Below the pieces are notes generated by a model, which did no database searches, was not told where the DNA came from, and worked only from the letters and a program-made list of their open reading frames with translations. Made by a program: the position numbers and the translations under genes. Of a DNA stretch of 64,000 nt, positions 1 to 64,000 are shown piece after piece; the first letter of the stretch is position 1, and each line of letters begins with the position of its first letter. Origin of the DNA: Ammonifex degensii KC4 (GTDB taxonomy: Bacteria; Bacillota; Desulfotomaculia; Desulfotomaculales; Ammonificaceae); NCBI RefSeq assembly GCF_000024605.1, contig NC_013385.1, positions 1,812,175 through 1,876,174 on the forward strand. Reading direction: 5' to 3'.

Positions 1-301
1 AAGAGACCTGGTGAAAGTCGACGTGGATGAGTTCGCCGGTCAAGGGGTTATGCTGCATCTCCTTGACCAGGGCCTTTTCCTGGCGCTCCCAGCCGTCGCC
101 TACGATCTTCAGGTCGATGAGCTTCCCTTTGATCGTTTCGCCCCCGAGTACCTTTTTCAGGTCCCGCAGGCTAACTTCCACCGGCACGCTGCCCAAAGCC
201 TTTCCGTAGACCACCGCCGGTATCTTTCCCTGAGCGGCCAGCCGGTTCCGGTACCCTTTGCCGCGACCCGTTCTCACCTGAGCCACCAGAACAGCTCCCA
301 C
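1..301 (-). CDS. rplY: 50S ribosomal protein L25 (bL25/Ctc family), N-terminal part
   Basis: Runs off the left edge; about 100 N-terminal residues are visible. It binds 5S rRNA in the large ribosomal subunit; the long form is the general-stress protein Ctc. The translation shows the family pattern: a basic N-terminus (RTGRGKGYRNRL), then GKIPAVVYGK near residue 25, and MQHNPLTGELIHVDFHQV at the end of the visible part. The GTG start at 301 is chosen because an in-frame stop lies three codons upstream and a GGGAGG site sits about 9 nt before it. It follows the zinc-ribbon gene in the same direction with a 28-nt gap. Identification is by motif reading, with good confidence. Confidence 0.85.
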   Translation of the reverse strand, partial: MGAVLVAQVRTGRGKGYRNRLAAQGKIPAVVYGKALGSVPVEVSLRDLKKVLGGETIKGKLIDLKIVGDGWERQEKALVKEMQHNPLTGELIHVDFHQVS

Positions 302-329
302 GCCAACTCACCTCCCAATTATCATTATT

Positions 330-527
330 TTACCCGCTCTCCTTCAGGTCTCGATAGGAGAGGGCTAGGGGGCCGAAGTAAGCTACGGGGCAGTCTTGGT
401 TGGGACAGAGGTAGTACTGCCCCTCCGGCACTTCGTGCCCGCAGGGCTTCAGGGCCCGTTCCTTTACCTCCCGGAAGGGCACGGGAGAACCTTTATGCCC
501 GCAAAGGGGGCAAACATTTTCCGGCAA
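330..527 (-). CDS. Small zinc-ribbon protein, CopZ N-terminal-domain-like
   Basis: 65-residue protein with two CxxC-type pairs: CPLCGHKG near residue 6 and CPNQDCPVAYFG near residue 41. The second resembles the CPNPDCEVVYF signature of the zinc/iron-sulfur domain that precedes the metallochaperone domain in some clostridial CopZ proteins; here that domain stands alone. The TTG start directly abuts the TAA stop of the debranching-enzyme gene, so the two are probably co-translated. Function unknown; metal binding is inferred only from the cysteines. Confidence 0.6.
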   Translation of the reverse strand: MPENVCPLCGHKGSPVPFREVKERALKPCGHEVPEGQYYLCPNQDCPVAYFGPLALSYRDLKESG

Positions 528-2495
528 TTACTCCACCCCCAGAAAGTCCTCTACGTAGGCGCGCAGCACCTCGGCCACCCCCCAGGCCTGGGCGAAGCAG
601 CCGCGTGGTAAGAAGGGGTCGTCCCCGTCAAAGATTTCGCTTATGTACCCTACTCCGTGATCCTCCAGGTGGGCCCGGAAGGGATCGAAAAAGCGGCGTA
701 TCTGCCGACGGGCTGCCTTCTCGCCAGCAAAAACTTTCCGGTAGGCGGTGATGAAGGGGCCTATGAGCCAGCTCCACACCGTGCCCTGGTGATAAGCAGC
801 GTCGCGCTGGAGCACATCCCCCACATATCTCCCCCGGTAGGCAGGATCGCGTGGAGAAAGGGAACGGAGGCCGTAGGGAGTGTAAAGCTCTTCCTCTACC
901 CGCTTTACTACCGCCCGGGCCTGCTCTTGGGTGAGGGGAGAATAAGGGAGGCTCGCCGCCAGTATCTGGTTAGGACGGAAGGACAGATCTTTCCGCCCCT
1001 CGTCGTCGATGACATCGCAGAGGTATCCTTCCGGGCACCAGAATTTTTTAAACCCTCCCCTTATCTTGTCTCCTAGGCCAGAATAAGGGAAAGACAGGTT
1101 CCAACGGCTAGAAAGTTCCTCCAGGAAACGCACAGCATTGTACCAGAGGGCGTTTACCTCCACCGGCTTGCCCCGGCGGGGGGTGACCACCCAGTCCCCC
1201 ACTTTAGCGTCCATCCAGGTAAGCTGCACCCCTGGCTCGCCTGCCCGCAGAAGTCCGTCCTTTGGATCAGCCTTGATGCCGTAGCGCGTGCCTTCTACAT
1301 AGCGGCGCAGTATCTCCAGCATGACGGGCCAGGCTTCTTCCCGCACGAAGTCATTGTCCCCGGTATAGCGCCAATACTGCTGCACAGCGTAAAAATACCA
1401 GAGGGAAGCATCCACCGAATTGTACCAGGGCTCCCCCTCGTCGGGGAAGAAGTTGGGCACCAGCCCCTCCTTTACCGCCGAACCGTAAAGAAGCAAAATC
1501 TCCCGGGCTTCCGTGAAGCGCCTGGTCACCAGGGTAAGACCGGGCAAAGAAATGAGGGCGTCACGCCCCCAGTCCGTAAACCAGGGATAACCGGCAATAA
1601 CCGAGGTACCAGTAGGGCAGGAGCGCTTGACCAAGAAGGCGTCGGCCGCCCGCACCAACTCCTGGGCCAAAGAGTCAGCATGGCCGGCCCGGCGCACTAC
1701 CTCTTCCAGGTGCTCCCGGGCTTCGCGCAGAAGCTTTCCTGCCGCCGCCGGTTCCAGAACCTCCCCCAAGGAGGCGGTGACCATCACTTCAACCTCTTCC
1801 TCCGGAGGTACGAAGACGGTGAAGTAGCCCGGCAGGTAGTGATCCTCGTAGGGATTAAGACCTCGCTCCGCCTCGGCCGGGTAGTGCATGCCGTAGTACC
1901 AGTCGGGAGAAGGATGGAAGGAACCCCGGCTTACCTGCAGGAAAAGCGGGGGCAGACCCTCTGGCCCCCAGATTACCACCCCGCCGGGCAGGTTTTCCTG
2001 CCGGAAAGAAATGGTGCCGCAGTAGGCGTTGCCGTGATAGTCCCGGTAGTTCACCAGGGGCCAGAGCCTGAGTTCGGCCGGCCCAGAGCCTGAGCTTAGG
2101 CGGTATATGATCACGGTGGCGTTACGATAGCGGGGCATGAACACGGTTTTTTCCAGCCAGATAAGACCGCAACGGTAGGTGAAGGTAGGGAAGGGATCGA
2201 TCTTTACGTGCTGCAGGTGTATGTACCCTCGCTCCGTAACCCCATCCCGCGTGCAGTTGGTAGCCAGATTGTAGGTGACACCGCCGCAGATCAGCTGCTC
2301 GTCCAGCTTGGCCAACAAAAGGTAGCGCCTGACCGGGGGATTAAGCGCGGCTACTAGTAGCCCATGGTAGCGGCGTGTGTTGGCCCCCACCAGCGTGCCG
2401 GATGCAAAGCCACCCAGGCCGTTGGTGATCAGCCACTCCCGCTCACAACCGCGCTCGAACGTCCGCCAGGCTTCTTTGCTGAAGTGATAGATCAG
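528..2495 (-). CDS. Amylo-alpha-1,6-glucosidase (archaeal/bacterial-type glycogen debranching enzyme)
   Basis: Cytosolic enzyme expected to hydrolyse alpha-1,6 branches of glycogen or limit dextrin. It has the GDE N-terminal beta-sandwich domain (about the first 240 residues) and a C-terminal (alpha/alpha)6 barrel containing IAGYPWFTDWGRDALIS and later AAYHQGTVWSWLIGPF, both typical of the family. The first ordinary start codon (GTG 2390) would cut off the conserved EWLITNGLGGFASGT segment, which is encoded in frame just upstream. No ATG, GTG or TTG lies in that extension. A GAGGAGG site at about 2504-2510 points to CTG at 2495-2493 as the start, giving 655 residues. It follows the ROK kinase gene by 13 nt; together they look like a glucan-use module. 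Confidence 0.8.
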   Translation of the reverse strand: MIYHFSKEAWRTFERGCEREWLITNGLGGFASGTLVGANTRRYHGLLVAALNPPVRRYLLLAKLDEQLICGGVTYNLATNCTRDGVTERGYIHLQHVKIDPFPTFTYRCGLIWLEKTVFMPRYRNATVIIYRLSSGSGPAELRLWPLVNYRDYHGNAYCGTISFRQENLPGGVVIWGPEGLPPLFLQVSRGSFHPSPDWYYGMHYPAEAERGLNPYEDHYLPGYFTVFVPPEEEVEVMVTASLGEVLEPAAAGKLLREAREHLEEVVRRAGHADSLAQELVRAADAFLVKRSCPTGTSVIAGYPWFTDWGRDALISLPGLTLVTRRFTEAREILLLYGSAVKEGLVPNFFPDEGEPWYNSVDASLWYFYAVQQYWRYTGDNDFVREEAWPVMLEILRRYVEGTRYGIKADPKDGLLRAGEPGVQLTWMDAKVGDWVVTPRRGKPVEVNALWYNAVRFLEELSSRWNLSFPYSGLGDKIRGGFKKFWCPEGYLCDVIDDEGRKDLSFRPNQILAASLPYSPLTQEQARAVVKRVEEELYTPYGLRSLSPRDPAYRGRYVGDVLQRDAAYHQGTVWSWLIGPFITAYRKVFAGEKAARRQIRRFFDPFRAHLEDHGVGYISEIFDGDDPFLPRGCFAQAWGVAEVLRAYVEDFLGVE

Positions 2496-2508
2496 GGTTT
2501 TTCCCTCC

Positions 2509-3465
2509 TCAGACGGGCTCCAGGGCCAGGGCCACCGCCCCGAGCACTCCCGAACGGCCTCCCAGTTCCGCCTTGGCCAGCTTCACCGAAGAAGCAGTGG
2601 CTGGCAGGGCCCGCCGCTGCATCTCTGCCACCATCGTGTCCCAAAAGAAGGCAGAACTGGCCATCATCCCTCCTCCAAAAACTATCACCTCCGGGTTCAA
2701 GAGGTTGAGGAGGGTGGCCAGCCCTATGCCCAGCCAGCGCCCTACTTCCTGGAAGAGGGCCAAGGCCTCGGCATCTCCAGCTGCCGCCGCCATCCCCACT
2801 GTCTTAGCCGTGATCGCCTCCGGATCCCCTCCCGCTTGGGCCAGGATCCCCTTTCCTTTCCCTTCGGCTACCAGTCGCCGGGCCTCCCGCGCCACTGCCG
2901 TCCCCGAAGCCAGAGCCTCAAGACAACCGTAGTTACCGCAGTGGCAACGCGGCCCTTCGGGCCAAAGCGTCATGTGCCCAATCTCCCCCGCCAGGCAGCA
3001 CGCTCCCCGGTAAATTTTTCCCTCCAGGATCAAACCCCCACCAATGCCCGTGCTCACCGTCAGGTAGATGAGGTGCTGGGTTCCCCGGCCGGCTCCGAAG
3101 CGGTACTCTCCCCACGCTGCTAAGTTGGCATCGTTGTCCAGGTAAACGGGGACCCCCAGGATGTCCTCCATGTCTCGCTTGACGGGCATATCCCGCCAGC
3201 CCAGGTTAGGGGCCACGTGTACTACTCCTCGAACCGGATCTAAGGGCCCGGGGACACCCAGTCCCACCCGGCAGGGGGGATGATTAAAACCGGCCTGGCG
3301 CTTCACCTCCTCTACTGTGGCCGCCATGCGTTCAAGCACCGCTCGGTAGCCTTCCTCCGGCTGGGTGGGAACCTTAACTTCCGCCCGCACCTTCCCATCT
3401 AAGGTGGCCAAGGCGGTGTAGATCTTGGTTCCCCCCAGATCTATTCCCACCACGTAATCCACCAT
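2509..3465 (-). CDS. ROK-family glucokinase
   Basis: 318 residues. Probably phosphorylates glucose with ATP in the cytosol. The N-terminal phosphate-binding loop is GIDLGGTKIYTAL (residues 7-19). The sugar-binding segment is LDNDANLAAWGEYRFGAG, and the ROK zinc motif is GHMTLWPEGP followed by RCHCGNYGCLEALASG. Start and upstream stop overlap by one base (TGATG) with the HAD gene, so the two are translationally coupled. Next to a debranching enzyme the natural reading is phosphorylation of the glucose released from branch points. Sugar specificity (glucose versus N-acetylmannosamine or other sugars) cannot be settled by sequence. Confidence 0.85.
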   Translation of the reverse strand: MVDYVVGIDLGGTKIYTALATLDGKVRAEVKVPTQPEEGYRAVLERMAATVEEVKRQAGFNHPPCRVGLGVPGPLDPVRGVVHVAPNLGWRDMPVKRDMEDILGVPVYLDNDANLAAWGEYRFGAGRGTQHLIYLTVSTGIGGGLILEGKIYRGACCLAGEIGHMTLWPEGPRCHCGNYGCLEALASGTAVAREARRLVAEGKGKGILAQAGGDPEAITAKTVGMAAAAGDAEALALFQEVGRWLGIGLATLLNLLNPEVIVFGGGMMASSAFFWDTMVAEMQRRALPATASSVKLAKAELGGRSGVLGAVALALEPV

Positions 3466-4271
3466 CAGGTTTTACCCCCAAGAACAAACTTTTCTAAGGC
3501 TTCGGCCACACCCTCTTCAGCGTTGGAAGCAGTGACGAAATCGGCTTCGGCCTGAATTTCCGGACGGGCGTTACCCATGGCCACCGCCAGCCCCGCAAAA
3601 CGAAACATGGAAAGGTCGTTATAGCTATCCCCTATGGCCATGACCTCTTCCGGCCTGAGCCCAAAGTATTCGGCCAGGTGGGCCAAGGCCTGTCCCTTAG
3701 TGGCCTGAGGGTGGGCTATCTCCAGGAAGTAAGGTTTGGATTTGCCCACGTACAGGACGCCCCGGTACCGAGCCTCGAGTTCGGGAAGGAGGCGGTCGAT
3801 CTCCTCTTCCGGTGCCACCATAAGTACCTTGGTAGGAGGCTCCCGGAGGAAGCGGCGCAAGTCACCCACTATCCGGGGCTTTACCCGGCACATACAGGCG
3901 TACCTTTCTCCTTCGGGAGTGAGGCGGGAGAAGCACAGGGTGTCGTTGACGTAAACCTGGAGGTGAAAGCCCAAAGGGTAAAGGTAGTCCAGCACCTCCC
4001 GCGCCAGGTCTAAGGGCACGGGTAAGTGCAGCAACTCCTCTTCCCCGGGAAAGTTTTTCACCCAGGCACCCTGGTAGGTGATGAGCGGCCCTTTAAGTCC
4101 CAGTTCGGCCGCGTAAGGGATGGTAGCCCGGTACATACGCCCCGTGGCCAGCACTACCCGCACTCCCCGCCTCTGCACCTCTTGCAGAACCCGGCGGGTG
4201 CGGGGGGTGATTTTCAGTTCCGGATCGAGCAGGGTGTCGTCCAGATCAATGGCCACAAGCTTTATCGTCAA
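3465..4271 (-). CDS. Cof-type HAD-IIB family phosphatase
   Basis: About 268 residues. Motif I is [11 protein letters not shown] (nucleophile and acid/base aspartates), motif II lies in VVLATGRMY, motif III is the lysine around TKGQALAHLAEYFG, and motif IV is MAIGDSYNDLSMF. A C2-type cap lies between motifs II and III, as in Cof/YidA sugar-phosphate or flavin-phosphate phosphatases. The TTG at 4271 is preferred over GTG 4280 because AGGAG lies 8 nt before it; it overlaps the end of uvrC by 26 nt. Substrate not predictable; lying next to a glucokinase, a sugar phosphate is plausible. Confidence 0.8.
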   Translation of the reverse strand: MTIKLVAIDLDDTLLDPELKITPRTRRVLQEVQRRGVRVVLATGRMYRATIPYAAELGLKGPLITYQGAWVKNFPGEEELLHLPVPLDLAREVLDYLYPLGFHLQVYVNDTLCFSRLTPEGERYACMCRVKPRIVGDLRRFLREPPTKVLMVAPEEEIDRLLPELEARYRGVLYVGKSKPYFLEIAHPQATKGQALAHLAEYFGLRPEEVMAIGDSYNDLSMFRFAGLAVAMGNARPEIQAEADFVTASNAEEGVAEALEKFVLGGKT

Positions 4272-6114
4272 TTTCCCCACTCCTGTGGAAGTAACGGTAA
4301 ACCGCTTCGGCCGCCGGCCGGGTCATGCCCGGCACCCGGGCTAACTCCTCCACCGAGGCCCTAGCCAAGGCCTCCAGGGTAGGGAAAGCCCGCAGCAGAG
4401 CCGAGCGGCGGGCCGGCCCTATCCCCTCGATCTCGCTGAGCAGAGAGCGTAGGCTCTCCTTTTCCCGCCGGCGCCGGTGGAAGCCTAAAGCGAAGCGGTG
4501 GGCCTCGTCGCGTACCCGTTGCAAGAGGTGCAGGGCGGGACTCGACCGGGGAAGGATTATGGGGTTACCAGCCTGGTGCGGCGGATAAATCCATTCCTCC
4601 TCCTTGGCCAAGCCGAAAACGGGGATGTCGTAGCCCAGTTCCTCCAGCACTTCCCGCGCCACCCCCGCCTGCCCTGCCCCGCCGTCCACCAGGATGAGGT
4701 CAGGCAAAGGCAAGAACTTGGCCTGCTGGGGAGTAATCCTTCCTTCCGCCAAGGCCTCCTCTTCCTGCCGCGCTCGCATGAAGCGCCGGTAAAGGGTCTC
4801 GCGCAGGGCCTGGTAGTCGTTCGGCTTGCCAGGTTGCGTCAAGGCAAAGCGGCGGTAACCGCTCTTGTAGGGCTTTCCGCCCACGAAAACCACCATGACC
4901 GCCACCGGCGCCACCCCTTGGAGGTGGGAGGCATCGTAGCCCTCTATGCGGTGCGGCACCCGGGGAAGACCCAAGGCTTCTGCCAAGGAGGAAAGGCTTC
5001 TGGCCTGGGCCTCTGCCTCCCGCAAGCCCTCATTTAAGGCGGCCCAGGCGTTCTTCTCCGCCAGCTCCAAAAGCTCTTTCTTGTGCCCTCGGCGCGGCAC
5101 TACAATCTTCACCTCAAAACCGGCCCGGGAGCGCAAGAGATCGACCAACGCCTCCTCCAGGGGAGGAGAAGGGAGCACCAGCTCCGACGGGAAGGAGGAA
5201 GCAATAACGCCGTAGTACTGCTTGAGAAACTCTGTCAGTAGTCCCTGCTCCTCTTCCGGAGCGATGGTCAGGGGGAAGCTTTCCTGACCAATGAGCCTCC
5301 CCTCCCGGACCAGAAGGACTACCGCCTGAGCTCGGTCCTCCTGGCGGGCCAGGCCCACCACGTCCAGATCCTCCGGCCGGGAGGAAACCACGCGCTGGCG
5401 CTCCAGGATGAGCTTTAGCGCCTGGAGCCGGTCCCGGTAGACCGCCGCCCGCTCGAAAGCGAGCTCCTCCGCCGCCTGCTTCATCTCTCTTTCCAGCTGG
5501 CGTAACACCTGCCGGTAGCGCCCTTCCAGGAAAAGACACAAGGAGTCGATATTGCGCCGGTAAACTTCCGGGTCCACCTGCCCGGTACAGGGGCCGGGGC
5601 AACGCTTTATATGGTAGTTGAGGCAGGGACGGGAGTTGGGACGCGGAACGGGACCGGAACAGGAGCGGTAGGGGAAAAGGGTGCGTAGGAAGCGCAGCGT
5701 CTCGTAAACGGCACCCGCTTTGGTGTAGGGGCCGAAGTAGCGGGCCCGCTTGTCATCCCGCCGGCGGGCAAACAGCACCCGCGGGTACTCCTCCTCCACG
5801 GTTACCTTGATGTAGGGGTAGCTCTTGTCGTCCTTCAGCACCACGTTGTAGCGAGGCCGGTGCAGCTTTATGAGGTTGGCCTCCAGGATGAGCGCCTCCA
5901 CCTCGTTATCGGTGACCATGAACTCCAGGTTCGCCACCCGGCGCAAAATAGCCTCCACCTTGGGAGAAGGGTTCCCCTGGAAATAGCTCTTCACCCGCTG
6001 CCGTAGAGAAGCCGCCTTTCCCACATAGATGACCTCTCCTCGCTCGTCCTTGAAAAGGTAGACGCCGGGTTCGGCTGGCAGACTCTGGGCCTTAAGCAGT
6101 AGCTCTTCCCTCAA
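4246..6114 (-). CDS. uvrC: Excinuclease ABC subunit C
   Basis: 622 residues, full length for UvrC, the nuclease making both incisions in nucleotide excision repair. It has an N-terminal GIY-YIG nuclease ([20 protein letters not shown], about residues 17-36), a UVR motif for UvrB contact (about 195-235), a C-terminal RNase H-like nuclease with YDASHLQG and [12 protein letters not shown], and tandem helix-hairpin-helix DNA-binding repeats at the end ([16 protein letters not shown]). It starts 4 nt inside the end of uvrA (overlapping start/stop). All three uvr genes are consecutive, which is less common than the uvrB-uvrA pair with a distant uvrC. Confidence 0.96.
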
Positions 6115-8948
6115 CTTCCCACCGCCCTGGAAGCAGAAGCAGACTCTGCCAGCACCCGGCGCAGGTAGCGCCCGGTATAGGAATGGGGTACGGCCGCTAT
6201 CTCTTCCGGCGTGCCTACCGCCACCACTTCGCCGCCCCGCTCCCCTCCTTCCGGCCCCAGGTCGATGATGTAGTCCGCCGTCTTGATCACTTCCAGGTTG
6301 TGCTCGATGACGATCACCGTGTTACCCCCGTCCACCAGGCGGTGCAGCACGTCCAAAAGCTTGGCCACGTCGGCAAAGTGCAGGCCCGTGGTGGGCTCGT
6401 CTAGGATATAAAGGGTGCGACCCGTAGGCCGGCGGGAAAGCTCGGCGGCCAGCTTCACCCGTTGCGCCTCTCCGCCGGAAAGGGTGGTGGCCGGCTGGCC
6501 GAGCTTGATATAGCCCAGGCCCACATCTTGCAAGGTCTTCAGCTTACGGTAGATCTTCGGGAAGTTTTCAAAGAAGGCTAGGGCCTCGTCCACCGTCATG
6601 TCCAGCACGTCGGCGATGCTCTTCCCCCTGAACTTGACCTCCAGCGTCTCCCGGTTATAGCGCTTCCCCTTGCAGACGGCGCAGGGCACGTAAACGTCGG
6701 GAAGGAAGTGCATCTCTATCTTGACGATACCGTCCCCCCGGCAGGCCTCGCATCTGCCGCCCGGAACGTTGAAACTGAAGCGCCCCGGCTTGTAGCCCCG
6801 TACCTTGGCCTCCGGCAGCATGGCAAAAAGCTCCCGGATCTCAGTAAAAACACCGGTGTAGGTGGCCGGATTGGAGCGGGGGGTTCGACCTATGGGGGAC
6901 TGGTCTACGTTGATCACCTTGTCCAGGTGCTCCAGGCCCTCCAGACGGTCGTAAGGACCGGGGAGCTCCCGCGCCCCGTGCAGTTCCCGGGCCAGCGCCC
7001 GATAGAGGATGTCGTTAACCAGGGTGCTCTTACCCGAGCCGGAAACGCCGGTGACGCAGATAAAAAGCCCTAGAGGAAAGGCCACGTCGATCCCCTTGAG
7101 GTTGTGGGCCCTGCATCCTTTGAGCTTGAGCCAGCGGTTGCCCGGCCGGCGCCGGGGGCGCAAGGGGATGCTTTTACGCCCGCTCAAGTACTGGCCGGTC
7201 AGGGAGGTAGGATGGCGCATGATCTCTGCCGGTGTCCCCGTGGCCACCACTTCTCCACCGTTGGCTCCTGCCCCCGGACCTATGTCGATAACGTAATCGG
7301 CCGCCAGGATGGTGTCCCGGTCGTGTTCCACCACGATGACCGTGTTACCTAAGTCCCGCAGGCCTTTCAAGGTCTTGAGCAGCCGGTCGTGGTCACGCGG
7401 GTGAAGCCCAATGCTGGGCTCGTCCAGGATGTAGATCACCCCTACCAGGCCCGAGCCGATCTGGGTGGCCAGGCGCAGGCGCTGCGCTTCTCCGCCGGAG
7501 AGGGTGTTGGCCGCCCGGTCCAGGGTGAGGTAGTCAAGGCCCACGTCCATGAGGAAGCCCAGCCGCGCCGTGAGCTCCTTCAATACCCGGGAGGCGATTA
7601 TGCTTTCCCGTTCGTCGAGCTCCAACCGGTGGAAGAATTCCAGCGCCTCCCGCACCGAGAGGGTGGTCACCTCGTAGATGTTCTTACCTCCCACCTTAAC
7701 GGCCAGGGCCTCCGGCCGGAGTCTGGCCCCCTTGCAGGCCTGGCAGGTGCGGGGGCGCATGAACTTCTCGATCTCGGCCCGCACCTGATCGGAGGTAGTC
7801 TCCCGGTAGCGGCGCATGAGGTAAGGAATGACCCCCTCAAAGGGAGCTACGTACTCCCGGCGCCGGCCGTAAAGATCGTAGTGCACAAAGCGGACCCTTT
7901 CTCCGCCGGTACCGTAAAGGATGATCTGCTGGTGGTCCGGCTCGAGTTGCTCGTAAGGGATGTCAAGGGGGATTCCGTAATGACGTGCCAGCCCCTCCAG
8001 CAGGTAAAACTGGTGGGTAAGCGCCGACCAGCCGGCCACTGCCCCTTCCTCCAGGGTGCGGCGGGGATCCACCAGCAACTCCGGATCGATCTCCGGAAGC
8101 GCTCCCAACCCCGTGCAGGCAGGGCAAGCCCCATAAGGGCTGTTGAAGGAGAAGAGCCGGGGAGAAAGCTCGGGCAGGCTCACGCCGCAGACAGGACAGG
8201 CGAAGAGGCTGGAGAAGAGGAGTTCTTCTCCTCCCTCCACCAGCACCAGCGCCAGTCCCTCGGCATACTTCAAGGCGGTCTCTAAAGCCTCGGCCAGACG
8301 GGAGCGGGCCGCCGGCTTCAATACCAGCCTATCTACCACCAGCTCTATGTTGTGCTTCCGGTTTTTATCAAGCTTGATTTCCTCCTCCAGCTCTACGATC
8401 TCCCCGTCCACCCGCACCCGCACGAACCCCTGCTTACGCGCCTCGGCAAACACGCGGGTGTGCTCCCCTTTTTTACCTCTCACCACCGGCGCCAGGACGT
8501 AAAGCCGGGTCCCCTCCGGGAGCTCCAGCAGGCGGTCCACCATCTGGGATACCGTCTGGCTGGCAATGGGACGGCCGCACTCGGGGCAGTGCGGGCGCCC
8601 CACCCGGGCGAAGAGCAGGCGCAAGTAGTCGTATATCTCGGTAACCGTGGCCACCGTGGAGCGAGGGTTGTGACTGGTGGTCTTCTGGTCGATGGAAATG
8701 GCCGGAGAAAGCCCTTCGATGCTGTCTACGTCAGGCTTATCCATTTGACCCAAAAACTGCCGGGCATAGGCGGAAAGGGATTCCACGTACCGCCTCTGTC
8801 CTTCGGCGTAGATGGTGTCGAAAGCCAGCGAAGACTTGCCCGAGCCGGAAAGCCCGGTGATGACCGTGAGCTTGTTTCGTGGTATGGCCACCGTTATGTT
8901 CTTTAAGTTGTGCACGCGCGCTCCGCGCACTATAATGGCGTCTTGCAT
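6111..8948 (-). CDS. uvrA: Excinuclease ABC subunit A
   Basis: 945 residues from the ATG at 8948, preceded by GAGGTG. Damage-recognition ATPase of nucleotide excision repair, with two ABC cassettes. The first Walker A is [14 protein letters not shown] (near residue 33) and the second is [14 protein letters not shown] (near 640). Signature motifs are [12 protein letters not shown] and [12 protein letters not shown]. Zinc-finger cysteines are visible as CPVCGVSL...CPACTG and, in the second half, CEACRGDG...CAVCKG. It overlaps the end of uvrB by about 19 nt. An ATG 9 nt upstream in frame is possible but lacks spacing to a ribosome site. Confidence 0.97.
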
Positions 8949-10975
8949 GCCGCACACCTCTTTTTACTTCTACCCCTTCCTCCGCGCACCTCCACTCCCC
9001 GCGCCACGAGCTCCGCCCTGAGCTCCAGCCAGATGTCGCGCAGCTGCGCGGCCAACTCGAAATCCAGGCTCTTAGCCGCCTCGCGCATCTGTCGCTCGTA
9101 GGCCGCCGCTAGGGATTTGAGCTTGGAGGTGGGGAGCTCCTTGGGTCGGACTTCGTAAACGCCCTTCTCCTCCGCCACCTTGGTAGCCTCGATGACTTCC
9201 CGCACCGGTTTCTCTACCGTGCGGGGGACGATACCGTGCTTCTGGTTGTATTCTATTTGCAGGCGCCGGCGGCGCTCCGTTTCCTCTATGGCCCGGCGCA
9301 TCGACTCGGTGATCCGGTCGGCGTAAAGGATCACCAGGCCGTTGACGTTGCGAGCCGCCCGCCCCGCTATCTGGATAAGCGAGCGCTCCGAACGCAGGTA
9401 GCCCTCTTTATCGGCGTCCAAGATGGCCACCAAGCTGACCTCGGGCAGGTCCAGCCCCTCGCGGAGCAGGTTTATTCCCACCAGGACGTCAAAAACCCCC
9501 AGGCGCAGATCCCGGATAATGGCCATGCGCTCTAAAGCGTCGATATCGGCGTGGAGGTACCGCACTTTCACCCCCATCTCCCGTAGGTAATCGGCCAGGT
9601 CCTCCGCCATCCGCTTGGTCAGGGTGGTCACCAGCACCCTCTCCCCTCGTGCCACCCGCGTCCTTATCTCCCCCAGTAAGTCGTCTATCTGCCCCTTGGT
9701 CGGCCGCACCACCATGGGGGGATCCACCAGGCCGGTGGGACGCACGATCTGCTCCACTATCTGCTCACTGTGCTCCAGTTCATAAGGACCGGGGGTGGCG
9801 GAGACGAAGATCACCTGGTTTACCCGCTCGATAAACTCCTCGAACTTGAGGGGGCGGTTGTCGAAGGCCGAGGGGAGCCGGAAACCGTACTCTACCAGGG
9901 ACTCCTTGCGGGAACGGTCCCCCTCGTACATCCCGTGCAGCTGTGGCACGGTCACGTGCGACTCGTCGATGAAGACCAGGAAGTCTGGAGGGAAGTAGTC
10001 GAGCAGGGTGTAAGGGGGCTCGCCCGGCGCCCTGCCCGTCAAGTAGCGAGAGTAGTTTTCGATGCCCTTACAGTAGCCTACCTCCCGCAGCATTTCCAGA
10101 TCGTAGCGCGTCCTGGTCTCCAGCCGCTGGGCCTCCAGAAGGCGCCCCTGAGCTTTGAACCAAGCTACCCGCTCGGCCAGTTCCTCCTCGATGGCCGCAA
10201 TGATATTTTCCAGACGCTCCGGGGCGGTGACATAGTGGGTGGCCGGGAAGAAAGAAACGTGGTACCTCTCCCCTAGGATGTCGCCGGTCAGCGGGTCAAA
10301 TTCCAGGATGCGCTCTACCTCGTCCCCGAAGAACTCCACCCGGATGGCCCTTTCGGAAGTGGAGGCGGGGAAAACGTCGAGCACATCCCCCCGCACCCTG
10401 AACTTACCCCGGGTGAAATCCCCTTCGGTGCGCTCGTAGCGGATGCGGACGAGCTTCCGCAGTATGCTATCGCGGTCGTAGCACTCTCCTCGCCGCAGGG
10501 AAACTACCTGATCGCGGTAATCTACCGGATTACCCAGGCTGTAGATGCAGGACACGCTGGCCACTACGATGACGTCGCGACGCTCCAGAACCGCTGCCGT
10601 GGCCGCGTGCCGGAGCTTGTCTATCTCTTCGTTGATGAGGGCGTCTTTCTCTATGTAGAGATCGGCCTGCGGCAGGTAGGCCTCCGGCTGATAGTAGTCG
10701 TAGTAGCTTATGAAATACTCCACCGCATTTTCCGGGAAGAATTCTTTGAACTCGCTGCAGAGCTGGGCCGCCAGGGTCTTGTTGGGAGCTATCACCAGGG
10801 TAGGCCGGTTGAGCTGGGCGATGACGTTGGCCATAGTAAAAGTTTTGCCCGAACCGGTAACTCCCAGCAGGGTCTGCATACGGTAACCTTTTCTGACCCC
10901 TTCCACCAGCTTGGCGATGGCCTGGGGCTGATCCCCTGCCGGAGCAAAGTCGGCCCTAAGCTTAAAAAGCCCCAT
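8930..10975 (-). CDS. uvrB: Excinuclease ABC subunit B
   Basis: 681 residues. Helicase-like subunit that loads on damaged DNA and recruits UvrC. Walker A is [16 protein letters not shown] (about residues 39-54). The beta-hairpin region is [17 protein letters not shown], and helicase motifs include DESHVTVPQ and the motif VI region [11 protein letters not shown]-terminal UVR motif ([20 protein letters not shown]) contacts UvrC. The tail ends in a short basic stretch with a CAAC pair ([11 protein letters not shown]), which is not usual in UvrB and may just be a species-specific extension. First gene of the uvr operon. Confidence 0.97.
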
Positions 10976-11007
10976 ATCCTGCCACCTGCCTCGACTTCAT
11001 CCAAATT

Positions 11008-11016
11008 ATTATAGCA
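11008..11016 (-). promoter_or_regulatory. Extended -10 promoter for uvrB operon
   Basis: On the minus strand TGCTATAAT lies 33-41 nt upstream of the uvrB ATG: a perfect TATAAT with the TGn extension and no convincing -35. The same nine bases occur upstream of the IclR gene. No LexA-type GAACnnnnGTTC box was found here. Confidence 0.55.
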
Positions 11017-11120
11017 CGTACCCAGCAGTAAGGCAGGCTGCAGGGGAAGTTAAGAGTCAAAACTACCATTCTCCTTCCATCGTTCTCCCCTACAACAAAA
11101 AATTATGACCGCCGACCAAA

Positions 11121-11147
11121 AAGAAAAAAGGGCCAGGTCACCTGGCC
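11121..11147 (-). terminator. Rho-independent terminator of the 81-aa orphan gene
   Basis: GGCCAGG/CCTGGCC stem with a 3-nt loop (11131-11147). Reading the minus strand it is followed by CTTTTTTCTTTTT. It lies 20 nt beyond the stop of the small gene ending at 11168. Confidence 0.8.
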
Positions 11148-11167
11148 TTAGGGATGGGGGTTGTATG

Positions 11168-11413
11168 TTAAAGTGTTGCCGGGATGGCGCAGTCTAGTCG
11201 TCCTTCTTCCTCTTCTTTAGGCTCTAGCTTCTGGAACCACTCCCAGAAGCGCTCCGGCTCTTCTGTGTCGAAGGCCATGACCAGATCCTTTTCCTTTACC
11301 AACACTACCCAGCCTTCCGGGCCGCTCACCTCGTACCACTTGGTTCCCGGAACCGGCCGCAACTTATACCCTGCCGCCTCCAGCAGAGCGAAGACGGCAC
11401 TCAGCTTGGTCAT
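11168..11413 (-). CDS. Hypothetical protein, 81 aa
   Basis: Not recognised. A small acidic protein starting MTKLSAVFALLEAAGYKL, with an aromatic centre (KWYEVSGPEGWVVLV) and an E-rich tail (LEPKEEEEGR). No cysteines form a metal site, and there is no signal peptide or membrane segment. The ATG at 11413 is preferred to a GTG four codons upstream because AAGGTGG is better spaced. It has its own strong promoter, a 5' UTR hairpin (GCGGGC/GCCCGC) and a terminator, so it is a real monocistronic gene between the uvr and arg operons. Confidence 0.65.
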   Translation of the reverse strand: MTKLSAVFALLEAAGYKLRPVPGTKWYEVSGPEGWVVLVKEKDLVMAFDTEEPERFWEWFQKLEPKEEEEGRLDCAIPATL

Positions 11414-11476
11414 GGGCCTCACCACCTTGCGGGCTTGCTGCCCGCCTACTTGTGAAAGATGACACTTTCATTATCC

Positions 11477-11505
11477 ATAATAACCGGATCACTTCCTCTT
11501 GTCAA
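11477..11505 (-). promoter_or_regulatory. Sigma-A-type promoter for the 81-aa orphan gene
   Basis: Minus strand TTGACA (11505-11500), 17-nt spacer, TATTAT (11482-11477). The -35 box overlaps the argH stop codon region. Just downstream, TGAAAG-N6-CTTTCA (about 11453-11470) forms an inverted repeat across the likely transcription start, a possible operator. Confidence 0.75.
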
Positions 11506-12890
11506 CCATAATTTTTTGAACTTTTGAGGTTATTTTTTAGCTCCTCTATCCGTGCTTTCACCGTCACTGGCGCCGGGCCGCCTCTTAAAGTTCTTTTATC
11601 CAGGCTTTTCTCCAGCTTGACCGCCTCCAGCACGTCCTCCTCCACCAGCGGAGTGAAGCGCCGGAATTCTTCCAGGGAAAGCTCCTCCAGGTCCTTACCC
11701 TGCTCCAGGCAGTAGAGCACTATCTCCCCTACCACCCGGTGGGCCTCCCGGAAGGGAAGCCCCTTGCGTACTAAGTACTCTGCCAGGTCGGTGGCAGTAA
11801 GAAAGCCGCGGCGGGCAGCCGCCGCCATCTGCTCTCGTTTCACCTTCATGGTAGCCAGCATGGGCGGGAAGACTTCCAGGACAGCCTTCAAAGTGTCCAC
11901 CGTGTCAAAAAGCAGGGGCTTGTCCTCCTGCAGGTCTTTGTTGTAGGTCAGGGGAAGGGCCTTGAGCAAAGTGGCCAGAGCGGTGAAGTTGCCTATTACC
12001 CGCGCCGTTTTGGCCCGGCAGAGCTCGGCCACGTCGGGATTCTTTTTCTGCGGCATCATGCTGGAGCCGGTTGTAAAGGCGTCGTCCAGCTCCACAAAGT
12101 CGAAGTAGGGGGTGCTCCACAAAATGAGCTCCTCCGCCAGGCGGCTGAGGTGTATCATTAGCAAAACGGCGGCCGCGCAAAACTCCACCACGAAATCGCG
12201 GTCGCTCACCGCATCCATGCTGTTCTCCGCCACCTTCTCGAAGCCCAGGAGTTCGGCTACGTACTCCCGGTCAAGGGGGAAAGTGCTTCCTGCCAGAGCG
12301 CCCGCTCCTAAGGGAAGCACGTTGGTGCGGCGGTAACAGTCGGCCAGCCGCTCATCGTCGCGGGTGAACATTTCGTAGTAGGCCAGCAGGTGGTGGGCCA
12401 GGGTGACCGGCTGGGCCGGCTGGAGGTGGGTGAAACCAGGCATCAAGGTGTGGCAGTGCTGCTCCGCCAGCTCCAAAAGCACTCGGCGCAGTTCCTGCAA
12501 CCTTTCCCGGAGGTTGTTTATTTCTTCCCGCAGGTAAAGGCGCAGGTCGGTGACCACCAGATCGTTGCGGCTGCGCCCGGTATGGAGCTTCTTTCCTACT
12601 TCCCCTACTCGCTCCACCAGCAGCTGCTCCACCAGGGTATGCACATCCTCCACCCCCTCCAGCTGCACCTCTCCCCGCTTTAAGATGCGCCGCACTTCTT
12701 CCAGCCCGGCCAGCAGCTTTTCCTCTTCTTCCGGTGTCAGCACCCCTATTTTCCTCAGGCCCCGGACGTGGGCCTGGCTCACCTGGATTTCGTAAGGCCA
12801 GAGGCGAAAATCAAAGCTTATAGAGTCCTGAAAGGCCCGGACACGCGGGTCGGTCTCCTTGCGGAAGCGCCCTCCCCACAAAAGGCTCAC
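11502..12890 (-). CDS. argH: Argininosuccinate lyase
   Basis: 462 residues, full length. Splits argininosuccinate into arginine and fumarate, the last step of arginine synthesis. The fumarase/aspartase-superfamily signature [12 protein letters not shown] (near residue 275) carries the catalytic serine loop. The N-terminus [12 protein letters not shown] and [13 protein letters not shown] are ArgH-typical. Last gene of the arg operon; it overlaps the end of argG by 4 nt. No terminator is seen after it, and the next gene's -35 box touches its stop. Confidence 0.96.
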
Positions 12891-14086
12891 TTGACCTTCC
12901 CCCTTAGCGCCTGTACCCAGAGGGGCAGGCCGAAGATCCGAATGAAGCCGCCGGCGTCCCGCTGATCGAAGAGTTCGTCGGCCTCGAAGGTGGCCAGGTC
13001 CTGCCGGTAAAGAGAGTAAGGAGAAGAAACTCCGGCTGGGTAGAGGTTCCCCTTGTAGAGCTTCAGGCGCACCGTGCCCGTGAGGTAAGGAGTGAGGGAG
13101 TTCACAAAGGCATCCAGCGCCTCTTTAAGCGGGGAGAACCACAGGCCGTCGTAGACCAGCTCCGCGTAGGTCTGTGCCACAATGTTCTTAAAGTGAAGGG
13201 TGGAACGATCTAGGACCAGGCGCTCGAGTTCCCGCAGAGCGTAGAAAAGAACCGTTCCGCCAGGTGTCTCGTAAACCCCCCGAGACTTGATGCCCACCAG
13301 ACGGTTCTCCACCAGGTCCGCTATGCCCACCCCCTGCTCCCCGGCCAGCCGGTTGAGCTCCTCCAGCAGGGGTACGGGGGAAAGTTTTTGGCCGTTGAGC
13401 GCCACCGGCTCTCCTTTTTCAAAGGCAATTTCCAGGTAGAGAGGCTGGTCGGGAGCCTCTTCTGGCGGCTTTATCAACTGGAAAAGATCGCGGGGCGGCT
13501 CTTGAGCCGGGTCTTCCAAAACGCCTCCCTCGTGGCTCAAATGCCACAGGTTCTGGTCGCGGCTGTAAGGCTGGGAAGGAGTGGCGGGCACGGGGATACC
13601 CCGCGCTTCGGCGTAAGCCATGGCCTCGGTGCGCGAGCGGATCGACCACTCCCGCCAGGGAGCAATTACCTTAAGCTCGGGGGCCAAGGCCCTTACTCCC
13701 ACCTCAAAACGCACCTGGTCGTTCCCTTTACCGGTGGCTCCGTGGGCCACCGCCTCCGCCCCTTCCTGCCGGGCCACTTCTACCAGCTTTTTAGCGATTA
13801 AGGGCCGGGCCATGGCCGTGCCCAGAAGATACTTGCCTTCGTAGATAGCTCCCGCTTTGAGCACGGGAAAGACGTACTCCCGCACGAACTCTTCCCGCGC
13901 ATCGACAACGTAGGCCTTAGCGGCCCCGCTCCGCAGCGCCTTCTCTCTGATTGCCGCCAGATCCTCTCCCTGCCCCAGGTCCACCGTGAGAGCGATTACC
14001 TCGTAGCCGTAGTTTTCTTTAAGCCAGGGAATGATGATAGAGGTGTCAAGCCCCCCTGAGTAAGCCAGAACGACTTTTTTTACCAT
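12887..14086 (-). CDS. argG: Argininosuccinate synthase
   Basis: 399 residues. Condenses citrulline and aspartate with ATP. The N-terminal PP-loop is [13 protein letters not shown] (residues 7-19), and the protein carries the ArgG segments [12 protein letters not shown] and [15 protein letters not shown]. It starts with ATG 25 nt after argF and is translationally coupled to argH. Confidence 0.96.
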
Positions 14087-14111
14087 TTTTAGCCAAACCT
14101 CCCGGTCTAGA

Positions 14112-15050
14112 TTAGAGCAACAGGGCCAGCAGGGCTTTCTGGACGTGCAGCCGGTTCTCGGCCTCCTCCCAGACCAGGCTGTGGGGGCCGTCGATTATCT
14201 CCGCCGTAACCTCTTCTCCCCGGTGCGCCGGCAAACAGTGAAGGAAGATGAAATCGGGCTTGGCATGAGACACCAGCTCCTCGTTCACCTGGTAAGGTAG
14301 AAAGACCTTCTTTTTGGTCTCCGCTTCTTCTTCCTGCCCCATGCTCACCCAGACGTCGGTCACCACCACGTCGGCCCCCTTCACCGCCTGCACCGGGTCT
14401 TCGGTTACCACTACCTCCGTGCCCCGGGCCGCCTCTTGAGCTCTGGCCACCACCGTCGGGTGCGGCGCGTACTGGGGCGGGGTGGCCACATAGATGGACA
14501 TCCCCACCCGGGGACAGCCCAGAAGAAGGGAGTGACAGATGTTGTTGCCGTCCCCCACGTAGGCCAGCTTGAGCCCCGCCAGCCGCCCCTTGCTCTGCAG
14601 GATGGTGAGGAAATCGGCTAAGATCTGGCAGGGATGCTCCCAGGAGGTCAAGCCGTTTATTACCGGGATAGTGGCCGCCTCGGCCAGCTCCTCCACCTCT
14701 TCCTGCCGGAAGGTGCGGATGACACAACCGTCCACGTAGCGGGAAAGGACCCGGCCGGTATCGGCAATGCTCTCTCCCCGGCCCAGCTGCAGATCCTGGG
14801 CGTTTAAGTAAAGGGCGTACCCTCCTAGGTCGAACATGGCCACCTCAAAAGAGACCCTGGTTCGGGTGGAGGGCTTCTGAAAGATCATGGCCAAGCTCTT
14901 GCCAGCGCAGAAGGTGTGGGTCTCTCCCCTTTTTTTAGCTTCCTTAAGCTCGGCCGCGAAGCTTAAAAGACCCATAATCTCTTCGCTGGTAAAGTCAGCT
15001 ATGGAGAGAAAGTCGCGGTGCCGAAAACGCTTGCGCAAAGAAGCGTACAC
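14112..15050 (-). CDS. argF: Ornithine carbamoyltransferase
   Basis: 312 residues. Transfers the carbamoyl group to ornithine, giving citrulline. Carbamoyl-phosphate loop [11 protein letters not shown] (near residue 57), ornithine-side motif [13 protein letters not shown] (near 270), and DVWVSMGQE in the SMG loop. carAB, which make carbamoyl phosphate, are not in the window. Gap to argD is 14 nt. Confidence 0.95.
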
Positions 15051-15064
15051 TTACCTTTCCCCCC

Positions 15065-16252
15065 TTATTCCACGCAAACCAGAGCTTCCCGCAAGATCTC
15101 TAAAGCGCGGTCTATCTCCTCCTTGCCCACGATGAGCGGGGGAGCAAAGCGCAGGACTTGCTCTTTGACCGCGTTTAGTAAAAGTCCCCGCTTGAGGCAC
15201 TCCGTAACCACTGCTCGGGCAGGAACGGCAGTCACCGCCCCCAGGAGCAAGCCCAGACCCCGCACTTCCTGAAGCTTACCGGTATCCTTCCCGATCTCTT
15301 CCAGCCGCTTCTTCAGGTACTCTCCTACTTCCTGCGCTCTATGCACCAGTCCCTCCTCCTCCAGCACCTCCAGCACCGCCAGGCTGGCCGAGGTGGCCAG
15401 GGGATTGCCCCCAAAAGTGGAGGCGTGGTCGCCGGGGGAGAAGGCCAGAGCCACCTCCTCCTTGGCCAGGATGGCGCCGATGGGGAACCCGCCTCCCAGC
15501 CCCTTGGCCAAGCAAACCACGTCGGCCTCCACGCCGTAGTGCTCCTGGGCCAAGAAGCGCCCGGTCCTCCCCACGCCCGTCTGCACCTCGTCGAAGATGA
15601 GGCAGGCTCCATGGCGGGAGGCTAGCTCCCTGGCCGCCCGCAGGAACTCCGGCGTGGCGGGAATCACTCCCCCCTCCCCCTGGATCGGTTCTAGAAGGAT
15701 AGCCGCAGTCCTTTCCCCTACTGCTTCCTCCAGGGCTTCCGGGGAGTTATAGGGGATGTACCGGAAGCCGGGGAGTAAGGGTTCGAAGCCCTGGTGGTAG
15801 CGGGGTTGGCCGGTGGCGGTAAGCGCCCCGTAAGTGCGCCCGTGGAAGGAGTTACGGGCCACCACTATTTCGTACTTGTCCTCCCGTCCGCTGGTCGATC
15901 GGGCGTACTTGCGAGCCAGCTTCAGCGCCCCTTCCACCGCCTCGGCCCCGCTGTTGCAGAAGAAGACCCGCTGGTAAGGGGTAAGTTCCGTGAGGCGCTG
16001 TGCCAGTTTTACCTGGGGCCAGGTGTAGAAGAGGTTGGAGCAGTGCCATAGCTTCCCTGCCTGCTCCTTTACGGCCGCCACCACTTTGGGATGACAGTGC
16101 CCCACGCTGTTGACCGCTATGCCGGCCACAAAATCCAGGTACTCTTTTCCTTCCGCGTCCCAGACCCGCACCCCCTCGCCTTTGACCAGCACCACCGGCA
16201 GGCGAGCATAGGTGGGCATGAGCTTCTTTTCCGCCAGCTCTATGCAGGACAA
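15065..16252 (-). CDS. argD: Acetylornithine aminotransferase
   Basis: 395 residues, class III PLP aminotransferase. Converts N-acetylglutamate semialdehyde to N-acetylornithine. Visible signatures are CNSGAEAVEGALKLARKYA, LIFDEVQTGVGRTG with the PLP aspartate, and the PLP lysine in CLAKGLGGGFPIGA. A role in lysine synthesis (DapC-like activity) is possible, as for many ArgD. It sits in the operon between argB and argF, 12 nt after argB. Confidence 0.95.
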   Translation of the reverse strand: MSCIELAEKKLMPTYARLPVVLVKGEGVRVWDAEGKEYLDFVAGIAVNSVGHCHPKVVAAVKEQAGKLWHCSNLFYTWPQVKLAQRLTELTPYQRVFFCNSGAEAVEGALKLARKYARSTSGREDKYEIVVARNSFHGRTYGALTATGQPRYHQGFEPLLPGFRYIPYNSPEALEEAVGERTAAILLEPIQGEGGVIPATPEFLRAARELASRHGACLIFDEVQTGVGRTGRFLAQEHYGVEADVVCLAKGLGGGFPIGAILAKEEVALAFSPGDHASTFGGNPLATSASLAVLEVLEEEGLVHRAQEVGEYLKKRLEEIGKDTGKLQEVRGLGLLLGAVTAVPARAVVTECLKRGLLLNAVKEQVLRFAPPLIVGKEEIDRALEILREALVCVE

Positions 16253-16264
16253 AACCTTCCCCCC

Positions 16265-17119
16265 TTAGGGCACCACCATGGTGCCTATACCTTCGTCCGT
16301 GAAGACCTCCAGGAGGATAGCGTGCGGGATCCGCCCGTCCAGGATGTGGGCCCGCTTCACTCCCTCCTCCAGAGCCTCCCGACAGCACTCCAGCTTGGGT
16401 ATCATACCCCCGCTCACCCGGCCGGAGGCCAGGAGCTGGGGGATATCGCCGAGGTGAATGGTGGAAATCACCGAGGTTTCGTCTTCCGGATTGCTCAAGA
16501 TGCCGGGGACGTCAGTAAGAAGAATGAGTTTCTCGGCCTTAAGGGCTGCCGCTATCTTGCCGGCCACGGTATCGGCATTGATGTTAAGCCCTTCTCCCCG
16601 AGGGCCAAGACCTATGGGGGCCACCACCGGTATGTACCCCTGGGCGATGACGCTCAAAAGAAGCTCCGGATTTACCGACTTCACGCGCCCCACCAGTCCC
16701 AGGTCTTCCCCTTCTTCCTTCTCCGCCAGCAAGAGGTTGGCGTCCTTACCGCACAGGCCCACCGCCTTGCCCCCCAGCTGGTTGATGAAAGCGGCAATCT
16801 CTTTGTTTAGCCGCCCCAGGACCATCTCTACCACTTCCATGGTTTCTTCGTCAGTCACCCGGCGACCGTTAACAAAGACGCTCTCCTTGCCCAGCCGCTT
16901 GAGCATGCGCGAAATGTCAGGGCCGCCGCCGTGCACCAGCACCGGGTGCATGCCCACGTACTTCATGAGCACCACATCCGTCAGCACCGCCCGCTTGAGC
17001 TCGCAGTTGAGCATGGCGTGGCCCCCGTACTTTATCACCACGATTTTACCGTAAAAAGAACGGATGTAGGGCAGGGCCTCCACCAGAATTTTGGCCTTCT
17101 CCAGAGCCGACAACACCAA
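16265..17119 (-). CDS. argB: Acetylglutamate kinase
   Basis: 284 residues, amino-acid kinase fold. Phosphorylates N-acetylglutamate. Glycine-rich loops [10 protein letters not shown] (near residue 30) and [12 protein letters not shown], plus [13 protein letters not shown]. The N-terminal helix (about 25 residues before the kinase core) is the kind that in other bacteria supports the hexameric, arginine-inhibited form, so feedback inhibition is plausible but not proven. Confidence 0.95.
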
Positions 17120-17136
17120 GGTTCTCCCTTACCTCC

Positions 17137-18336
17137 TCAGGTACGGTAGTGCGCGTTTATGCGTACGTAGTCGTAGGTCAGGTCGCAGCCCCAGGCCGTG
17201 GCCCGGGCCTCTCCAGCGCCGAGGTTTACACGGATGATCACCGGATCGGTGGAAAGGGCCGCCCGGGCCTCTTCTTCGTCGAAAGAGGTACCTTTACCCT
17301 CCGCCACCACCTGCACCGGACCCAGCCAGACCGCCACCTTTTCCGGATCAAAGCGCGCGCCCGAATAACCCAGGGCACATACTATGCGTCCCCAGTTGGG
17401 ATCTTTACCGAAGACGGCTGCCTTTACCAGGTTGGAAGCGGCCACCGCCCGCGCCGCCCGCCGGGCCTCCTCCTTAGTACACGCCCCTTCTACCTGAACC
17501 TCGATAAGCCTGGTGGCTCCCTCCCCATCGCGCGCTATCTGCCGGGCTAAGGAAGCAGCTACTTCATAAAGGGCCTGCTTGAAGGTGGCGTAGGCAGGGC
17601 CCTCTTTTTCGATCATGGGATTGGAGGCCTGGCCGTTGGCCAGCACCAGCACCATGTCGTTGGTGCTGGTGTCCCCGTCCACCGTTATTAGGTTGAAGGT
17701 GTCTTCCACTACTTCCCGCAAAGCTAGCTTGAGGAGCTCGGGCGTTATAGCCACGTCGGTGGTGAGGAAGGCCAGCATGGTGGCCATGCAGGGATGGATC
17801 ATTCCCGAGCCCTTGGCCATCCCTCCTATCCGGCAGGTAAAGCCCTCCAGGAGAAACTCCACCGCCGCCTCTTTGGGCACGGTGTCCGTGGTCATGATGG
17901 CCTCGGCCGCCGCCCTGTGTCCTTCGCGGCCTAACCCCTTCACCAACTCGGGTAAAGCCTTAAGGATCTTCTCTACCGGCAGCCGCTCTCCGATGATGCC
18001 CGTGGAGCTCACCAGCACCATCTCCTCCGGTAAGGAAAGAGCCTCGGCCGCCGCCCGAGCCATGAGCCTAGCATCCGCCAGCCCTTCCAGGCCTGTGCAG
18101 GCGTTGGCATTGCCGCTGTTAACAATGACCGCCTGGGCCTGTCCTTCGGCTACCCTGCTCTGGGTCAGGAGTACCGGAGCGGCTTTCACCCGGTTGGTGG
18201 TAAAAACCCCGGCCGCCGCCGCCGGTACTTCGCTCACCACTAAAGCCAGGTCCTTTTTGTACCTCTTGATTCCTGCCGCCACACCGTTGGCCAGAAAACC
18301 TTTCGGCGCTGTGACACCACCCTCTATCCAGATCAC
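17137..18336 (-). CDS. argJ: Bifunctional glutamate N-acetyltransferase / ornithine acetyltransferase
   Basis: 399 residues. Moves the acetyl group from N-acetylornithine to glutamate, closing the acetyl cycle; bifunctional forms also use acetyl-CoA. The precursor is self-cleaved before the threonine in KGSGMIHPCMATMLAF (near residue 187), which is intact. No separate argA or argE is seen, consistent with the cyclic pathway. Gap to argB is 17 nt. Confidence 0.95.
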   Translation of the reverse strand: MIWIEGGVTAPKGFLANGVAAGIKRYKKDLALVVSEVPAAAAGVFTTNRVKAAPVLLTQSRVAEGQAQAVIVNSGNANACTGLEGLADARLMARAAAEALSLPEEMVLVSSTGIIGERLPVEKILKALPELVKGLGREGHRAAAEAIMTTDTVPKEAAVEFLLEGFTCRIGGMAKGSGMIHPCMATMLAFLTTDVAITPELLKLALREVVEDTFNLITVDGDTSTNDMVLVLANGQASNPMIEKEGPAYATFKQALYEVAASLARQIARDGEGATRLIEVQVEGACTKEEARRAARAVAASNLVKAAVFGKDPNWGRIVCALGYSGARFDPEKVAVWLGPVQVVAEGKGTSFDEEEARAALSTDPVIIRVNLGAGEARATAWGCDLTYDYVRINAHYRT

Positions 18337-18358
18337 GGGTCTCTACCGCCTCCCCCCT

Positions 18359-19399
18359 TTACGGATAAATGCCAGAATCTTCTAGCCCCATCGTTTCTGG
18401 GAAACCGCAGATTAGATTGAAGTTTTGCACCGCCTGCCCGGCTGCTCCCTTTACCAGATTGTCCAGAGCGGCCAGCAGCACCGCCCGGCCGGTGCGCCCG
18501 TCGGCCACCGCCCCCAACTGCACCAAGTTCGAACCCCAGACGCTCTTGGTACGGGGGTAAACCCCGGCAGGCAGCACCTTAACAAAAGGCTCCTCCCGGT
18601 AGTACTCCCGGTAGGTGGCAAGCAGGTCTTCGGTCGTCACTCCCGGAGCCAACGGTGCATAGATGGTGGCCAGGATGCCCCGCGTCTGCGGGACTAAGTG
18701 GGGAACGAAGGTCAAGCGAACCTCTTTGCCCAGCTTGTCCTGTAGGATCTGCTCCATCTCCGGCGTATGCCGGTGCACTGCCACGTTGTAGGCTTGTACG
18801 TTCTCGTTGACCTCGGCGTACAGCATCTCCATCTTGGGCTGACGGCCGGCTCCCGAGACCCCCGACTTGGCATCCACTACTATCCCTTCCGGCAGGATCT
18901 GCCCCGCCTTAAGGAGAGGAACAAGAGCCAGCAGGACCGCCGTAGGATAACAGCCGGGGTTGGCCACCAGCCGGGCCGTTTTAATCCGGTCGCGGTAAAG
19001 CTCGGGCAGGCCGTAGACGGCCTCCCGCAAAAGTTCCGGTGCCCCGTGGGAGAGACCGTACCACCTTTCGTAAATGCTAGCCTCACGGAAGCGGAAATCG
19101 GCCCCCAGGTCGATGAGCTTCTTCCCCGCCTGCCAGGCCGCCCGGGCGTAAGATATCGCCTCCCCTGCCGGCAAGGCGGTAAAGAGGACGTCCACTTCCC
19201 GGACGAGCTCTTCCGGCGAAGCCGCTATTAGCTTTTCATCTTCCAGCCCCCAGAACTGGGGAAAAACCTCGGGCAAAGATTTCCCTGCGTGCGTACGGGC
19301 TGCCAGCAAACAAATTTTCGCTTCGGGGTGACGTCTGAAAAGGCGAATGAGCTCCGCACCGGTGTAGCCCGAAGCGCCGACGATCCCTACCCGAACCAA
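18359..19399 (-). CDS. argC: N-acetyl-gamma-glutamyl-phosphate reductase
   Basis: 346 residues. NADPH-dependent reduction of acetylglutamyl phosphate to the semialdehyde. Nucleotide loop VGIVGASGYTGAELIRL (residues 4-20) and the catalytic cysteine in NPGCYPTAVLLAL (near 147). TTG start with a GGAGGG site 11 nt upstream. First gene of argCJBDFGH. Confidence 0.95.
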   Translation of the reverse strand: MVRVGIVGASGYTGAELIRLFRRHPEAKICLLAARTHAGKSLPEVFPQFWGLEDEKLIAASPEELVREVDVLFTALPAGEAISYARAAWQAGKKLIDLGADFRFREASIYERWYGLSHGAPELLREAVYGLPELYRDRIKTARLVANPGCYPTAVLLALVPLLKAGQILPEGIVVDAKSGVSGAGRQPKMEMLYAEVNENVQAYNVAVHRHTPEMEQILQDKLGKEVRLTFVPHLVPQTRGILATIYAPLAPGVTTEDLLATYREYYREEPFVKVLPAGVYPRTKSVWGSNLVQLGAVADGRTGRAVLLAALDNLVKGAAGQAVQNFNLICGFPETMGLEDSGIYP

Positions 19400-19432
19400 A
19401 AGCCTTCACCCCCTCCGCCGCTAATGGTACTA

Positions 19433-19465
19433 ATTATACAGCTGGCTGCATAAAAATACAACAAG
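19433..19465 (-). promoter_or_regulatory. argC promoter with overlapping ARG-box-like operator
   Basis: Minus strand TTGTAT (19461-19456), 17-nt spacer, perfect TATAAT (19438-19433). The plus strand across the -35 reads TGCATAAAAATACAA (19447-19461). This matches the ArgR/AhrC box pattern TGAATAAAAATTCAA at all but two positions. Binding there would block the -35, giving arginine-dependent repression; the regulator gene itself is not in the window. Confidence 0.65.
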
Positions 19466-19470
19466 AAACT

Positions 19471-21216
19471 CTAGCGGGCAGGGCGCACCGCCAGGCGGCG
19501 GTAACGGTTGATGGCCGCCGCTATCTCATGCCGCCGGGGCCGGGCCATCTCCCCCGGGTGCTCTCCCTGCCGCCCGGCCAGCACATCCAGTCCCTCTCTC
19601 TCCACTTCTTCCTCCAGAAGCTCGAGAATTTCCCGCAGGGTGCGCTTCCCGTCGGCATACAAAGGTAACCGGCGCAAGATGACGGCAATGGCCCGAGTCT
19701 GCGCCGGATCCACCAACTGCTCCACCGCGCTCAAATCGATGGTCTCCCGGCCGAAGCGAATTTCACTAAGCCCCTGGGCCTTCACCTTATCCCGGGGACC
19801 TAGACGCCAGGGATCAGGCAAAAGAATGCGCGGAATGGGAGGCTTAAAAGGCCCGGCCTCCTCCGGATTGCGCCGGGTGGGCATGGCCTGGGCAATTTCT
19901 CGGGCCGCCGCCGTGACCAGCCGGGGCCGATAGTTCTCCATCATGATCACGTGGTCGGCCACGTCGAAGTAGTCTCCCGAACCCCCCACCACTAGGATGG
20001 TAGAAACGCCGTAATCCTGGTAGAGTTGGCGCACCCGGTCGATGAAGGGGGTGATAGGCTCCTTGTCTTTAGCCACCAGAGCCTGCATGCGGGCGTCGCG
20101 GATCATGAAATTGGTTGCGCTGGTATCCTCGTCAAGCAAAAGAAGCGAGGTCCCCACCTCCAAAGCTTCGGCGATGTTGGCCGCCTGGGAGGTGCTGCCA
20201 CTGGCCGTGGGAGTGGAGAAGAAACGGGTGTCCTGGCCGCCGGGAAGGTTAGTTATGAAGCTTGATATGTCCACCCCGGTCACCGCCCGGCCGTCCTCGG
20301 CCCGGATCTTCACCGCATCCCGGACAGTCAGCACGAACTCCCGGCCGTCCCCAGGAATGTGGTCGTAGACTCCCCGCTCTATGGCCCGCAGGAGCGTGGT
20401 CTTGCCGTGGTAGCCTCCGCCCACGATAAGGGTAACCCCTCGGGGGATGCCCATGCCGGTCACTATCCCCCGGTGAGGCAGGGTGAAGGAGACTCTGAGC
20501 TCGGGAGGGCTCTGGAAGGGGATGGCCTTGTCCTTGGGCAAGGGGCGGTCGCTGGCACCGCTTTCCCGGGGGAGGATACTGCCGTCGGCCACAAAGGCCA
20601 CCAAGCCCCTTTCCTTCATCTGCCGCCGTAAAGAGTCCTGGTCTTCGGCGGTGTGGACGTGCAGCCACAGGGCTTCCTTGTCCAGGTTAGCGTATCGGAG
20701 AGAGCGGCGCACGATTTCCGGCAGCACCTCGAAAAAGATCCGCTGGGCCTCCCGGGCAGTTATGGTCCTGCCCCGTGCCGGCAGCCCCACGGCGATGCGG
20801 GCCTCCACGAACTTCTCGTTAACCACCACCGCCGTGCGCTCCAGGATTTCCTGGCCGCAGGGGGTGATGTGAATCTCGCCGCTGTGCCCGGTGCCGCAGG
20901 GGCGGGAAAGAGCCCGGCAGTACCGGCCGAAAACCCGGGTGAGGAAGTCACAGAGGGCCACCCGCGCCGGCTTGCTGGTAATAAGCTCCATAGGGAAGCC
21001 GGCCACCCCCTGCTCCACCCGCACCCGCACCTTGGAAGGAGGGGCGAAGGGATCGCTCTGGGCGTGATCCAAGAAGAGGAAGAAATCGTCCCACCGGTAG
21101 GCTCCTTCAAGCTCCTGATAAGCCTTGTATCCCCGGCCGTCGATGCGCCGCAGTTTCTCCCGAAACTCTTCCTTGGTCTTCAACCTCTCCGCCTCCAAAC
21201 TATTAATAGAAGTCAT
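19471..21216 (-). CDS. ABC-class ATPase (PF09818-type predicted ATPase)
   Basis: 581 residues, cytosolic; no membrane segment. Matches the poorly characterised single-chain ABC_ATPase family: N-terminal domain with IDGRGYKAYQELEGAY (about residues 25-40), P-loop VGGGYHGKTTLLRAIERGVY in mid-protein, then LLLDEDTSATNFMIRDARM as Walker B, and a C-terminal helical region. Cellular role unknown for the family. It is the only gene here, divergent from bioF, sharing the 77-nt region that carries the bioF promoter and BirA site. Confidence 0.8.
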   Translation of the reverse strand: MTSINSLEAERLKTKEEFREKLRRIDGRGYKAYQELEGAYRWDDFFLFLDHAQSDPFAPPSKVRVRVEQGVAGFPMELITSKPARVALCDFLTRVFGRYCRALSRPCGTGHSGEIHITPCGQEILERTAVVVNEKFVEARIAVGLPARGRTITAREAQRIFFEVLPEIVRRSLRYANLDKEALWLHVHTAEDQDSLRRQMKERGLVAFVADGSILPRESGASDRPLPKDKAIPFQSPPELRVSFTLPHRGIVTGMGIPRGVTLIVGGGYHGKTTLLRAIERGVYDHIPGDGREFVLTVRDAVKIRAEDGRAVTGVDISSFITNLPGGQDTRFFSTPTASGSTSQAANIAEALEVGTSLLLLDEDTSATNFMIRDARMQALVAKDKEPITPFIDRVRQLYQDYGVSTILVVGGSGDYFDVADHVIMMENYRPRLVTAAAREIAQAMPTRRNPEEAGPFKPPIPRILLPDPWRLGPRDKVKAQGLSEIRFGRETIDLSAVEQLVDPAQTRAIAVILRRLPLYADGKRTLREILELLEEEVEREGLDVLAGRQGEHPGEMARPRRHEIAAAINRYRRLAVRPAR

Positions 21217-21246
21217 ATTACGAGTTTACCGCAAGAAAACCCCACC

Positions 21247-21275
21247 TTGACAAAGGCTTCTTACCACTCTAAATT
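21247..21275 (+). promoter_or_regulatory. bioF promoter
   Basis: Perfect TTGACA (21247-21252), 17-nt spacer, TAAATT (21270-21275). It directs transcription of the biotin genes; the -10 box lies within the left arm region of the BirA operator. Confidence 0.7.
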
Positions 21276-21307
21276 GTTAACCAAAGAAGCTAAGTGAGGT
21301 TTACAAT
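21273..21307 (+). promoter_or_regulatory. BirA operator (biotin repressor site)
   Basis: ATTGTTAACC (21273-21282), 15-nt spacer, GGTTTACAAT (21298-21307). The arms are inverted repeats with one mismatch. They fit the known BirA pattern of TTGTAAACC and GGTTTACAA separated by 14-16 nt. The site spans from the -10 box to the bioF start codon, so bound BirA would block both initiation and the ribosome site. A BirA with an HTH domain is encoded at 57971-58969. Confidence 0.85.
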
Positions 21308-22460
21308 GAAATCTCACTGGCAGGAAGCCTTGGCGGAACTCGAAGCCCGGAAGCTCAGACGGCAGCTTCACCCACTCGTCCCCTTAAGCCCCACCTGCGC
21401 CCTTAGGGAGGGTAGGGAGTGCCTTCTTTTCTGCACCAATAACTACTTGGGGCTTACTCACCACCCCCGGGTGATAGCCGCCGTCCAGGAAGCGGTTGCG
21501 ACTTTTGGCACAGGAAGCGGCGCTTCTCCTCTCATAAGCGGCTACACCGAACTGCACCAGGAGCTGGCCGAGCGCTTGGCTCGCTTCAAGGGGGCCGCCC
21601 GCGCGCTTCTTTTCCCTTCTGGTTACAGCGCCAATGTTGGGTGCCTCTCCGCCCTGGCTGGTCCGGAGGACGTGGTCTTCGTCGACCGGCTCGGCCACGC
21701 TTCCCTGCTGGACGGGATACGCTTGAGCGGGGCCAAGATGGTTCGCTTCCGCCACAACGACCTCGACCACCTCGAGTCTCTGCTATCCCGGCACCGGGGT
21801 AGGCGACGCTTCCTGGTCACCGAAGGGGTCTTCTCCATGGACGGCGATACCGCCCCTTTAGCGGAAATGGCAAACCTGGCCCGCCGGGAAGAACTCATCT
21901 TTATCGTGGACGACGCCCACGGCACCGGGGTGCTAGGGCCACAGGGTAGGGGTACGCTGGCCGCACAGGGGGTAGACCCAGAAGGGATCATCATCGTGGG
22001 CACCCTTTCTAAAGCTTTGGCCGCTGTCGGCGGCTTTGTGGCAGGAGGAGAAGATTTGATCGAGTTCCTTTTGAACCGCGTCCGCTCCTTCATCTTCTCC
22101 ACCTCCCTCCCCCCGCCGGTGGTGGCCGCTGCGACTTCTGCCCTGCGCGTCCTGGAGGAGGACCCTGAGCTGCTGGAAAGCCTGCGGGCCAACATCCGCC
22201 GCCTGGCCGGAGGGCTGAGGGCCCTGGGGATTCCGGCAAGAGAGGAAACCCCGATCTTCCCCGTGGTTCTAGGAAGCGAAGAACGGGCTCTAAAAGTGGC
22301 TTCTCGCCTTCTCGAGCAGGGGTTCTATGTCCCTGCCATAAGGCCTCCCGCAGTACCTCCGGGCACGGCCCGGCTCAGAGTATCGGTGAGTGCTCTGCAC
22401 ACCCCGGAAGAGATAGACTCTTTCCTAGAGGCGCTGGCCGAAACTCTAAAGGAGGTTTAA
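21306..22460 (+). CDS. bioF: 8-amino-7-oxononanoate synthase
   Basis: 384 residues. PLP enzyme joining a pimeloyl thioester and alanine, the first committed ring-building step of biotin. It shows NNYLGLTHHPRV, GSGASPLISGYT, DDAHGTGVLGPQG and the PLP lysine in VGTLSKALAAVGGF. The ATG at 21306 is taken as start (GAGG 6 nt upstream) rather than a GTG 12 nt earlier. bioD follows after 4 nt. No bioA, bioC or bioW is visible in the window. Confidence 0.94.
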   Translation: MKSHWQEALAELEARKLRRQLHPLVPLSPTCALREGRECLLFCTNNYLGLTHHPRVIAAVQEAVATFGTGSGASPLISGYTELHQELAERLARFKGAARALLFPSGYSANVGCLSALAGPEDVVFVDRLGHASLLDGIRLSGAKMVRFRHNDLDHLESLLSRHRGRRRFLVTEGVFSMDGDTAPLAEMANLARREELIFIVDDAHGTGVLGPQGRGTLAAQGVDPEGIIIVGTLSKALAAVGGFVAGGEDLIEFLLNRVRSFIFSTSLPPPVVAAATSALRVLEEDPELLESLRANIRRLAGGLRALGIPAREETPIFPVVLGSEERALKVASRLLEQGFYVPAIRPPAVPPGTARLRVSVSALHTPEEIDSFLEALAETLKEV

Positions 22461-22464
22461 AACC

Positions 22465-23193
22465 TTGACACTGCCCTCGCTTTTCGTGACCGGAACCGAC
22501 ACCGAAGTGGGAAAAACGGTGGTAAGCGCGCTTTTGGGGCTCATCTACCGCCAGGAAGGGATGCGGGTGGCTTACCTTAAACCGGTAGCCACCGGAGGGA
22601 ACGCGGATCCCTCCTTCGTAGCCCGGATTTTAGAACTTGACGAGCCCCAGGACATCATTTGCCCCTATGTCTTTGAACAACCCTTTTCTCCGCACCTGGC
22701 CGCGCGCTTGGCCGGGCGCCAGATAAGGCGCGATATCATCAGCGAGTGCTACGCCTACCTGGCCAAGCATTACGACGCGGTGATAGTAGAGGGAGCAGGG
22801 GGGCTTATGGTTCCCCTGGGACCTTCTTACTTGATAGCCGATCTGGCCCGGGACCTGGGACTCCCCCTTTTAGTAGTAGCCCGCCCGGGACTGGGGACCA
22901 TCAACCACACGCTCCTTACTCTGGCCACCGCCCTGCAAGCAGGCTTGAGCGTGGCCGGGGTGGTCATAAACCGCTACCCCCGCAATAACCCCGACTCGGT
23001 AGCCAAGGACAATCCCCGGATCATCGCCAGCTTCAGCGGCCTGCCGGTACTGGCCCTGGTTCCCGAGATAGAAGGGCTCGACCTTTCATCCATAAACCGG
23101 AAGCTACTAGAGGAAGTGGCCGCTGAGGTTACCCGCCAACACCCGGAGCTCCTGGAACGCTTACGACTTTTCGGTAAGGGGGAAGAGAAGTAA
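22465..23193 (+). CDS. bioD: Dethiobiotin synthetase
   Basis: 242 residues, full length. ATP-dependent carboxylation of diaminopelargonate. P-loop FVTGTDTEVGKTVVSA (residues 7-22), YLKPVATGG and the EGAGGLMVPL motif. TTG start just after bioF with AGGAGG inside the bioF end. Right after its stop the operon is broken by mobile DNA: the ISLre2 remnant begins within a few bases. Confidence 0.94.
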   Translation: MTLPSLFVTGTDTEVGKTVVSALLGLIYRQEGMRVAYLKPVATGGNADPSFVARILELDEPQDIICPYVFEQPFSPHLAARLAGRQIRRDIISECYAYLAKHYDAVIVEGAGGLMVPLGPSYLIADLARDLGLPLLVVARPGLGTINHTLLTLATALQAGLSVAGVVINRYPRNNPDSVAKDNPRIIASFSGLPVLALVPEIEGLDLSSINRKLLEEVAAEVTRQHPELLERLRLFGKGEEK

Positions 23194-24401
23194 AGTGCGC
23201 TTCAGCCCAGCGGAGGAATGATCCCAAGGAAGTGCTCACCCTTTTCGGTCTGGTCAGCTACAAGCAGACCTACTACAGGCACAAAGAGAGTGGGAAACGG
23301 GCTCACGAAGTCAACCGGCTGGTAGGTTTCGGGCCACACACGCGAGTTGACCCTCTGGTTAAGGCACAAGTTTTAGAAGAAGCAGTAGAGCTTTCCTACC
23401 GGAAGAGTGGGGAAAGAGTAGGGAAAGGTAGCCAGGAAGTTGTACTGAGTGGCGAGGCCGTGAAGAAGGTAGTGCACGACTTTATTCCTGAAGAGCTGCC
23501 CGAACCACCCAAAGAGAAGCGCCGGGTGAAGGTCCTTTACGTAGAAGCAGATGAAGACCACGTAGCTGGCCAGGACAAGAAGAGCCACCTACCTCGTCTT
23601 GTTTACATACACGAAGGGAAAGAAGAGGTGGGGAAAGGGCGGTATAAGCTTAAGCGGCCTTACTACCTAGGAGGGCTTTATCCGGACATGGATGAACTGT
23701 GGCTGGACGTTCTAACTTACATTGAGGAGCATTATGAGCTACATGATATTGAGCGGATCTATCTTTGTGGAGACGGGGACAGGTGGATAAAGAGGGGTCT
23801 GGAGTTTTTACCGAAGAGCGTATTTGTTCTGGACCTTTTCCACCTGGATAAATACCTTGTGGCCGCTTTAGGAAAGGACAAAGAGGCATATGGAGAGATT
23901 TGGGCAGCCTTGAGGCGTGGTGATCGGGTGGGGGTAGAGAAGGTACTGAAGGGAGCGGCGAGGCAGGCGGAGACACCTGGCCGGAGGAAGGCGGTGCGTG
24001 ATTGTCGGCGCTACATAAATCAGAACTGGGAGGGGATAATGGCTTACAAGCTTTACCCGGAGGCGCAGTTAGGGGTGAGCGCGGAGGCGCACGTAAGCCA
24101 CCTGTACTCGGCGCGGTTGTCGTCGCGGCCGATGGCCTGGAGCACTCGCGGGGAAGCCCTTATGGCCCGGCTGCGGGTGGCGAAGGCGAATGGTGTTTCC
24201 TTGCGGGAGCAGTATGTAGCCCGATGGAGGGAGGGCTTAAAGGCTTTAGAGATCGATAAGGCTGCCATTGAGGAAGAGAGGCAGAGGCTAAGGAAAGTAT
24301 CGGGTGAGGTGTTCGATAATCTTCCCACTCTACGGGGTCCGGTAACTCCACTGACCAAGGCTCTCAAGGCGCTAAGCCGAAATGTTTCGCCGGTTTGGTA
24401 G
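23194..24401 (+). pseudogene. 5'-truncated ISLre2 (UPF0236) family transposase
   Basis: An open frame of about 389 codons from GTG 23232 matches the ISLre2/UPF0236 transposase from its TLFG...KQTYYRHKESGK region onward, with later LYVEADEDHV and LCGDGDRWIKRGLEF (catalytic acid residues) and FVLDLFHLDKYL. Intact members have an extra N-terminal segment of perhaps 60-90 residues; here the frame simply begins beside the bioD stop, so the 5' part is missing. The C-terminus also looks cropped. Probably inactive. No flanking inverted repeats could be assigned. Confidence 0.75.
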
Positions 24402-24476
24402 CTCGTCCCGCTCCAAGGTTGGTGAGGTTTCGGGACTCCTACAGTGGGTTGACACGGTCAGGGAGGTTCACAACAG

Positions 24477-24505
24477 TTGACAGATTTTTACGAAATGTGT
24501 ATATT
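24477..24505 (+). promoter_or_regulatory. Promoter at left end of IS607-like element 1
   Basis: TTGACA (24477-24482), 17-nt spacer, TATATT (24500-24505), 12 nt before the HTH fragment. The left end of the second element has the same layout and resembles it base by base, so this is likely element-borne. Confidence 0.7.
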
Positions 24506-24517
24506 GATACCTAAGCC

Positions 24518-24643
24518 ATGAAGCGGAAGTTACTGACTCTCAAAGAGTGCAAAGAGATTTACGGGCTCAGCTGGGGTTCCCTCCTGAACTACGAGAAGCA
24601 GGGACTGATAACTCCGCTCAGGACCCCTGGCGGTGTCCGGTAA
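24518..24643 (+). pseudogene. IS607 TnpA remnant: MerR-type HTH only
   Basis: 41 codons reading LTLKECKEIYGLSWGSLLNY, then EKQGLITPLRTPGGVR and TAA. This is the MerR-like HTH found at the N-terminus of IS607-family serine recombinases. In intact proteins the GGVR is followed by RY and the catalytic domain; here a stop follows, and only 18 nt remain before tnpB. The reading frame continues past the TAA as KGWEEEVITLQ into tnpB, suggesting the deletion fused the frames. Could still be a DNA-binding peptide. Confidence 0.6.
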
Positions 24644-24661
24644 AAGGGGTGGGAAGAAGAA

Positions 24662-26257
24662 GTGATAACCCTCCAGTGTCTCCTGGAGTTTCGAAGCGAA
24701 GAAGACAGGCAGAAAGTCCTCGATCTTATGCGTAAGTTTTCCTCCGCCGAAAGGTATGGCTACCAGAGGCTCCTTGAGGGCTGGCCGAGGGAAGAATTAA
24801 AGAAGCACTTAGCCCAGGTCTTTCAGATCAACACCCGCTACGCCGACGATGCCATCCTCAAGGCTTCAAGCATCCTGTCTTCCTGCCGGGAGAGAGGCCA
24901 GAACCCCACCAAGGTAGTCTTCGGCGGGAGAGGCCTCTTCGAGAAGCTCGAGAAGAAGCACCTGAACGGCCCGAGGCGTGAGGAGCTGGAGAGGGAGTGG
25001 AAGGAGAAAAGGCAGGGTAACCTCTACTCCAGGGGAGACAGGACGAAGCAGGGCAACCCCAACCTCCGCTTCGTCTGGATAAGGGGGGAGCTTTACCTCC
25101 GGATATGCGTGGGGGAAAGACGGTGGGTCTACGCCAGAGTTGTGAGACCGGCCAAAAGGGAAAAAGACAAGTGGATAGGCTTCGTCTGGGACCTCCACCG
25201 GGCGGACAGGACAGGTGAGTGGTTCCCCTACAACGTGGAACTGAAGCTGAGAGACGGAAAAGTCTACGCCCTCGTGAGTATAGACGAAGGATTCCCTCCC
25301 ACCACTGTCACCCTGCAGGACGGGGTTCTGGCGGTAGACGTCAACGCCTACCCCTTTCACCTGGCGCTGGCGGAAGTCTCCCCTGACGGCAACCTCGCGG
25401 GCCACGAGAGGATAAGCCTCCACGAGTTCCTCTCCGCCGACCGTGACAAGAGGGAGTACCTTGCCTGGCAGGTGGCTTATCAGGTAGTCAGCCTGGCCCT
25501 GCAAAGAAGCAAGGCCATCGCCATGGAAGACCTGGAGAAGGTCCCGAAGGGCAGGAGGGGAGACGGCTTCCCGAAGTTGAGAAAGACACTTCAGCGCTGG
25601 GCTTACAAGAGCGTCCTAGAGAAGATAGAGGTCCTGGCCAGGAGGCACGGGGTGGAAGTAATCAAAGTAAACCCCGCCTACACTTCGGTGATAGGGAAGT
25701 TCAAGTACGCACCCCAGTACCTGATAGACAAGGACGTGGCCGGGGCCCTGGTGATCGGTAGGAGGGCCTTAGGTTTTGAGGAGAAGCTGCCGGAAGCTTA
25801 CCGGTGTCTCTTAAAAGACGAAGAGTTCCTGCTCTACGCTTTAGCCGAGCTTGAAGAGAAGGTGAAAAAGCTCAAGCGGGAGCTGAAGGGAGAAGAGAAC
25901 GAGTGGCGGAAGAAGGCCATCAAAGCCAAACTCAAGGCCACACGCGGTGAACTGAAGACCCTCAGAGCCCACCTTCGGGCTCTTCAAAGCGGGGAGGGTG
26001 AGCCTGCTTCCCGACAGCCGGCCGACCGATGGAAGGAGCCGGTGAGGGGCCGCCTTTCGGGGTGGCGAATAAAAGCTTGGCGAGTCCTCTCCGCAGCCCT
26101 CACCGTCCCGGTCCTCGAAAAGTTTTCTCACGTGAAAGGCACCGTGAGGGACTTTTCTCCCCTGAGAGTGGTCCTGGTCTTGGGGGACTGGGAACGGGCG
26201 GTGAGAAGGCCAGTTCCTGTTCCTGGTGCAGGGGCGGCTGTGCAAGAGTGTAGCTGA
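24662..26257 (+). CDS. tnpB: TnpB-family RuvC nuclease (IS607/IS605 accessory protein), copy 1
   Basis: 531 residues, GTG start. RNA-guided-nuclease family related to Cas12. RuvC-I aspartate D226 in GVLAVDVNAY, RuvC-II glutamate E289 in AIAMEDLEKVPKG, RuvC-III aspartate D358 in DKDVAGALVIGRRALGF. The zinc-ribbon CxxC pairs usually found between RuvC-II and III are absent; instead VNPAYTSVIGKFKY is present, as in the TnpB-related group lacking the ribbon. A basic coiled-coil region lies at 390-445 and the C-terminus is Pro/Arg-rich. All three catalytic acids are kept, so nuclease activity is plausible. The guide (omega) RNA would lie at the 3' end, probably overlapping the last codons. Confidence 0.85.
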   Translation: MITLQCLLEFRSEEDRQKVLDLMRKFSSAERYGYQRLLEGWPREELKKHLAQVFQINTRYADDAILKASSILSSCRERGQNPTKVVFGGRGLFEKLEKKHLNGPRREELEREWKEKRQGNLYSRGDRTKQGNPNLRFVWIRGELYLRICVGERRWVYARVVRPAKREKDKWIGFVWDLHRADRTGEWFPYNVELKLRDGKVYALVSIDEGFPPTTVTLQDGVLAVDVNAYPFHLALAEVSPDGNLAGHERISLHEFLSADRDKREYLAWQVAYQVVSLALQRSKAIAMEDLEKVPKGRRGDGFPKLRKTLQRWAYKSVLEKIEVLARRHGVEVIKVNPAYTSVIGKFKYAPQYLIDKDVAGALVIGRRALGFEEKLPEAYRCLLKDEEFLLYALAELEEKVKKLKRELKGEENEWRKKAIKAKLKATRGELKTLRAHLRALQSGEGEPASRQPADRWKEPVRGRLSGWRIKAWRVLSAALTVPVLEKFSHVKGTVRDFSPLRVVLVLGDWERAVRRPVPVPGAGAAVQECS

Positions 26258-26315
26258 AACACTTTTGTACAGTTTTTCAAACCAGGTAGGAACCGGGAAA
26301 AGGCCGGGGAGACTG

Positions 26316-26561
26316 ATGAAACCCGCGCGGCTATACCGAGAGTTTTCCGCCCATTTTCCTCGCCTCTCCCTGACCTTCTTTCTGCTGGAGGAAAACCACC
26401 CTCCCGCCCTGATGGCTTTGCTTTTACGCATCCGCGGCTCCTTCTACTTTCTCTTCGGCGACCGCGCCGCCCTGGCCGAGGCCCGGTGGCTGAAGCTGGC
26501 CTCCCGGTACGAACGCCTTTCCTTCGTCTGGAACCTGGCTCTGGTGGTGGCCGGAATATGA
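26316..26561 (+). CDS. Hypothetical protein, 81 aa, coupled to bioB
   Basis: Not recognised. Starts MKPARLYREFSAHFPRLS (ATG 26316, GGGGAG upstream) and ends in a hydrophobic stretch (LSFVWNLALVVAGI). Basic-hydrophobic in the middle (LMALLLRIRGSFYFLFG), so it may be membrane-associated. Its stop overlaps the bioB start as ATGA, so the two are co-translated and may share a function. Confidence 0.55.
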   Translation: MKPARLYREFSAHFPRLSLTFFLLEENHPPALMALLLRIRGSFYFLFGDRAALAEARWLKLASRYERLSFVWNLALVVAGI

Positions 26562-27545
26562 AAGAGCTTGTGCGCCTGCAAAGCCTGGCCGAGCGAGTGC
26601 TGGCCGGAGAAAACATAGGCCAAGAAGAGGCGGAGGAACTCTTCTCTATGCCTCCGGAGTATACCCCCCTTGCTGCTGGGTTTTGCCCACCTCATAAAGC
26701 TTAAGTTCCGGGGGAAGAAGGTAAGCCTCTGCGCCATCGTCAATGCCCGCTCGGGCAGGTGCTCGGAGGACTGCCGCTTCTGCGCCCAGTCGGCCCACTA
26801 CCGCACCCAAGCCCCCTCTTACCCCCTCATGCCGGAAGAAGAGGTACTGGAGAAGGCCCGAGCCGTTTACCGCGCCGGGGTGAGGCGCTTCAGCCTGGTC
26901 ACCAGCGGATCTCGCCCGGGCCGGGACTTCGAGCGGATCTGCTATATCATCCGCCGCCTGAAAGAGGAGCTCCCCGGGCTCAAAGTCTGCGCCTCGCTGG
27001 GAAGTCTCAGCCCGGAGGAAGCGCGGGCTCTTAAGAAGGCAGGGCTTGACCGCTACCACCACAACCTAGAAACATCTCCTAGCTTCTTTCCCCGCATCTG
27101 CACCACCCACCGTTTTGAAGATCGGCTGGCCACTTGCTGGATAGCCGCTGATGCCGGCCTAGAACTTTGCAGCGGGGGGATAATTGGGTTAGGAGAAAGC
27201 CCCGCCCAGCGCTGGGAGTTGGCCCTCACCCTGCGGGAGCTCCCCGTAGTCTCGGTGCCGGTAAATATCCTGCACCCTATCCCCGGCACCCCGCTGGAGA
27301 ACCAGCCCCCGCTCCCTCCGGAGGAGATCCTACGCTCCTTGGCCATCTTTCGCTTTCTCCTTCCCCGTGTGGCCTTGCGGTACGCCGGGGGCAGGGAGTT
27401 TAATCTTAGGGATACCCAGGGGCTGGGGCTCTGGGGAGGGGTGGACGGCATGATAACGGGGAACTACCTCACCACCCCAGGCCAGGGGATAGAGCGGGAT
27501 TTAAAGCTGGTAGCCGACCTGGGCCTAGAACCGGTTGAGCCTTAA
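26558..27545 (+). pseudogene. bioB: Biotin synthase, frameshifted
   Basis: Radical-SAM enzyme that inserts sulfur into dethiobiotin. The frame starting at ATG 26558 gives the usual N-terminus (LAERVLAGENIGQEEAEELF), then stops at 26700 after EYTPLAAG. The rest is in the +1 frame: LLGFAHLIKLKFRGKKVSLC, then NARSGRCSEDCRFCAQS with the [4Fe-4S] cysteines, and on to 27545. Removing one C from the C6 run at 26664-26669 restores EYTPLLLGFAHLIK and a 328-residue full-length BioB. Either a real one-base insertion, a homopolymer sequencing error, or slippage; the sequence alone cannot decide. Confidence 0.85.
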
Positions 27546-27559
27546 CTAAAAGGACTGAA

Positions 27560-27579
27560 GGGCTGCCTTCCGGCAGCCC
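27560..27579. terminator. Stem-loop between bioB and the convergent gene
   Basis: GGGCTGCC-TTCC-GGCAGCCC, a perfect 8-bp stem between two convergent genes. No clear T-run on the plus strand and a weak one on the minus strand, so it may serve both directions. Confidence 0.5.
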
Positions 27580-27610
27580 GCCCAAACATCCAGTACACAC
27601 TCCCACCAAT

Positions 27611-29272
27611 CTATTGGGTCAAGACGTTGACCACCGTCAGCCCGTCTTTCTGAGTAACATCCAATTTCACTCCCAGTTCTTGGGCCACGAAGCGCAGCGG
27701 TACAAAGGTCCGATCATCCACTATGATGGGAGCCGTGTCCATTTTCTGAGTGGTGCCGTTAACGGTGTAAGCGCTCTGGCCGATGTACATACGGATGACC
27801 TGGTCGCCCTTGGTGACGCGCACTTCCTTATTGGTCTCGATCCACTCCACCTTGCAGCCCAGCGCTTCGGCCAGAGCTCGCGCCGGCACCATGGTGCGCC
27901 CGTTCCGGTCGATGAAAGCAGGCGGCTCGGTAAAGAGGGGCTGGCCGTTGATGGTGATGATCACTCCCCCACCCGGAACCACCGGCGTGGGAGCCGGCCC
28001 GGGCATAAGCGCAGTCAGGTTCAAGCTGTTCTCCGGAGTAAGCTTGGGAGTTTCCACCTTCACCTCGGGATCCACCTGGCTGATGGACTCCGCCACCAGT
28101 TCCGCGTCCAGATAGAGCTCCTCCGTTTTCTCGTCCACTGCCCTGGCGGTGATGACCGCGCGCGAGTCAGCCTTCTGACCCCGAATGGAAACATTACTCG
28201 TCAACGCCCCGTTAACCCTGATGTTGCCGTCGGGGAGCGAAAGGTTGAGCTTCAGGTTGGTGGTACCCTGGAAGTTGCTCCTGGTACCCTCGCAGCTACT
28301 GTGAACCTCCAGCTCGCCCAGCGTCTTGCCCTGATCGGCAAAGATCCAGGCCGCCTTCAGCTCCTTGGCACCACCGGGCAAGAGCGAAGCCTGGTAACGG
28401 AACTCCTTGAGGCGGAAGTTCTGGGCCAGCTCGCGCACACCCTCTCTGGTGGGGTAATCACCCGACTTTACGGCATTTTCGATGGACCGGATTATATCGG
28501 CCTTTATTTCGGCCTTCATCTCTTCCGGACTCTTAGCCCCGGGTAACATGACCTCCGGCGGCGCAGACTGGGCCACGATGTCGGCTATAATCCCGGCGAA
28601 GCGCTCTTTCTCGTTCTTCACCTTCTCCACGAGATTGTAAAGCACCTCTTCCCAGCCGGTCTGATCCAGTTCCAGAGTAAACTTGGTGGGAGTTACATGA
28701 AAGTATTTACTGGGAATGGCCTCCAGGAAAAAGCGCAAAAGCTCCCTGAACTCTGAGGGCATCTGCTGGTCCCGGTAGTCGCTCATGGTCTTCCACAGGT
28801 TGCCTATTTCCGGACCCTGGAGGTAAAGATACCGGGGCAGCTGCTGAATGTCTCCGGGAGGGAGAGCATCCGGCGGAAGCATATGCTGCACGAGCTCCAA
28901 AAAGCTCTTGTCCAGGATCAGCTTGTCCCCGTCGAAGTAAATGCGCACCGGGTAGGTTTTGCCCTGGAGGTTGACCTGCATTTCCACGGACATCTTTTTC
29001 TCCGGGGTGTTGAGCTTGCTATCGAGGTCGATGATCGCTCCTTGCAGGTTCATCCCCAGTTCCTGCGCCAGACTGCCCGAGAACCGGGTGATCTTGAGCT
29101 GTCCCTTGCCGAAAGACTTGTCGTAGAACTCGCCGCTGTAAATGCCGGAAAAGTCCCCTATCTGATCGAGCAGCATCTCTTGCGGCGATCGGGTCTGAGC
29201 CGCAGCACCGAGGGCCAGACTGAGGCACAGCCACACGGACAGAGTAATCACCAGGAAAGATTTCCTTCGCAT
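27611..29272 (-). CDS. Secreted protein with copper-amine-oxidase N-terminal (stalk) domain
   Basis: About 553 residues from ATG 29272 (GAGGGGGG 6 nt upstream). Signal peptide RRKSFLVITLSVWLCLSLAL followed by an AAAQ-type cleavage site. The middle (about 30-420) is a beta-rich region without recognised family. A Pro-rich linker (PGPAPTPVVPGGG) leads to a C-terminal copper-amine-oxidase-like domain (about 440-553) with DRNGRTMVPARALAEALG and VDDRTFVPLRFVAQELG, a repeat pair common in cell-surface proteins of clostridia. No copper-oxidase catalytic residues are expected in such domains; the role is likely cell-wall or surface. Confidence 0.75.
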   Translation of the reverse strand: MRRKSFLVITLSVWLCLSLALGAAAQTRSPQEMLLDQIGDFSGIYSGEFYDKSFGKGQLKITRFSGSLAQELGMNLQGAIIDLDSKLNTPEKKMSVEMQVNLQGKTYPVRIYFDGDKLILDKSFLELVQHMLPPDALPPGDIQQLPRYLYLQGPEIGNLWKTMSDYRDQQMPSEFRELLRFFLEAIPSKYFHVTPTKFTLELDQTGWEEVLYNLVEKVKNEKERFAGIIADIVAQSAPPEVMLPGAKSPEEMKAEIKADIIRSIENAVKSGDYPTREGVRELAQNFRLKEFRYQASLLPGGAKELKAAWIFADQGKTLGELEVHSSCEGTRSNFQGTTNLKLNLSLPDGNIRVNGALTSNVSIRGQKADSRAVITARAVDEKTEELYLDAELVAESISQVDPEVKVETPKLTPENSLNLTALMPGPAPTPVVPGGGVIITINGQPLFTEPPAFIDRNGRTMVPARALAEALGCKVEWIETNKEVRVTKGDQVIRMYIGQSAYTVNGTTQKMDTAPIIVDDRTFVPLRFVAQELGVKLDVTQKDGLTVVNVLTQ

Positions 29273-29409
29273 TAACATCCCCCCTCGTAGCTAACTAATC
29301 TTAGTCCAAACCTCCGGCATTTTCCCCGGGAGCTCCTGGCGGAAGAACCCTTTTCGCCGCAGGCCGCAACGGGCCCCCAGGCAAAAAGCACGGGGGACAA
29401 GTATCCTCT

Positions 29410-30198
29410 TTACAGTCCCACCAACTGGCGCATCTCGTCATAACCTTTCTGTTCCAGCTCGGCCGCGCTCGCGAACTGGGGCCAATCCTGTTTGTTGAAA
29501 GGCAAGTAATTTCCCAGCGGGTCCTGATAGAAAAACTTCACTGTGCCGGGCAAGAGCTCGCCCCGGTCGTTGAGCTCCGCCGTTATCTTGAGAAAGAGGT
29601 TGGCCTCATCCGGCTGCTCCATCTCCCTGCGGATCTCCTGGTCCCAAAAGGCGATCTTCTCCTCCACCTGCCGAATCTGCTCCGGGGTAAGCTTACTCCG
29701 GTTTTCCTCCAGGAATTTGATCCGCCCCTTCTGCACCGGCCACTCCGAGGGGGACGCCACCCCTATCCGGTGACGCACCTGGGTGGCAAAGATGGCCTCC
29801 GCCCGTTTCCCCTCGCGGGCAAAGGATAAGCAGTTGGTCGCTATGCTCAGGATCTGATAGTGTCGGTACATTTCTTTCAGGAGGTTCACCACCTGCCCCT
29901 GGAGCTCGGCAAGCACCCGGTCTTCCTCTAGCTGGGCAACGCACCAGTGCTGGTCGCAGGGCACCACCGTCACCCAGATTACCTTGGAGCCGGCTGGTCC
30001 CGTGGAAGTCATGAGGTCGAATTTGACCTCGTAGAGCCACTTCCCGCCGGGCAGGGATACTTCCTTGATCACCTCGTACCTTTCCACCCAGGGGCTGGAA
30101 GTGCCGGTCTCCCAGCCCAAGCTGGCGAACTCGGCGTATTTCTGCTGCTTGAGCTCGGGCGAGAAGAGGGCATACTGCAGCGCCCACCGCTTCTTCAC
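29410..30198 (-). CDS. Hypothetical protein, 262 aa
   Basis: Not firmly recognised. The N-terminus (KKRWALQYALFSPELKQQKY) looks like the second half of a helix found in secreted lipoprotein-like clostridial domains, where a signal peptide and another helix normally precede it. Here neither does, so the protein may be N-terminally shortened. A central region has two cysteines (VVPCDQHWCVAQ), and there is a charged helical segment near 170-210. GTG 30198 is favoured because the AGGAGGTGA site is only 3 nt from the ATG at 30204. Lies upstream of the surface protein gene in the same direction. Confidence 0.5.
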   Translation of the reverse strand: MKKRWALQYALFSPELKQQKYAEFASLGWETGTSSPWVERYEVIKEVSLPGGKWLYEVKFDLMTSTGPAGSKVIWVTVVPCDQHWCVAQLEEDRVLAELQGQVVNLLKEMYRHYQILSIATNCLSFAREGKRAEAIFATQVRHRIGVASPSEWPVQKGRIKFLEENRSKLTPEQIRQVEEKIAFWDQEIRREMEQPDEANLFLKITAELNDRGELLPGTVKFFYQDPLGNYLPFNKQDWPQFASAAELEQKGYDEMRQLVGL

Positions 30199-30435
30199 GC
30201 TCATTCACCTCCCTTGCTCGCTAAAGATAACCTTAAGCAACAATTCGTCTCCGGGGATGACAAATCCTGCCGCCGGAAAGCCGAATGTAAAAAAATTATC
30301 GCCGGCGAGGACTTGACCTCTTACTTCCGGGGAAAAGGTAGGCGAAAGCCTGATTTTGCAAGGAGCAGCAGGAAAAAGTAAGGGTAACCGTCGAATATGA
30401 TTTAGTACACTCACGGGTGCGGGAGGTGAAGGCCG

Positions 30436-30897
30436 ATGATCCCGGTCAAGGTGAAGGAAATAGCCTTCGATATCGCCATGAATCCCGTACTGCTGCTGAC
30501 CGACGAAGCGGGGAAGAGGCTTCTGCCCATATGGATCGGCCCTTTTGAGGCCCATTCCATCGCCCTGGCCTTAGAAGGAGTCAGCATTGGCCGGCCTCTC
30601 ACTCACGACCTACTGAAGTCCGTCTGCGAACAGCTAGGGGCAGAAGTCAAGAGCGTGGTGATAACCGATGTGCGCGACGGAACCTACTACGCCGAACTCC
30701 ACCTCAAGATAAACGACCGGGAAGCGATAATCGACGCGCGCCCCAGTGACGCCGTAGCCCTGGCCCTTCGCACGGTCTCCCCCATATACATCACGGAAAA
30801 GGTAGCCGATTACGCCTTAACCCCGGAGGAACTCTACAGCCCCGAAACAGAAGAAGCCCGGATACTCCGCCTTCCCGAAGAAAAGAAGCTCCACTAA
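30436..30897 (+). CDS. Bifunctional nuclease (BFN/DUF151) domain protein
   Basis: 153 residues. The DUF151 core covers about residues 1-135: VLLLTDEAGKRLLPIWIGPF, a following EAHSIALALEG, then RPLTHDLLKS and IDARPSDAVALALR. Family members in plants show nuclease activity; the bacterial role is unclear. GGGAGGTGA lies 8 nt before the ATG. Monocistronic, followed by a strong stem-loop. Confidence 0.85.
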   Translation: MIPVKVKEIAFDIAMNPVLLLTDEAGKRLLPIWIGPFEAHSIALALEGVSIGRPLTHDLLKSVCEQLGAEVKSVVITDVRDGTYYAELHLKINDREAIIDARPSDAVALALRTVSPIYITEKVADYALTPEELYSPETEEARILRLPEEKKLH

Positions 30898-30908
30898 AGA
30901 GTTTGAAA

Positions 30909-30929
30909 GGCGGCCCCAAAAAGGCCGCC
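30909..30929. terminator. Bidirectional stem-loop between BFN gene and uppP
   Basis: GGCGGCC / GGCCGCC stem around CCAAAAA. It lies 11 nt beyond the BFN stop on the plus strand and 11 nt beyond the uppP stop on the minus strand. Short T-rich stretches follow on both sides. Confidence 0.65.
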
Positions 30930-30940
30930 CTAATCTTTGC

Positions 30941-31729
30941 TTAGTGCAAACGCAGCAGGAAGATGAGAATTACGCCGGCTCCTAAAAGGAATCTATACCA
31001 GACGAAGACGTTGAAGTTGTGCGTGGTTACGAAGCGTAGGAGGAAGGCTATGGCTGCAAAGCCAGTCACCGCCGCCGCCACGACCCCGCTGAAAAAGAAG
31101 AGATCGAGGTCGCCGGGGCTCAAATCTTTAAGCTTGAGGATACCTGCTCCCAGGATGATAGGGGTGGAAAGCAGGAAAGAAAAGCGCGTAGCCGCCTCCC
31201 GGTTGATCCCCAAAGCGCGCGCAGCAGCTATGGTGACCCCCGAACGAGAGACCCCGGGAATTATGGCAAAAGCCTGGGCCAAGCCGATGAGCAGCGCCTC
31301 TTGCCACCTGATCCCCCAAAGGTTGATCTGCCTCCGCCCTTTCTGATCCGCCAGGTAAAGCAAGAGTCCCATGAGGATGAGCATGAGGCCCACCAGCCAG
31401 GGGGTCCGGAAGACCGTTTCTGCCTGGTGTTCCAGCGCCAGGCCCGCCAAGCCCCCAGGAGTGGTAGCTAGAACCACGTACCAGAAGAGGCGACCTTCCC
31501 GTGAACTTGCCTGCCTAAATCCTTTCCGGATGAGTTCCAGCCAGTCCCGCCAGAAGTAAGCGACCACCGCTATGAGCGTCCCCAGGTGCAGCGCCACGTC
31601 AAAAGTAAGACCCGGATCGGGCCAGTTGAAAAGCCAGGGAACCAGCACCAGATGCGCCGAACTGGAAATGGGAAGGAATTCTCCCAAGCCCTGAACCACT
31701 CCCAGCACAATAGCCTCGACTATTCCCAA
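30941..31729 (-). CDS. uppP: Undecaprenyl-diphosphatase
   Basis: 262 residues, multi-span membrane enzyme recycling undecaprenyl pyrophosphate for cell-wall synthesis and giving bacitracin resistance. The catalytic motifs are GLGEFLPISSSAHLVL (about residues 15-30) and IIPGVSRSGVTIAAARALG (about 155-173). Seven or eight hydrophobic segments. Monocistronic. Confidence 0.95.
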   Translation of the reverse strand: MGIVEAIVLGVVQGLGEFLPISSSAHLVLVPWLFNWPDPGLTFDVALHLGTLIAVVAYFWRDWLELIRKGFRQASSREGRLFWYVVLATTPGGLAGLALEHQAETVFRTPWLVGLMLILMGLLLYLADQKGRRQINLWGIRWQEALLIGLAQAFAIIPGVSRSGVTIAAARALGINREAATRFSFLLSTPIILGAGILKLKDLSPGDLDLFFFSGVVAAAVTGFAAIAFLLRFVTTHNFNVFVWYRFLLGAGVILIFLLRLH

Positions 31730-31814
31730 GCACTCCCCCTCCTCTGCCCGGTAAAAGAACTAACTAGTGCAATTCTACGCCGGCTTCCCCTTTCCCTATC
31801 GCCAAAGGGGCTTT

Positions 31815-31853
31815 AAAAAAAGTTTAAGGACCCCGCTTTTACAGCAGGGTCCT
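31815..31853 (-). terminator. Rho-independent terminator of acs (copy 1)
   Basis: AGGACCC / GGGTCCT stem (31827-31853). Followed on the minus strand, after AAAC, by a T7 run (31821-31815). Confidence 0.75.
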
Positions 31854-31870
31854 CTTGGGCCTGGATGCTT

Positions 31871-33949
31871 TTATTGTCCGGTAGCCGCCGTCTCACGCAA
31901 GGCGGCTTTTATCTGCTGGTAGGCCTTAGTGGCTTCCTCCACCGCCACCCCGTCTTCCAGAGTGGTGACGTCGCCCAGCGGCTGGCCGTGGATCACCGCC
32001 CGCAGGATGCGACGCATGATTTTGCCGCTGCGGGTCTTGGGCAGGTTATCCACGAAGACTATTACCGCGTCGGTGGCTACGATGGGACCGATGACCTTGC
32101 GCAGGTGCTGCTTGATCTCGTCCACCAGCTCCGGCTCGCCCATGAACCCATGGCGCAGCACGGTGAAGATGACCGGGACCTCTCCCTTGACCGGGTCGGG
32201 ACGGCCCACGCAGGCCGCCTCCGCCACCGCCGGGTGCAACACCATGGCCGACTCCACCTCTGCTGTACCGATGCGGTGACCCGCAATCTTCAAAACGTCG
32301 TCGGCCCGCCCCAGCACCCAGACGTAGCCGTCCGGGTCTTTAACGGCAAAGTCAGAAGTGCAGAACCTGTCTTTGAACCTGCTCCAGTAGGTATCAACGT
32401 AGCGCTGCGGATCCTTGTAGATCGTCATCATCATAGCTGGCCAGGGGGTGGTAACCACCAGGTGACCGCGAACCCCCGGAGGGCAGGGCTTACCTTCATC
32501 GTCTACTACTTCTACGTTGACGCCGGGTAAGGGAAGGCCGTTGGTTCCGGGCTTGAGGGGGTAAATCTTGCCTAGACCCGGGGTGTGGGCCAGGATCATC
32601 TGGCCGGTCTCGGTCATCCACCAGCAGCTGGAAGCCACGATGTTCTCCTTGCCCAGGTTGCGGAAGTACCAGTTGAAAGCTTCGGGGTTGATGGGCTCGC
32701 CCACCGTGTTGACGATGCGCAGGGTAGAAAGATCATACCGGTGCACAAACTCTTCGGGGAACTTCATGAGCATGCGCACCGCCGTGGGAGCAGTGTAGAA
32801 AACCGTCACCCCGTGCCGGTGAATGATGTTCCACCAGCGGTCGGGAGCTGGGTAGTCAGGTGCCCCTTCGTAGATCACAGAAGTAGCCCCCAGCATCAGA
32901 GGACCGTAAATCACATAGCTGTGCCCGGTAATCCAGCCCACGTCTGCCGTGCACCAGTAAACGTCTTCGTCGTTAAGGTCGAAAATGAGCTTGGTGGAGG
33001 TATAGACACCTACGGCGTAGCCCCCTACCGAGTGCTGGACCCCTTTAGGCGTACCCGTGGTTCCGGAGGTGTAGAGGATAAAGCTGAAATCTTCTGAACC
33101 GCAGGGTACCGGCTCCACTTGCACATTGCGGCTGATGCCTCTCACGAAGCGGTGGTGCCAAAGATCGCGCTCCTCTTCCCAGGCCAGGTTCTCCAGCCCC
33201 ACGCGCCTCACCACGATGACGTGCTCCACCTTGTGCCCTTTCTCCGCACAAATGCGTACTGCCTCATCCACCATGGGTTTCAAGGGTATGACCCGGCCCC
33301 GGCGGTAAAGACCGTCGGCGGTGACTATGATGCGCGAACCGGCATCCAGAACCCGCTGGGCCAAGGCCTGGGCGCTGAAGCCGGAAAAGACAATGCTATG
33401 AGCCGCTCCCAGGCGCTGCACTGCCAGCATGTAGAAAACTATTTCCGGAATCATGGGAAGGTAAAGAGTGACGACTTCTCCCTTGCGTACCCGGAGCTTT
33501 TCCCTTAAAGCGAAGGCCAAGCGGTTCGACTCCCGGTAAAGGTCGTGGTAGGTGATCTTCCTTACCTCTTTGGGCTCGCGCTTTACCTCGTCCCAGGGCT
33601 CCCCTTCCCAGATGAAGGCCACCTTGTGCCTTCTTCCCTGCTTGATCTGCCAGTCAACGGCCAAATAAGCCAGGTTGGTCTCTCCCCCTACAAACCAGCG
33701 GTAGAAGGGAGGATTGCTATCATCCAGCACCTTGTCCCACTTTTTGAACCAGGGAAGTTTCTCGGCCCACTCTGCCCAAAAAGCTTCTATGGCCGCTTTA
33801 TCCTTAACGGTTTCGGCATGAAAGCGCTTGTATTCCTCCGCACTCCAGACCCTGTCCTGCCAACTGGGAGGCACGATGCGGTGGTCGAATTCCTCATAGA
33901 TCTTCTCCTGAGCGCCCGCTTCCAGCGGCCGCGCCGCCTCCTGAGCCAT
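31871..33949 (-). CDS. acs: Acetyl-CoA synthetase (AMP-forming), copy 1
   Basis: About 692 residues. Activates acetate with ATP and CoA. ANL-superfamily P-loop [17 protein letters not shown], the Acs-type [20 protein letters not shown], and the C-terminal lysine motif [16 protein letters not shown], which in other bacteria is the acetylated control site. ATG 33949 follows GAGGAGGGGG; an in-frame GTG at 33976 lies upstream of that site and is less likely. Stands alone between uppP and the actP operon with its own terminator. Confidence 0.93.
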   Translation of the reverse strand: MAQEAARPLEAGAQEKIYEEFDHRIVPPSWQDRVWSAEEYKRFHAETVKDKAAIEAFWAEWAEKLPWFKKWDKVLDDSNPPFYRWFVGGETNLAYLAVDWQIKQGRRHKVAFIWEGEPWDEVKREPKEVRKITYHDLYRESNRLAFALREKLRVRKGEVVTLYLPMIPEIVFYMLAVQRLGAAHSIVFSGFSAQALAQRVLDAGSRIIVTADGLYRRGRVIPLKPMVDEAVRICAEKGHKVEHVIVVRRVGLENLAWEEERDLWHHRFVRGISRNVQVEPVPCGSEDFSFILYTSGTTGTPKGVQHSVGGYAVGVYTSTKLIFDLNDEDVYWCTADVGWITGHSYVIYGPLMLGATSVIYEGAPDYPAPDRWWNIIHRHGVTVFYTAPTAVRMLMKFPEEFVHRYDLSTLRIVNTVGEPINPEAFNWYFRNLGKENIVASSCWWMTETGQMILAHTPGLGKIYPLKPGTNGLPLPGVNVEVVDDEGKPCPPGVRGHLVVTTPWPAMMMTIYKDPQRYVDTYWSRFKDRFCTSDFAVKDPDGYVWVLGRADDVLKIAGHRIGTAEVESAMVLHPAVAEAACVGRPDPVKGEVPVIFTVLRHGFMGEPELVDEIKQHLRKVIGPIVATDAVIVFVDNLPKTRSGKIMRRILRAVIHGQPLGDVTTLEDGVAVEEATKAYQQIKAALRETAATGQ

Positions 33950-34124
33950 GGCTACTTTACCCCCTCCTCGTTCCACCTATAAATCTTCGCCTCTAATCTT
34001 AAGTCCCCACAGGAACAAGACCAAGCAAAGCGCAGCTAACGGTCGAATAGGTGAGGGGAGCGGTCATTTACTTCCCCTGACCGGTCGAAAAACGAAACCA
34101 TCGTTCCGCAAGATAAAACCTGTT

Positions 34125-34517
34125 TTAACCAGAGCGCTTGGCTTGAGCCTTGGCCAGAAACTTGGCCACGTCCACCAAGACGCGTTCGTGCCTCCCCCGA
34201 CCTATGACCTCTACCTGGTCCCGGGCCTCCACCCGGAAGACTAGCCTTCTTCCCTCCACCTCCACCAATTCAGCCACCGCTGTGACCTCCATGCCTACCG
34301 GTGTGGGAGCCAGGTGCTCGATTTCCGCTTTAACGCCGATGGTGGTAGCTTCGGGCGGCAGAGCCCCGGCTACCGCCGCCACCGCCGCCGCCTCCATGAG
34401 GGCTAAAAGGCGAGGGGTGGCCAGCACGGGTACGGTACCGCTCCCTTGAACGATGGCCGTATCTTCCTCTCTTACTACCCAAGTAGCTGTGCCCCGCAAG
34501 CCAACCGACAAACTCAA
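34125..34517 (-). CDS. Thioesterase-like hot-dog protein (FLK/fluoroacetyl-CoA thioesterase type)
   Basis: 130 residues, single hot-dog domain. It shows VPVLATPRLLALMEAAA with the helix glutamate and VKAEIEHLAPTPVGMEVTA with the histidine seen in FlK-type thioesterases. The true substrate is probably an acyl-CoA or is unknown; fluoroacetate is not implied. Last gene of the actP operon, 12 nt after the exonuclease gene. Next to acetate activation genes it may clear unwanted acyl-CoA. Confidence 0.75.
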   Translation of the reverse strand: MSLSVGLRGTATWVVREEDTAIVQGSGTVPVLATPRLLALMEAAAVAAVAGALPPEATTIGVKAEIEHLAPTPVGMEVTAVAELVEVEGRRLVFRVEARDQVEVIGRGRHERVLVDVAKFLAKAQAKRSG

Positions 34518-34529
34518 TTTCTCTCCCTC

Positions 34530-35231
34530 CTAGCAATGCCTGAGTTTTAACCAGAGAAAACTACGGAGATCGCGCAGAGTGCGTACCCCTTTTTCTTTAA
34601 GCCGCTCCCGGAGCTTAAGCCACATGCGGGCGTGGATCAAGGCATCTCCTAAAGCCGTGTGCCGTCCCTCCAAATTGACCTTGAGAAAACTTGCTATCTC
34701 GTCCATCGTGGCGTGTTCGCAGCGGGCATCTAAAGCCCGGGCTACGGTCCACACGTCCAAAACGGCCTGCTCGCTCAATCTTCCGTGGGGCTTAAGTGCT
34801 TGGTTCAAAAAGGCTAGGTCGAAAGCTACGTTAAAACCCAGGGGAAAGCCTCTAGAGAGGTAACCTAAGAAGAAAGGAAGAACGGAAGCCAAAGGAGGGG
34901 CGTAGCGCAGGAGCCCGGAGCTTATGCCGGTCAACTTCTCCACCAGCGGCGGCACCCGGCGCCCCGGCCGCACCAGTTGATCGAAGGCCGGGTAGAGGAG
35001 TTCGTTCCCGCGCAGGCGCACCGCCCCCAAAGCGATGATCTCGTCCCCCGCACCGGGCTTAAGTCCGGTGGTCTCCAGGTCGAAGGCCACAAACTCTACC
35101 TCTTCTAGGGACAAGTCCAACTCCCGCTTGCGGTTGATCTCTTCCACCAACTCCCTTAGGGACGAAGGGCACGGGCGAGCGTTCAAGCGCCAGGCCATGG
35201 CCCATGTTTGCCGCAGGTAACCGTAAGCCAT
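34530..35231 (-). CDS. DEDDh 3'-5' exonuclease (DnaQ-like)
   Basis: 233 residues. ExoI VAFDLETTGLKPG, ExoII GFNVAFDLAFLNQAL and ExoIII HTALGDALIHARM, with the DEDDh residues intact. The N-terminal 45 residues are an extension. It follows the cNMP/CBS/DUF294 gene by 12 nt; the same pair next to actP is seen in several bacteria, suggesting a linked signalling role rather than general replication. Confidence 0.85.
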   Translation of the reverse strand: MAYGYLRQTWAMAWRLNARPCPSSLRELVEEINRKRELDLSLEEVEFVAFDLETTGLKPGAGDEIIALGAVRLRGNELLYPAFDQLVRPGRRVPPLVEKLTGISSGLLRYAPPLASVLPFFLGYLSRGFPLGFNVAFDLAFLNQALKPHGRLSEQAVLDVWTVARALDARCEHATMDEIASFLKVNLEGRHTALGDALIHARMWLKLRERLKEKGVRTLRDLRSFLWLKLRHC

Positions 35232-35243
35232 AATTGTCCCCTC

Positions 35244-37145
35244 CTATCCCACCCGAAAAGCCTTGCCCGTGAGGAAGTGCAGGCGCGCTGCCGAAATTAG
35301 CGCTTGGCGCAAGGCACTCTGATCCCGGGAGCTTAAGTGGCGCGGATTCACATAGTTGGAGAAAGCCTTCCCCTGCACTCGCCTTTCCAAATAAAGCTTG
35401 AGCCTCAAGGTCAAAACCGCGTCGTAAGCCCGCTGGAACTCCTCGGTGTCTTCTGCCGAAAAAACCCCCCGCTCCGCCAGGGCCTCCAGTCGGGCAAAGG
35501 TGGAGGTCTCCTCGATCTTTTCCCGCAAGGCGAAAAGGCGGACGCAGTCCACGAAATGGACAAGCACCCCGCGCTTGAGATCGAGTTCGTGCTTGTGCGG
35601 ACCCACCTTCTCGGTGACTACCTGCCGGAAGGGCCCCAGAGGTAGGCGCTTGCTAAGCGCATCCTGTGCTAAAAGCACCAGCACCCCCGGCTGTGCTTCC
35701 AGGCCCTTGAAAACCGCCTCTCTTAAGGCAGCGGCCAACTCGAACCGGCCGTAAACCGGACGGAAGTCAAAGAAGATGGTCATCTTGCGCACCCAGTCCC
35801 CCGTAGGGTGGCGGAGCCAGTCCCACAAGTTTTCCCGCCACTCCTTCAAAGAGCGGCACCAAAGGGGGTTACTGGCCATGACTTCTCCCGGGCAGAAGGA
35901 GAAACCCAGCTCCGCCAGGTACTCCGTCACTTTTCTTCCTAAGGCCAGGAAGTAGGACTGAAAGCGCTCTTCCTCTCCGGAAGGGGGATCGGCGTAAATC
36001 AAGGCGTTGTCCTGATCGGTGGGGTAAAGCTGCTCTTTTCTCCCCCCGCTGCCCAGGGTGAGCCAGCAGTAGCCGGCCGGCGGCTTTCCCCACCCCTCCC
36101 GCTGCAACTCCGCTTCCGCAAAGGAAAGGAGGCGGGCAGTCAGGCGGTCATAAAGCTCTGCCACCAGCGGGCCGATCTCTGCCGCCGTAGCCCGACCGTT
36201 TACCAGCCCGACCAGCACCCTCTCTATCTGCGGCATCACTTCCCGCAAAGCTTTGGGAGTGGAGGCCCGCTCTACCTGGGCAACGGCGCTCACCGCGTCC
36301 AGGTTCTGGCTGCGCAAAAGATCGGAAAGGGTGACGATCCCGCAAACCCGCTCCTTCTCCGCCACGACCACGTGCTTGGCCTGCCGCTGCACCATTCCCA
36401 CCAGGGCCTCACGGGTGAGCGTTCCGGGAGAAAGGACCAGCGGGTCCTGTCGCATTACCTCCCGCACGGTGACCTTATCTGGGCTGAACCCCGGGGTGGT
36501 CATGGCCTTGACTAGTTCCTTTTCCGTGACCAGGCCCAACGGGCGCCCGGCAGGGTCGACCACCACCACCGAGCTTATCCCATGGCGGGTGAGCTTATCG
36601 GCCACCGTGCTTAAGGTGCACTCGGGAGTGCAGGTCTGGACGGGCGTGCTCATGATCTCGTAAAGGCGCCGGCGCAGGGGACGCTCCTCCACCCGGCTGG
36701 CGTAGCGCTCCCTTATGACCTCCGCCCACAGCTGCCTTATCCGGTCGGCCAGCAGGGCGGCCAGAGAAAGGGCGAAAGCGGGCTCTTCGCGCATAAGTCG
36801 CTCACAAAGCTTGCGGGAGAGCAGGCAGCAGGTGGTCTCTTCCGCAGCCCGGCTGGAAGCAGGGTAGGTCCCGTCAGTGAAGAAAACAGTCTCGCCGAAA
36901 AACTCGGCCGGGGAGCGCAGACTTACCACCTGCTCCTTCCCTTCAGCCGTGGGAACCACCAGTTCTACCAGCCCGGTCACCACGAAAAAGAGGAAGCCCC
37001 GGGAAGGCTCCCCCCACCGAAAGATGTAGCTTCCCGGGGGATAAACCTCATAGCGCAGCTCCTTCCTGCAATTCTCCCACCCCTTCTCGGAAAGGGCCGA
37101 GAAGGGAGGTAGCTGCCGGCAAAGCTCTTCTCGAGCACACCCCAT
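35244..37145 (-). CDS. Cyclic-nucleotide-binding / CBS / DUF294 nucleotidyltransferase-like protein
   Basis: 633 residues, cytosolic. A cNMP-binding fold (about 15-120, PPGSYIFRWGEPSRGFLFFV) is followed by two CBS domains (about 165-280, PVQTCTPECTLSTVADKL onward), and then a DUF294 nucleotidyltransferase-like domain with GSGGRKEQLYPTDQDNALIY (about 365-385) and a DUF294 C-terminal helical domain. Such proteins resemble GlnD uridylyltransferases but their targets are unknown. It starts one base after the actP stop, so it is tightly linked to acetate transport and probably regulates it in response to adenylate levels (inference). Confidence 0.9.
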   Translation of the reverse strand: MGCAREELCRQLPPFSALSEKGWENCRKELRYEVYPPGSYIFRWGEPSRGFLFFVVTGLVELVVPTAEGKEQVVSLRSPAEFFGETVFFTDGTYPASSRAAEETTCCLLSRKLCERLMREEPAFALSLAALLADRIRQLWAEVIRERYASRVEERPLRRRLYEIMSTPVQTCTPECTLSTVADKLTRHGISSVVVVDPAGRPLGLVTEKELVKAMTTPGFSPDKVTVREVMRQDPLVLSPGTLTREALVGMVQRQAKHVVVAEKERVCGIVTLSDLLRSQNLDAVSAVAQVERASTPKALREVMPQIERVLVGLVNGRATAAEIGPLVAELYDRLTARLLSFAEAELQREGWGKPPAGYCWLTLGSGGRKEQLYPTDQDNALIYADPPSGEEERFQSYFLALGRKVTEYLAELGFSFCPGEVMASNPLWCRSLKEWRENLWDWLRHPTGDWVRKMTIFFDFRPVYGRFELAAALREAVFKGLEAQPGVLVLLAQDALSKRLPLGPFRQVVTEKVGPHKHELDLKRGVLVHFVDCVRLFALREKIEETSTFARLEALAERGVFSAEDTEEFQRAYDAVLTLRLKLYLERRVQGKAFSNYVNPRHLSSRDQSALRQALISAARLHFLTGKAFRVG

Positions 37146-38687
37146 TTACTCGGCCCCCACCGCCAGGTAAGAGCGCACCTTCTGAGCTTCGAACTTGTCT
37201 TGAGCCTCTTTATCCGGGCAGAGGAGCGAGCCCAGGATAGCCACGACGAATCCTATGGGCATAGAAACCAGGGCCGGGTTCTTCAAAGGGAAGATGGGAG
37301 CGCTGTGCTTCAGTACATCCACCCAGACGGTGGGACTGAGGAAAATTAAGATGGCCGCCGTCAAAGCCCCCACCACGATGGCCGCCGTGGCCCCTACCGT
37401 GCTAAGACGCCGCCAGACGATGGAGAGGAAAAGGGCCGGGAAGTTAGCGCTACAGGCGATGGCAAAGGCCAAGCCCACCATGAAGGCCACGTTCTGCCCT
37501 TTGAAGATAATGCCCAAAAAGATGGCCACCAGCCCCATGATTAGAGTGGCTACGCGGGCTACTCTTACCTGCTCAGCTTCCGTAGCTCGACCACCCTTAA
37601 CCACGTTGACGTAAATATCGTGCGAGAGGGCTGAAGCTCCGGCCAGAGTAAGTCCCGCCACTACCGCCAAGATGGTAGCAAAGGCTACCGCGGCCAGGAA
37701 GCCCAGGAAGGGGGTGCCACCTAAGAGTTCGGCCAGCAAGGGAGCGGCCATGTTACCTCCCTTGTCGATGTGGGTGATGATCTCTTTGCCTACCAGGGCC
37801 GCCGCCAGCAAACCACCCAGGGGAATAAGGCAGTAGAAATAAGCTATCCACCAGGTAGCCCAAAGGAGAGACTTACGTGCCTCTTTGGCGTTAGGCACCG
37901 TGTAGAAACGCATCAGGATGTGGGGCAGGCCCAGCGGGCCGAACATGAGGCCCAGGCCCAAAGAGACGGCCTCCCAGATGTTGGTATTTACCGTCCCCGG
38001 CTCCAGCATGCCTTTCCCGTACTTGCTACCGACCTCGGCCATCAGTTTGGTCACGCTGAAGTCGAACTTCCCCATCCCCAGGATGACCAGTAAGGTCACT
38101 CCTATGAGGAGCAGCACGGCCTTGACGATTTGAACCCAGGTAGTGGCGATCATGCCGCCGAAGAGAACGTAGATGAGCATTACAATGCCGACGATGAAGA
38201 TGGACACCTCGTAAGGGATGCCAAACATCAGCTTTACCAGGTTACCGGCACCGACCATCTGGGCGGTGGTGTAGGCCAGCACCGTGAGGATGGCCCCTAT
38301 GCCAGCGGCTATGCGGATGGGGCGGTTTTGTAACCGGTAGGCCAGGACGTCGGCAAAGGTGAACTTGCCCAGGTTGCGTAGCGGCTCGGCTACCAGGTAA
38401 AGGAGCACGGGCCAGCCTACCAGGAAACCTATGGCGTAGATCATCCCGTCTATCCCTTTAAGGGCTACCAGGCCGGCGATCCCCAGGAAGGAAGCGGCGC
38501 TCAGGTAGTCACCGGCCAGGGCCAGGCCGTTCTGGGCAGCAGAAATACTCCGGGCCGCCGCGTAGTAGTCTACCGCCGTCCGCGTGCGCCGCGAAGCCCA
38601 GTAGGTAATCAAGAGAGACACGGCCACAAAGAGCAGGAAAAAGAATATGCCGGAAACGGTGGGTTGCCCCAAAGAAGTGGTCGGCAT
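37146..38687 (-). CDS. actP: Cation/acetate symporter (SSS family)
   Basis: 513 residues, about 13 hydrophobic membrane segments. Sodium:solute symporter signatures include SISAAQNGLALAGDYLSAAS, FLGIAGLVALKG and YVLFGGMIATTWVQI. Imports acetate or another short monocarboxylate with a cation. A DUF485 partner lies directly upstream, the usual ActP arrangement. The neighbouring acetyl-CoA synthetases support acetate as the substrate. Confidence 0.9.
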   Translation of the reverse strand: MPTTSLGQPTVSGIFFFLLFVAVSLLITYWASRRTRTAVDYYAAARSISAAQNGLALAGDYLSAASFLGIAGLVALKGIDGMIYAIGFLVGWPVLLYLVAEPLRNLGKFTFADVLAYRLQNRPIRIAAGIGAILTVLAYTTAQMVGAGNLVKLMFGIPYEVSIFIVGIVMLIYVLFGGMIATTWVQIVKAVLLLIGVTLLVILGMGKFDFSVTKLMAEVGSKYGKGMLEPGTVNTNIWEAVSLGLGLMFGPLGLPHILMRFYTVPNAKEARKSLLWATWWIAYFYCLIPLGGLLAAALVGKEIITHIDKGGNMAAPLLAELLGGTPFLGFLAAVAFATILAVVAGLTLAGASALSHDIYVNVVKGGRATEAEQVRVARVATLIMGLVAIFLGIIFKGQNVAFMVGLAFAIACSANFPALFLSIVWRRLSTVGATAAIVVGALTAAILIFLSPTVWVDVLKHSAPIFPLKNPALVSMPIGFVVAILGSLLCPDKEAQDKFEAQKVRSYLAVGAE

Positions 38688-38699
38688 CCTATCCCTCCT

Positions 38700-39002
38700 T
38701 CACTCCTCTACTTCCTTGGCCAGCTTCTCCGCCAGCGGATCGTAAACCAGGTTGGCCCAGACCACGTAGATAGCCGTGGCCGCAAGTCCTATGATTATGA
38801 CCAGCACCCCCAGCCAGAACCACAGCGAAGGAAGCTTATCTACCAGCGGACTCAGTATTTGCCGCGGTCCTCCGGCCAGGACCACGAAGGCGTAATAGAC
38901 CACCATTACCACCAGCAAGAGCACCGTGGCCACGGTCCAGCGCAGGAAAAGCAGGCGGCGAAAAGGCGCTGAGTTTACCACCTCTTCCTTCCCTCTCTTC
39001 AC
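38700..39002 (-). CDS. DUF485-type small membrane protein
   Basis: 100 residues with two membrane spans (TVATVLLLVVMVVYYAFVVL and FWLGVLVIIIGLAATAIYVV) and a C-terminal cytosolic segment (VYDPLAEKLAKEVEE), as in the small partner (YjcH-like) of ActP. The GTG at 39002 is used because AAGGAGGTG lies 8 nt upstream; an upstream in-frame start has no such site. A TAAAAT box (39065-39060) may be its -10. First gene of the five-gene operon. Confidence 0.8.
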   Translation of the reverse strand: MKRGKEEVVNSAPFRRLLFLRWTVATVLLLVVMVVYYAFVVLAGGPRQILSPLVDKLPSLWFWLGVLVIIIGLAATAIYVVWANLVYDPLAEKLAKEVEE

Positions 39003-39109
39003 TACCAGACACCTCCTTCCTTTGAGGAATTGCCACACCTTTTCCGAAACGCTGTTCTGATTTTACCGGGAGGTTAAAATAGCGGCTAAGCGAGCACCTC
39101 CCAAAGGCA

Positions 39110-39146
39110 AAAAAGAAGACCCCACCTGTCAGGAGAGGTGGGGTCT
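39110..39146 (-). terminator. Rho-independent terminator of acs (copy 2)
   Basis: Perfect 11-bp stem AGACCCCACCT / AGGTGGGGTCT (39117-39146). Followed on the minus strand by TCTTTTTTGCC. Confidence 0.85.
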
Positions 39147-39196
39147 GTTGGCCTAAGTGAAACTCGGTACCGCCAGACTACCGTTCGGGGGCCGTT

Positions 39197-41167
39197 TTAA
39201 ACCTCTTGGTCCCCATAGCGACGCTTAAGCTCGGCAATGACCTCCGGGTTAGCCAAAGTGGAAACGTCCCCCAGGACCTTGCCTTCCGCTATGGCCCGCA
39301 AAAGCCGCCGCATGATCTTGCCGCTACGGGTTTTGGGCAACTCCGCCGTGAAGTAAACGGCGTCGGGACGGGCAATAGCACCTATCTTGGCCGTTACGTG
39401 GGCCTTGAGTTCCTCCTCCATCGCCTGCCAGCTGCGCTTTCCACTCTTTATCTCGGCAAATACCTCATCCTTCAGAGTGACAAAGGCCACTACCGCCTGT
39501 CCTTTTATCTCGTGTGCCTTGCCGATCACCGCCGCCTCCGCCACCGCCGGGTGCTCCACCAGGGCGCTTTCCAGCTCCATGGTACTCAGCCGGTGTCCTG
39601 CCACGTTGATGACGTCGTCCACTCGGCCCAGGATCCAGAAGTAATGGTGGCTGTCCTTGCGCGCCCCGTCGCCGGAGAAGTAGTACCACTTGCCCGGAAA
39701 CCTGCCCCAGTACTCCTTGACGTAGCGCTCCTCATCCCCGTAGACCGTGCGCATCATCGCTGGCCAGGGCTCCTTTATCACCAGCAGGCCCTCCTCCCCC
39801 GGCGGCAAGGGATTCCCCTCTTTATCCACCACGTCCACCTTGAGCCCGGGTAGGGGCACGGTGGCCGAGCCCGGCTTGAGGGGGGTGATGCCGGGCAGAG
39901 CGGCGATGATGTGCATACCCGTCTCCGTCTGCCACCAGGTATCGACTATGGGGCACTTGCCCCGGCCCACATACTGATAAAACCAGAGCCAGGCTTCTGG
40001 GTTGATGGGTTCACCCACGGTACCCAGAAGACGCAGGCTGGAAAGATCGTAGCCGTCCAGCCATTGCTCTCCCCAGCGCATGAAGGCCCTTATGGCCGTG
40101 GGAGCCGTGTAGAAAATGGTGACCCCGTACCGGTCGATGATCTGCCAGAAGCGGTCGGGGCGGGGCCAGTCGGGAGCTCCCTCGTAAAGGAGTACCGTAG
40201 CCCCGTTGGCCAGGGGGCCATAGACCAGGTAGCTGTGACCGGTGATCCAGCCGCAGTCCGCCGTGCACCAGTAGACGTCCTCTTCCTTGAGGTCAAAGGT
40301 CATGTGCAGGGTGGCCGTAACTCCTACTAAGTAGCCGCCCGTGGTGTGGACTATGCCCTTGGGCTTTCCCGTAGTGCCACTGGTGTAAAGGAGGAAGAGC
40401 ATATCCTCGCTATCGACCTCTTCCGGCGAGCAGGGGGACTCTTCTGCCACCAGCTCGTGGTACCAGCACTCCCTTTGAGGATCGAGTTCCAGCTCCTGTC
40501 CTATCCGCTTCACTACCACAACCTTCTCCACCGAAGGGGCCTCTTCCAGGGCCAGCCTGGCATTTCGGAGTAAAGGTACTATTTTCCCCCGGCGCCAGCC
40601 GCCGTCGGCGGTGATGAGCACTTTAGCCCCGGCGTCGTTTATCCGGTCGCGCAGAGCCTCGGCGCTGAAGCCCCCGAAAACCACGAGATGAGGAGCTCCT
40701 ATGCGGGCACAGGCCAGCATGGCAATGGGAAGCTCGGGAATCATGGGAAGGTAGATTGCCACTCGGTCCCCTTTCTCCACTCCCAGCTTCCTGAGCGCCG
40801 AGGCTAGCCGCCCCACTTCCCGGTAGAGATCCCAGTAGGTTAGCACCCGCGTATCCCCCGGCTCCCCTTCAAAAATCAGGGCTGCCTTGTTGCGCCGCCA
40901 GGTCTTGAGGTGCCTGTCCACACAGTTGTAGCAGGCGTTGAGCTTGGCGTTGACGAACCAGCGGGCAAAGGGGGGATCCCATTCCAGCACTTTATCCCAT
41001 TTTCTGAACCAGTCCAGGCGTTCGGCCTGCAAGGCCCAGAAAAGTTCGGGACTGGCCTGCGCTTTCGCATATATTTCCCGGCTCTTGACGTTAGCCTGCC
41101 GGGCAAACCTTTCCGGAGGATAAAAGATCTGTTCCTCCGGCAGAACCGCTTCTTTCTGCCTAGCCAT
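39197..41167 (-). CDS. acs: Acetyl-CoA synthetase (AMP-forming), copy 2
   Basis: 656 residues from ATG 41167 (GGGAGGAGAGGG upstream). P-loop [40 protein letters not shown], and C-terminal [16 protein letters not shown]. Close in type to copy 1 but clearly diverged, with a shorter N-terminus. It lies upstream of the actP operon in the same direction but is separated from it by a strong terminator. Substrate could be acetate or propionate. Confidence 0.93.
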
Positions 41168-41301
41168 TTCCCTCTCCTCCCAATTGCGTCTTGGGTACAG
41201 GACCATTGTAGAGGAGCGGGAGGAGAGGAAGACAGGATCTGCAGCTGCTCAGTCGTTTTTCCCCTTTCAGCGGTCGGTTTCTTGTACCGAATGGCGAAAG
41301 A

Positions 41302-41324
41302 GTTGTTTCGCTGTGCGAAACAAC
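41302..41324. promoter_or_regulatory. 23-bp palindrome upstream of acs copy 2
   Basis: GTTGTTTCGC, a 3-nt centre, GCGAAACAAC: a perfect inverted repeat with 10-bp arms in the 205-nt gap before acs. No T-run follows, so it looks more like an operator (for example for the IclR protein nearby) than a terminator. Confidence 0.5.
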
Positions 41325-41332
41325 CTGAGTAC

Positions 41333-41368
41333 CTAAAATTACCGTCCCCACGCATGGAAAAGGACGGT
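41333..41368 (-). terminator. Probable terminator after the thioredoxin-reductase-like gene
   Basis: ACCGTCC / GGACGGT stem (41341-41368), 5 nt after the stop, followed on the minus strand by AATTTTAGG. Loop of 14 nt and a short T-run make it moderate. Confidence 0.5.
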
Positions 41369-41372
41369 AGCT

Positions 41373-42290
41373 TTAGCGGTGGCGGATGATCCCATGGGCC
41401 ACCGTAGCCGCCAGGGCACCGTCGGCCACCGCCGTAACCGCATCCCGCAGGCGCTTGCGGCGCACATCTCCCGCAGCCAGGATGCGGGGGTGCGAGGTGC
41501 GCATCTCCTCGTTGGTGACGATGAAGCCGTGCGGGTCGAGCTCAACCACTTGGCCGACCAGGCCGGAATTGGGCTGGTTGCCGATAAAGACCACCAACCC
41601 GGAAACCTCCAGACAGTCCTCTTCCCCCGTTTTCAGGTTCTTTACCTTCACCCCTTCCACCCAGTCGGAGCCCAGGACTTCGGTAACCACCGAATCCCAG
41701 ACGAAAGTTATCTTGGGCTCGGCCATGGCCGCCTCCTGCAAAACCTGGGCCGCCCTCAGGGTATCGCGGCGGTGGATGACGTAAACGCGGGAGGCCGTAC
41801 GGGCCAGGAACAAAGCCTCCTTTACTGCCGAATCCCCTCCCCCCACCACCGCCACTTCGCGGTGGCGAAAGAGGGAGGCATCACTCAGGGCACAGTAGGA
41901 GACCCCCTTCCCCCGCAGGCGCTCCTCTCCGGGAACCCCTAGAGGGCGAGGGCCGGTCCCGGTAGCCACGATCACCGCCTCCGTTTGTATCCTGAGCCCG
42001 TTGCCAATCACCTCTAAGTGTTCGTCTACCGGCTTTACCTCGATGATGTCGGCCGTAGTGAACTCTACGCCGAAGCGGCGAGCCTGCCCTTCCATCTCCG
42101 CGATGAGCTTGTGCCCTTCTACCCCCGCGGAGAAACCAGGAAAATTTTCTAGGCGCTCGGTGAAACGCACCTTACCACCCAGGACCCCCCGCTCGATGAG
42201 CAGGGGACGAAGGCCAACCCGGGCGGCGTAGATGCCTGCTGTGAGCCCCGCCGGGCCTCCTCCTACTACGACTATCGACCGCTCTTCCAC
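41373..42290 (-). CDS. Thioredoxin-reductase-like flavoprotein lacking the CxxC
   Basis: 305 residues, pyridine-nucleotide-disulfide oxidoreductase class II fold. FAD loop VVVGGGPAGLTAGIYAAR (residues 7-24), NAD(P)H loop VVGGGDSAVKEALFLA with HRRDTLRA typical of NADPH use, and C-terminal ILAAGDVRRKRLRDA for FAD. The redox motif expected as CATCDG reads CALSDA (C133, S136): the second cysteine is gone, so normal thioredoxin reduction is unlikely. Translationally coupled to the acyl-CoA synthetase gene (19-nt overlap). It might be a flavin oxidoreductase using another partner. Confidence 0.8.
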   Translation of the reverse strand: MEERSIVVVGGGPAGLTAGIYAARVGLRPLLIERGVLGGKVRFTERLENFPGFSAGVEGHKLIAEMEGQARRFGVEFTTADIIEVKPVDEHLEVIGNGLRIQTEAVIVATGTGPRPLGVPGEERLRGKGVSYCALSDASLFRHREVAVVGGGDSAVKEALFLARTASRVYVIHRRDTLRAAQVLQEAAMAEPKITFVWDSVVTEVLGSDWVEGVKVKNLKTGEEDCLEVSGLVVFIGNQPNSGLVGQVVELDPHGFIVTNEEMRTSHPRILAAGDVRRKRLRDAVTAVADGALAATVAHGIIRHR

Positions 42291-43975
42291 GCTTCACCCC
42301 TCCCAGTTCCATCATCACAAGGAAGCCCCATATCCCACGCCTTGAGCACCCTGCGCAAAAGCTTGCCGTTGGGCGTTCGGGGGAGCTGCGGTAAGACCTC
42401 AAACTCCTGCGGCACCAGGTAATCCGCCAGGCGGGTGCGGATGAACCGGGTGAGCTCCGCCTGCAATTTAGCGCTCCACTGGTAGCCCGGCCGCAGCACG
42501 ATAAAGGCTTTGACGATCTCCCCCCGCCAGAAGTCAGGCTTACCGATGACCCCTGCCTCCAGCACCGCCGGGTGCTCCAGAAGCTTGCTTTCTATCTCGC
42601 AAGGTCCCACACGCTTCTCCCCTACTTTGATGAGATCGTCCACCCTTCCTTGATACCAGTAGTAACCTTCTTTGTCGCGGTATACTAAATCGCCTGTGAG
42701 ATACCAGGGTGCAAGGCGAAAATATTCCTGGTATCTAGCCTCGTCGCGCCATACGCCCTGAAACATGGCCGGCCAGGGAGGAAGCAGGGCCAACTGCCCT
42801 ATTTCGTAAGGGCCAAGCTCCTTCCCCTGGGGGTCCAGCACCGCTACCTTTACCCCGGGTACGGGCTTCCCCATCGAACCTGCCTTGACCGGCAGACAAC
42901 GGAAATTAGCTATCATGTGTCCTCCCGTCTCGGTCATGAACCAAGTATCGTAAACCTCTACGCCGAAAACCGTGCGGCTCCAGCGGACAAGCGCCGGGTT
43001 TAAAGCCTCGCCGACGGTGAGGATATGGCGCAAACGGTGGCTCACCGGCGGTAGGACCTTCTCCGCCGCCATCAAAGTCCTCAAGATCATAGGGGTGGTG
43101 TACCAGACCGTCACGCCAAAGCGCCGGAAGGTCTCGTAAAAGTTCTCCGGCTCGAGCTCGCCGCCGTAGATCACAGTGGTCACGCGGTTAAGCCAAGGGG
43201 CCAGCACCCCGTAGGCCACCCCGGTGACCCAGCTGAGCCCGGCCGTGCACCAGTAAACGTCGTTTTCTTTGAGGTCAAGCACCCACTTGCCCGTCTGGTA
43301 GTACTGCACCGCCGCTCGGTGGGGAAGCAGTATCCCCTTAGGCTTCCCCGTGGAGCCGGAGGTAAAGAGGAGAACGAAAGGAGCTTCCTTGGGCAAAGGC
43401 ACTACCTTCGGCTCGCCTACCGCTTCCCCCACCGCCCGGTACCAACTTATGACCCCTCCGGCTTCCCGCGCTTCTACCAGGCCCACCACCAGGATGTACT
43501 TGAGTTCAGGAACCGAACGCCAGTCGAACTTAAGGCGCCCGGGAGCGGAGGTCACCAGTACTTTGGCTTCTGCTTCCCGCAGAAACTCAGCGAGCGCCTC
43601 CGGCATATACCCTTCGAACAAGGGAACGGCTATGGCCCCGCGCTTGATTATACCCAGGAAACTAGCGTAAAGCTCAGGAGCAGGGGGGCCGAAAAGGGCT
43701 ACCCGGTCACCAGGCTCCACGCCCAACTTCTCCAAAACCAGGGCAAAGCGGTCGGAAAGGCCTTTAAGTTCCGCAAAGGTAAAAGAGCACTCCTTCACCC
43801 CGTCCCAGAAGCGGAGGGCTATCCTGTCTCCTTTCCCTTCCCGGCAGGGCTGATCTACGGCTAAGGCGGCCAGGTTGATGCGGGAAGAGTTCTTTACCCC
43901 CAACTCCTCCTCCGCCTGTTCCCAGGTAAAGGTACGGCAGACTTCTTCGTAATCTTCCAGGTTAGGTCGAAGCAT
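42272..43975 (-). CDS. AMP-dependent acyl-CoA synthetase (AcsA-like)
   Basis: 567 residues, ANL superfamily. P-loop LLFTSGSTGKPKGILLPH, YWCTAGLSWVTGVAYGVLAP, and the C-terminal lysine in LPRTPNGKLLRRVLKA. Shorter than the two Acs copies and nearer the AcsA/acyl-CoA synthetase type, so acetate or a branched/short acid may be its substrate. First of two genes, behind the IclR gene (3-nt gap) in the same direction. Confidence 0.88.
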   Translation of the reverse strand: MLRPNLEDYEEVCRTFTWEQAEEELGVKNSSRINLAALAVDQPCREGKGDRIALRFWDGVKECSFTFAELKGLSDRFALVLEKLGVEPGDRVALFGPPAPELYASFLGIIKRGAIAVPLFEGYMPEALAEFLREAEAKVLVTSAPGRLKFDWRSVPELKYILVVGLVEAREAGGVISWYRAVGEAVGEPKVVPLPKEAPFVLLFTSGSTGKPKGILLPHRAAVQYYQTGKWVLDLKENDVYWCTAGLSWVTGVAYGVLAPWLNRVTTVIYGGELEPENFYETFRRFGVTVWYTTPMILRTLMAAEKVLPPVSHRLRHILTVGEALNPALVRWSRTVFGVEVYDTWFMTETGGHMIANFRCLPVKAGSMGKPVPGVKVAVLDPQGKELGPYEIGQLALLPPWPAMFQGVWRDEARYQEYFRLAPWYLTGDLVYRDKEGYYWYQGRVDDLIKVGEKRVGPCEIESKLLEHPAVLEAGVIGKPDFWRGEIVKAFIVLRPGYQWSAKLQAELTRFIRTRLADYLVPQEFEVLPQLPRTPNGKLLRRVLKAWDMGLPCDDGTGRGEAWKSGR

Positions 43976-43978
43976 TGT

Positions 43979-44821
43979 TTATCCCCCGCTTCGGAGCAAA
44001 ACGTCCTTGAGGGGGGCAGAAAGCGCTTCCTCCTGGTGCGTAGCGGGCCGGTATCCCAGGCGCAGCGAAATGACGTAGCAGGTTTCTCTGAGGATGTTGA
44101 CCAGTCGGTTGATCCGTTCCAGGGTTAGGCGGCTGGCCGGACCCGCTACCCCAATGGCCGCTACCACCCGCCCCTTGACGTCAAATATGGGGGCCGCCAC
44201 CCCTCGCAAGCCATCCGCCAACTCCTCAGCACTCACCGCGTACCCCTGAGCTCTTATTTTTTCCAGGTGCAGAAGCAGCTGCTCGGGGTTGCTTAAAGTG
44301 TTGATAGTGTAAGGTTTTAGCTCTTGCCGCTTGAGGTACTCTCTTAACCGCTCCGGCGACAGATAGGCCAAGAGCACCTTGCCTTCCGCCGAACAGTAGG
44401 CCGGAGCCTTGAGCCCCAAGTTGACCGTAATGGCTTCCGACGACTGACACCTTTCCAGGAAGAAGACCTCGTCCCCCTCCAGCACCCCCATTTGGGTGGT
44501 CTCCCCCGTGAGCTCCGCCAGTTCTTTGAGATAGGGGAGGACCTCACGGCGAAAATCGAGCTGGTGCAGGTAGTTGAGTCCCAAAGAGACGAAGCGCATG
44601 CCCAGCCGGTAACACTCGGTACTTTCGTCTTGCTCTACGAAACCGTAGCGCACTAAAGTGGCAAGCAGGCGGTGGACGGTGCTCTTGTGCAGCCCCAGCT
44701 CTTTGCTCAGGCGGGTAACTCCCAATCCTCCGGGATTGGTGCCCAGGGCTTCCAGGATGGCCAGGGCGCGCTCCACCGAATGCACAGCATACGCTTGTTC
44801 CCGTTTCTTTTTTGTCTTCAC
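43979..44821 (-). CDS. IclR-family transcriptional regulator
   Basis: 280 residues. N-terminal winged HTH (about 15-75) with SVERALAILEAL and LGLHKSTVHRLLATLVRYGF, then the IclR ligand-binding domain with YCSAEGKVLLAYL and GVAAPIFDVKGRVVAAIGVAG. GTG start. It is co-directional with the acyl-CoA synthetase and flavoprotein genes downstream and probably controls them and perhaps other acetate genes. Confidence 0.92.
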   Translation of the reverse strand: MKTKKKREQAYAVHSVERALAILEALGTNPGGLGVTRLSKELGLHKSTVHRLLATLVRYGFVEQDESTECYRLGMRFVSLGLNYLHQLDFRREVLPYLKELAELTGETTQMGVLEGDEVFFLERCQSSEAITVNLGLKAPAYCSAEGKVLLAYLSPERLREYLKRQELKPYTINTLSNPEQLLLHLEKIRAQGYAVSAEELADGLRGVAAPIFDVKGRVVAAIGVAGPASRLTLERINRLVNILRETCYVISLRLGYRPATHQEEALSAPLKDVLLRSGG

Positions 44822-44854
44822 GCGGGAGCCACTCCTTATCCCTTTTTAACGAGA

Positions 44855-44863
44855 ATTATAGCA
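44855..44863 (-). promoter_or_regulatory. Extended -10 promoter for the iclR-type operon
   Basis: Minus strand TGCTATAAT, 34-42 nt upstream of the GTG start, identical over nine bases to the uvrB promoter -10. Confidence 0.55.
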
Positions 44864-44921
44864 CTACCAGCCACAGGAGAACAGGTGCAGGCGGGCTCCC
44901 GAGGGGAGTAAGAGAAGGTAC

Positions 44922-45353
44922 TTAGAGCCGGAAGCGCTCCAGGCGCAGGATTTTGCGTAGTTTCTTGGCCTGCCGGCGGGAAAGAGGGATGCGAGTGCGC
45001 TCCGCGTCGCTGAGGATGAGATCATAGGTCCCCTTGGCCAGCGAGACCACTTCGTCGATCCACTTGAGGTTTACGATGTAGCAGCGGTGGCTGCGGAAGA
45101 AGCCAAAGGGGGCAAGACGCCGTTCCAGTTCGTTGAGCGTGAAGCGGGAAAGGTAAGTGCCCTGCTCGGTTTTCACCAAGCTGCGCTTGGAGTGAATGCT
45201 GCAGTAAACTATCTCCTGCACCGGTATGAGTCTTATCTTCCCTTCCGGCGTGATGCCGGAGATGTAGCGCAGGGATTCCTCCCGTCCGCCCGCGCCGTCC
45301 GCCAGACAGCTCCACAGGCGCTGCCGAAAACCTTCCAGAAAACCTCCACCCAC
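44922..45353 (-). CDS. Stand-alone LytTR DNA-binding regulator
   Basis: 143 residues. A LytTR domain fills about residues 40-143: GKIRLIPVQEIVYCSIHSKR, FFRSHRCYIVNLKWIDEV and the C-terminal IPLSRRQAKKLRKIL. The 40-residue N-terminus is short and has no receiver, PAS or membrane segment, unlike AgrA/LytR or RcoM-type regulators. GTG 45353 is chosen because GGAGGGAGG precedes it directly after the gap stop. Last gene of the Calvin-cycle operon, so it probably autoregulates or responds through it (inference). Confidence 0.82.
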   Translation of the reverse strand: MGGGFLEGFRQRLWSCLADGAGGREESLRYISGITPEGKIRLIPVQEIVYCSIHSKRSLVKTEQGTYLSRFTLNELERRLAPFGFFRSHRCYIVNLKWIDEVVSLAKGTYDLILSDAERTRIPLSRRQAKKLRKILRLERFRL

Positions 45354-45367
45354 GCCTACCTCCCTCC

Positions 45368-46402
45368 TCACGTCCTTCCTCTGCTCACATGGGACACCAA
45401 GTCCAGCACCCGATTGGCGTAGCCCCACTCGTTGTCGTACCAGGCCAGCACCCGCGCCGAATGTCCCTCCACCACCATGGTGGAAGGAGCGTCTACTACC
45501 GCCGAATGGGAATCGCCAATGAAGTCACGGGAGACCAAAGGCTCCCAGCACACCGCTAGGATGCCCCGTAGCCCGTCCTTTGCCTCTTCCTCCAGCGCAG
45601 CATTTATCTCTTTTGCCGAGGTCTCTTTAACCAGCTCCACCACCAGATCGAGCACAGAGACGTTCAAGACCGGAACCCTGAAGGCCATGCCGTCGAGCTT
45701 TCCCGCTAGCTCCGGCAGGACCAGCCCGATGGCCTGGGCAGCACCGGTAGTGGTGGGAATGATGGAGGCTGCTGCGGCCCGCCCGCGGCGTGGGTCGCGG
45801 TGGGGCATGTCGAGCAACACCTGATCGTTGGTATAGGCGTGCACTGTATTGACCAGACCCCGCACCACTCCGAACTTCTGGTGCAGCACCTTCACCACCG
45901 GAGCCAGGCAGTTAGTAGTGCAGGAGGCGCTGGAGAGAACGAAGTGCCGCTCGGGATCGTAAGCCTGCTCGTTCACTCCCATGACTACCGTCAAATCTGC
46001 ATCCTTGGCCGGGGCGGTGATAACCACTTTCTTGGCCCCCGCCTCCAGGTGAGCGGAAGCTTTTTCCCGGCTGCGCAGTCGCCCGGTGGCCTCCACCACT
46101 ACCTCCACCCCCAGCTCGCCCCAGGGGACACGGGCCGGATCGGCTTCGGTAAAGACGGAGATGGTCCTTTCCCCTACTATCAGCGCTCTCTCCTCTCCCC
46201 TGACCGGCAAAGGCAACACTCCGTGCACCGAGTCGTACTTGAGGGCTGTGGCCAGGTAAGAGGTAAAGCCCGGGCCCGGCGGCAGGCGCCGGGAGTAATG
46301 GTTGACGGCCACTACCTCGACGTCCGGCCGGTTCAAAGCTGCCCGCAGAACCGCCCGGCCTATCCGGCCAAAGCCGTTAATGCCTATCCGCGTCACGCCC
46401 AC
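45368..46402 (-). CDS. gap: Glyceraldehyde-3-phosphate dehydrogenase, type I
   Basis: 344 residues. Reduces 1,3-bisphosphoglycerate in the Calvin direction. Rossmann loop GINGFGRIGRAVLR, catalytic C161 in SSASCTTNCLAPVV, and WYDNEWGYANRVLDL. After VVAVN the usual aspartate (which binds the NAD ribose) is replaced by H35, and the following loop is several residues longer than normal. Loss of that acid is typical of NADP-using, anabolic GapB-type enzymes. Overlaps rpe by 26 nt. Confidence 0.93.
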   Translation of the reverse strand: MGVTRIGINGFGRIGRAVLRAALNRPDVEVVAVNHYSRRLPPGPGFTSYLATALKYDSVHGVLPLPVRGEERALIVGERTISVFTEADPARVPWGELGVEVVVEATGRLRSREKASAHLEAGAKKVVITAPAKDADLTVVMGVNEQAYDPERHFVLSSASCTTNCLAPVVKVLHQKFGVVRGLVNTVHAYTNDQVLLDMPHRDPRRGRAAAASIIPTTTGAAQAIGLVLPELAGKLDGMAFRVPVLNVSVLDLVVELVKETSAKEINAALEEEAKDGLRGILAVCWEPLVSRDFIGDSHSAVVDAPSTMVVEGHSARVLAWYDNEWGYANRVLDLVSHVSRGRT

Positions 46403-47069
46403 AAACCTCTACCCCCTTTCCTGCTTCCTTAAGCATTCTTATGGCCTCCTCTACCTTGTCGGCCTTAAATACCGAGGTGCCAGCTACCAGGATCTGCGCT
46501 CCTGCTTCTACCACTAAAGGGGCGGTGGTGGCGTCTATCCCTCCGTCGACCTCGATCAGCGCTCGGCTCTCCTTTGCCGCTATCATCCGGGTTAGATGTG
46601 CGATCTTGGGCACCACCTCGGGGATAAATTTTTGCCCACCAAAACCGGGATTGACCGTCATCACCAGTACTACGTCCACCAGAGGAAGAACCTCTTCCAC
46701 CATAACCGCTGGGGTGCTAGGGTTAAGTGCTACCCCCACCATCACCCCCCGCTCTTTGAGGCGGGTGAGCAACCGGTGCAGGTGCACCACTGCCTCCACG
46801 TGCACGGTTATGAGGTCAGCTCCGGCGGCCAAGAAATCTTCTGCGTAGCGTTCAGGTTGCTCAATCATCAGGTGAACGTCGAAGGGCAGGCGGGAGTGCG
46901 GCCGCAAGGCGGCCACCACCTGCGGCCCGAAGGTGATGTTGGGAACGAAATGACCGTCCATGATGTCCAGGTGCAAAAGATCAGCTCCCGCTGCCTCCAC
47001 CCGCGCCACCTCCTCCCGCAGGCGGCCGAAATCGGCCGCCAGCAGGGAAGGCGCCACCTTCACCGTCAC
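46377..47069 (-). CDS. rpe: Ribulose-phosphate 3-epimerase
   Basis: 230 residues, TIM barrel. Interconverts xylulose-5-P and ribulose-5-P, supplying phosphoribulokinase. Signatures: APSLLAADFGRL, HLDIMDGHFVPNITFGP with metal ligands, and MTVNPGFGGQKFI. GTG start directly abuts the stop of the FBP aldolase/phosphatase gene. Confidence 0.95.
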   Translation of the reverse strand: MTVKVAPSLLAADFGRLREEVARVEAAGADLLHLDIMDGHFVPNITFGPQVVAALRPHSRLPFDVHLMIEQPERYAEDFLAAGADLITVHVEAVVHLHRLLTRLKERGVMVGVALNPSTPAVMVEEVLPLVDVVLVMTVNPGFGGQKFIPEVVPKIAHLTRMIAAKESRALIEVDGGIDATTAPLVVEAGAQILVAGTSVFKADKVEEAIRMLKEAGKGVEVCGRDADRH

Positions 47070-48200
47070 CTAGGCTTCCCCTCCCGCTGCTGCCCTGGCC
47101 TTCTTGGCCAACCGGAGGTCAATGAAGCGATCCCGTAGCTTTTCCATCACCTGGGGCATGGTGGTGTATTCCATCTCGTCCAGGTGCAGGCGGTGCGGCT
47201 CGAAGGGACCCAACCGCCGCAGGTAATCGGCGATCTCCAGTGCCAGCCGGCGCGCGTTGTCGAAAGCCGGATCGCTGAAGAAGTCGTTCGGCCCGATGAG
47301 CTTGCCGTCAGCCAACTGGAAGCCCAGGGCTACCACCCGGGGAGGGCCGTCAAAGCGGGTGGGACGGGCATCGTCCATACTTACGGGCATCAGAGGACCG
47401 CTGTGCGAACCCCGCATCCAGCCCGAAACCAGGTGAGGGAAGGCGAAGGGCTCCAGCACTTCACCCACCGAGGGATAGCCGTTCTGGCAGCGGACGATAC
47501 AAACGGGATCGTCCTTGCCCACGTAGCGTCCCGCCATGAGGTTGAGCCGCTGGGTGCTGGAGACGGCCGCTATCTCTCCCGTACCACGGTGAAAGACCCT
47601 TTTGATAGCATAGCGGCCGGGCGCACCGATGAAGACCAGCATATCGTAAAGGTCCTCCGGGGCGTTGAAGATGATCTTTTTGTCCTCGATGAGGTCCCTT
47701 ACCTCGAAGGCGAAGCCGCAGTGCATCTTGGGATCGATGATGAGCCCGATGGTGTTGAAGGGGTCGGCGAAGATCTTGTAGAGGGGAAGGTTCCAGGCAC
47801 CAGGTTCGGTCTTATCGGCCATTAAGACCACCACCGGCTCGCTCTCCCGCTCCTCCACCTCCATCTCCGCCACGCCTGGCCCCAATCCCTTGACGTTGCC
47901 GGAGAAGGCATCGGCCAGGAGGTCCTGCCCCGCTCCGTAAAGCTTGAGCTTCTTGGCCACTTCCGTGCAGGCCACGAAGGTATCCCAGGCCAGCTTGTGA
48001 ATCTCCCCTTTGTTGCGCCCATGCTCGTGAGTCATGATGAGCACCAGGTCGTCACCCACGTGGGCTACGTAGTAGTCGATAAGCAGAGGATGCTTCTCTA
48101 GACAAGCACGAGCTTTCTCTTTTACCTCCGGATGCACCGCGCTGTGCCCCACGAAACCGCCTATGTCCGCCTTGATCACGCTAAGCGTCACTTTGGCCAT
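47070..48200 (-). CDS. Bifunctional fructose-1,6-bisphosphate aldolase/phosphatase (class V FBPase)
   Basis: 376 residues. Archaeal-type enzyme joining triose phosphates and hydrolysing the product directly to fructose-6-P, strictly gluconeogenic. N-terminal LSVIKADIGGFVGHSAVHP and VGDDLVLIMTHEHG carry metal ligands; later segments FDGPPRVVALGFQLADGK and FSDPAFDNARR also fit the family. It gives heat-stable one-way carbon flow from GAP/DHAP to F6P and removes the need for a separate aldolase and FBPase. ATG 48200 is used (AGGGTGG upstream), overlapping the transketolase end by 20 nt. Confidence 0.93.
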   Translation of the reverse strand: MAKVTLSVIKADIGGFVGHSAVHPEVKEKARACLEKHPLLIDYYVAHVGDDLVLIMTHEHGRNKGEIHKLAWDTFVACTEVAKKLKLYGAGQDLLADAFSGNVKGLGPGVAEMEVEERESEPVVVLMADKTEPGAWNLPLYKIFADPFNTIGLIIDPKMHCGFAFEVRDLIEDKKIIFNAPEDLYDMLVFIGAPGRYAIKRVFHRGTGEIAAVSSTQRLNLMAGRYVGKDDPVCIVRCQNGYPSVGEVLEPFAFPHLVSGWMRGSHSGPLMPVSMDDARPTRFDGPPRVVALGFQLADGKLIGPNDFFSDPAFDNARRLALEIADYLRRLGPFEPHRLHLDEMEYTTMPQVMEKLRDRFIDLRLAKKARAAAGGEA

Positions 48201-49146
48201 TTCTACCACCCTTTCGCTTTATGATTTTCTCGGCCGCCTCTACCACATTACCCGCGGTGAGGCCGTAGTGATGAAGGAGCTCGTGCGGCTTGCCGGACTG
48301 GCCGAAGGTGTCCCGCACCCCCAAGCGAATCAAGGGAACCGGGCACTCCTCTGACAGCACTTCGGCCACCGCGCTCCCTAAACCCCCGATTATGCTGTGC
48401 TCCTCCACAGTTACCACCGCCCCCGTGCGGGAAGCCCAGTGAAGCAGGGTCTCCCGATCCAGGGGCTTCAAGGTAGAGACGTTCAGCACCGCCGCTCCGT
48501 ACCCCTTACGCTTTAGCTCCTCCGCTGCCTCCAGGGCCACTTTTACCATGTGGCCGCAGGCGGCCAGGGTTACGTCCTCCCCTTCCCGCAGCACCTGAAT
48601 CCGGCCGATGGTGAAGGGTTTGTCGGGAGAGGTGATGAGGGGTACTGTCGGCCTCCCCAGGCGGATATACACGGGACCCTCCCACTCCGCCGCCGCCAGG
48701 GTAGCCTGGTAGGCCTCGTGCGCGTCAGCCGGTACCAGCACCGTCATGCCCGGTAGAGCACGCATCAGGGCCAGATCGTCTATGGCCTGGTGCGAGGCTC
48801 CGTCTTCCCCTACCGTAATTCCCCCGTGGCTGGCCGCTATCTTGACGTTGAGGCCCGGGTAGGCCACCGACTGAAAGATCTGGTTGTAGGCCCGCTGGGT
48901 GGCAAAGATGGCGAAGGTAGAGGCAAAGGGGATGAAACCCGATGCCGCCAGACCGGCTGCCATACCGATGAGGTTGGCCTCCGCCACTCCGGCGTTGAAG
49001 AAGCGCTCGGGAAACTCCCTGGCAAAGCGGACGGTCTGGGTGGACTTGGAGAGATCGGCGTCTAAGACCACCACCCGCTCGTTGCGCCGGCCGAGCTCCA
49101 CCAGAGCCTGGCCGTACCCCTCGCGGGTAGCCATGGGCTTGGTCAT
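48181..49146 (-). CDS. Transketolase, C-terminal subunit
   Basis: 321 residues, the pyrimidine-binding plus C-terminal domain half of a split transketolase. It shows VVVLDADLSKSTQTVRFA, RFFNAGVAEANLIGMAAGLA with the catalytic glutamate that activates TPP, and EDGASHQAIDDLALMRALPG. Pairs with the N-terminal subunit encoded 4 nt upstream. Carries out both two-carbon transfers of the cycle. Confidence 0.93.
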   Translation of the reverse strand: MTKPMATREGYGQALVELGRRNERVVVLDADLSKSTQTVRFAREFPERFFNAGVAEANLIGMAAGLAASGFIPFASTFAIFATQRAYNQIFQSVAYPGLNVKIAASHGGITVGEDGASHQAIDDLALMRALPGMTVLVPADAHEAYQATLAAAEWEGPVYIRLGRPTVPLITSPDKPFTIGRIQVLREGEDVTLAACGHMVKVALEAAEELKRKGYGAAVLNVSTLKPLDRETLLHWASRTGAVVTVEEHSIIGGLGSAVAEVLSEECPVPLIRLGVRDTFGQSGKPHELLHHYGLTAGNVVEAAEKIIKRKGGRNGQSDA

Positions 49147-49150
49147 CTTT

Positions 49151-49990
49151 TCACCTCCCTCCGAGCTCTTTCAGAGCCTGGATGCCCTGCTCCGGCTTAG
49201 GAGCCACCCCGTGCCAGTCTACCTGGTTTTCCATGAAGGAGACCCCTTTTCCCTTGACCGTGTGAGCGATGATGGCAGTGGGCTTCTGGGCATAACCCAC
49301 CCTTTCCAGGGCAGGAACTATCTCCTCGAAATTGTGGCCGTCGATCTCGATGACCGACCAGTTGAAGGCCCGCCACTTGGCGGCCAAAGGCTCGAGCGCC
49401 ATCACCTTCTCCGTTTCTCCGTCGATCTGCAGCCGGTTGCGGTCTACGATGGCCACCAGGTTGTTAAGGCGGTAATGCCCCGCCGCCATGGCCGCCTCCC
49501 AAACCTGCCCTTCCTGGCACTCCCCGTCTCCCAGGAGGACGAAGACCCGGCAGCCGCTACCCCGCAGCTTGGCAGCCAGCGCCATACCCACCCCCACCGA
49601 CAGGCCCTGACCTAAAGAGCCGGTGGACATCTCTACCCCCGGCACTTTGCGCATATCCGGGTGTCCTTGCAGAGGGGAGCCCAGGCGCCTCAAGCTCTCC
49701 AGCCAGGAAACGGGGAAGAAGCCCCTCTCGGCCAGAACCGCGTAAAGGGCCGGGGCAGCGTGTCCCTTCGAAAGGATGAACCGATCACGGTCGGGATCCT
49801 GAGGGTTTTCCGGGTCGATGCGCATGACCCGGAAGTAAAGGGCGGTCAGGATATCCACCGCCGAGAGCGACCCGCCGGGGTGCCCCGAGCCGGCGTGCAT
49901 CAGCATACGGATGACGTGCTGGCGAATGAGCTGAGCCTTGCGCTCGAGTTCCCGGTACTCCCCGGGGGCGTTGAGCTTAGCCAACAGCAT
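49151..49990 (-). CDS. Transketolase, N-terminal subunit
   Basis: 279 residues, the TPP-pyrophosphate-binding half. [20 protein letters not shown] near residue 36 and the TPP motif [16 protein letters not shown] with a later asparagine ([10 protein letters not shown]). Split transketolases are usual in archaea and many clostridia. Start overlaps the phosphoribulokinase end by 14 nt. Confidence 0.93.
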
Positions 49991-50876
49991 ACCTTTCCCT
50001 CCTTCCCACCTCCTGCCGCTCCGCCAGCAGTTCCTCCAGCCGCAGCACCAGCAGGGTTAGCATGAGCTGGTAGGGGGTTACCTTTACCCCTCCGGCCGCC
50101 CGCGCCAGTACTGCCTCCGCCCGTGGCCCTGCTCCCCGCAGCATCTCCTCGACAACCTCACAAGGCATCTCTTCCTCGAAAGAAAGTACCTGCATCTCCC
50201 GGCCTCCTACCCACTCCCGCACCAGCCCCTTGGCCGCGACTTTCTGGTGGAGGAACTTAAACCAGGAGTGGGCCACTGGTTCTTTAACCTTCACGCCGAT
50301 GTGGAAAGCCGAGTTGGCCGCCACCGGGTAGAGGCAGATCACCAGGTCGGCGTAAGCCAGCTGGGGTTCTACAAAGTTGCGAATATCCCACTGGCGCTGC
50401 CGGATCTCCTTTACCACCTGCTCCACAGTGTAACCCCGCACCGAAGCGTCCCGGCTGATCTTCCAGTGAATCTTCAGTTCCTGGTGGGTATCGTAGTAGA
50501 TCTTGAGATCGTACATATCGGCCGCCACCTTGAAGCAGAAAGGATGCAGCCCCTCCACCAAGATGAAGGGACGGGGCTCCACCCACACTGGGTCACTGAA
50601 GTCCCCCGTTTCGTGGTCGTAGACCGGGCGCAGGACCCGCTCCCCCGAGCGGAGCCGGTAGAGGTGCTCGATGAAGAGGCCCAGGTTGTTAGCCCGGTGG
50701 TGCAGAGGGGTAATCCCTACCAGCTTGCGCTCTTGCCGGTTGAGAGAGTGGTAGCCGTCAAGCTCGATGACGCTCACCCGCTCGTGGCCCAAAAGCTCCT
50801 GCAGCTTGCGCACAAAGGTGCTCTTCCCCGCTCCGCTGTCCCCCGCTATACCTACCAGCACAGGTTCGCGCCGCAT
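49977..50876 (-). CDS. prk: Phosphoribulokinase
   Basis: 299 residues, P-loop kinase of the uridine kinase/PRK family. Phosphorylates ribulose-5-P to RuBP. Walker [19 protein letters not shown] (residues 9-26), [38 protein letters not shown] and VEGLHPFC. The last 65 residues extend beyond the usual core. The identification rests partly on its place next to RubisCO; by sequence alone a uridine kinase would be possible, but the tyrosine/aspartate pattern and VEGLHP segment fit PRK. GGGAGG lies 8 nt before the ATG. Confidence 0.88.
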
Positions 50877-50880
50877 GCTA

Positions 50881-52146
50881 TCAACCTCCCCAATGCATGA
50901 TGGCTTCTTCTAAGGTTTTCTCCCGCCGGGCTACCTCTTGGAAGCTCTGACCGCTGGTCGCCGCCTCCACCGCCGCCCGCACGGCGCTGGCCCCGGCTCG
51001 GGTACCCCGGGGGTGCCCGTGCACTCCCCCACCAAACTGCAGCACACAGTCCACGCCAAAGATGGAGATGAGATCCGGTATGTGCCCGGGATGCAGCCCG
51101 CCGGAAGCCACCGACAAAACCGGCTTTATCTCGCCCCAGTCCTGGGGGCGGAGGAGATCGCCGGAGACGGGGGAGGCGTTGCCCAGCGCCGCGTGGCAGC
51201 GCAGCACGTCCTCTTTATCCCCCTCCATCTTCCCCACCACGGTGCCGATGTGCAGCTGGTCCACGCCGGCCAGGCGGGCCAGTTTGGCCAGCACCAGCAT
51301 GGATATACCGTGCCGCCTGTTCCGGGCAAAGCTGGCGTACATGGCGCGGTGGGCGTGGATTATAAGTCCCAGGTTGGCCTTGCGCAGGCTTAAGAGTCCG
51401 GAAAAGCCGGCTGTAACTATGTCCACCATCACGTAGCGCCCGCCTTCCCGCTTTACCAGTTCCGCCCGCCGGATCATCTCCTCCGTCTCCGCCGTCACGT
51501 TGGGCAGGTAGACCTTCTTTTCCCCTGCCTCCGCCTCTGCCCGAGCGCAGGCCTCCAGGCTTCGCTTGACCCGCTCCTCGAAGGGGGAGAAGGGCTGAGA
51601 GGTCAGGTTCTCGTCGTCCTTGACTAGATCAAGCCCTCCTACCAGCGCCTCGTAGACCACCTCGGCCTGCTCCCGGGGGCTAAGCCCCAGCTTGGGCTTG
51701 ACGATGGTACCCACCAAGGGCCGCCCGTAAATTCCTAAGGTCTCCCTTACTCCCTGGACGCCGAAAGCCGGTCCCAGCGACCCGGATACGAGCTCGGGAG
51801 GAAAACTTATGTCCAAAAGCCTTAAGTTCTTCACCGCCTTCATACCGAAGATGTTTCCGGCTATGCTGCTCAAGTACTGGGGGATGTTCCCCGGCTCGAA
51901 AAGGGCAGCAGGATAGGCAATCTTTACCACGTTTCCTTCTATGGCATATACCCGCGCCCGCAACTCCTCCCATATCCTGGGCTTCATGGTGGCCACGTCG
52001 GTCCAGGTGCCGATAGAAGACTCCGAAGCTACCGCCCCGGCAGCCTCGTAAATGTCCACCCCCTCCGCCGGCTCCACGTAGAAGCAGGCCAGACAGTCAG
52101 AAGGAGAAGGAGTGTAGTTGAGTTCTACGAAATCACTGTAGCGCAA
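50881..52146 (-). CDS. rbcL: Ribulose-1,5-bisphosphate carboxylase/oxygenase, form III type
   Basis: 421 residues, shorter than form I and lacking any small-subunit gene nearby, as for form II/III enzymes. All key residues are present: K150 in GTIVKPKLGL, the carbamylated K176 with D178/E179 in GLDLVKDDEN, H266/R267 in IIHAHRAM, K306 in the loop-6 sequence VVGKMEGD, S348 in SVASGGLHPG and the glycine loop FGGGVHGHPRGT. It is therefore a true carboxylase, not a RubisCO-like protein. Form III assignment is by length and motif style (no tree made). TTG start after TAGGAGGTG. Gap to prk is 4 nt. Confidence 0.93.
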   Translation of the reverse strand: MRYSDFVELNYTPSPSDCLACFYVEPAEGVDIYEAAGAVASESSIGTWTDVATMKPRIWEELRARVYAIEGNVVKIAYPAALFEPGNIPQYLSSIAGNIFGMKAVKNLRLLDISFPPELVSGSLGPAFGVQGVRETLGIYGRPLVGTIVKPKLGLSPREQAEVVYEALVGGLDLVKDDENLTSQPFSPFEERVKRSLEACARAEAEAGEKKVYLPNVTAETEEMIRRAELVKREGGRYVMVDIVTAGFSGLLSLRKANLGLIIHAHRAMYASFARNRRHGISMLVLAKLARLAGVDQLHIGTVVGKMEGDKEDVLRCHAALGNASPVSGDLLRPQDWGEIKPVLSVASGGLHPGHIPDLISIFGVDCVLQFGGGVHGHPRGTRAGASAVRAAVEAATSGQSFQEVARREKTLEEAIMHWGG

Positions 52147-52159
52147 GATTACGCACCTC

Positions 52160-52840
52160 CTAAGCTTTACTCACCCCGACTGCGCTCAAAGCTTCTGCCG
52201 TCAGACGGTTCCAGTCTTCCAGGAAGCGCTGGATGCCCACATCGGTCAAGGGATGCTTCACCATTTGGGCCAGGACGCCGAAGGGAACGGTGGCGACGTG
52301 CGCCCCTGCCCGCGCCGCCTCCACCACGTGCAGAGGGTGGCGAATGCTGGCAGCAATTATCTCGGTGGAAAAGCCGTAGCGGGAAAAGATGTGGGCCAGA
52401 TCGCGCACCAGCGTCATTCCTTCGTGGGAGACATCGTCCAGCCGTCCTATAAAGGGGCTGACAAAGGTGGCTCCCGCTTTGGCCGCCAGCAGACCCTGAG
52501 ACACGGAAAACACCAGAGTGACGTTGGTCTTTATCCCCTCGCGGGAAAGTACCTTTACCGCCTTGAGTCCTTCCTCTGTCATGGGGATTTTTACCGCGGT
52601 ATTAAGCCCCCAGGAAGCGATGCGGCGCGCCTCCTCCACCATGTCCTCCGCCGTGGTGGAAATCACCTCCACGCTTATGGGGCCGTCCACCAGGGAAGCT
52701 ATCTCCCTTACAACCGCCTCCACGTCTGCCCGGCCGGCCCGCGCCAGCAGGCTGGGGTTGGTGGTCACTCCGTCCACCACTCCCCACTCGGCCGCCCGCC
52801 TTATCTCCTCCACCTTGGCCGTGTCCAGAAAGATCTTCAA
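52160..52840 (-). CDS. tal: Transaldolase (TalC/MipB-type)
   Basis: 226 residues, TIM barrel of the small transaldolase/F6P-aldolase group. It shows [29 protein letters not shown], the Schiff-base lysine in [11 protein letters not shown], and [20 protein letters not shown]. In this operon it would turn E4P plus F6P into S7P plus GAP, replacing the aldolase/SBPase route. TTG 52840 is the start (GGGGGG upstream); a longer reading to 52906 lacks family similarity. First gene of the operon. A TAGAAT box at 52880-52875 is a weak candidate -10. Confidence 0.92.
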
Positions 52841-53050
52841 GTTTCTTTCCCCCCTTTCGCTTCCTCGTGCTTTCATTCTAGGGGAGGAAGAAGAAGGGAT
52901 AAACAAAAGGCCCTTGAAAAGTTGCTAGAAGCGCTCAAGCGGTCAGCCGGCCGGAAAGCTCACCGGGATGGAACCGCTCATCGCAGGTAGATGCGCGTTT
53001 AGCTCTCCGATCCCGGCGGTGACAAAACCGGACCGAGCGGCCTCCTAGAT

Positions 53051-53088
53051 ATAAAAGGGGCACCAGGATTTCCTGGTGCCCCCATTTT
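53051..53088. terminator. Strong stem-loop after the HEPN pseudogene
   Basis: GGGGCACCAGG-ATTT-CCTGGTGCCCC (53057-53082), a perfect 11-bp stem with a T-rich tail on both strands (TTTTAT on minus, ATTTTTC on plus). It ends transcription of the coaX-dusB-MNT-HEPN unit. Confidence 0.85.
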
Positions 53089-53103
53089 TCTGGCCCAAAA
53101 AAC

Positions 53104-53521
53104 CTATCCTTTCAGCCGCTCACTTACGAAGTCGATCACCAACCGGGCCAGTTCCAGGGCTCGCTGCCCGTCGGCCTCATCGAAAGCTTCCGCCGGAATC
53201 CCTCCGGGCAAGCCGTTAGGGTAGCGGGTGGGGATGTAGTACTTGTCCAGAGCGGCCGCCTGGCGCCGCACCTCTTTAAAAGAGCGCTCGAGTTTGGAAG
53301 CCAAGCTAGCCAGCTCCGCCACCGAATGGCCGCGAACCTCCGAGATGCCCCGAGATGCCCCGGGAGTAAAGGAAAGCTTTCAAGGCTCTCTCGGCGCTCT
53401 GCTGGGCCAGAAAGCAGGTTAGGTGATACCTCTTCCCTTGGAAGCAAAACTGGGCATCCTCGTAATCATGAAGCGCCTGGCGCCACCAGCGCTCAGCTTC
53501 TTCCTTCGGGCTTCTCCTCAT
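53104..53521 (-). pseudogene. HEPN-domain protein, frameshifted by a 10-bp tandem duplication
   Basis: N-terminal part (ATG 53521) reads ERWWRQALHDYEDAQFCF, YHLTCFLAQQSAERALKAFL, the typical HEPN helix pair. The frame is then lost after YSRGIS. The rest (AELASLASKLERSFKEVRRQ to SERLKG, ending 53104) is in another frame. At about 53339-53360 the 10-base unit GAGATGCCCC is present twice in tandem. Removing one copy gives SRGISEVRGHSVAELASLA and one continuous protein of about 135 residues. It overlaps the end of the MNT gene, the usual MNT-HEPN arrangement. Confidence 0.8.
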
Positions 53522-53852
53522 AAACCAGCCTGCCCTCCTCGAGAATGCGCCGCACAAAGTCCCTGCTGGAAGAAAGCTCGGCCAGCTCCTCCGGGGTGTA
53601 GATCAAGATATCTACCGCCACCCGGGGCTGCACTTCCCTGAAGAAAACCTCCAGACGCTCAAGCCAGGGAAGCTCCGTCTCCTGCACGGCGAGAAGGTCG
53701 AGGTCGCTGCCCGCCGTCACCTCATCCCGGACTAAGGACCCGAAAACGTAAAGCTTTTTAAACTTCAACCGGGGGCAGAAAGAAATGATCCGGTTAAGTT
53801 CTTTAAGCAGCAGACGCTTGCGGCGCCTATCTTCCTTCCAGGTGACCCGCAC
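53493..53852 (-). CDS. MNT-type minimal nucleotidyltransferase (antitoxin-like partner of HEPN)
   Basis: 119 residues. Nucleotidyltransferase core LYVFGSLVRDEVTAGSDLDL (GSxxR...SDxDL) and a later VAVDILIYT carrying the third acid. GTG 53852 is the likely start: TGGAGG lies 7 nt upstream and this removes a 56-nt overlap with dusB. In MNT-HEPN pairs the MNT protein AMPylates or otherwise neutralises the HEPN RNase. With the HEPN gene broken, it would stand alone. Confidence 0.82.
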   Translation of the reverse strand: MRVTWKEDRRRKRLLLKELNRIISFCPRLKFKKLYVFGSLVRDEVTAGSDLDLLAVQETELPWLERLEVFFREVQPRVAVDILIYTPEELAELSSSRDFVRRILEEGRLVYEEKPEGRS

Positions 53853-53889
53853 CGGCAAAACCTCCAGACTCTGTTTTCTCAAAACCAGT

Positions 53890-54870
53890 TTAGCACGTTT
53901 GTACCTGATAGAGGTATCTTTCCAGGAGAGACCGGAGGGCAGCAAAATCGCGGGCCTGGTAGGCCTGACCCCGGAGGGCAGAGGCTCCGGGCAAGCCGCG
54001 TGTATACCAGTCCACCACCATCCTTCCCCGGTTGAGCGCCTTATCGCCGTAAAGCGCCTCCAGTAAGGCCAGATGCTTTAAGCCCTGAGCCACCCGTTCC
54101 GCCGGCGAAGGAGGAGGAGGTATCTCGCCGCTGAGAGAGTATAGCTGACAGCGGGTGAAAATCCAGGGGTTGCCCCGTGCCGCCCTTCCTACCATAACCC
54201 CGTCACAACCGGTCGAAGCAAGCATCCGCAGGGCATCTTCCGGAGTCCGCACGTCGCCGTTGCCTATGACGGGAATTTTCACGGCTTCTTTGACCCTCCG
54301 TATGGCCTCCCAGTCGGCCCGTCCCCCGAAAAACTCGTGCCGGTAGCGCCCGTGCACGATGAGCGCCTTAGCCCCAGCTTCCTCCAGCAGGCGGGCCATC
54401 TCCCAGGCCGGGGGACTCTTCTCGTCCCAGCCTTTACGCAGCTTGACGGTGACCGGCACCTTTACCCGCCGGCAAACCGCCTCCACTATAGCCGCCGCCT
54501 GGCGCGGGTCGCGCAAAAGAGCTGCTCCTGCTCCTATCTTCACCACCTTTTCCACCGGGCAGCCCATATTGAGGTCGACCGCCACCGCCCCCGCTTCTTC
54601 CACCACCAGGGCTGCCTCCGCCATCTCCTCCGGATCGCTGCCGAAAAGCTGGGCTACCACCCCTTCTTCTCCCAGAAAGTCGAGCAGGTGCTTTCTCGCC
54701 TCGGAAGAGCGGGCCAGGGCCGGAGCCGGTAGCATCTCCGTCCAGCAGAGGCGCGCCCCGCCTTCGCGAGCCACTAGGCGGAAGGCGCGGTCAGTTATGC
54801 CAGCCATGGGAGCCAGTACTATAGGGAAGCCGGAAGAGAGTAAGGAAAAGAAGTCAGCGGTTGCGCTCAT
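53890..54870 (-). CDS. dusB: tRNA-dihydrouridine synthase
   Basis: 326 residues, FMN TIM barrel. It shows LAPMAGITDRAFRLV near residue 20, the catalytic cysteine in LNMGCPVEKVVKIGAGAAL, KLRKGWDE, HGRYRHEFFGGRADW and GNGDVRTPEDA. Reduces specific uridines in tRNA with NADPH. Start overlaps the coaX end by 17 nt. Confidence 0.94.
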   Translation of the reverse strand: MSATADFFSLLSSGFPIVLAPMAGITDRAFRLVAREGGARLCWTEMLPAPALARSSEARKHLLDFLGEEGVVAQLFGSDPEEMAEAALVVEEAGAVAVDLNMGCPVEKVVKIGAGAALLRDPRQAAAIVEAVCRRVKVPVTVKLRKGWDEKSPPAWEMARLLEEAGAKALIVHGRYRHEFFGGRADWEAIRRVKEAVKIPVIGNGDVRTPEDALRMLASTGCDGVMVGRAARGNPWIFTRCQLYSLSGEIPPPPSPAERVAQGLKHLALLEALYGDKALNRGRMVVDWYTRGLPGASALRGQAYQARDFAALRSLLERYLYQVQTC

Positions 54871-55618
54871 AGATTATCCGCAACCCCACCAAGGTGAGGT
54901 AAGGCTCTACCCGGTCTATGGTGCGGCTCTCGCTGGCAATGAGCCCGGCCAGGCCGCCGGTGGCCACCACGAGGGTTTTACCCCCCAATTCCTCCCACAT
55001 GCGGCTCACCAGGGCATCCACCAGCCCAGCAAAGCCAAAGATCACGCCCGCCTGTATGCTGTGCACCGTGTTACGCCCGATGGCCGTCGGCGGAGGAACC
55101 AGGTCCACCCGCGGTAGCCTGGCAGCCCGGGCAAATAGCGCCTCGCAGGCAATGCCTATGCCGGGGGCAATGGCTCCGCCCAGATATTCTCCCTTGCTTG
55201 ATACCACGTCGAGGGTGATAGCCGTACCAAAGTCCACTACGATAAGCGGGCCGCCAAAAAGGGCGAAACCCGCCGCCGCGTTTACCACCCGGTCGGCCCC
55301 CACCTCCCGGGGGTTTTCCGTCTTGACTGGAACCCCGGTGCGAACTCCCGGGCCGACAAAGAAGGGCTTCTGGTCAAAATACTTGGCTATCCCTTCCTCG
55401 ATGGCCCGGTTGAGAGGGGGTACTACCGAAGAGACCACCACCCCTGTAACCGCCCCGGGATCGAAGCCTCTTTCCCGTATAAGCTGGCGCAGCAGAAGCC
55501 CCAGTTCATCGGCCGTCTGCTCGTGGCGGGTGGCCAGCCGCCAGGCAGCCTGCAGCTCCTCTCCCCTGAAGACCCCAACCGTAACGTTGGTATTACCTAC
55601 ATCCAAAGCCAGAAGCAA
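54854..55618 (-). CDS. coaX: Type III pantothenate kinase
   Basis: 254 residues, ASKHA fold. It shows LLALDVGNTNVTVGVF at the N-terminus, GADRVVNAAAGF, and the phosphate loop VVDFGTAITLDVVSS. First step of CoA synthesis from pantothenate, thus downstream of the panBCD genes also present. TTG start with only a weak ribosome site. A stem-loop lies just 20 nt upstream. Confidence 0.94.
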   Translation of the reverse strand: MLLALDVGNTNVTVGVFRGEELQAAWRLATRHEQTADELGLLLRQLIRERGFDPGAVTGVVVSSVVPPLNRAIEEGIAKYFDQKPFFVGPGVRTGVPVKTENPREVGADRVVNAAAGFALFGGPLIVVDFGTAITLDVVSSKGEYLGGAIAPGIGIACEALFARAARLPRVDLVPPPTAIGRNTVHSIQAGVIFGFAGLVDALVSRMWEELGGKTLVVATGGLAGLIASESRTIDRVEPYLTLVGLRIIYERNR

Positions 55619-55637
55619 ACCACTTCAAACCTGGTTC

Positions 55638-55663
55638 AAAAAACTTGACTGTTTCCAGTCAAG
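55638..55663 (-). terminator. Terminator-like hairpin at the right end of element 2
   Basis: CTTGACTG / CAGTCAAG perfect 8-bp stem closing a GAAA tetraloop (minus strand), followed by T6. It ends the tnpB/non-coding RNA transcript and lies 20 nt upstream of coaX. Confidence 0.8.
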
Positions 55664-55960
55664 CCGGCCCCCAGACCAGGCGTTCGCCTCCTTTCTGGAT
55701 ACTTGATTTGCTGCCCCCTGGGGAGGACAGCAGGGCGACAGGGGGCCTCGGCCCGGGAGTCCCACCCGGAGTGCCCGCGGAAGAGTCCTCTCCTCCCGTA
55801 CCCCGGACTCGCCTGCGCGGACTTCACGGGGTGCTTTTTTGCACCCGCAGGTCGGAGTTCGCCGGGATAGGGGTGGCGTCAGTCCGCCACCGCGGGCACC
55901 GTCCTGTTAGGACGCCTACCGGGTTTGTCCGACACCCGGCTAAACGGGGTCACCGGAAAG
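55640..55960 (-). ncRNA. Candidate TnpB guide (omega) RNA region
   Basis: Roughly 300 nt between the tnpB stop and the hairpin hold no plausible gene but several clear stems. They are GGTGGCG/CGCCACC (55872-55891), GTCCT/AGGAC (55901-55913) and GGGTGC/GCACCC with a six-base loop (55829-55846). TnpB guide RNAs come from the 3' end of tnpB and the element's right end, with the guide being the flanking DNA beyond the right end. Position, structure and terminator fit; the RNA itself is an inference. Confidence 0.45.
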
Positions 55961-57632
55961 CCAAAGCCAGCATTTTAAGCTCGCGCCAGCAGGAACTGAA
56001 GCTTTCCTGCTGCCAGCGGGCAAGCCCGTTGTGCAGGGGAAGCTTCTTTTCCAGCCGGGCAAGCAGGGCCCTGACCTTCCGGGTCATCCCTCTTCCTTCC
56101 CCAGGCAAGGAATCACCGGAAGCGAGCTCCTCTTTGACCCGGAGCACGAACTCCTTAATTTCCCGCGTGATCCTCTCCTTGAAGCCCATGGCCCGGCGGC
56201 CGATCACCAGTGCCGCCGCGCAGTGCACCGGGACCGCGTACCGCCCCGCGTACTTCCAGTACCCGATGGTGGAGGTGTGCCGCGGCGGTACCAGCTTAAA
56301 GGGCACACCTTCCTTGGCCGCCCTCCGGCACACCGCCTCCACCATCTTCGCGTAGGGAAAGTTGGAAGCTATGCGGTTAAACTTTTTCAGGTCGGCCAGC
56401 CGGTCCTTGCCGAAGTCTAAGTCCTCCAGGACCACGGGTTTGCCCAGGAAGAGGGCTATGTCCACCACCACCTTGGCCAGCACGCCTATCAGGTAGTCCC
56501 GCCGGAAGCCGGAAGCGTAGGTCAGGTCGGGCACCCTAATGTACATGAAGCCCGAGGGGTAGGTGATGACCTGGAACTCCCCCTCGTACTTGCCCAGGTT
56601 GCCTGGGTAGGGGACGCCGAAGCCTTCCGGCCAGGGCTCCGGCTGGCCGTTGGGACCGACGCTGCATAAAGCTACGCCGTCGGGGTTCGTGTCCAGGGCC
56701 AAACAACCTTTAGCAAAGTCAGGCTCTCGCACCCCACCCAGGTCGAAGGTCAGGTGGACCAAATACCGTCCATCCAGAGTGCGTATCAGTTCCGCCGTGT
56801 AGGGCAGCTTCATGGCCAGCCATATTCGCACTAAGCTCCGGTGCTTCTCTGGCAGCCAGAGCCTGCCCTCCACCCTCGGGGCGCGGCTCATCTTCGGGCG
56901 GCCAAGCTCGTCCTCACCCACCTTCTCCGAGAGGTGGGAGATGGTCGCCGACAGGTAGAACTCCCCGTTCCGGTGGAAGACTTTGATGTTCGGGTTGCCG
57001 CCTTTCTCTTCGTCCCCACGGGAGTAGAGGCGGTTTTTGCGGGCGTGCCGCCACTCCTCCCGCGTGGCCCGGCCTTTGCAAACCCTCTTCCAGAGCTTCC
57101 TACCCCCGAAGACCACCTTGGGTAAGGTAGAGCTCTCCAGGTGGGATCTGAGTTCGGCCAGCTTCTTTTCCAGGGAGGCTACACGTGAAGCGCGGCCCTT
57201 GACCGCCAGGCGCAGCTTTTCCAGCACGGCAGGGGCGGCGCCCTTCTTTTCGGCCCTGGCCAGCTTCTTCATGGCTAAGCCCAGCTTCTTCCTGGCCCGG
57301 TTCAGCTTCTTTTCCGTCTCCTCTACTTCCTGTGCCAGGAGCTCTTTCTGGGAGTCCAGCAGGGCCTGGGCTCTAAGCCTGGCATCGTCCACGTACCGGG
57401 AGTTGAGCCCGAAAAGCTTCTGGCCGCGCTTTTTAATTTCGTCCCGGGAGACACCCTCCAAGAGGCGGTTGAAGGCCCAGCGGTGGCAGGCGCAGAAGAG
57501 CCGCATCTCCGTCTCCAGTGGGTCTTCCTCGCCCCGGGCCCATCTCGCCGACCTGAAGGCGGGGTAGACTTCCGGGAAGAACTCCCCGCAGACGGTAAAG
57601 CTAAACTTCTCCCTTTTGTGCTTTCTCCGCAC
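55950..57632 (-). CDS. tnpB: TnpB-family RuvC nuclease, copy 2
   Basis: 560 residues. RuvC-I D314 in LALDTNPDGVALC, RuvC-II E403 in VVLEDLDFGKDRL, and the third motif VPVHCAAALVIGRRAMGF where the position matching D358 of copy 1 is H470. No zinc-ribbon CxxC pairs between motifs II and III; PPRHTSTIGYWKY takes their place. An extra charged coiled coil sits at about 95-165. It is well diverged from copy 1, so the two are separate acquisitions. Whether His at the third position supports cleavage or marks a binding-only protein is open. Start overlaps the HTH gene end by 32 nt. Confidence 0.85.
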   Translation of the reverse strand: MRRKHKREKFSFTVCGEFFPEVYPAFRSARWARGEEDPLETEMRLFCACHRWAFNRLLEGVSRDEIKKRGQKLFGLNSRYVDDARLRAQALLDSQKELLAQEVEETEKKLNRARKKLGLAMKKLARAEKKGAAPAVLEKLRLAVKGRASRVASLEKKLAELRSHLESSTLPKVVFGGRKLWKRVCKGRATREEWRHARKNRLYSRGDEEKGGNPNIKVFHRNGEFYLSATISHLSEKVGEDELGRPKMSRAPRVEGRLWLPEKHRSLVRIWLAMKLPYTAELIRTLDGRYLVHLTFDLGGVREPDFAKGCLALDTNPDGVALCSVGPNGQPEPWPEGFGVPYPGNLGKYEGEFQVITYPSGFMYIRVPDLTYASGFRRDYLIGVLAKVVVDIALFLGKPVVLEDLDFGKDRLADLKKFNRIASNFPYAKMVEAVCRRAAKEGVPFKLVPPRHTSTIGYWKYAGRYAVPVHCAAALVIGRRAMGFKERITREIKEFVLRVKEELASGDSLPGEGRGMTRKVRALLARLEKKLPLHNGLARWQQESFSSCWRELKMLALAFR

Positions 57633-57939
57633 CCTCGATCAGCTCCCGGAAACCTTGCCGGACTTTTTTGCCGCCTCTGGCGCCGTACAAACGGGCCGAA
57701 AAGGAAGTCATGATGGCCAGTAGGTCCTGCGCCAGCTCCGCGTGGGCGTCCCCCGGCGCGTCCGGCTTTGCCTTCATCCCTCCCGTTCCTAAAATGCGGT
57801 TGATTTCCTCCACCGGGTACCTCCGCTGGCCGCTGGGAAGCCGCACGGGCTTAATCAGACCCTGCTTCTCCCACGCCCGGAGGCGGTTTGGGTGCACGCC
57901 CAGCATCTTCGCCGCTTTCCCAATGGATAAAAGCTCAAT
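57601..57939 (-). CDS. IS607 TnpA with internal deletion: MerR HTH joined to recombinase tail
   Basis: About 112 residues if started at ATT 57939, or 101 from ATG 57906. The N-terminal part ELLSIGKAAKMLGVHPNRLR, AWEKQGLIKPVRLPSGQRRY is the MerR-like HTH of IS607 TnpA. After about 25 residues it runs directly into DLLAIMTSFSARLYGARGG, which is the extreme C-terminal helix of IS607 serine recombinases. The roughly 100-residue catalytic domain with the active serine is missing. It keeps one open frame, so it may still be a DNA-binding protein. No normal start codon lies before the first helix. Confidence 0.75.
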   Translation of the reverse strand: MELLSIGKAAKMLGVHPNRLRAWEKQGLIKPVRLPSGQRRYPVEEINRILGTGGMKAKPDAPGDAHAELAQDLLAIMTSFSARLYGARGGKKVRQGFRELIEGAEKAQKGEV

Positions 57940-57945
57940 ATCTTC

Positions 57946-57974
57946 ACAATAGCAAATTAGTTACAAATAGTCAA
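57946..57974 (-). promoter_or_regulatory. Promoter at left end of element 2
   Basis: Minus strand TTGACT (57974-57969), 17-nt spacer, TATTGT (57951-57946). The -35 contains the TGA stop codon of birA. Same layout as element 1. Confidence 0.6.
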
Positions 57975-58969
57975 TTACAGTTTTCCTTTTCGTAGCTGTT
58001 ACGAACCTCCCTCAAGGTCACTTCGCCTCCCAGTAAGAGACGAAGCGAACCGTCATCCAGGCGTAAGACCAGCCGGCCTTTATCGTCCACTCCTTCCGCT
58101 TTACCCTCCCAGAACCTTCCTTCCTCCTCTACCCTTACCCGGCGTCCGCGGTAAAGGAAAAGCGCCTGGTAGTCTTTCGCTAAGGGGGCAAAGCCTTCCC
58201 GGCACCAGAGGGAATAAAGCTCCTCCGCTCGCTCCAAGATGGCCGCCAAAAGACAAGGGCGGCAGGACTTCTTCCCCCGGCAAAGTTCTAAAGAGGTGGC
58301 CCTGCCCTCTAGCTCCGGGGGAAAGGAGGATATATTGACATTGATCCCTATCCCGGCCACTGCCCAGTGCACCTGCTCAGTCTCCGCCGCCACCTCCACC
58401 AGCACCCCACCCAGCTTCTTCCCTCGGCAGAGGATGTCGTTCGGCCACTTCAAGGCCCAGTCGAGCTCCGGGAAAAAGCCGGAAAGGCTCTTCACCACCG
58501 CCAGCGAGAGAACGAGGGGTAAAGAAAGAAGCGCCAGAGGATGAACGGCCGGGCGCAAGAGCAAGGAAAACCATATCCCTCCGGGAGGCGAGTGCCAAGA
58601 GCGCCCTCGGCGCCCTTTTCCCCCTGCCTGCTCTTCCGCCACTACCACCGCCCCTTCAGGTAGGGAAGCGGCCATTTGTTTCAAAGTTTCGTTGGTGGAT
58701 TGGAGCTGGGGATAGTGGTAATAAGGACGGCCCCACTTCCCCCGCAGGAGGGGAAGGACAGCGGCCGGAAAAAGCCGGTCGGGCCAGCCTTCCAGACGGT
58801 AGCCCTGGCGGGGCTTGGCGGTGATGGGGAAGCCCATAGCCTGCAGAAGCTTTATCTGCTTCCACACCGCCTCCCGCGAGACCCCCAGTTCCGTCGCCAG
58901 CTGGGTCCCTGAAACAAAGCCTTTGGTTTCTTTAAGCTTTTCTAGTATCTTTAAGCGCGGATCGTCCAT
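57971..58969 (-). CDS. birA: Biotin-protein ligase / biotin operon repressor
   Basis: 332 residues. An N-terminal winged HTH (about 1-60: GTQLATELGVSREAVWKQIK) makes it a repressor as well as a ligase. The catalytic domain has GKGRRGRSW (117-125), the biotinyl-AMP loop, ALKWPNDILCRGKKLGGVLV and VAGIGINVNIS. It attaches biotin to carboxylase subunits and, loaded with biotinyl-AMP, should bind the operator before bioF. ATG start 1 nt after nadC. Its stop codon forms part of the element 2 promoter, so the last few residues may come from the insertion. Confidence 0.95.
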   Translation of the reverse strand: MDDPRLKILEKLKETKGFVSGTQLATELGVSREAVWKQIKLLQAMGFPITAKPRQGYRLEGWPDRLFPAAVLPLLRGKWGRPYYHYPQLQSTNETLKQMAASLPEGAVVVAEEQAGGKGRRGRSWHSPPGGIWFSLLLRPAVHPLALLSLPLVLSLAVVKSLSGFFPELDWALKWPNDILCRGKKLGGVLVEVAAETEQVHWAVAGIGINVNISSFPPELEGRATSLELCRGKKSCRPCLLAAILERAEELYSLWCREGFAPLAKDYQALFLYRGRRVRVEEEGRFWEGKAEGVDDKGRLVLRLDDGSLRLLLGGEVTLREVRNSYEKENCN

Positions 58970-58970
58970 A

Positions 58971-59801
58971 TTACTCCAGGTCCAGGGAGATGTCCAAAGC
59001 CTTTACCGAGTGGGTAAGGGCACCCAAAGAGATGAAATTTACGCCCGTGGCTGCCACTTCCCGCACGTTTTTCTCGGTGATACCGCCGGAAGCCTCGAGA
59101 AGCACCCTCCCCTTCACTAACTCTACCGCTCGGCGCATCTCCTCTACCGGCATGTTGTCCAGCATGATGATGTCGGCCCCGGCGGCTAAAGCCTCCTCCA
59201 CCTCCGCCAGGCTCTTGGTCTCTACTTCGATCTTTAAAGTGGCTGGAGCTCCTTCCCGCGCCCGGCGGATGGCCTCAGCCACGCTCCCCACCGCGCGGAT
59301 GTGGTTGTCTTTGATGAGGATGCCGTCGAAGAGCCCGAAGCGGTGGTTGCTTCCCCCTCCCACCCGCACGGCGTACTTCTCCATACTCCTGAGCCCTGGC
59401 GTGGTCTTGCGGGTATCCAGTATGCGCACCGGGTAGTCCTTCACCAACTCCACCACGGCTCGCGTGCGGGTAGCTATGCCGGAGAGGTGCCGGAGGAAAT
59501 TCAAAGCCACCCTTTCGCCCATAAGTATTCCTCTAAGCGGCCCCTCCACCCGGGCCAGCACCTCCCCTTTACTCACCCGCGCCCCCTCTTCTACCTGGGG
59601 GAGGAAAGTAATGCGGGGATCCAGCAAGGCAAAAACTCGGGCCGCCACCGGCAGGCCCGCCACCACCCCCTCCTCTTTGGTGAAAATAACGCCGCGGCCG
59701 GTCTTTTCCGGCGGCACTAAAAGCTCGGTGGTGATATCCCCCGGACCTATGTCCTCCCGCAAGGCCCGGACGATGATTTCGTCCCATTCCCCTAAATACA
59801 T
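58971..59801 (-). CDS. nadC: Nicotinate-nucleotide pyrophosphorylase (carboxylating)
   Basis: 276 residues from ATG 59801. Converts quinolinate and PRPP to nicotinate mononucleotide. It shows REDIGPGDITTELLVP at the N-terminus, LDTRKTTPGLRSMEKYAV, and GGGSNHRFGLFDGILIKDNH. An upstream-extended reading into nadB has no family similarity and is rejected. Starts 5 nt after nadB. Confidence 0.95.
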   Translation of the reverse strand: MYLGEWDEIIVRALREDIGPGDITTELLVPPEKTGRGVIFTKEEGVVAGLPVAARVFALLDPRITFLPQVEEGARVSKGEVLARVEGPLRGILMGERVALNFLRHLSGIATRTRAVVELVKDYPVRILDTRKTTPGLRSMEKYAVRVGGGSNHRFGLFDGILIKDNHIRAVGSVAEAIRRAREGAPATLKIEVETKSLAEVEEALAAGADIIMLDNMPVEEMRRAVELVKGRVLLEASGGITEKNVREVAATGVNFISLGALTHSVKALDISLDLE

Positions 59802-59806
59802 CGAGC

Positions 59807-61396
59807 TTACACCTGCCGACGAAAGATTAAATGCCGCTGCCAGCGGGGGTGGGGTTCGGGATAGTCCGAGCGGTAATGCCCTCCCCGCGACTCGGTGCGC
59901 ATTAAAGCCGCCTCCGCCACGAGATACGCTACCTCCAACATGTTCTTGAACTCCATCTCCTCCAAAGAGGTGGCCTCGTAGTTGTTGAGGGTCTCCCACT
60001 GGGCTAAAGCTTTCAAAGCTTCCTCCAACCCTTCACGGCAGCGCACCGGACCTACATGGGTCTGCATAAGCTCCTTGAGCTCCAGCTTGAGCCGGGCGTA
60101 GTCTACCGGCGGACCGGGAATGAGCCCCTCCTCCTTGGCCTCGGCCTTCGAGAACACCTTTTCCGGTTTGATCTTCCTGGCGTGCTGCACTATCCGGCCG
60201 CCGAAAACGAGTCCGTCTAGGAGCGAGTTGGAAGCCAGGCGGTTGGCCCCGTGCACTCCGGGACAGGCCACTTCCCCGCAGGCGTAAAGCCCCTGCAAGG
60301 AAGTTTCACCGTGAAAACCGGTCTTTACCCCACCCATGAAGTAGTGCGCAGCAGGGGCCACCGGTATGCGGTCGCGCGCCAGATCTAGGCCGTAGGCCTT
60401 AAGCCGCCGGCTGATGGTGGGAAAGCGGGCGTGCACCCGCTCCGGATCGAGATGCTCCAAAGATATATAGACCACCTTGCTTCCTGTACGCTCGAGCTCC
60501 TGGAGGATCGCCCGCACCACTACATCCCGGGGGGCTAGTTCGGCCATGGGATGGTAGCGGGGCATAAACCTTTCTCCCTGAGCATTGAGCAGAATCCCCC
60601 CCTCTCCCCTTACCGCCTCGGAAATGAGGAAGCGAGGGGCTCCTTCGAGCAGGAGAACGGTAGGATGGAACTGGACGAACTCCAGGTCCATGACCTCTGC
60701 CCCGGCCCGGTAGGCGGCCGCTATGCCGTCCCCCGTAACCACCTCGGGATTGGTCGTATGCTGGTATATCTGCCCCGCTCCGCCGGTGGCCAGAACCACC
60801 ACCGGCGCCAAGTAAGCCTTCAGCTTCCCTTCCCGGTGGTCCAGGGCCAAAGCTCCCCAGCAGACTCCCTTGGTGACCAGCAGGTCCACCAGGAAGTGGT
60901 TCTCCAACACCTTGATCTTGGGATTGGCTCGCACCGTTTCCGAGAGAACGCGCTGGATTTCGGCCCCGGTAGCGTCGCCCATGGCGTGCAGGATGCGCCG
61001 GCGGGTGTGCGCTCCTTCGCGTGTGAGGTCGAGCCTACCGTCGGCCCGGTCAAAACGCGCCCCTAGGCGGATGAGTTCCTCCACCCGGGCCGGGCCCTCG
61101 GTAACCAGGATCTCCACCGCTGTAGGGTCGCAAAGCCCCGCCCCGGCAGCCAGGGTGTCCTCGTAATGGTAAAGGGGGGAATCGTTTGGACCCACTGCCG
61201 CTGCGATCCCCCCCTGAGCGTGCTCGGTGGCGGTATCATCGATGCCCCTTTTGGTGAGAACCACGATGTCCTCCCAAAAGACACTGGCCGCATGCGCCGT
61301 GTAAAGACCGGCAATGCCGCTGCCGATCACCAGGAAACCAGTTTCTACCTTCTCCAAATCGTTTAGATCGAAGTTGACTAAGTACCGTTTGGGCAT
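59807..61396 (-). CDS. nadB: L-aspartate oxidase
   Basis: 529 residues, FAD protein of the succinate dehydrogenase/fumarate reductase flavoprotein type. It shows FLVIGSGIAGLYTAHAA, TEHAQGGIAAAVGPNDS, FMGGVKTGFHGETSLQGLYA and GVHGANRLASNSLLDGLVFG. It makes iminoaspartate for NadA; in anaerobes fumarate can replace oxygen as acceptor. Starts 12 nt after nadA. Confidence 0.95.
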   Translation of the reverse strand: MPKRYLVNFDLNDLEKVETGFLVIGSGIAGLYTAHAASVFWEDIVVLTKRGIDDTATEHAQGGIAAAVGPNDSPLYHYEDTLAAGAGLCDPTAVEILVTEGPARVEELIRLGARFDRADGRLDLTREGAHTRRRILHAMGDATGAEIQRVLSETVRANPKIKVLENHFLVDLLVTKGVCWGALALDHREGKLKAYLAPVVVLATGGAGQIYQHTTNPEVVTGDGIAAAYRAGAEVMDLEFVQFHPTVLLLEGAPRFLISEAVRGEGGILLNAQGERFMPRYHPMAELAPRDVVVRAILQELERTGSKVVYISLEHLDPERVHARFPTISRRLKAYGLDLARDRIPVAPAAHYFMGGVKTGFHGETSLQGLYACGEVACPGVHGANRLASNSLLDGLVFGGRIVQHARKIKPEKVFSKAEAKEEGLIPGPPVDYARLKLELKELMQTHVGPVRCREGLEEALKALAQWETLNNYEATSLEEMEFKNMLEVAYLVAEAALMRTESRGGHYRSDYPEPHPRWQRHLIFRRQV

Positions 61397-61408
61397 CTAA
61401 AAAGCCCC

Positions 61409-62332
61409 CTATCCTTTAAGGCCCAGCATCCTTTCCACAGTGAGGTAAGCTCGTTCCCTTATCGAACGCGGCACCTCCACCCGGGGTTCAAGCCTCACCA
61501 GGGACTCGTAAACCTTGGCCAGCGTGATCTTTTTCATGTCGGGGCACTCCAGACAGGGGGAGGCCAGGTAGAACTGCTTGTCCGGGCAGGCCCGGCGGAG
61601 TTGGTGTAAAAGCCCTTCCTCCGTCACCACGATGAACTCCCGGGCCTCGGACTCCCGGGCGTAGCGCAGCATGCCCGAGGTACTGGCCACAGCGTCGGCC
61701 AAGTTTATCACCTCGGGGCGGCACTCAGGATGAACCAGAACCTTGGCTTCCGGATGGGCTTCCTTCGCCTTCCAGACGTGCACCGGCGTCACATGCTCGT
61801 GCACCCAGCAATATCCTTCCCAAAGGACTATTTCCCGATCCGGATAAAAGCGCTTCACATAAAGCCCCAGGTTGCGATCGGGTATGAAGAGAATGGTCTT
61901 CTCCCGGGGAAGCTTTCCCACCACTTCTACCGCGTTGGCCGAAGTACAGGCCACGTCGCTTTCTGCCTTCACCGCCGCGCTGGTGTTGACGTAACAGACC
62001 ACCAGACAGTCGCCCAGGGCCTCCCTCTTAGCCCTTACTGCCTCCGGCGTGGCCATGTCGGCCATGGGGCAACCAGCATTGATATCGGGTAAAAGAACTA
62101 CTTTGTCCGGGGAGAGGATGGCCGCCGTTTCCGCCATGAAGTGAACGCCACAGAAGACCAGAACTTTAGCGGGAGTCTCGGCCGCTTGGCGGGAAAGCTC
62201 CAAAGAGTCGCCTACGAAGTCGGCTATGTCCTGGATCTCCGGCCGCTGGTAGTAGTGGGCCAGGATGATAGCCTCTTTCTCCTGCTTGAGCCTCAGGATC
62301 GCCTCTTGCAGCTCCTTTACCTCATCGGCCAA
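61409..62332 (-). CDS. nadA: Quinolinate synthase A
   Basis: 307 residues. [4Fe-4S] enzyme joining iminoaspartate and DHAP to quinolinate. The three cluster cysteines are visible in VFCGVHFMAETA, VACTSANAVEVV and SPCLECPDMKKI. ILAHYYQRPEIQDIADFVGD at the N-terminus is typical. TTG start with GGGGAG upstream. First of nadA-nadB-nadC-birA. Confidence 0.95.
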   Translation of the reverse strand: MADEVKELQEAILRLKQEKEAIILAHYYQRPEIQDIADFVGDSLELSRQAAETPAKVLVFCGVHFMAETAAILSPDKVVLLPDINAGCPMADMATPEAVRAKREALGDCLVVCYVNTSAAVKAESDVACTSANAVEVVGKLPREKTILFIPDRNLGLYVKRFYPDREIVLWEGYCWVHEHVTPVHVWKAKEAHPEAKVLVHPECRPEVINLADAVASTSGMLRYARESEAREFIVVTEEGLLHQLRRACPDKQFYLASPCLECPDMKKITLAKVYESLVRLEPRVEVPRSIRERAYLTVERMLGLKG

Positions 62333-62368
62333 AGTACACCATCTCCCCGGAAAGGCGCAAAGCCTAAA

Positions 62369-62408
62369 GTTTGCTTAGATTTTACGGAACGCAAACAATT
62401 ACTGTCAA
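62369..62408 (-). promoter_or_regulatory. nadA promoter with inverted repeat
   Basis: Minus strand TTGACA (62408-62403), 18-nt spacer, TAAAAT (62384-62379). GTTTGC (62369-62374) and GCAAAC (62391-62396) form a 6-bp inverted repeat with a 16-nt spacer around the -10, a possible operator for an NAD-linked repressor. The regulator is unknown. Confidence 0.6.
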
Positions 62409-62755
62409 GCAACCACCCGGTTGCGCTCGTCTACCAGGACCACGCGCGGCTTCATCTTTCCGGCTTCCTCCTCGGTCACCCAGGCGTAGGCCATGATGAT
62501 TACCTTGTCGCCGGGAACCGCCAGGCGGGCTGCCGCGCCGTTGAGGCAGACCACCCCTGAGCCCTCCGGACCGGGTATGACATAAGTCTCCAGCCGCACC
62601 CCGTTGTTGAGGTTAACCACCTGCACCTGCTCGTAAGGGAATATGCCTGCGGCCCGCATGAGGGCCTCGTCCAGAGTTAGGCTCCCCTGATAGTTGAGGT
62701 TGGTCTCCGTCACCGTGGCTCCGTGGATCTTGCTACGCAAGAGTACCAGTTGCAT
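62405..62755 (-). CDS. panD: Aspartate 1-decarboxylase precursor
   Basis: 116 residues. Pyruvoyl enzyme making beta-alanine for pantothenate. Self-cleavage site G24-S25 in [13 protein letters not shown] is intact; [14 protein letters not shown] and [20 protein letters not shown] follow the family. Starts 3 nt after panC. Confidence 0.95.
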
Positions 62756-62758
62756 AGT

Positions 62759-63625
62759 TTACCCCTGCACCTCCACCAGGAGGTTGTCGATGAGGCGGGC
62801 CCGGCCGAAGTAGGCGGCCACCGCCAGGAGGTAGGTCATCCCCGGCAAAAGGACGGTCGCCGGCTCAAGGTCGGGCCAGCTCACAATCTCCGCATAATCG
62901 AGCCGGGCCAGAGGCTCCGCCTGGATGGTGCGGCTCAGCTTCTCTTGCAAGACACGGGCCTCTCTTTCTCCCGCCTTCACCGCCTCTTCGGCCTCCTTAA
63001 GGGCCCTAAAGAGCACCGTGGCCGCTTTTCTCTCTTCTGGGCTGAGGTAGGTGTTGCGGGAGCTCAGGGCCAGTCCGTCCGCCTCGCGCACCGTCGGATG
63101 CACCTTTATCTTCACCGGGAAGTTGAGATCCTCCACCATCCGCTTTATGACCGCCACCTGCTGGGCATCTTTAAGGCCGAAGTAAGCGCAGTCGGGGCAT
63201 ACGAGGTTGAAAAGCTTGGCCACCACCGTGGCTACCCCCCGGAAGTGCCCGGGGCGCGACCTGCCACAGAGCACCGAGGTTAGCTGCCCGGTAACCTCCA
63301 CGTAGGTAGCAAAACCCGAAGGGTACATTTCCTCCACTGAGGGCGCGAAGAGAAGGTCGGCGCCGGCTTCTTCTACCAGCCTCCGGTCCCGCTCCAGGTC
63401 CCGGGGATATTCACGGTAATCCTCCCGGGGGCCGAACTGTAAAGGATTGACGAAGATGCTCACTACCACTCTATCCACTTCCTGGTCGGACCGCGCCTGG
63501 CGGATAAGGGCCAGATGCCCTTCATGCAGGAAGCCCATGGTAGGAACGAAACCTATTTTTTCCCCCCGGGCCTTGGTAGCCGCCACCCAGGAGCGCAGGT
63601 CCGAAAGTCGCTTTACCACCTTCAT
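62759..63625 (-). CDS. panC: Pantothenate synthetase
   Basis: 288 residues from ATG 63625. Joins pantoate and beta-alanine with ATP. HIGH-type motif VPTMGFLHEGHLALIRQA (about residues 26-43), FVNPLQFGPREDYREYPRDL, and the KMSKS-like SSRNTYLSPEERKA. Overlaps the panB stop by 4 nt. A longer in-frame reading upstream lies inside panB and is rejected. Confidence 0.95.
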   Translation of the reverse strand: MKVVKRLSDLRSWVAATKARGEKIGFVPTMGFLHEGHLALIRQARSDQEVDRVVVSIFVNPLQFGPREDYREYPRDLERDRRLVEEAGADLLFAPSVEEMYPSGFATYVEVTGQLTSVLCGRSRPGHFRGVATVVAKLFNLVCPDCAYFGLKDAQQVAVIKRMVEDLNFPVKIKVHPTVREADGLALSSRNTYLSPEERKAATVLFRALKEAEEAVKAGEREARVLQEKLSRTIQAEPLARLDYAEIVSWPDLEPATVLLPGMTYLLAVAAYFGRARLIDNLLVEVQG

Positions 63626-64000
63626 TCTTTCCCCTCCTTGAAGGCCCGGTACTCTTCTGGCGCCATGGAGAAAGAGTGCTCTGGCCCGGGAAAGACCCGG
63701 TTCTGCACCTCCTCCCGGAAGGCAGCCAGGGCCTTCTTTATCTCCTCCACCAGGTTGGCATAGCGCTTGACGAACTTGGGGGTAAAGCCTCCATACAGCC
63801 CCAGAAGATCGTGGGTGACCAGCACCTGCCCATCGCAATGGGGACCTGCCCCTATCCCTATAGTGGGCACGGGTAAAGAAGCGGTGATTTCCTGGGCCAC
63901 CTCCTGGGGCACGCACTCCAGCACCAGGGCGAAGACCCCTGCCTCCGCTAGCGCCTGGGCATCGCGGATAAGCTTACGGGCTGCCGCCGCTTCCTTCCCC
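63622..64000 (-). CDS. panB: 3-methyl-2-oxobutanoate hydroxymethyltransferase, C-terminal part
   Basis: Runs off the right edge; about 125 C-terminal residues are visible. It shows LVLECVPQEVAQEITASLPV, TIGIGAGPHCDGQVLVTHDL and LGLYGGFTPKFVKRYANL, all standard for PanB. Makes ketopantoate. First visible gene of panBCD. Confidence 0.93.
   Translation of the reverse strand, partial: GKEAAAARKLIRDAQALAEAGVFALVLECVPQEVAQEITASLPVPTIGIGAGPHCDGQVLVTHDLLGLYGGFTPKFVKRYANLVEEIKKALAAFREEVQNRVFPGPEHSFSMAPEEYRAFKEGKE

Follow-up and report, generated by a model that had tools for sequence, protein, structure and literature searches.

In the 64-kb window, the whole stretch of Ammonifex degensii DNA that was analyzed (64,000 nucleotides, C1:1812175-1876174), an exact 10-bp tandem duplication lies within a minus-strand HEPN gene of the PF05168 family and splits it into an N piece and a C piece in different frames, and the neighboring gene for a minimal nucleotidyltransferase (MNT) is whole. 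We consider it quite probable that this mutation has recently inactivated HEPN within a chromosomal, toxin-antitoxin-like class II HEPN/MNT operon. The lesion itself is an everyday pseudogene event, and its value lies in the decay asymmetry, in which it is one natural knock-out among many; the direction of decay bears on whether class II HEPN/MNT pairs are toxin-antitoxin pairs, and on which partner is toxic.

A 10-bp tandem duplication splits the HEPN gene

The unit GAGATGCCCC occurs twice in direct succession, at 53342-53351 and 53352-53361, and the period-10 run covers 23 bp at 53340-53362 (plus strand, CCGAGATGCCCCGAGATGCCCCG) with 100% identity, corresponding to 2.3 copies, or two full units plus 3 bp. 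No other exact tandem duplication in the window has a unit of at least 10 bp, and 60 order-3 Markov windows gave a mean of 0.22 such duplications per window; the mere existence of a 10-bp tandem duplication in 64 kb is only mildly unusual. The duplication counts as real because of its place, since the halves of the Pfam HEPN domain flank the repeat in two frames and the gap against the congener is exact. The 20-base two-copy string was found in 5 of the 196 loci fetched, and all five are overlapping copies of the 53340-53362 site.

The same locus is present in Ammonifex thiophilus, the sole other genome of the genus compared, where the unit occurs once and the HEPN gene is a single 147-aa ORF. 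When we aligned the DNA of the two species, a gap of exactly 10 columns appeared at the repeat, which rules out a chance repeat at 53340-53362. Because the congener has one copy and an intact frame, the duplication is an insertion on the A. degensii lineage. The single unit of A. thiophilus is flanked on both sides by CGG, 10 bp apart, and this 3-bp microhomology would be the expected seed of a 10-bp duplication.

The N piece (53306-53521, minus strand) comprises 71 codons from the likely HEPN start, ATG 53521, within an ORF spanning 53306-53557. It matches PF05168 positions 1-49 and terminates after 14 foreign residues, retaining helices 1 and 2 and the QxxE motif. The C piece (53104-53322, minus strand), of 72 aa from GTG 53322, matches positions 58-116 and retains TRYPN. 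Both pieces pass the PF05168 cut-off of 22 bits, with scores of 50.3 and 37 bits, and neither half carries a second lesion. A likely intrinsic terminator, a 12-bp inverted repeat followed by a T run on the gene strand, lies behind the HEPN gene at 53057-53082 (minus strand). At the matching place the congener has a hairpin that has diverged, with bases altered on both arms.

The MNT ORF (53493-53945, minus strand; PF18765, PF01909) is the first gene of the pair, lying upstream of HEPN and overlapping its ATG by 29 bp, and its translation may in fact begin further downstream than the listed TTG. Its translation reads GSLVRDEVTAGSDLD at the GSx10DxD motif. Thus the earlier note, which had described a clean 10-bp duplication that disrupts a HEPN gene and leaves its MNT partner intact, was correct on the repeat, on the broken frame and on the uninterrupted partner.

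The pair as a decayed class II HEPN/MNT module

The window pair resembles class II HEPN/MNT modules (PF05168 beside PF01909; HEPN-T of Anantharaman et al. 2013) in that PF05168 is matched by both pieces, the MNT with GSx10DxD is adjacent and upstream, the HEPN is without RX4HXY, and the genes are small and overlapping. It differs in its HEPN frame, which the duplication interrupts, so the locus is a decayed member without an intact HEPN. With class I HepT/MntA (DUF86 or PF08780 with PF01909; type VII toxin-antitoxin) it shares the gene order, the partner folds and a weak match of the MNT to the MntA model; however, this match scored 23.1 bits, below the cut-off of 60, and the RX4HXY-bearing HEPN of class I (PF01934 or PF08780) was not found at the locus. 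The congener HEPN is matched nearly over its full length by TT1696 (1ufb), the ST0689-like 1wol and TM0613 (1o3u), with E values of 6e-16 to 4e-19; these are intact proteins, unlike the split HEPN of the window, and in TM0613 the conserved His is replaced by Tyr. A search of NCBIfam, PADLOC and the literature for a named system for the window pair gave nothing decisive.

In order to place the break on the protein, we modeled the A. thiophilus HEPN together with 15 relatives using AlphaFold2 (mean pLDDT 93.6). The model predicts helix 2 at residues 32-53 and helix 3 at 64-74, joined by a loop at 54-63, and the duplicated codons, at 54-57, fall in the predicted helix 2-3 loop. Among 16 intact sequences, the conserved Q41, E44 and K45 precede the break and R96, Y97, P98 and N99 follow it, and a mostly conserved His at position 62 lies after the duplicated codons. 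RYPN is invariant and RX4HXY is absent in these 16 relatives, as in class II. The passages cited here put forward Q44 and E47 as the active site of a class I HEPN from Legionella (PMC11586414). The QxxE of the present family may be likened to this pair, the equivalence being one of resemblance, and if class II has an alternative active site, it would perhaps consist of QxxE with a displaced His and Arg.

The 10-bp segment between the 3-bp CGG repeats was doubled, and we infer replication slippage as the most likely cause. The resulting frame shift at the codons of the helix 2-3 loop, with a stop 14 residues on, separates the N-terminal helices with QxxE from the half carrying the conserved His and TRYPN. 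HEPN would thereby have lost its function, and the MNT, which is read first in the operon, is unharmed. If HEPN is the toxic partner, as we also infer, an antidote left without its poison should be harmless.

Age of the break

We then compared the two Ammonifex species by the Nei-Gojobori method. The omega values were 0.085 for HEPN N (53 codons), 0.079 for HEPN C (79 codons), 0.065 for MNT (125 codons) and 0.087 for dus (327 codons), so that purifying selection is evident on both HEPN halves at an omega of about 0.08, like the neighbors. With a reference omega of 0.083, the observed 10.5 amino-acid changes are unlikely if HEPN had been neutral for the last 10% of the lineage (p 0.05), and for the last 20% the p value is 0.002; a much stronger prior constraint (omega 0.03) shifts the limit on neutral time to about 20% of the lineage. 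HEPN is therefore unlikely to have decayed neutrally over more than about 10-20% of the lineage, and the dN/dS of the halves rules out an old pseudogene. One K to R change in HEPN lies at a column where all 16 intact sequences have K.

The constraint on both halves, which is based on two genomes, means that the break is recent, or is not real, or that the gene still works. It is what a working gene would show, and to that extent it speaks against recent inactivation. It would also be expected if the duplication were a sequencing or assembly error and the living strain had one copy and an intact HEPN, as would the absence of a second lesion, and the species is represented by a single assembly. 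However, a 10-bp duplication that is perfect and associated with 3-bp microhomology would be typical of a biological event, and the genome (2.157 Mb) is assembled in two contigs with a completeness of 99.6%; we regard such an error as unlikely. A split HEPN whose two pieces are both produced and act jointly is very unlikely. The stop of the N frame (53306-53308) overlaps the C frame starting at GTG 53322, so re-initiation is conceivable, and both halves are constrained; but GTG 53322 is the sole ATG, GTG or TTG start in the C frame and stands just past the conserved His codon, so a re-initiated C piece would be without this His, and an unbroken HEPN gene is seen in 114 of the 132 loci where both genes could be classed clearly.

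The earlier note had also raised possible reversibility, with phase variation between one- and two-copy forms. Slippage can remove one copy of an exact tandem repeat, two 10-bp copies may revert at a low rate, and the preservation of both halves would suit a switch in which coexisting forms turn HEPN on and off. On the other hand, there are two copies only rather than a longer tract, no mixture of forms was seen, the one congener compared has one copy, so that one versus two is a difference between species, and the split HEPN genes of relatives carry other lesions. A literature search for reversible short duplications found nothing applicable. We found this part of the earlier note unsupported, and we give a reversible switch very little credence. 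Recent inactivation of HEPN is the reading favored by two further observations, namely a second split HEPN with a whole MNT in the same genome and a skew toward HEPN decay among relatives.

A second split HEPN in Ammonifex degensii

The A. degensii genome contains four PF05168 genes, and two of them are split. In the second (L049 1973-4312; G000:C1:516969-519317), HEPN is interrupted by about 2 kb containing two transposase-like ORFs (140 and 436 aa) that by eye resemble those of IS200/IS605 elements. The MNT gene located behind this HEPN is whole. The A. thiophilus copy of this HEPN is without the insertion and whole.

The break in L049 is also at the helix 2-3 loop, and five independent HEPN breaks (L001, L049, L086, L154 and L193) lie in or near this loop. 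We do not claim a hot spot, since central breaks are the easiest to detect as split halves; the clustering possibly reflects detection bias or a fragile site. The second HEPN of the congener (L054 1620-1970; G001:C17) is whole and has GYV where most relatives have GH (GHV). We do not claim this His to Tyr change as a further knock-out, because Tyr occupies this position in TM0613 and in another relative as well.

Decay census of PF05168 loci

Class II HEPN/MNT modules are common in thermophiles and archaea. To follow their decay, we collected all PF05168 loci reported in 41 relatives, of which 32 genomes had hits (87 loci), and a 61-genome phylum sample, which gave 59 further genomes (66 loci) since the first set already included A. 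degensii (G000) and G013. The census comprises 153 loci in 100 genomes and 156 rows, of which 132 were counted. HEPN and MNT HMMs were built from the first set and one automatic rule classed both sets; this rule was written after both hit tables were inspected, so the second set consists of independent genomes but was not blind. The census starts from PF05168 matches, and loci whose HEPN is wholly lost escape it.

Both genes were whole in 113 of the 132 counted rows (69 + 44) and both were broken in 2. HEPN was broken and MNT whole in 16 (8 + 8), distributed over 14 genomes, and the reverse was seen in one (L060), the second set alone giving 8:0. The 16:1 skew has a sign-test p of 1.4e-4, with kinship among genomes ignored. 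Reading the frames removes two of the 16, L175 (its second HEPN) and L184, in which MNT may be damaged too, and leaves 14:1 (p 5e-4). Without the two loci of A. degensii the skew is 14:1 by the rule and 12:1 after frame reading. Errors in draft genomes should strike both genes about alike (117 vs 101 model positions) and do not explain the skew.

The 24 rows left out of 156 were four at contig edges (L092, L093, L097, L137), five with a broken HEPN and no detected MNT (L089, L095, L155, L158, L186), one spurious opposite-strand hit (L066), nine partial matches in long frames (L088, L130, L166, L178, L179, L181, L185, L190, L194), two loci with no hit in the census model (L174, L196) and three with a whole HEPN and no MNT nearby (L156, L157, L189). 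The rule missed a broken or truncated HEPN with a whole MNT in L066 (nonsense codon), L092 (contig edge) and L096 (5' truncation), and these were not added.

Two kinds of loci speak against decay that begins with HEPN. One is the counter-example L060 (900-1900; G014:C1), in which HEPN is whole and a stop interrupts the MNT frame, and the other is the three whole HEPN genes without a nearby MNT, which if counted as contrary give 16:4 (p 0.006). In L088 (500-1200; G013:C6), the N half of HEPN continues within one 190-aa frame into an MNT-like domain, which looks like the outcome of a deletion that fused a HEPN/MNT pair.

Which partner is toxic

The earlier note had spoken of a disarmed toxin. 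The broken HEPN frame and the whole MNT stand, and the decay skew favors HEPN toxicity, whereas the word toxin was assumed for a class II HEPN. We consider it likely that the broken HEPN beside an intact MNT is a disarmed toxin whose partner was spared. Since loss of a toxin is tolerable and loss of an antidote is not, a HEPN-first skew fits HEPN as the toxin; it supports the assignment of toxicity to HEPN in class II but does not prove it.

The cited passages of a 2020 paper (PMC7641770) give HepT as the toxin and MntA as the antitoxin of class I, describe class II as without RX4HXY, state that the authors knew of no biochemical study of it, and still call for its validation. Of the sources that assign the toxic role, a 2009 paper guessed, in the part cited, that MNT is the toxin (PMC2701414), and the part cited of a 2013 study reassigned this role to HEPN across the superfamily from a screen and gene order (PMC3710099). 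Because HEPN was lost first and MNT remained whole in 12 to 14 genomes of the survey, we lean toward the view that class II HEPN is toxic despite the missing RX4HXY and that MNT is its antidote, so that class II would be a true toxin-antitoxin family using a different active site and the duplication one of its natural knock-outs. In the passages cited, this view agrees with class I (PMC7641770) and with the 2013 proposal (PMC3710099), and contradicts the 2009 guess (PMC2701414).

Other ORFs in the window

Elsewhere in the window, a 421-aa ORF at 50881-52146, of RuBisCO large-subunit type by eye, adjoins a transaldolase-like ORF. The 560-aa ORF at 55950-57632 resembles a TnpB-type protein by eye, and a 21-bp tandem repeat, which is imperfect, lies at 57260-57311.
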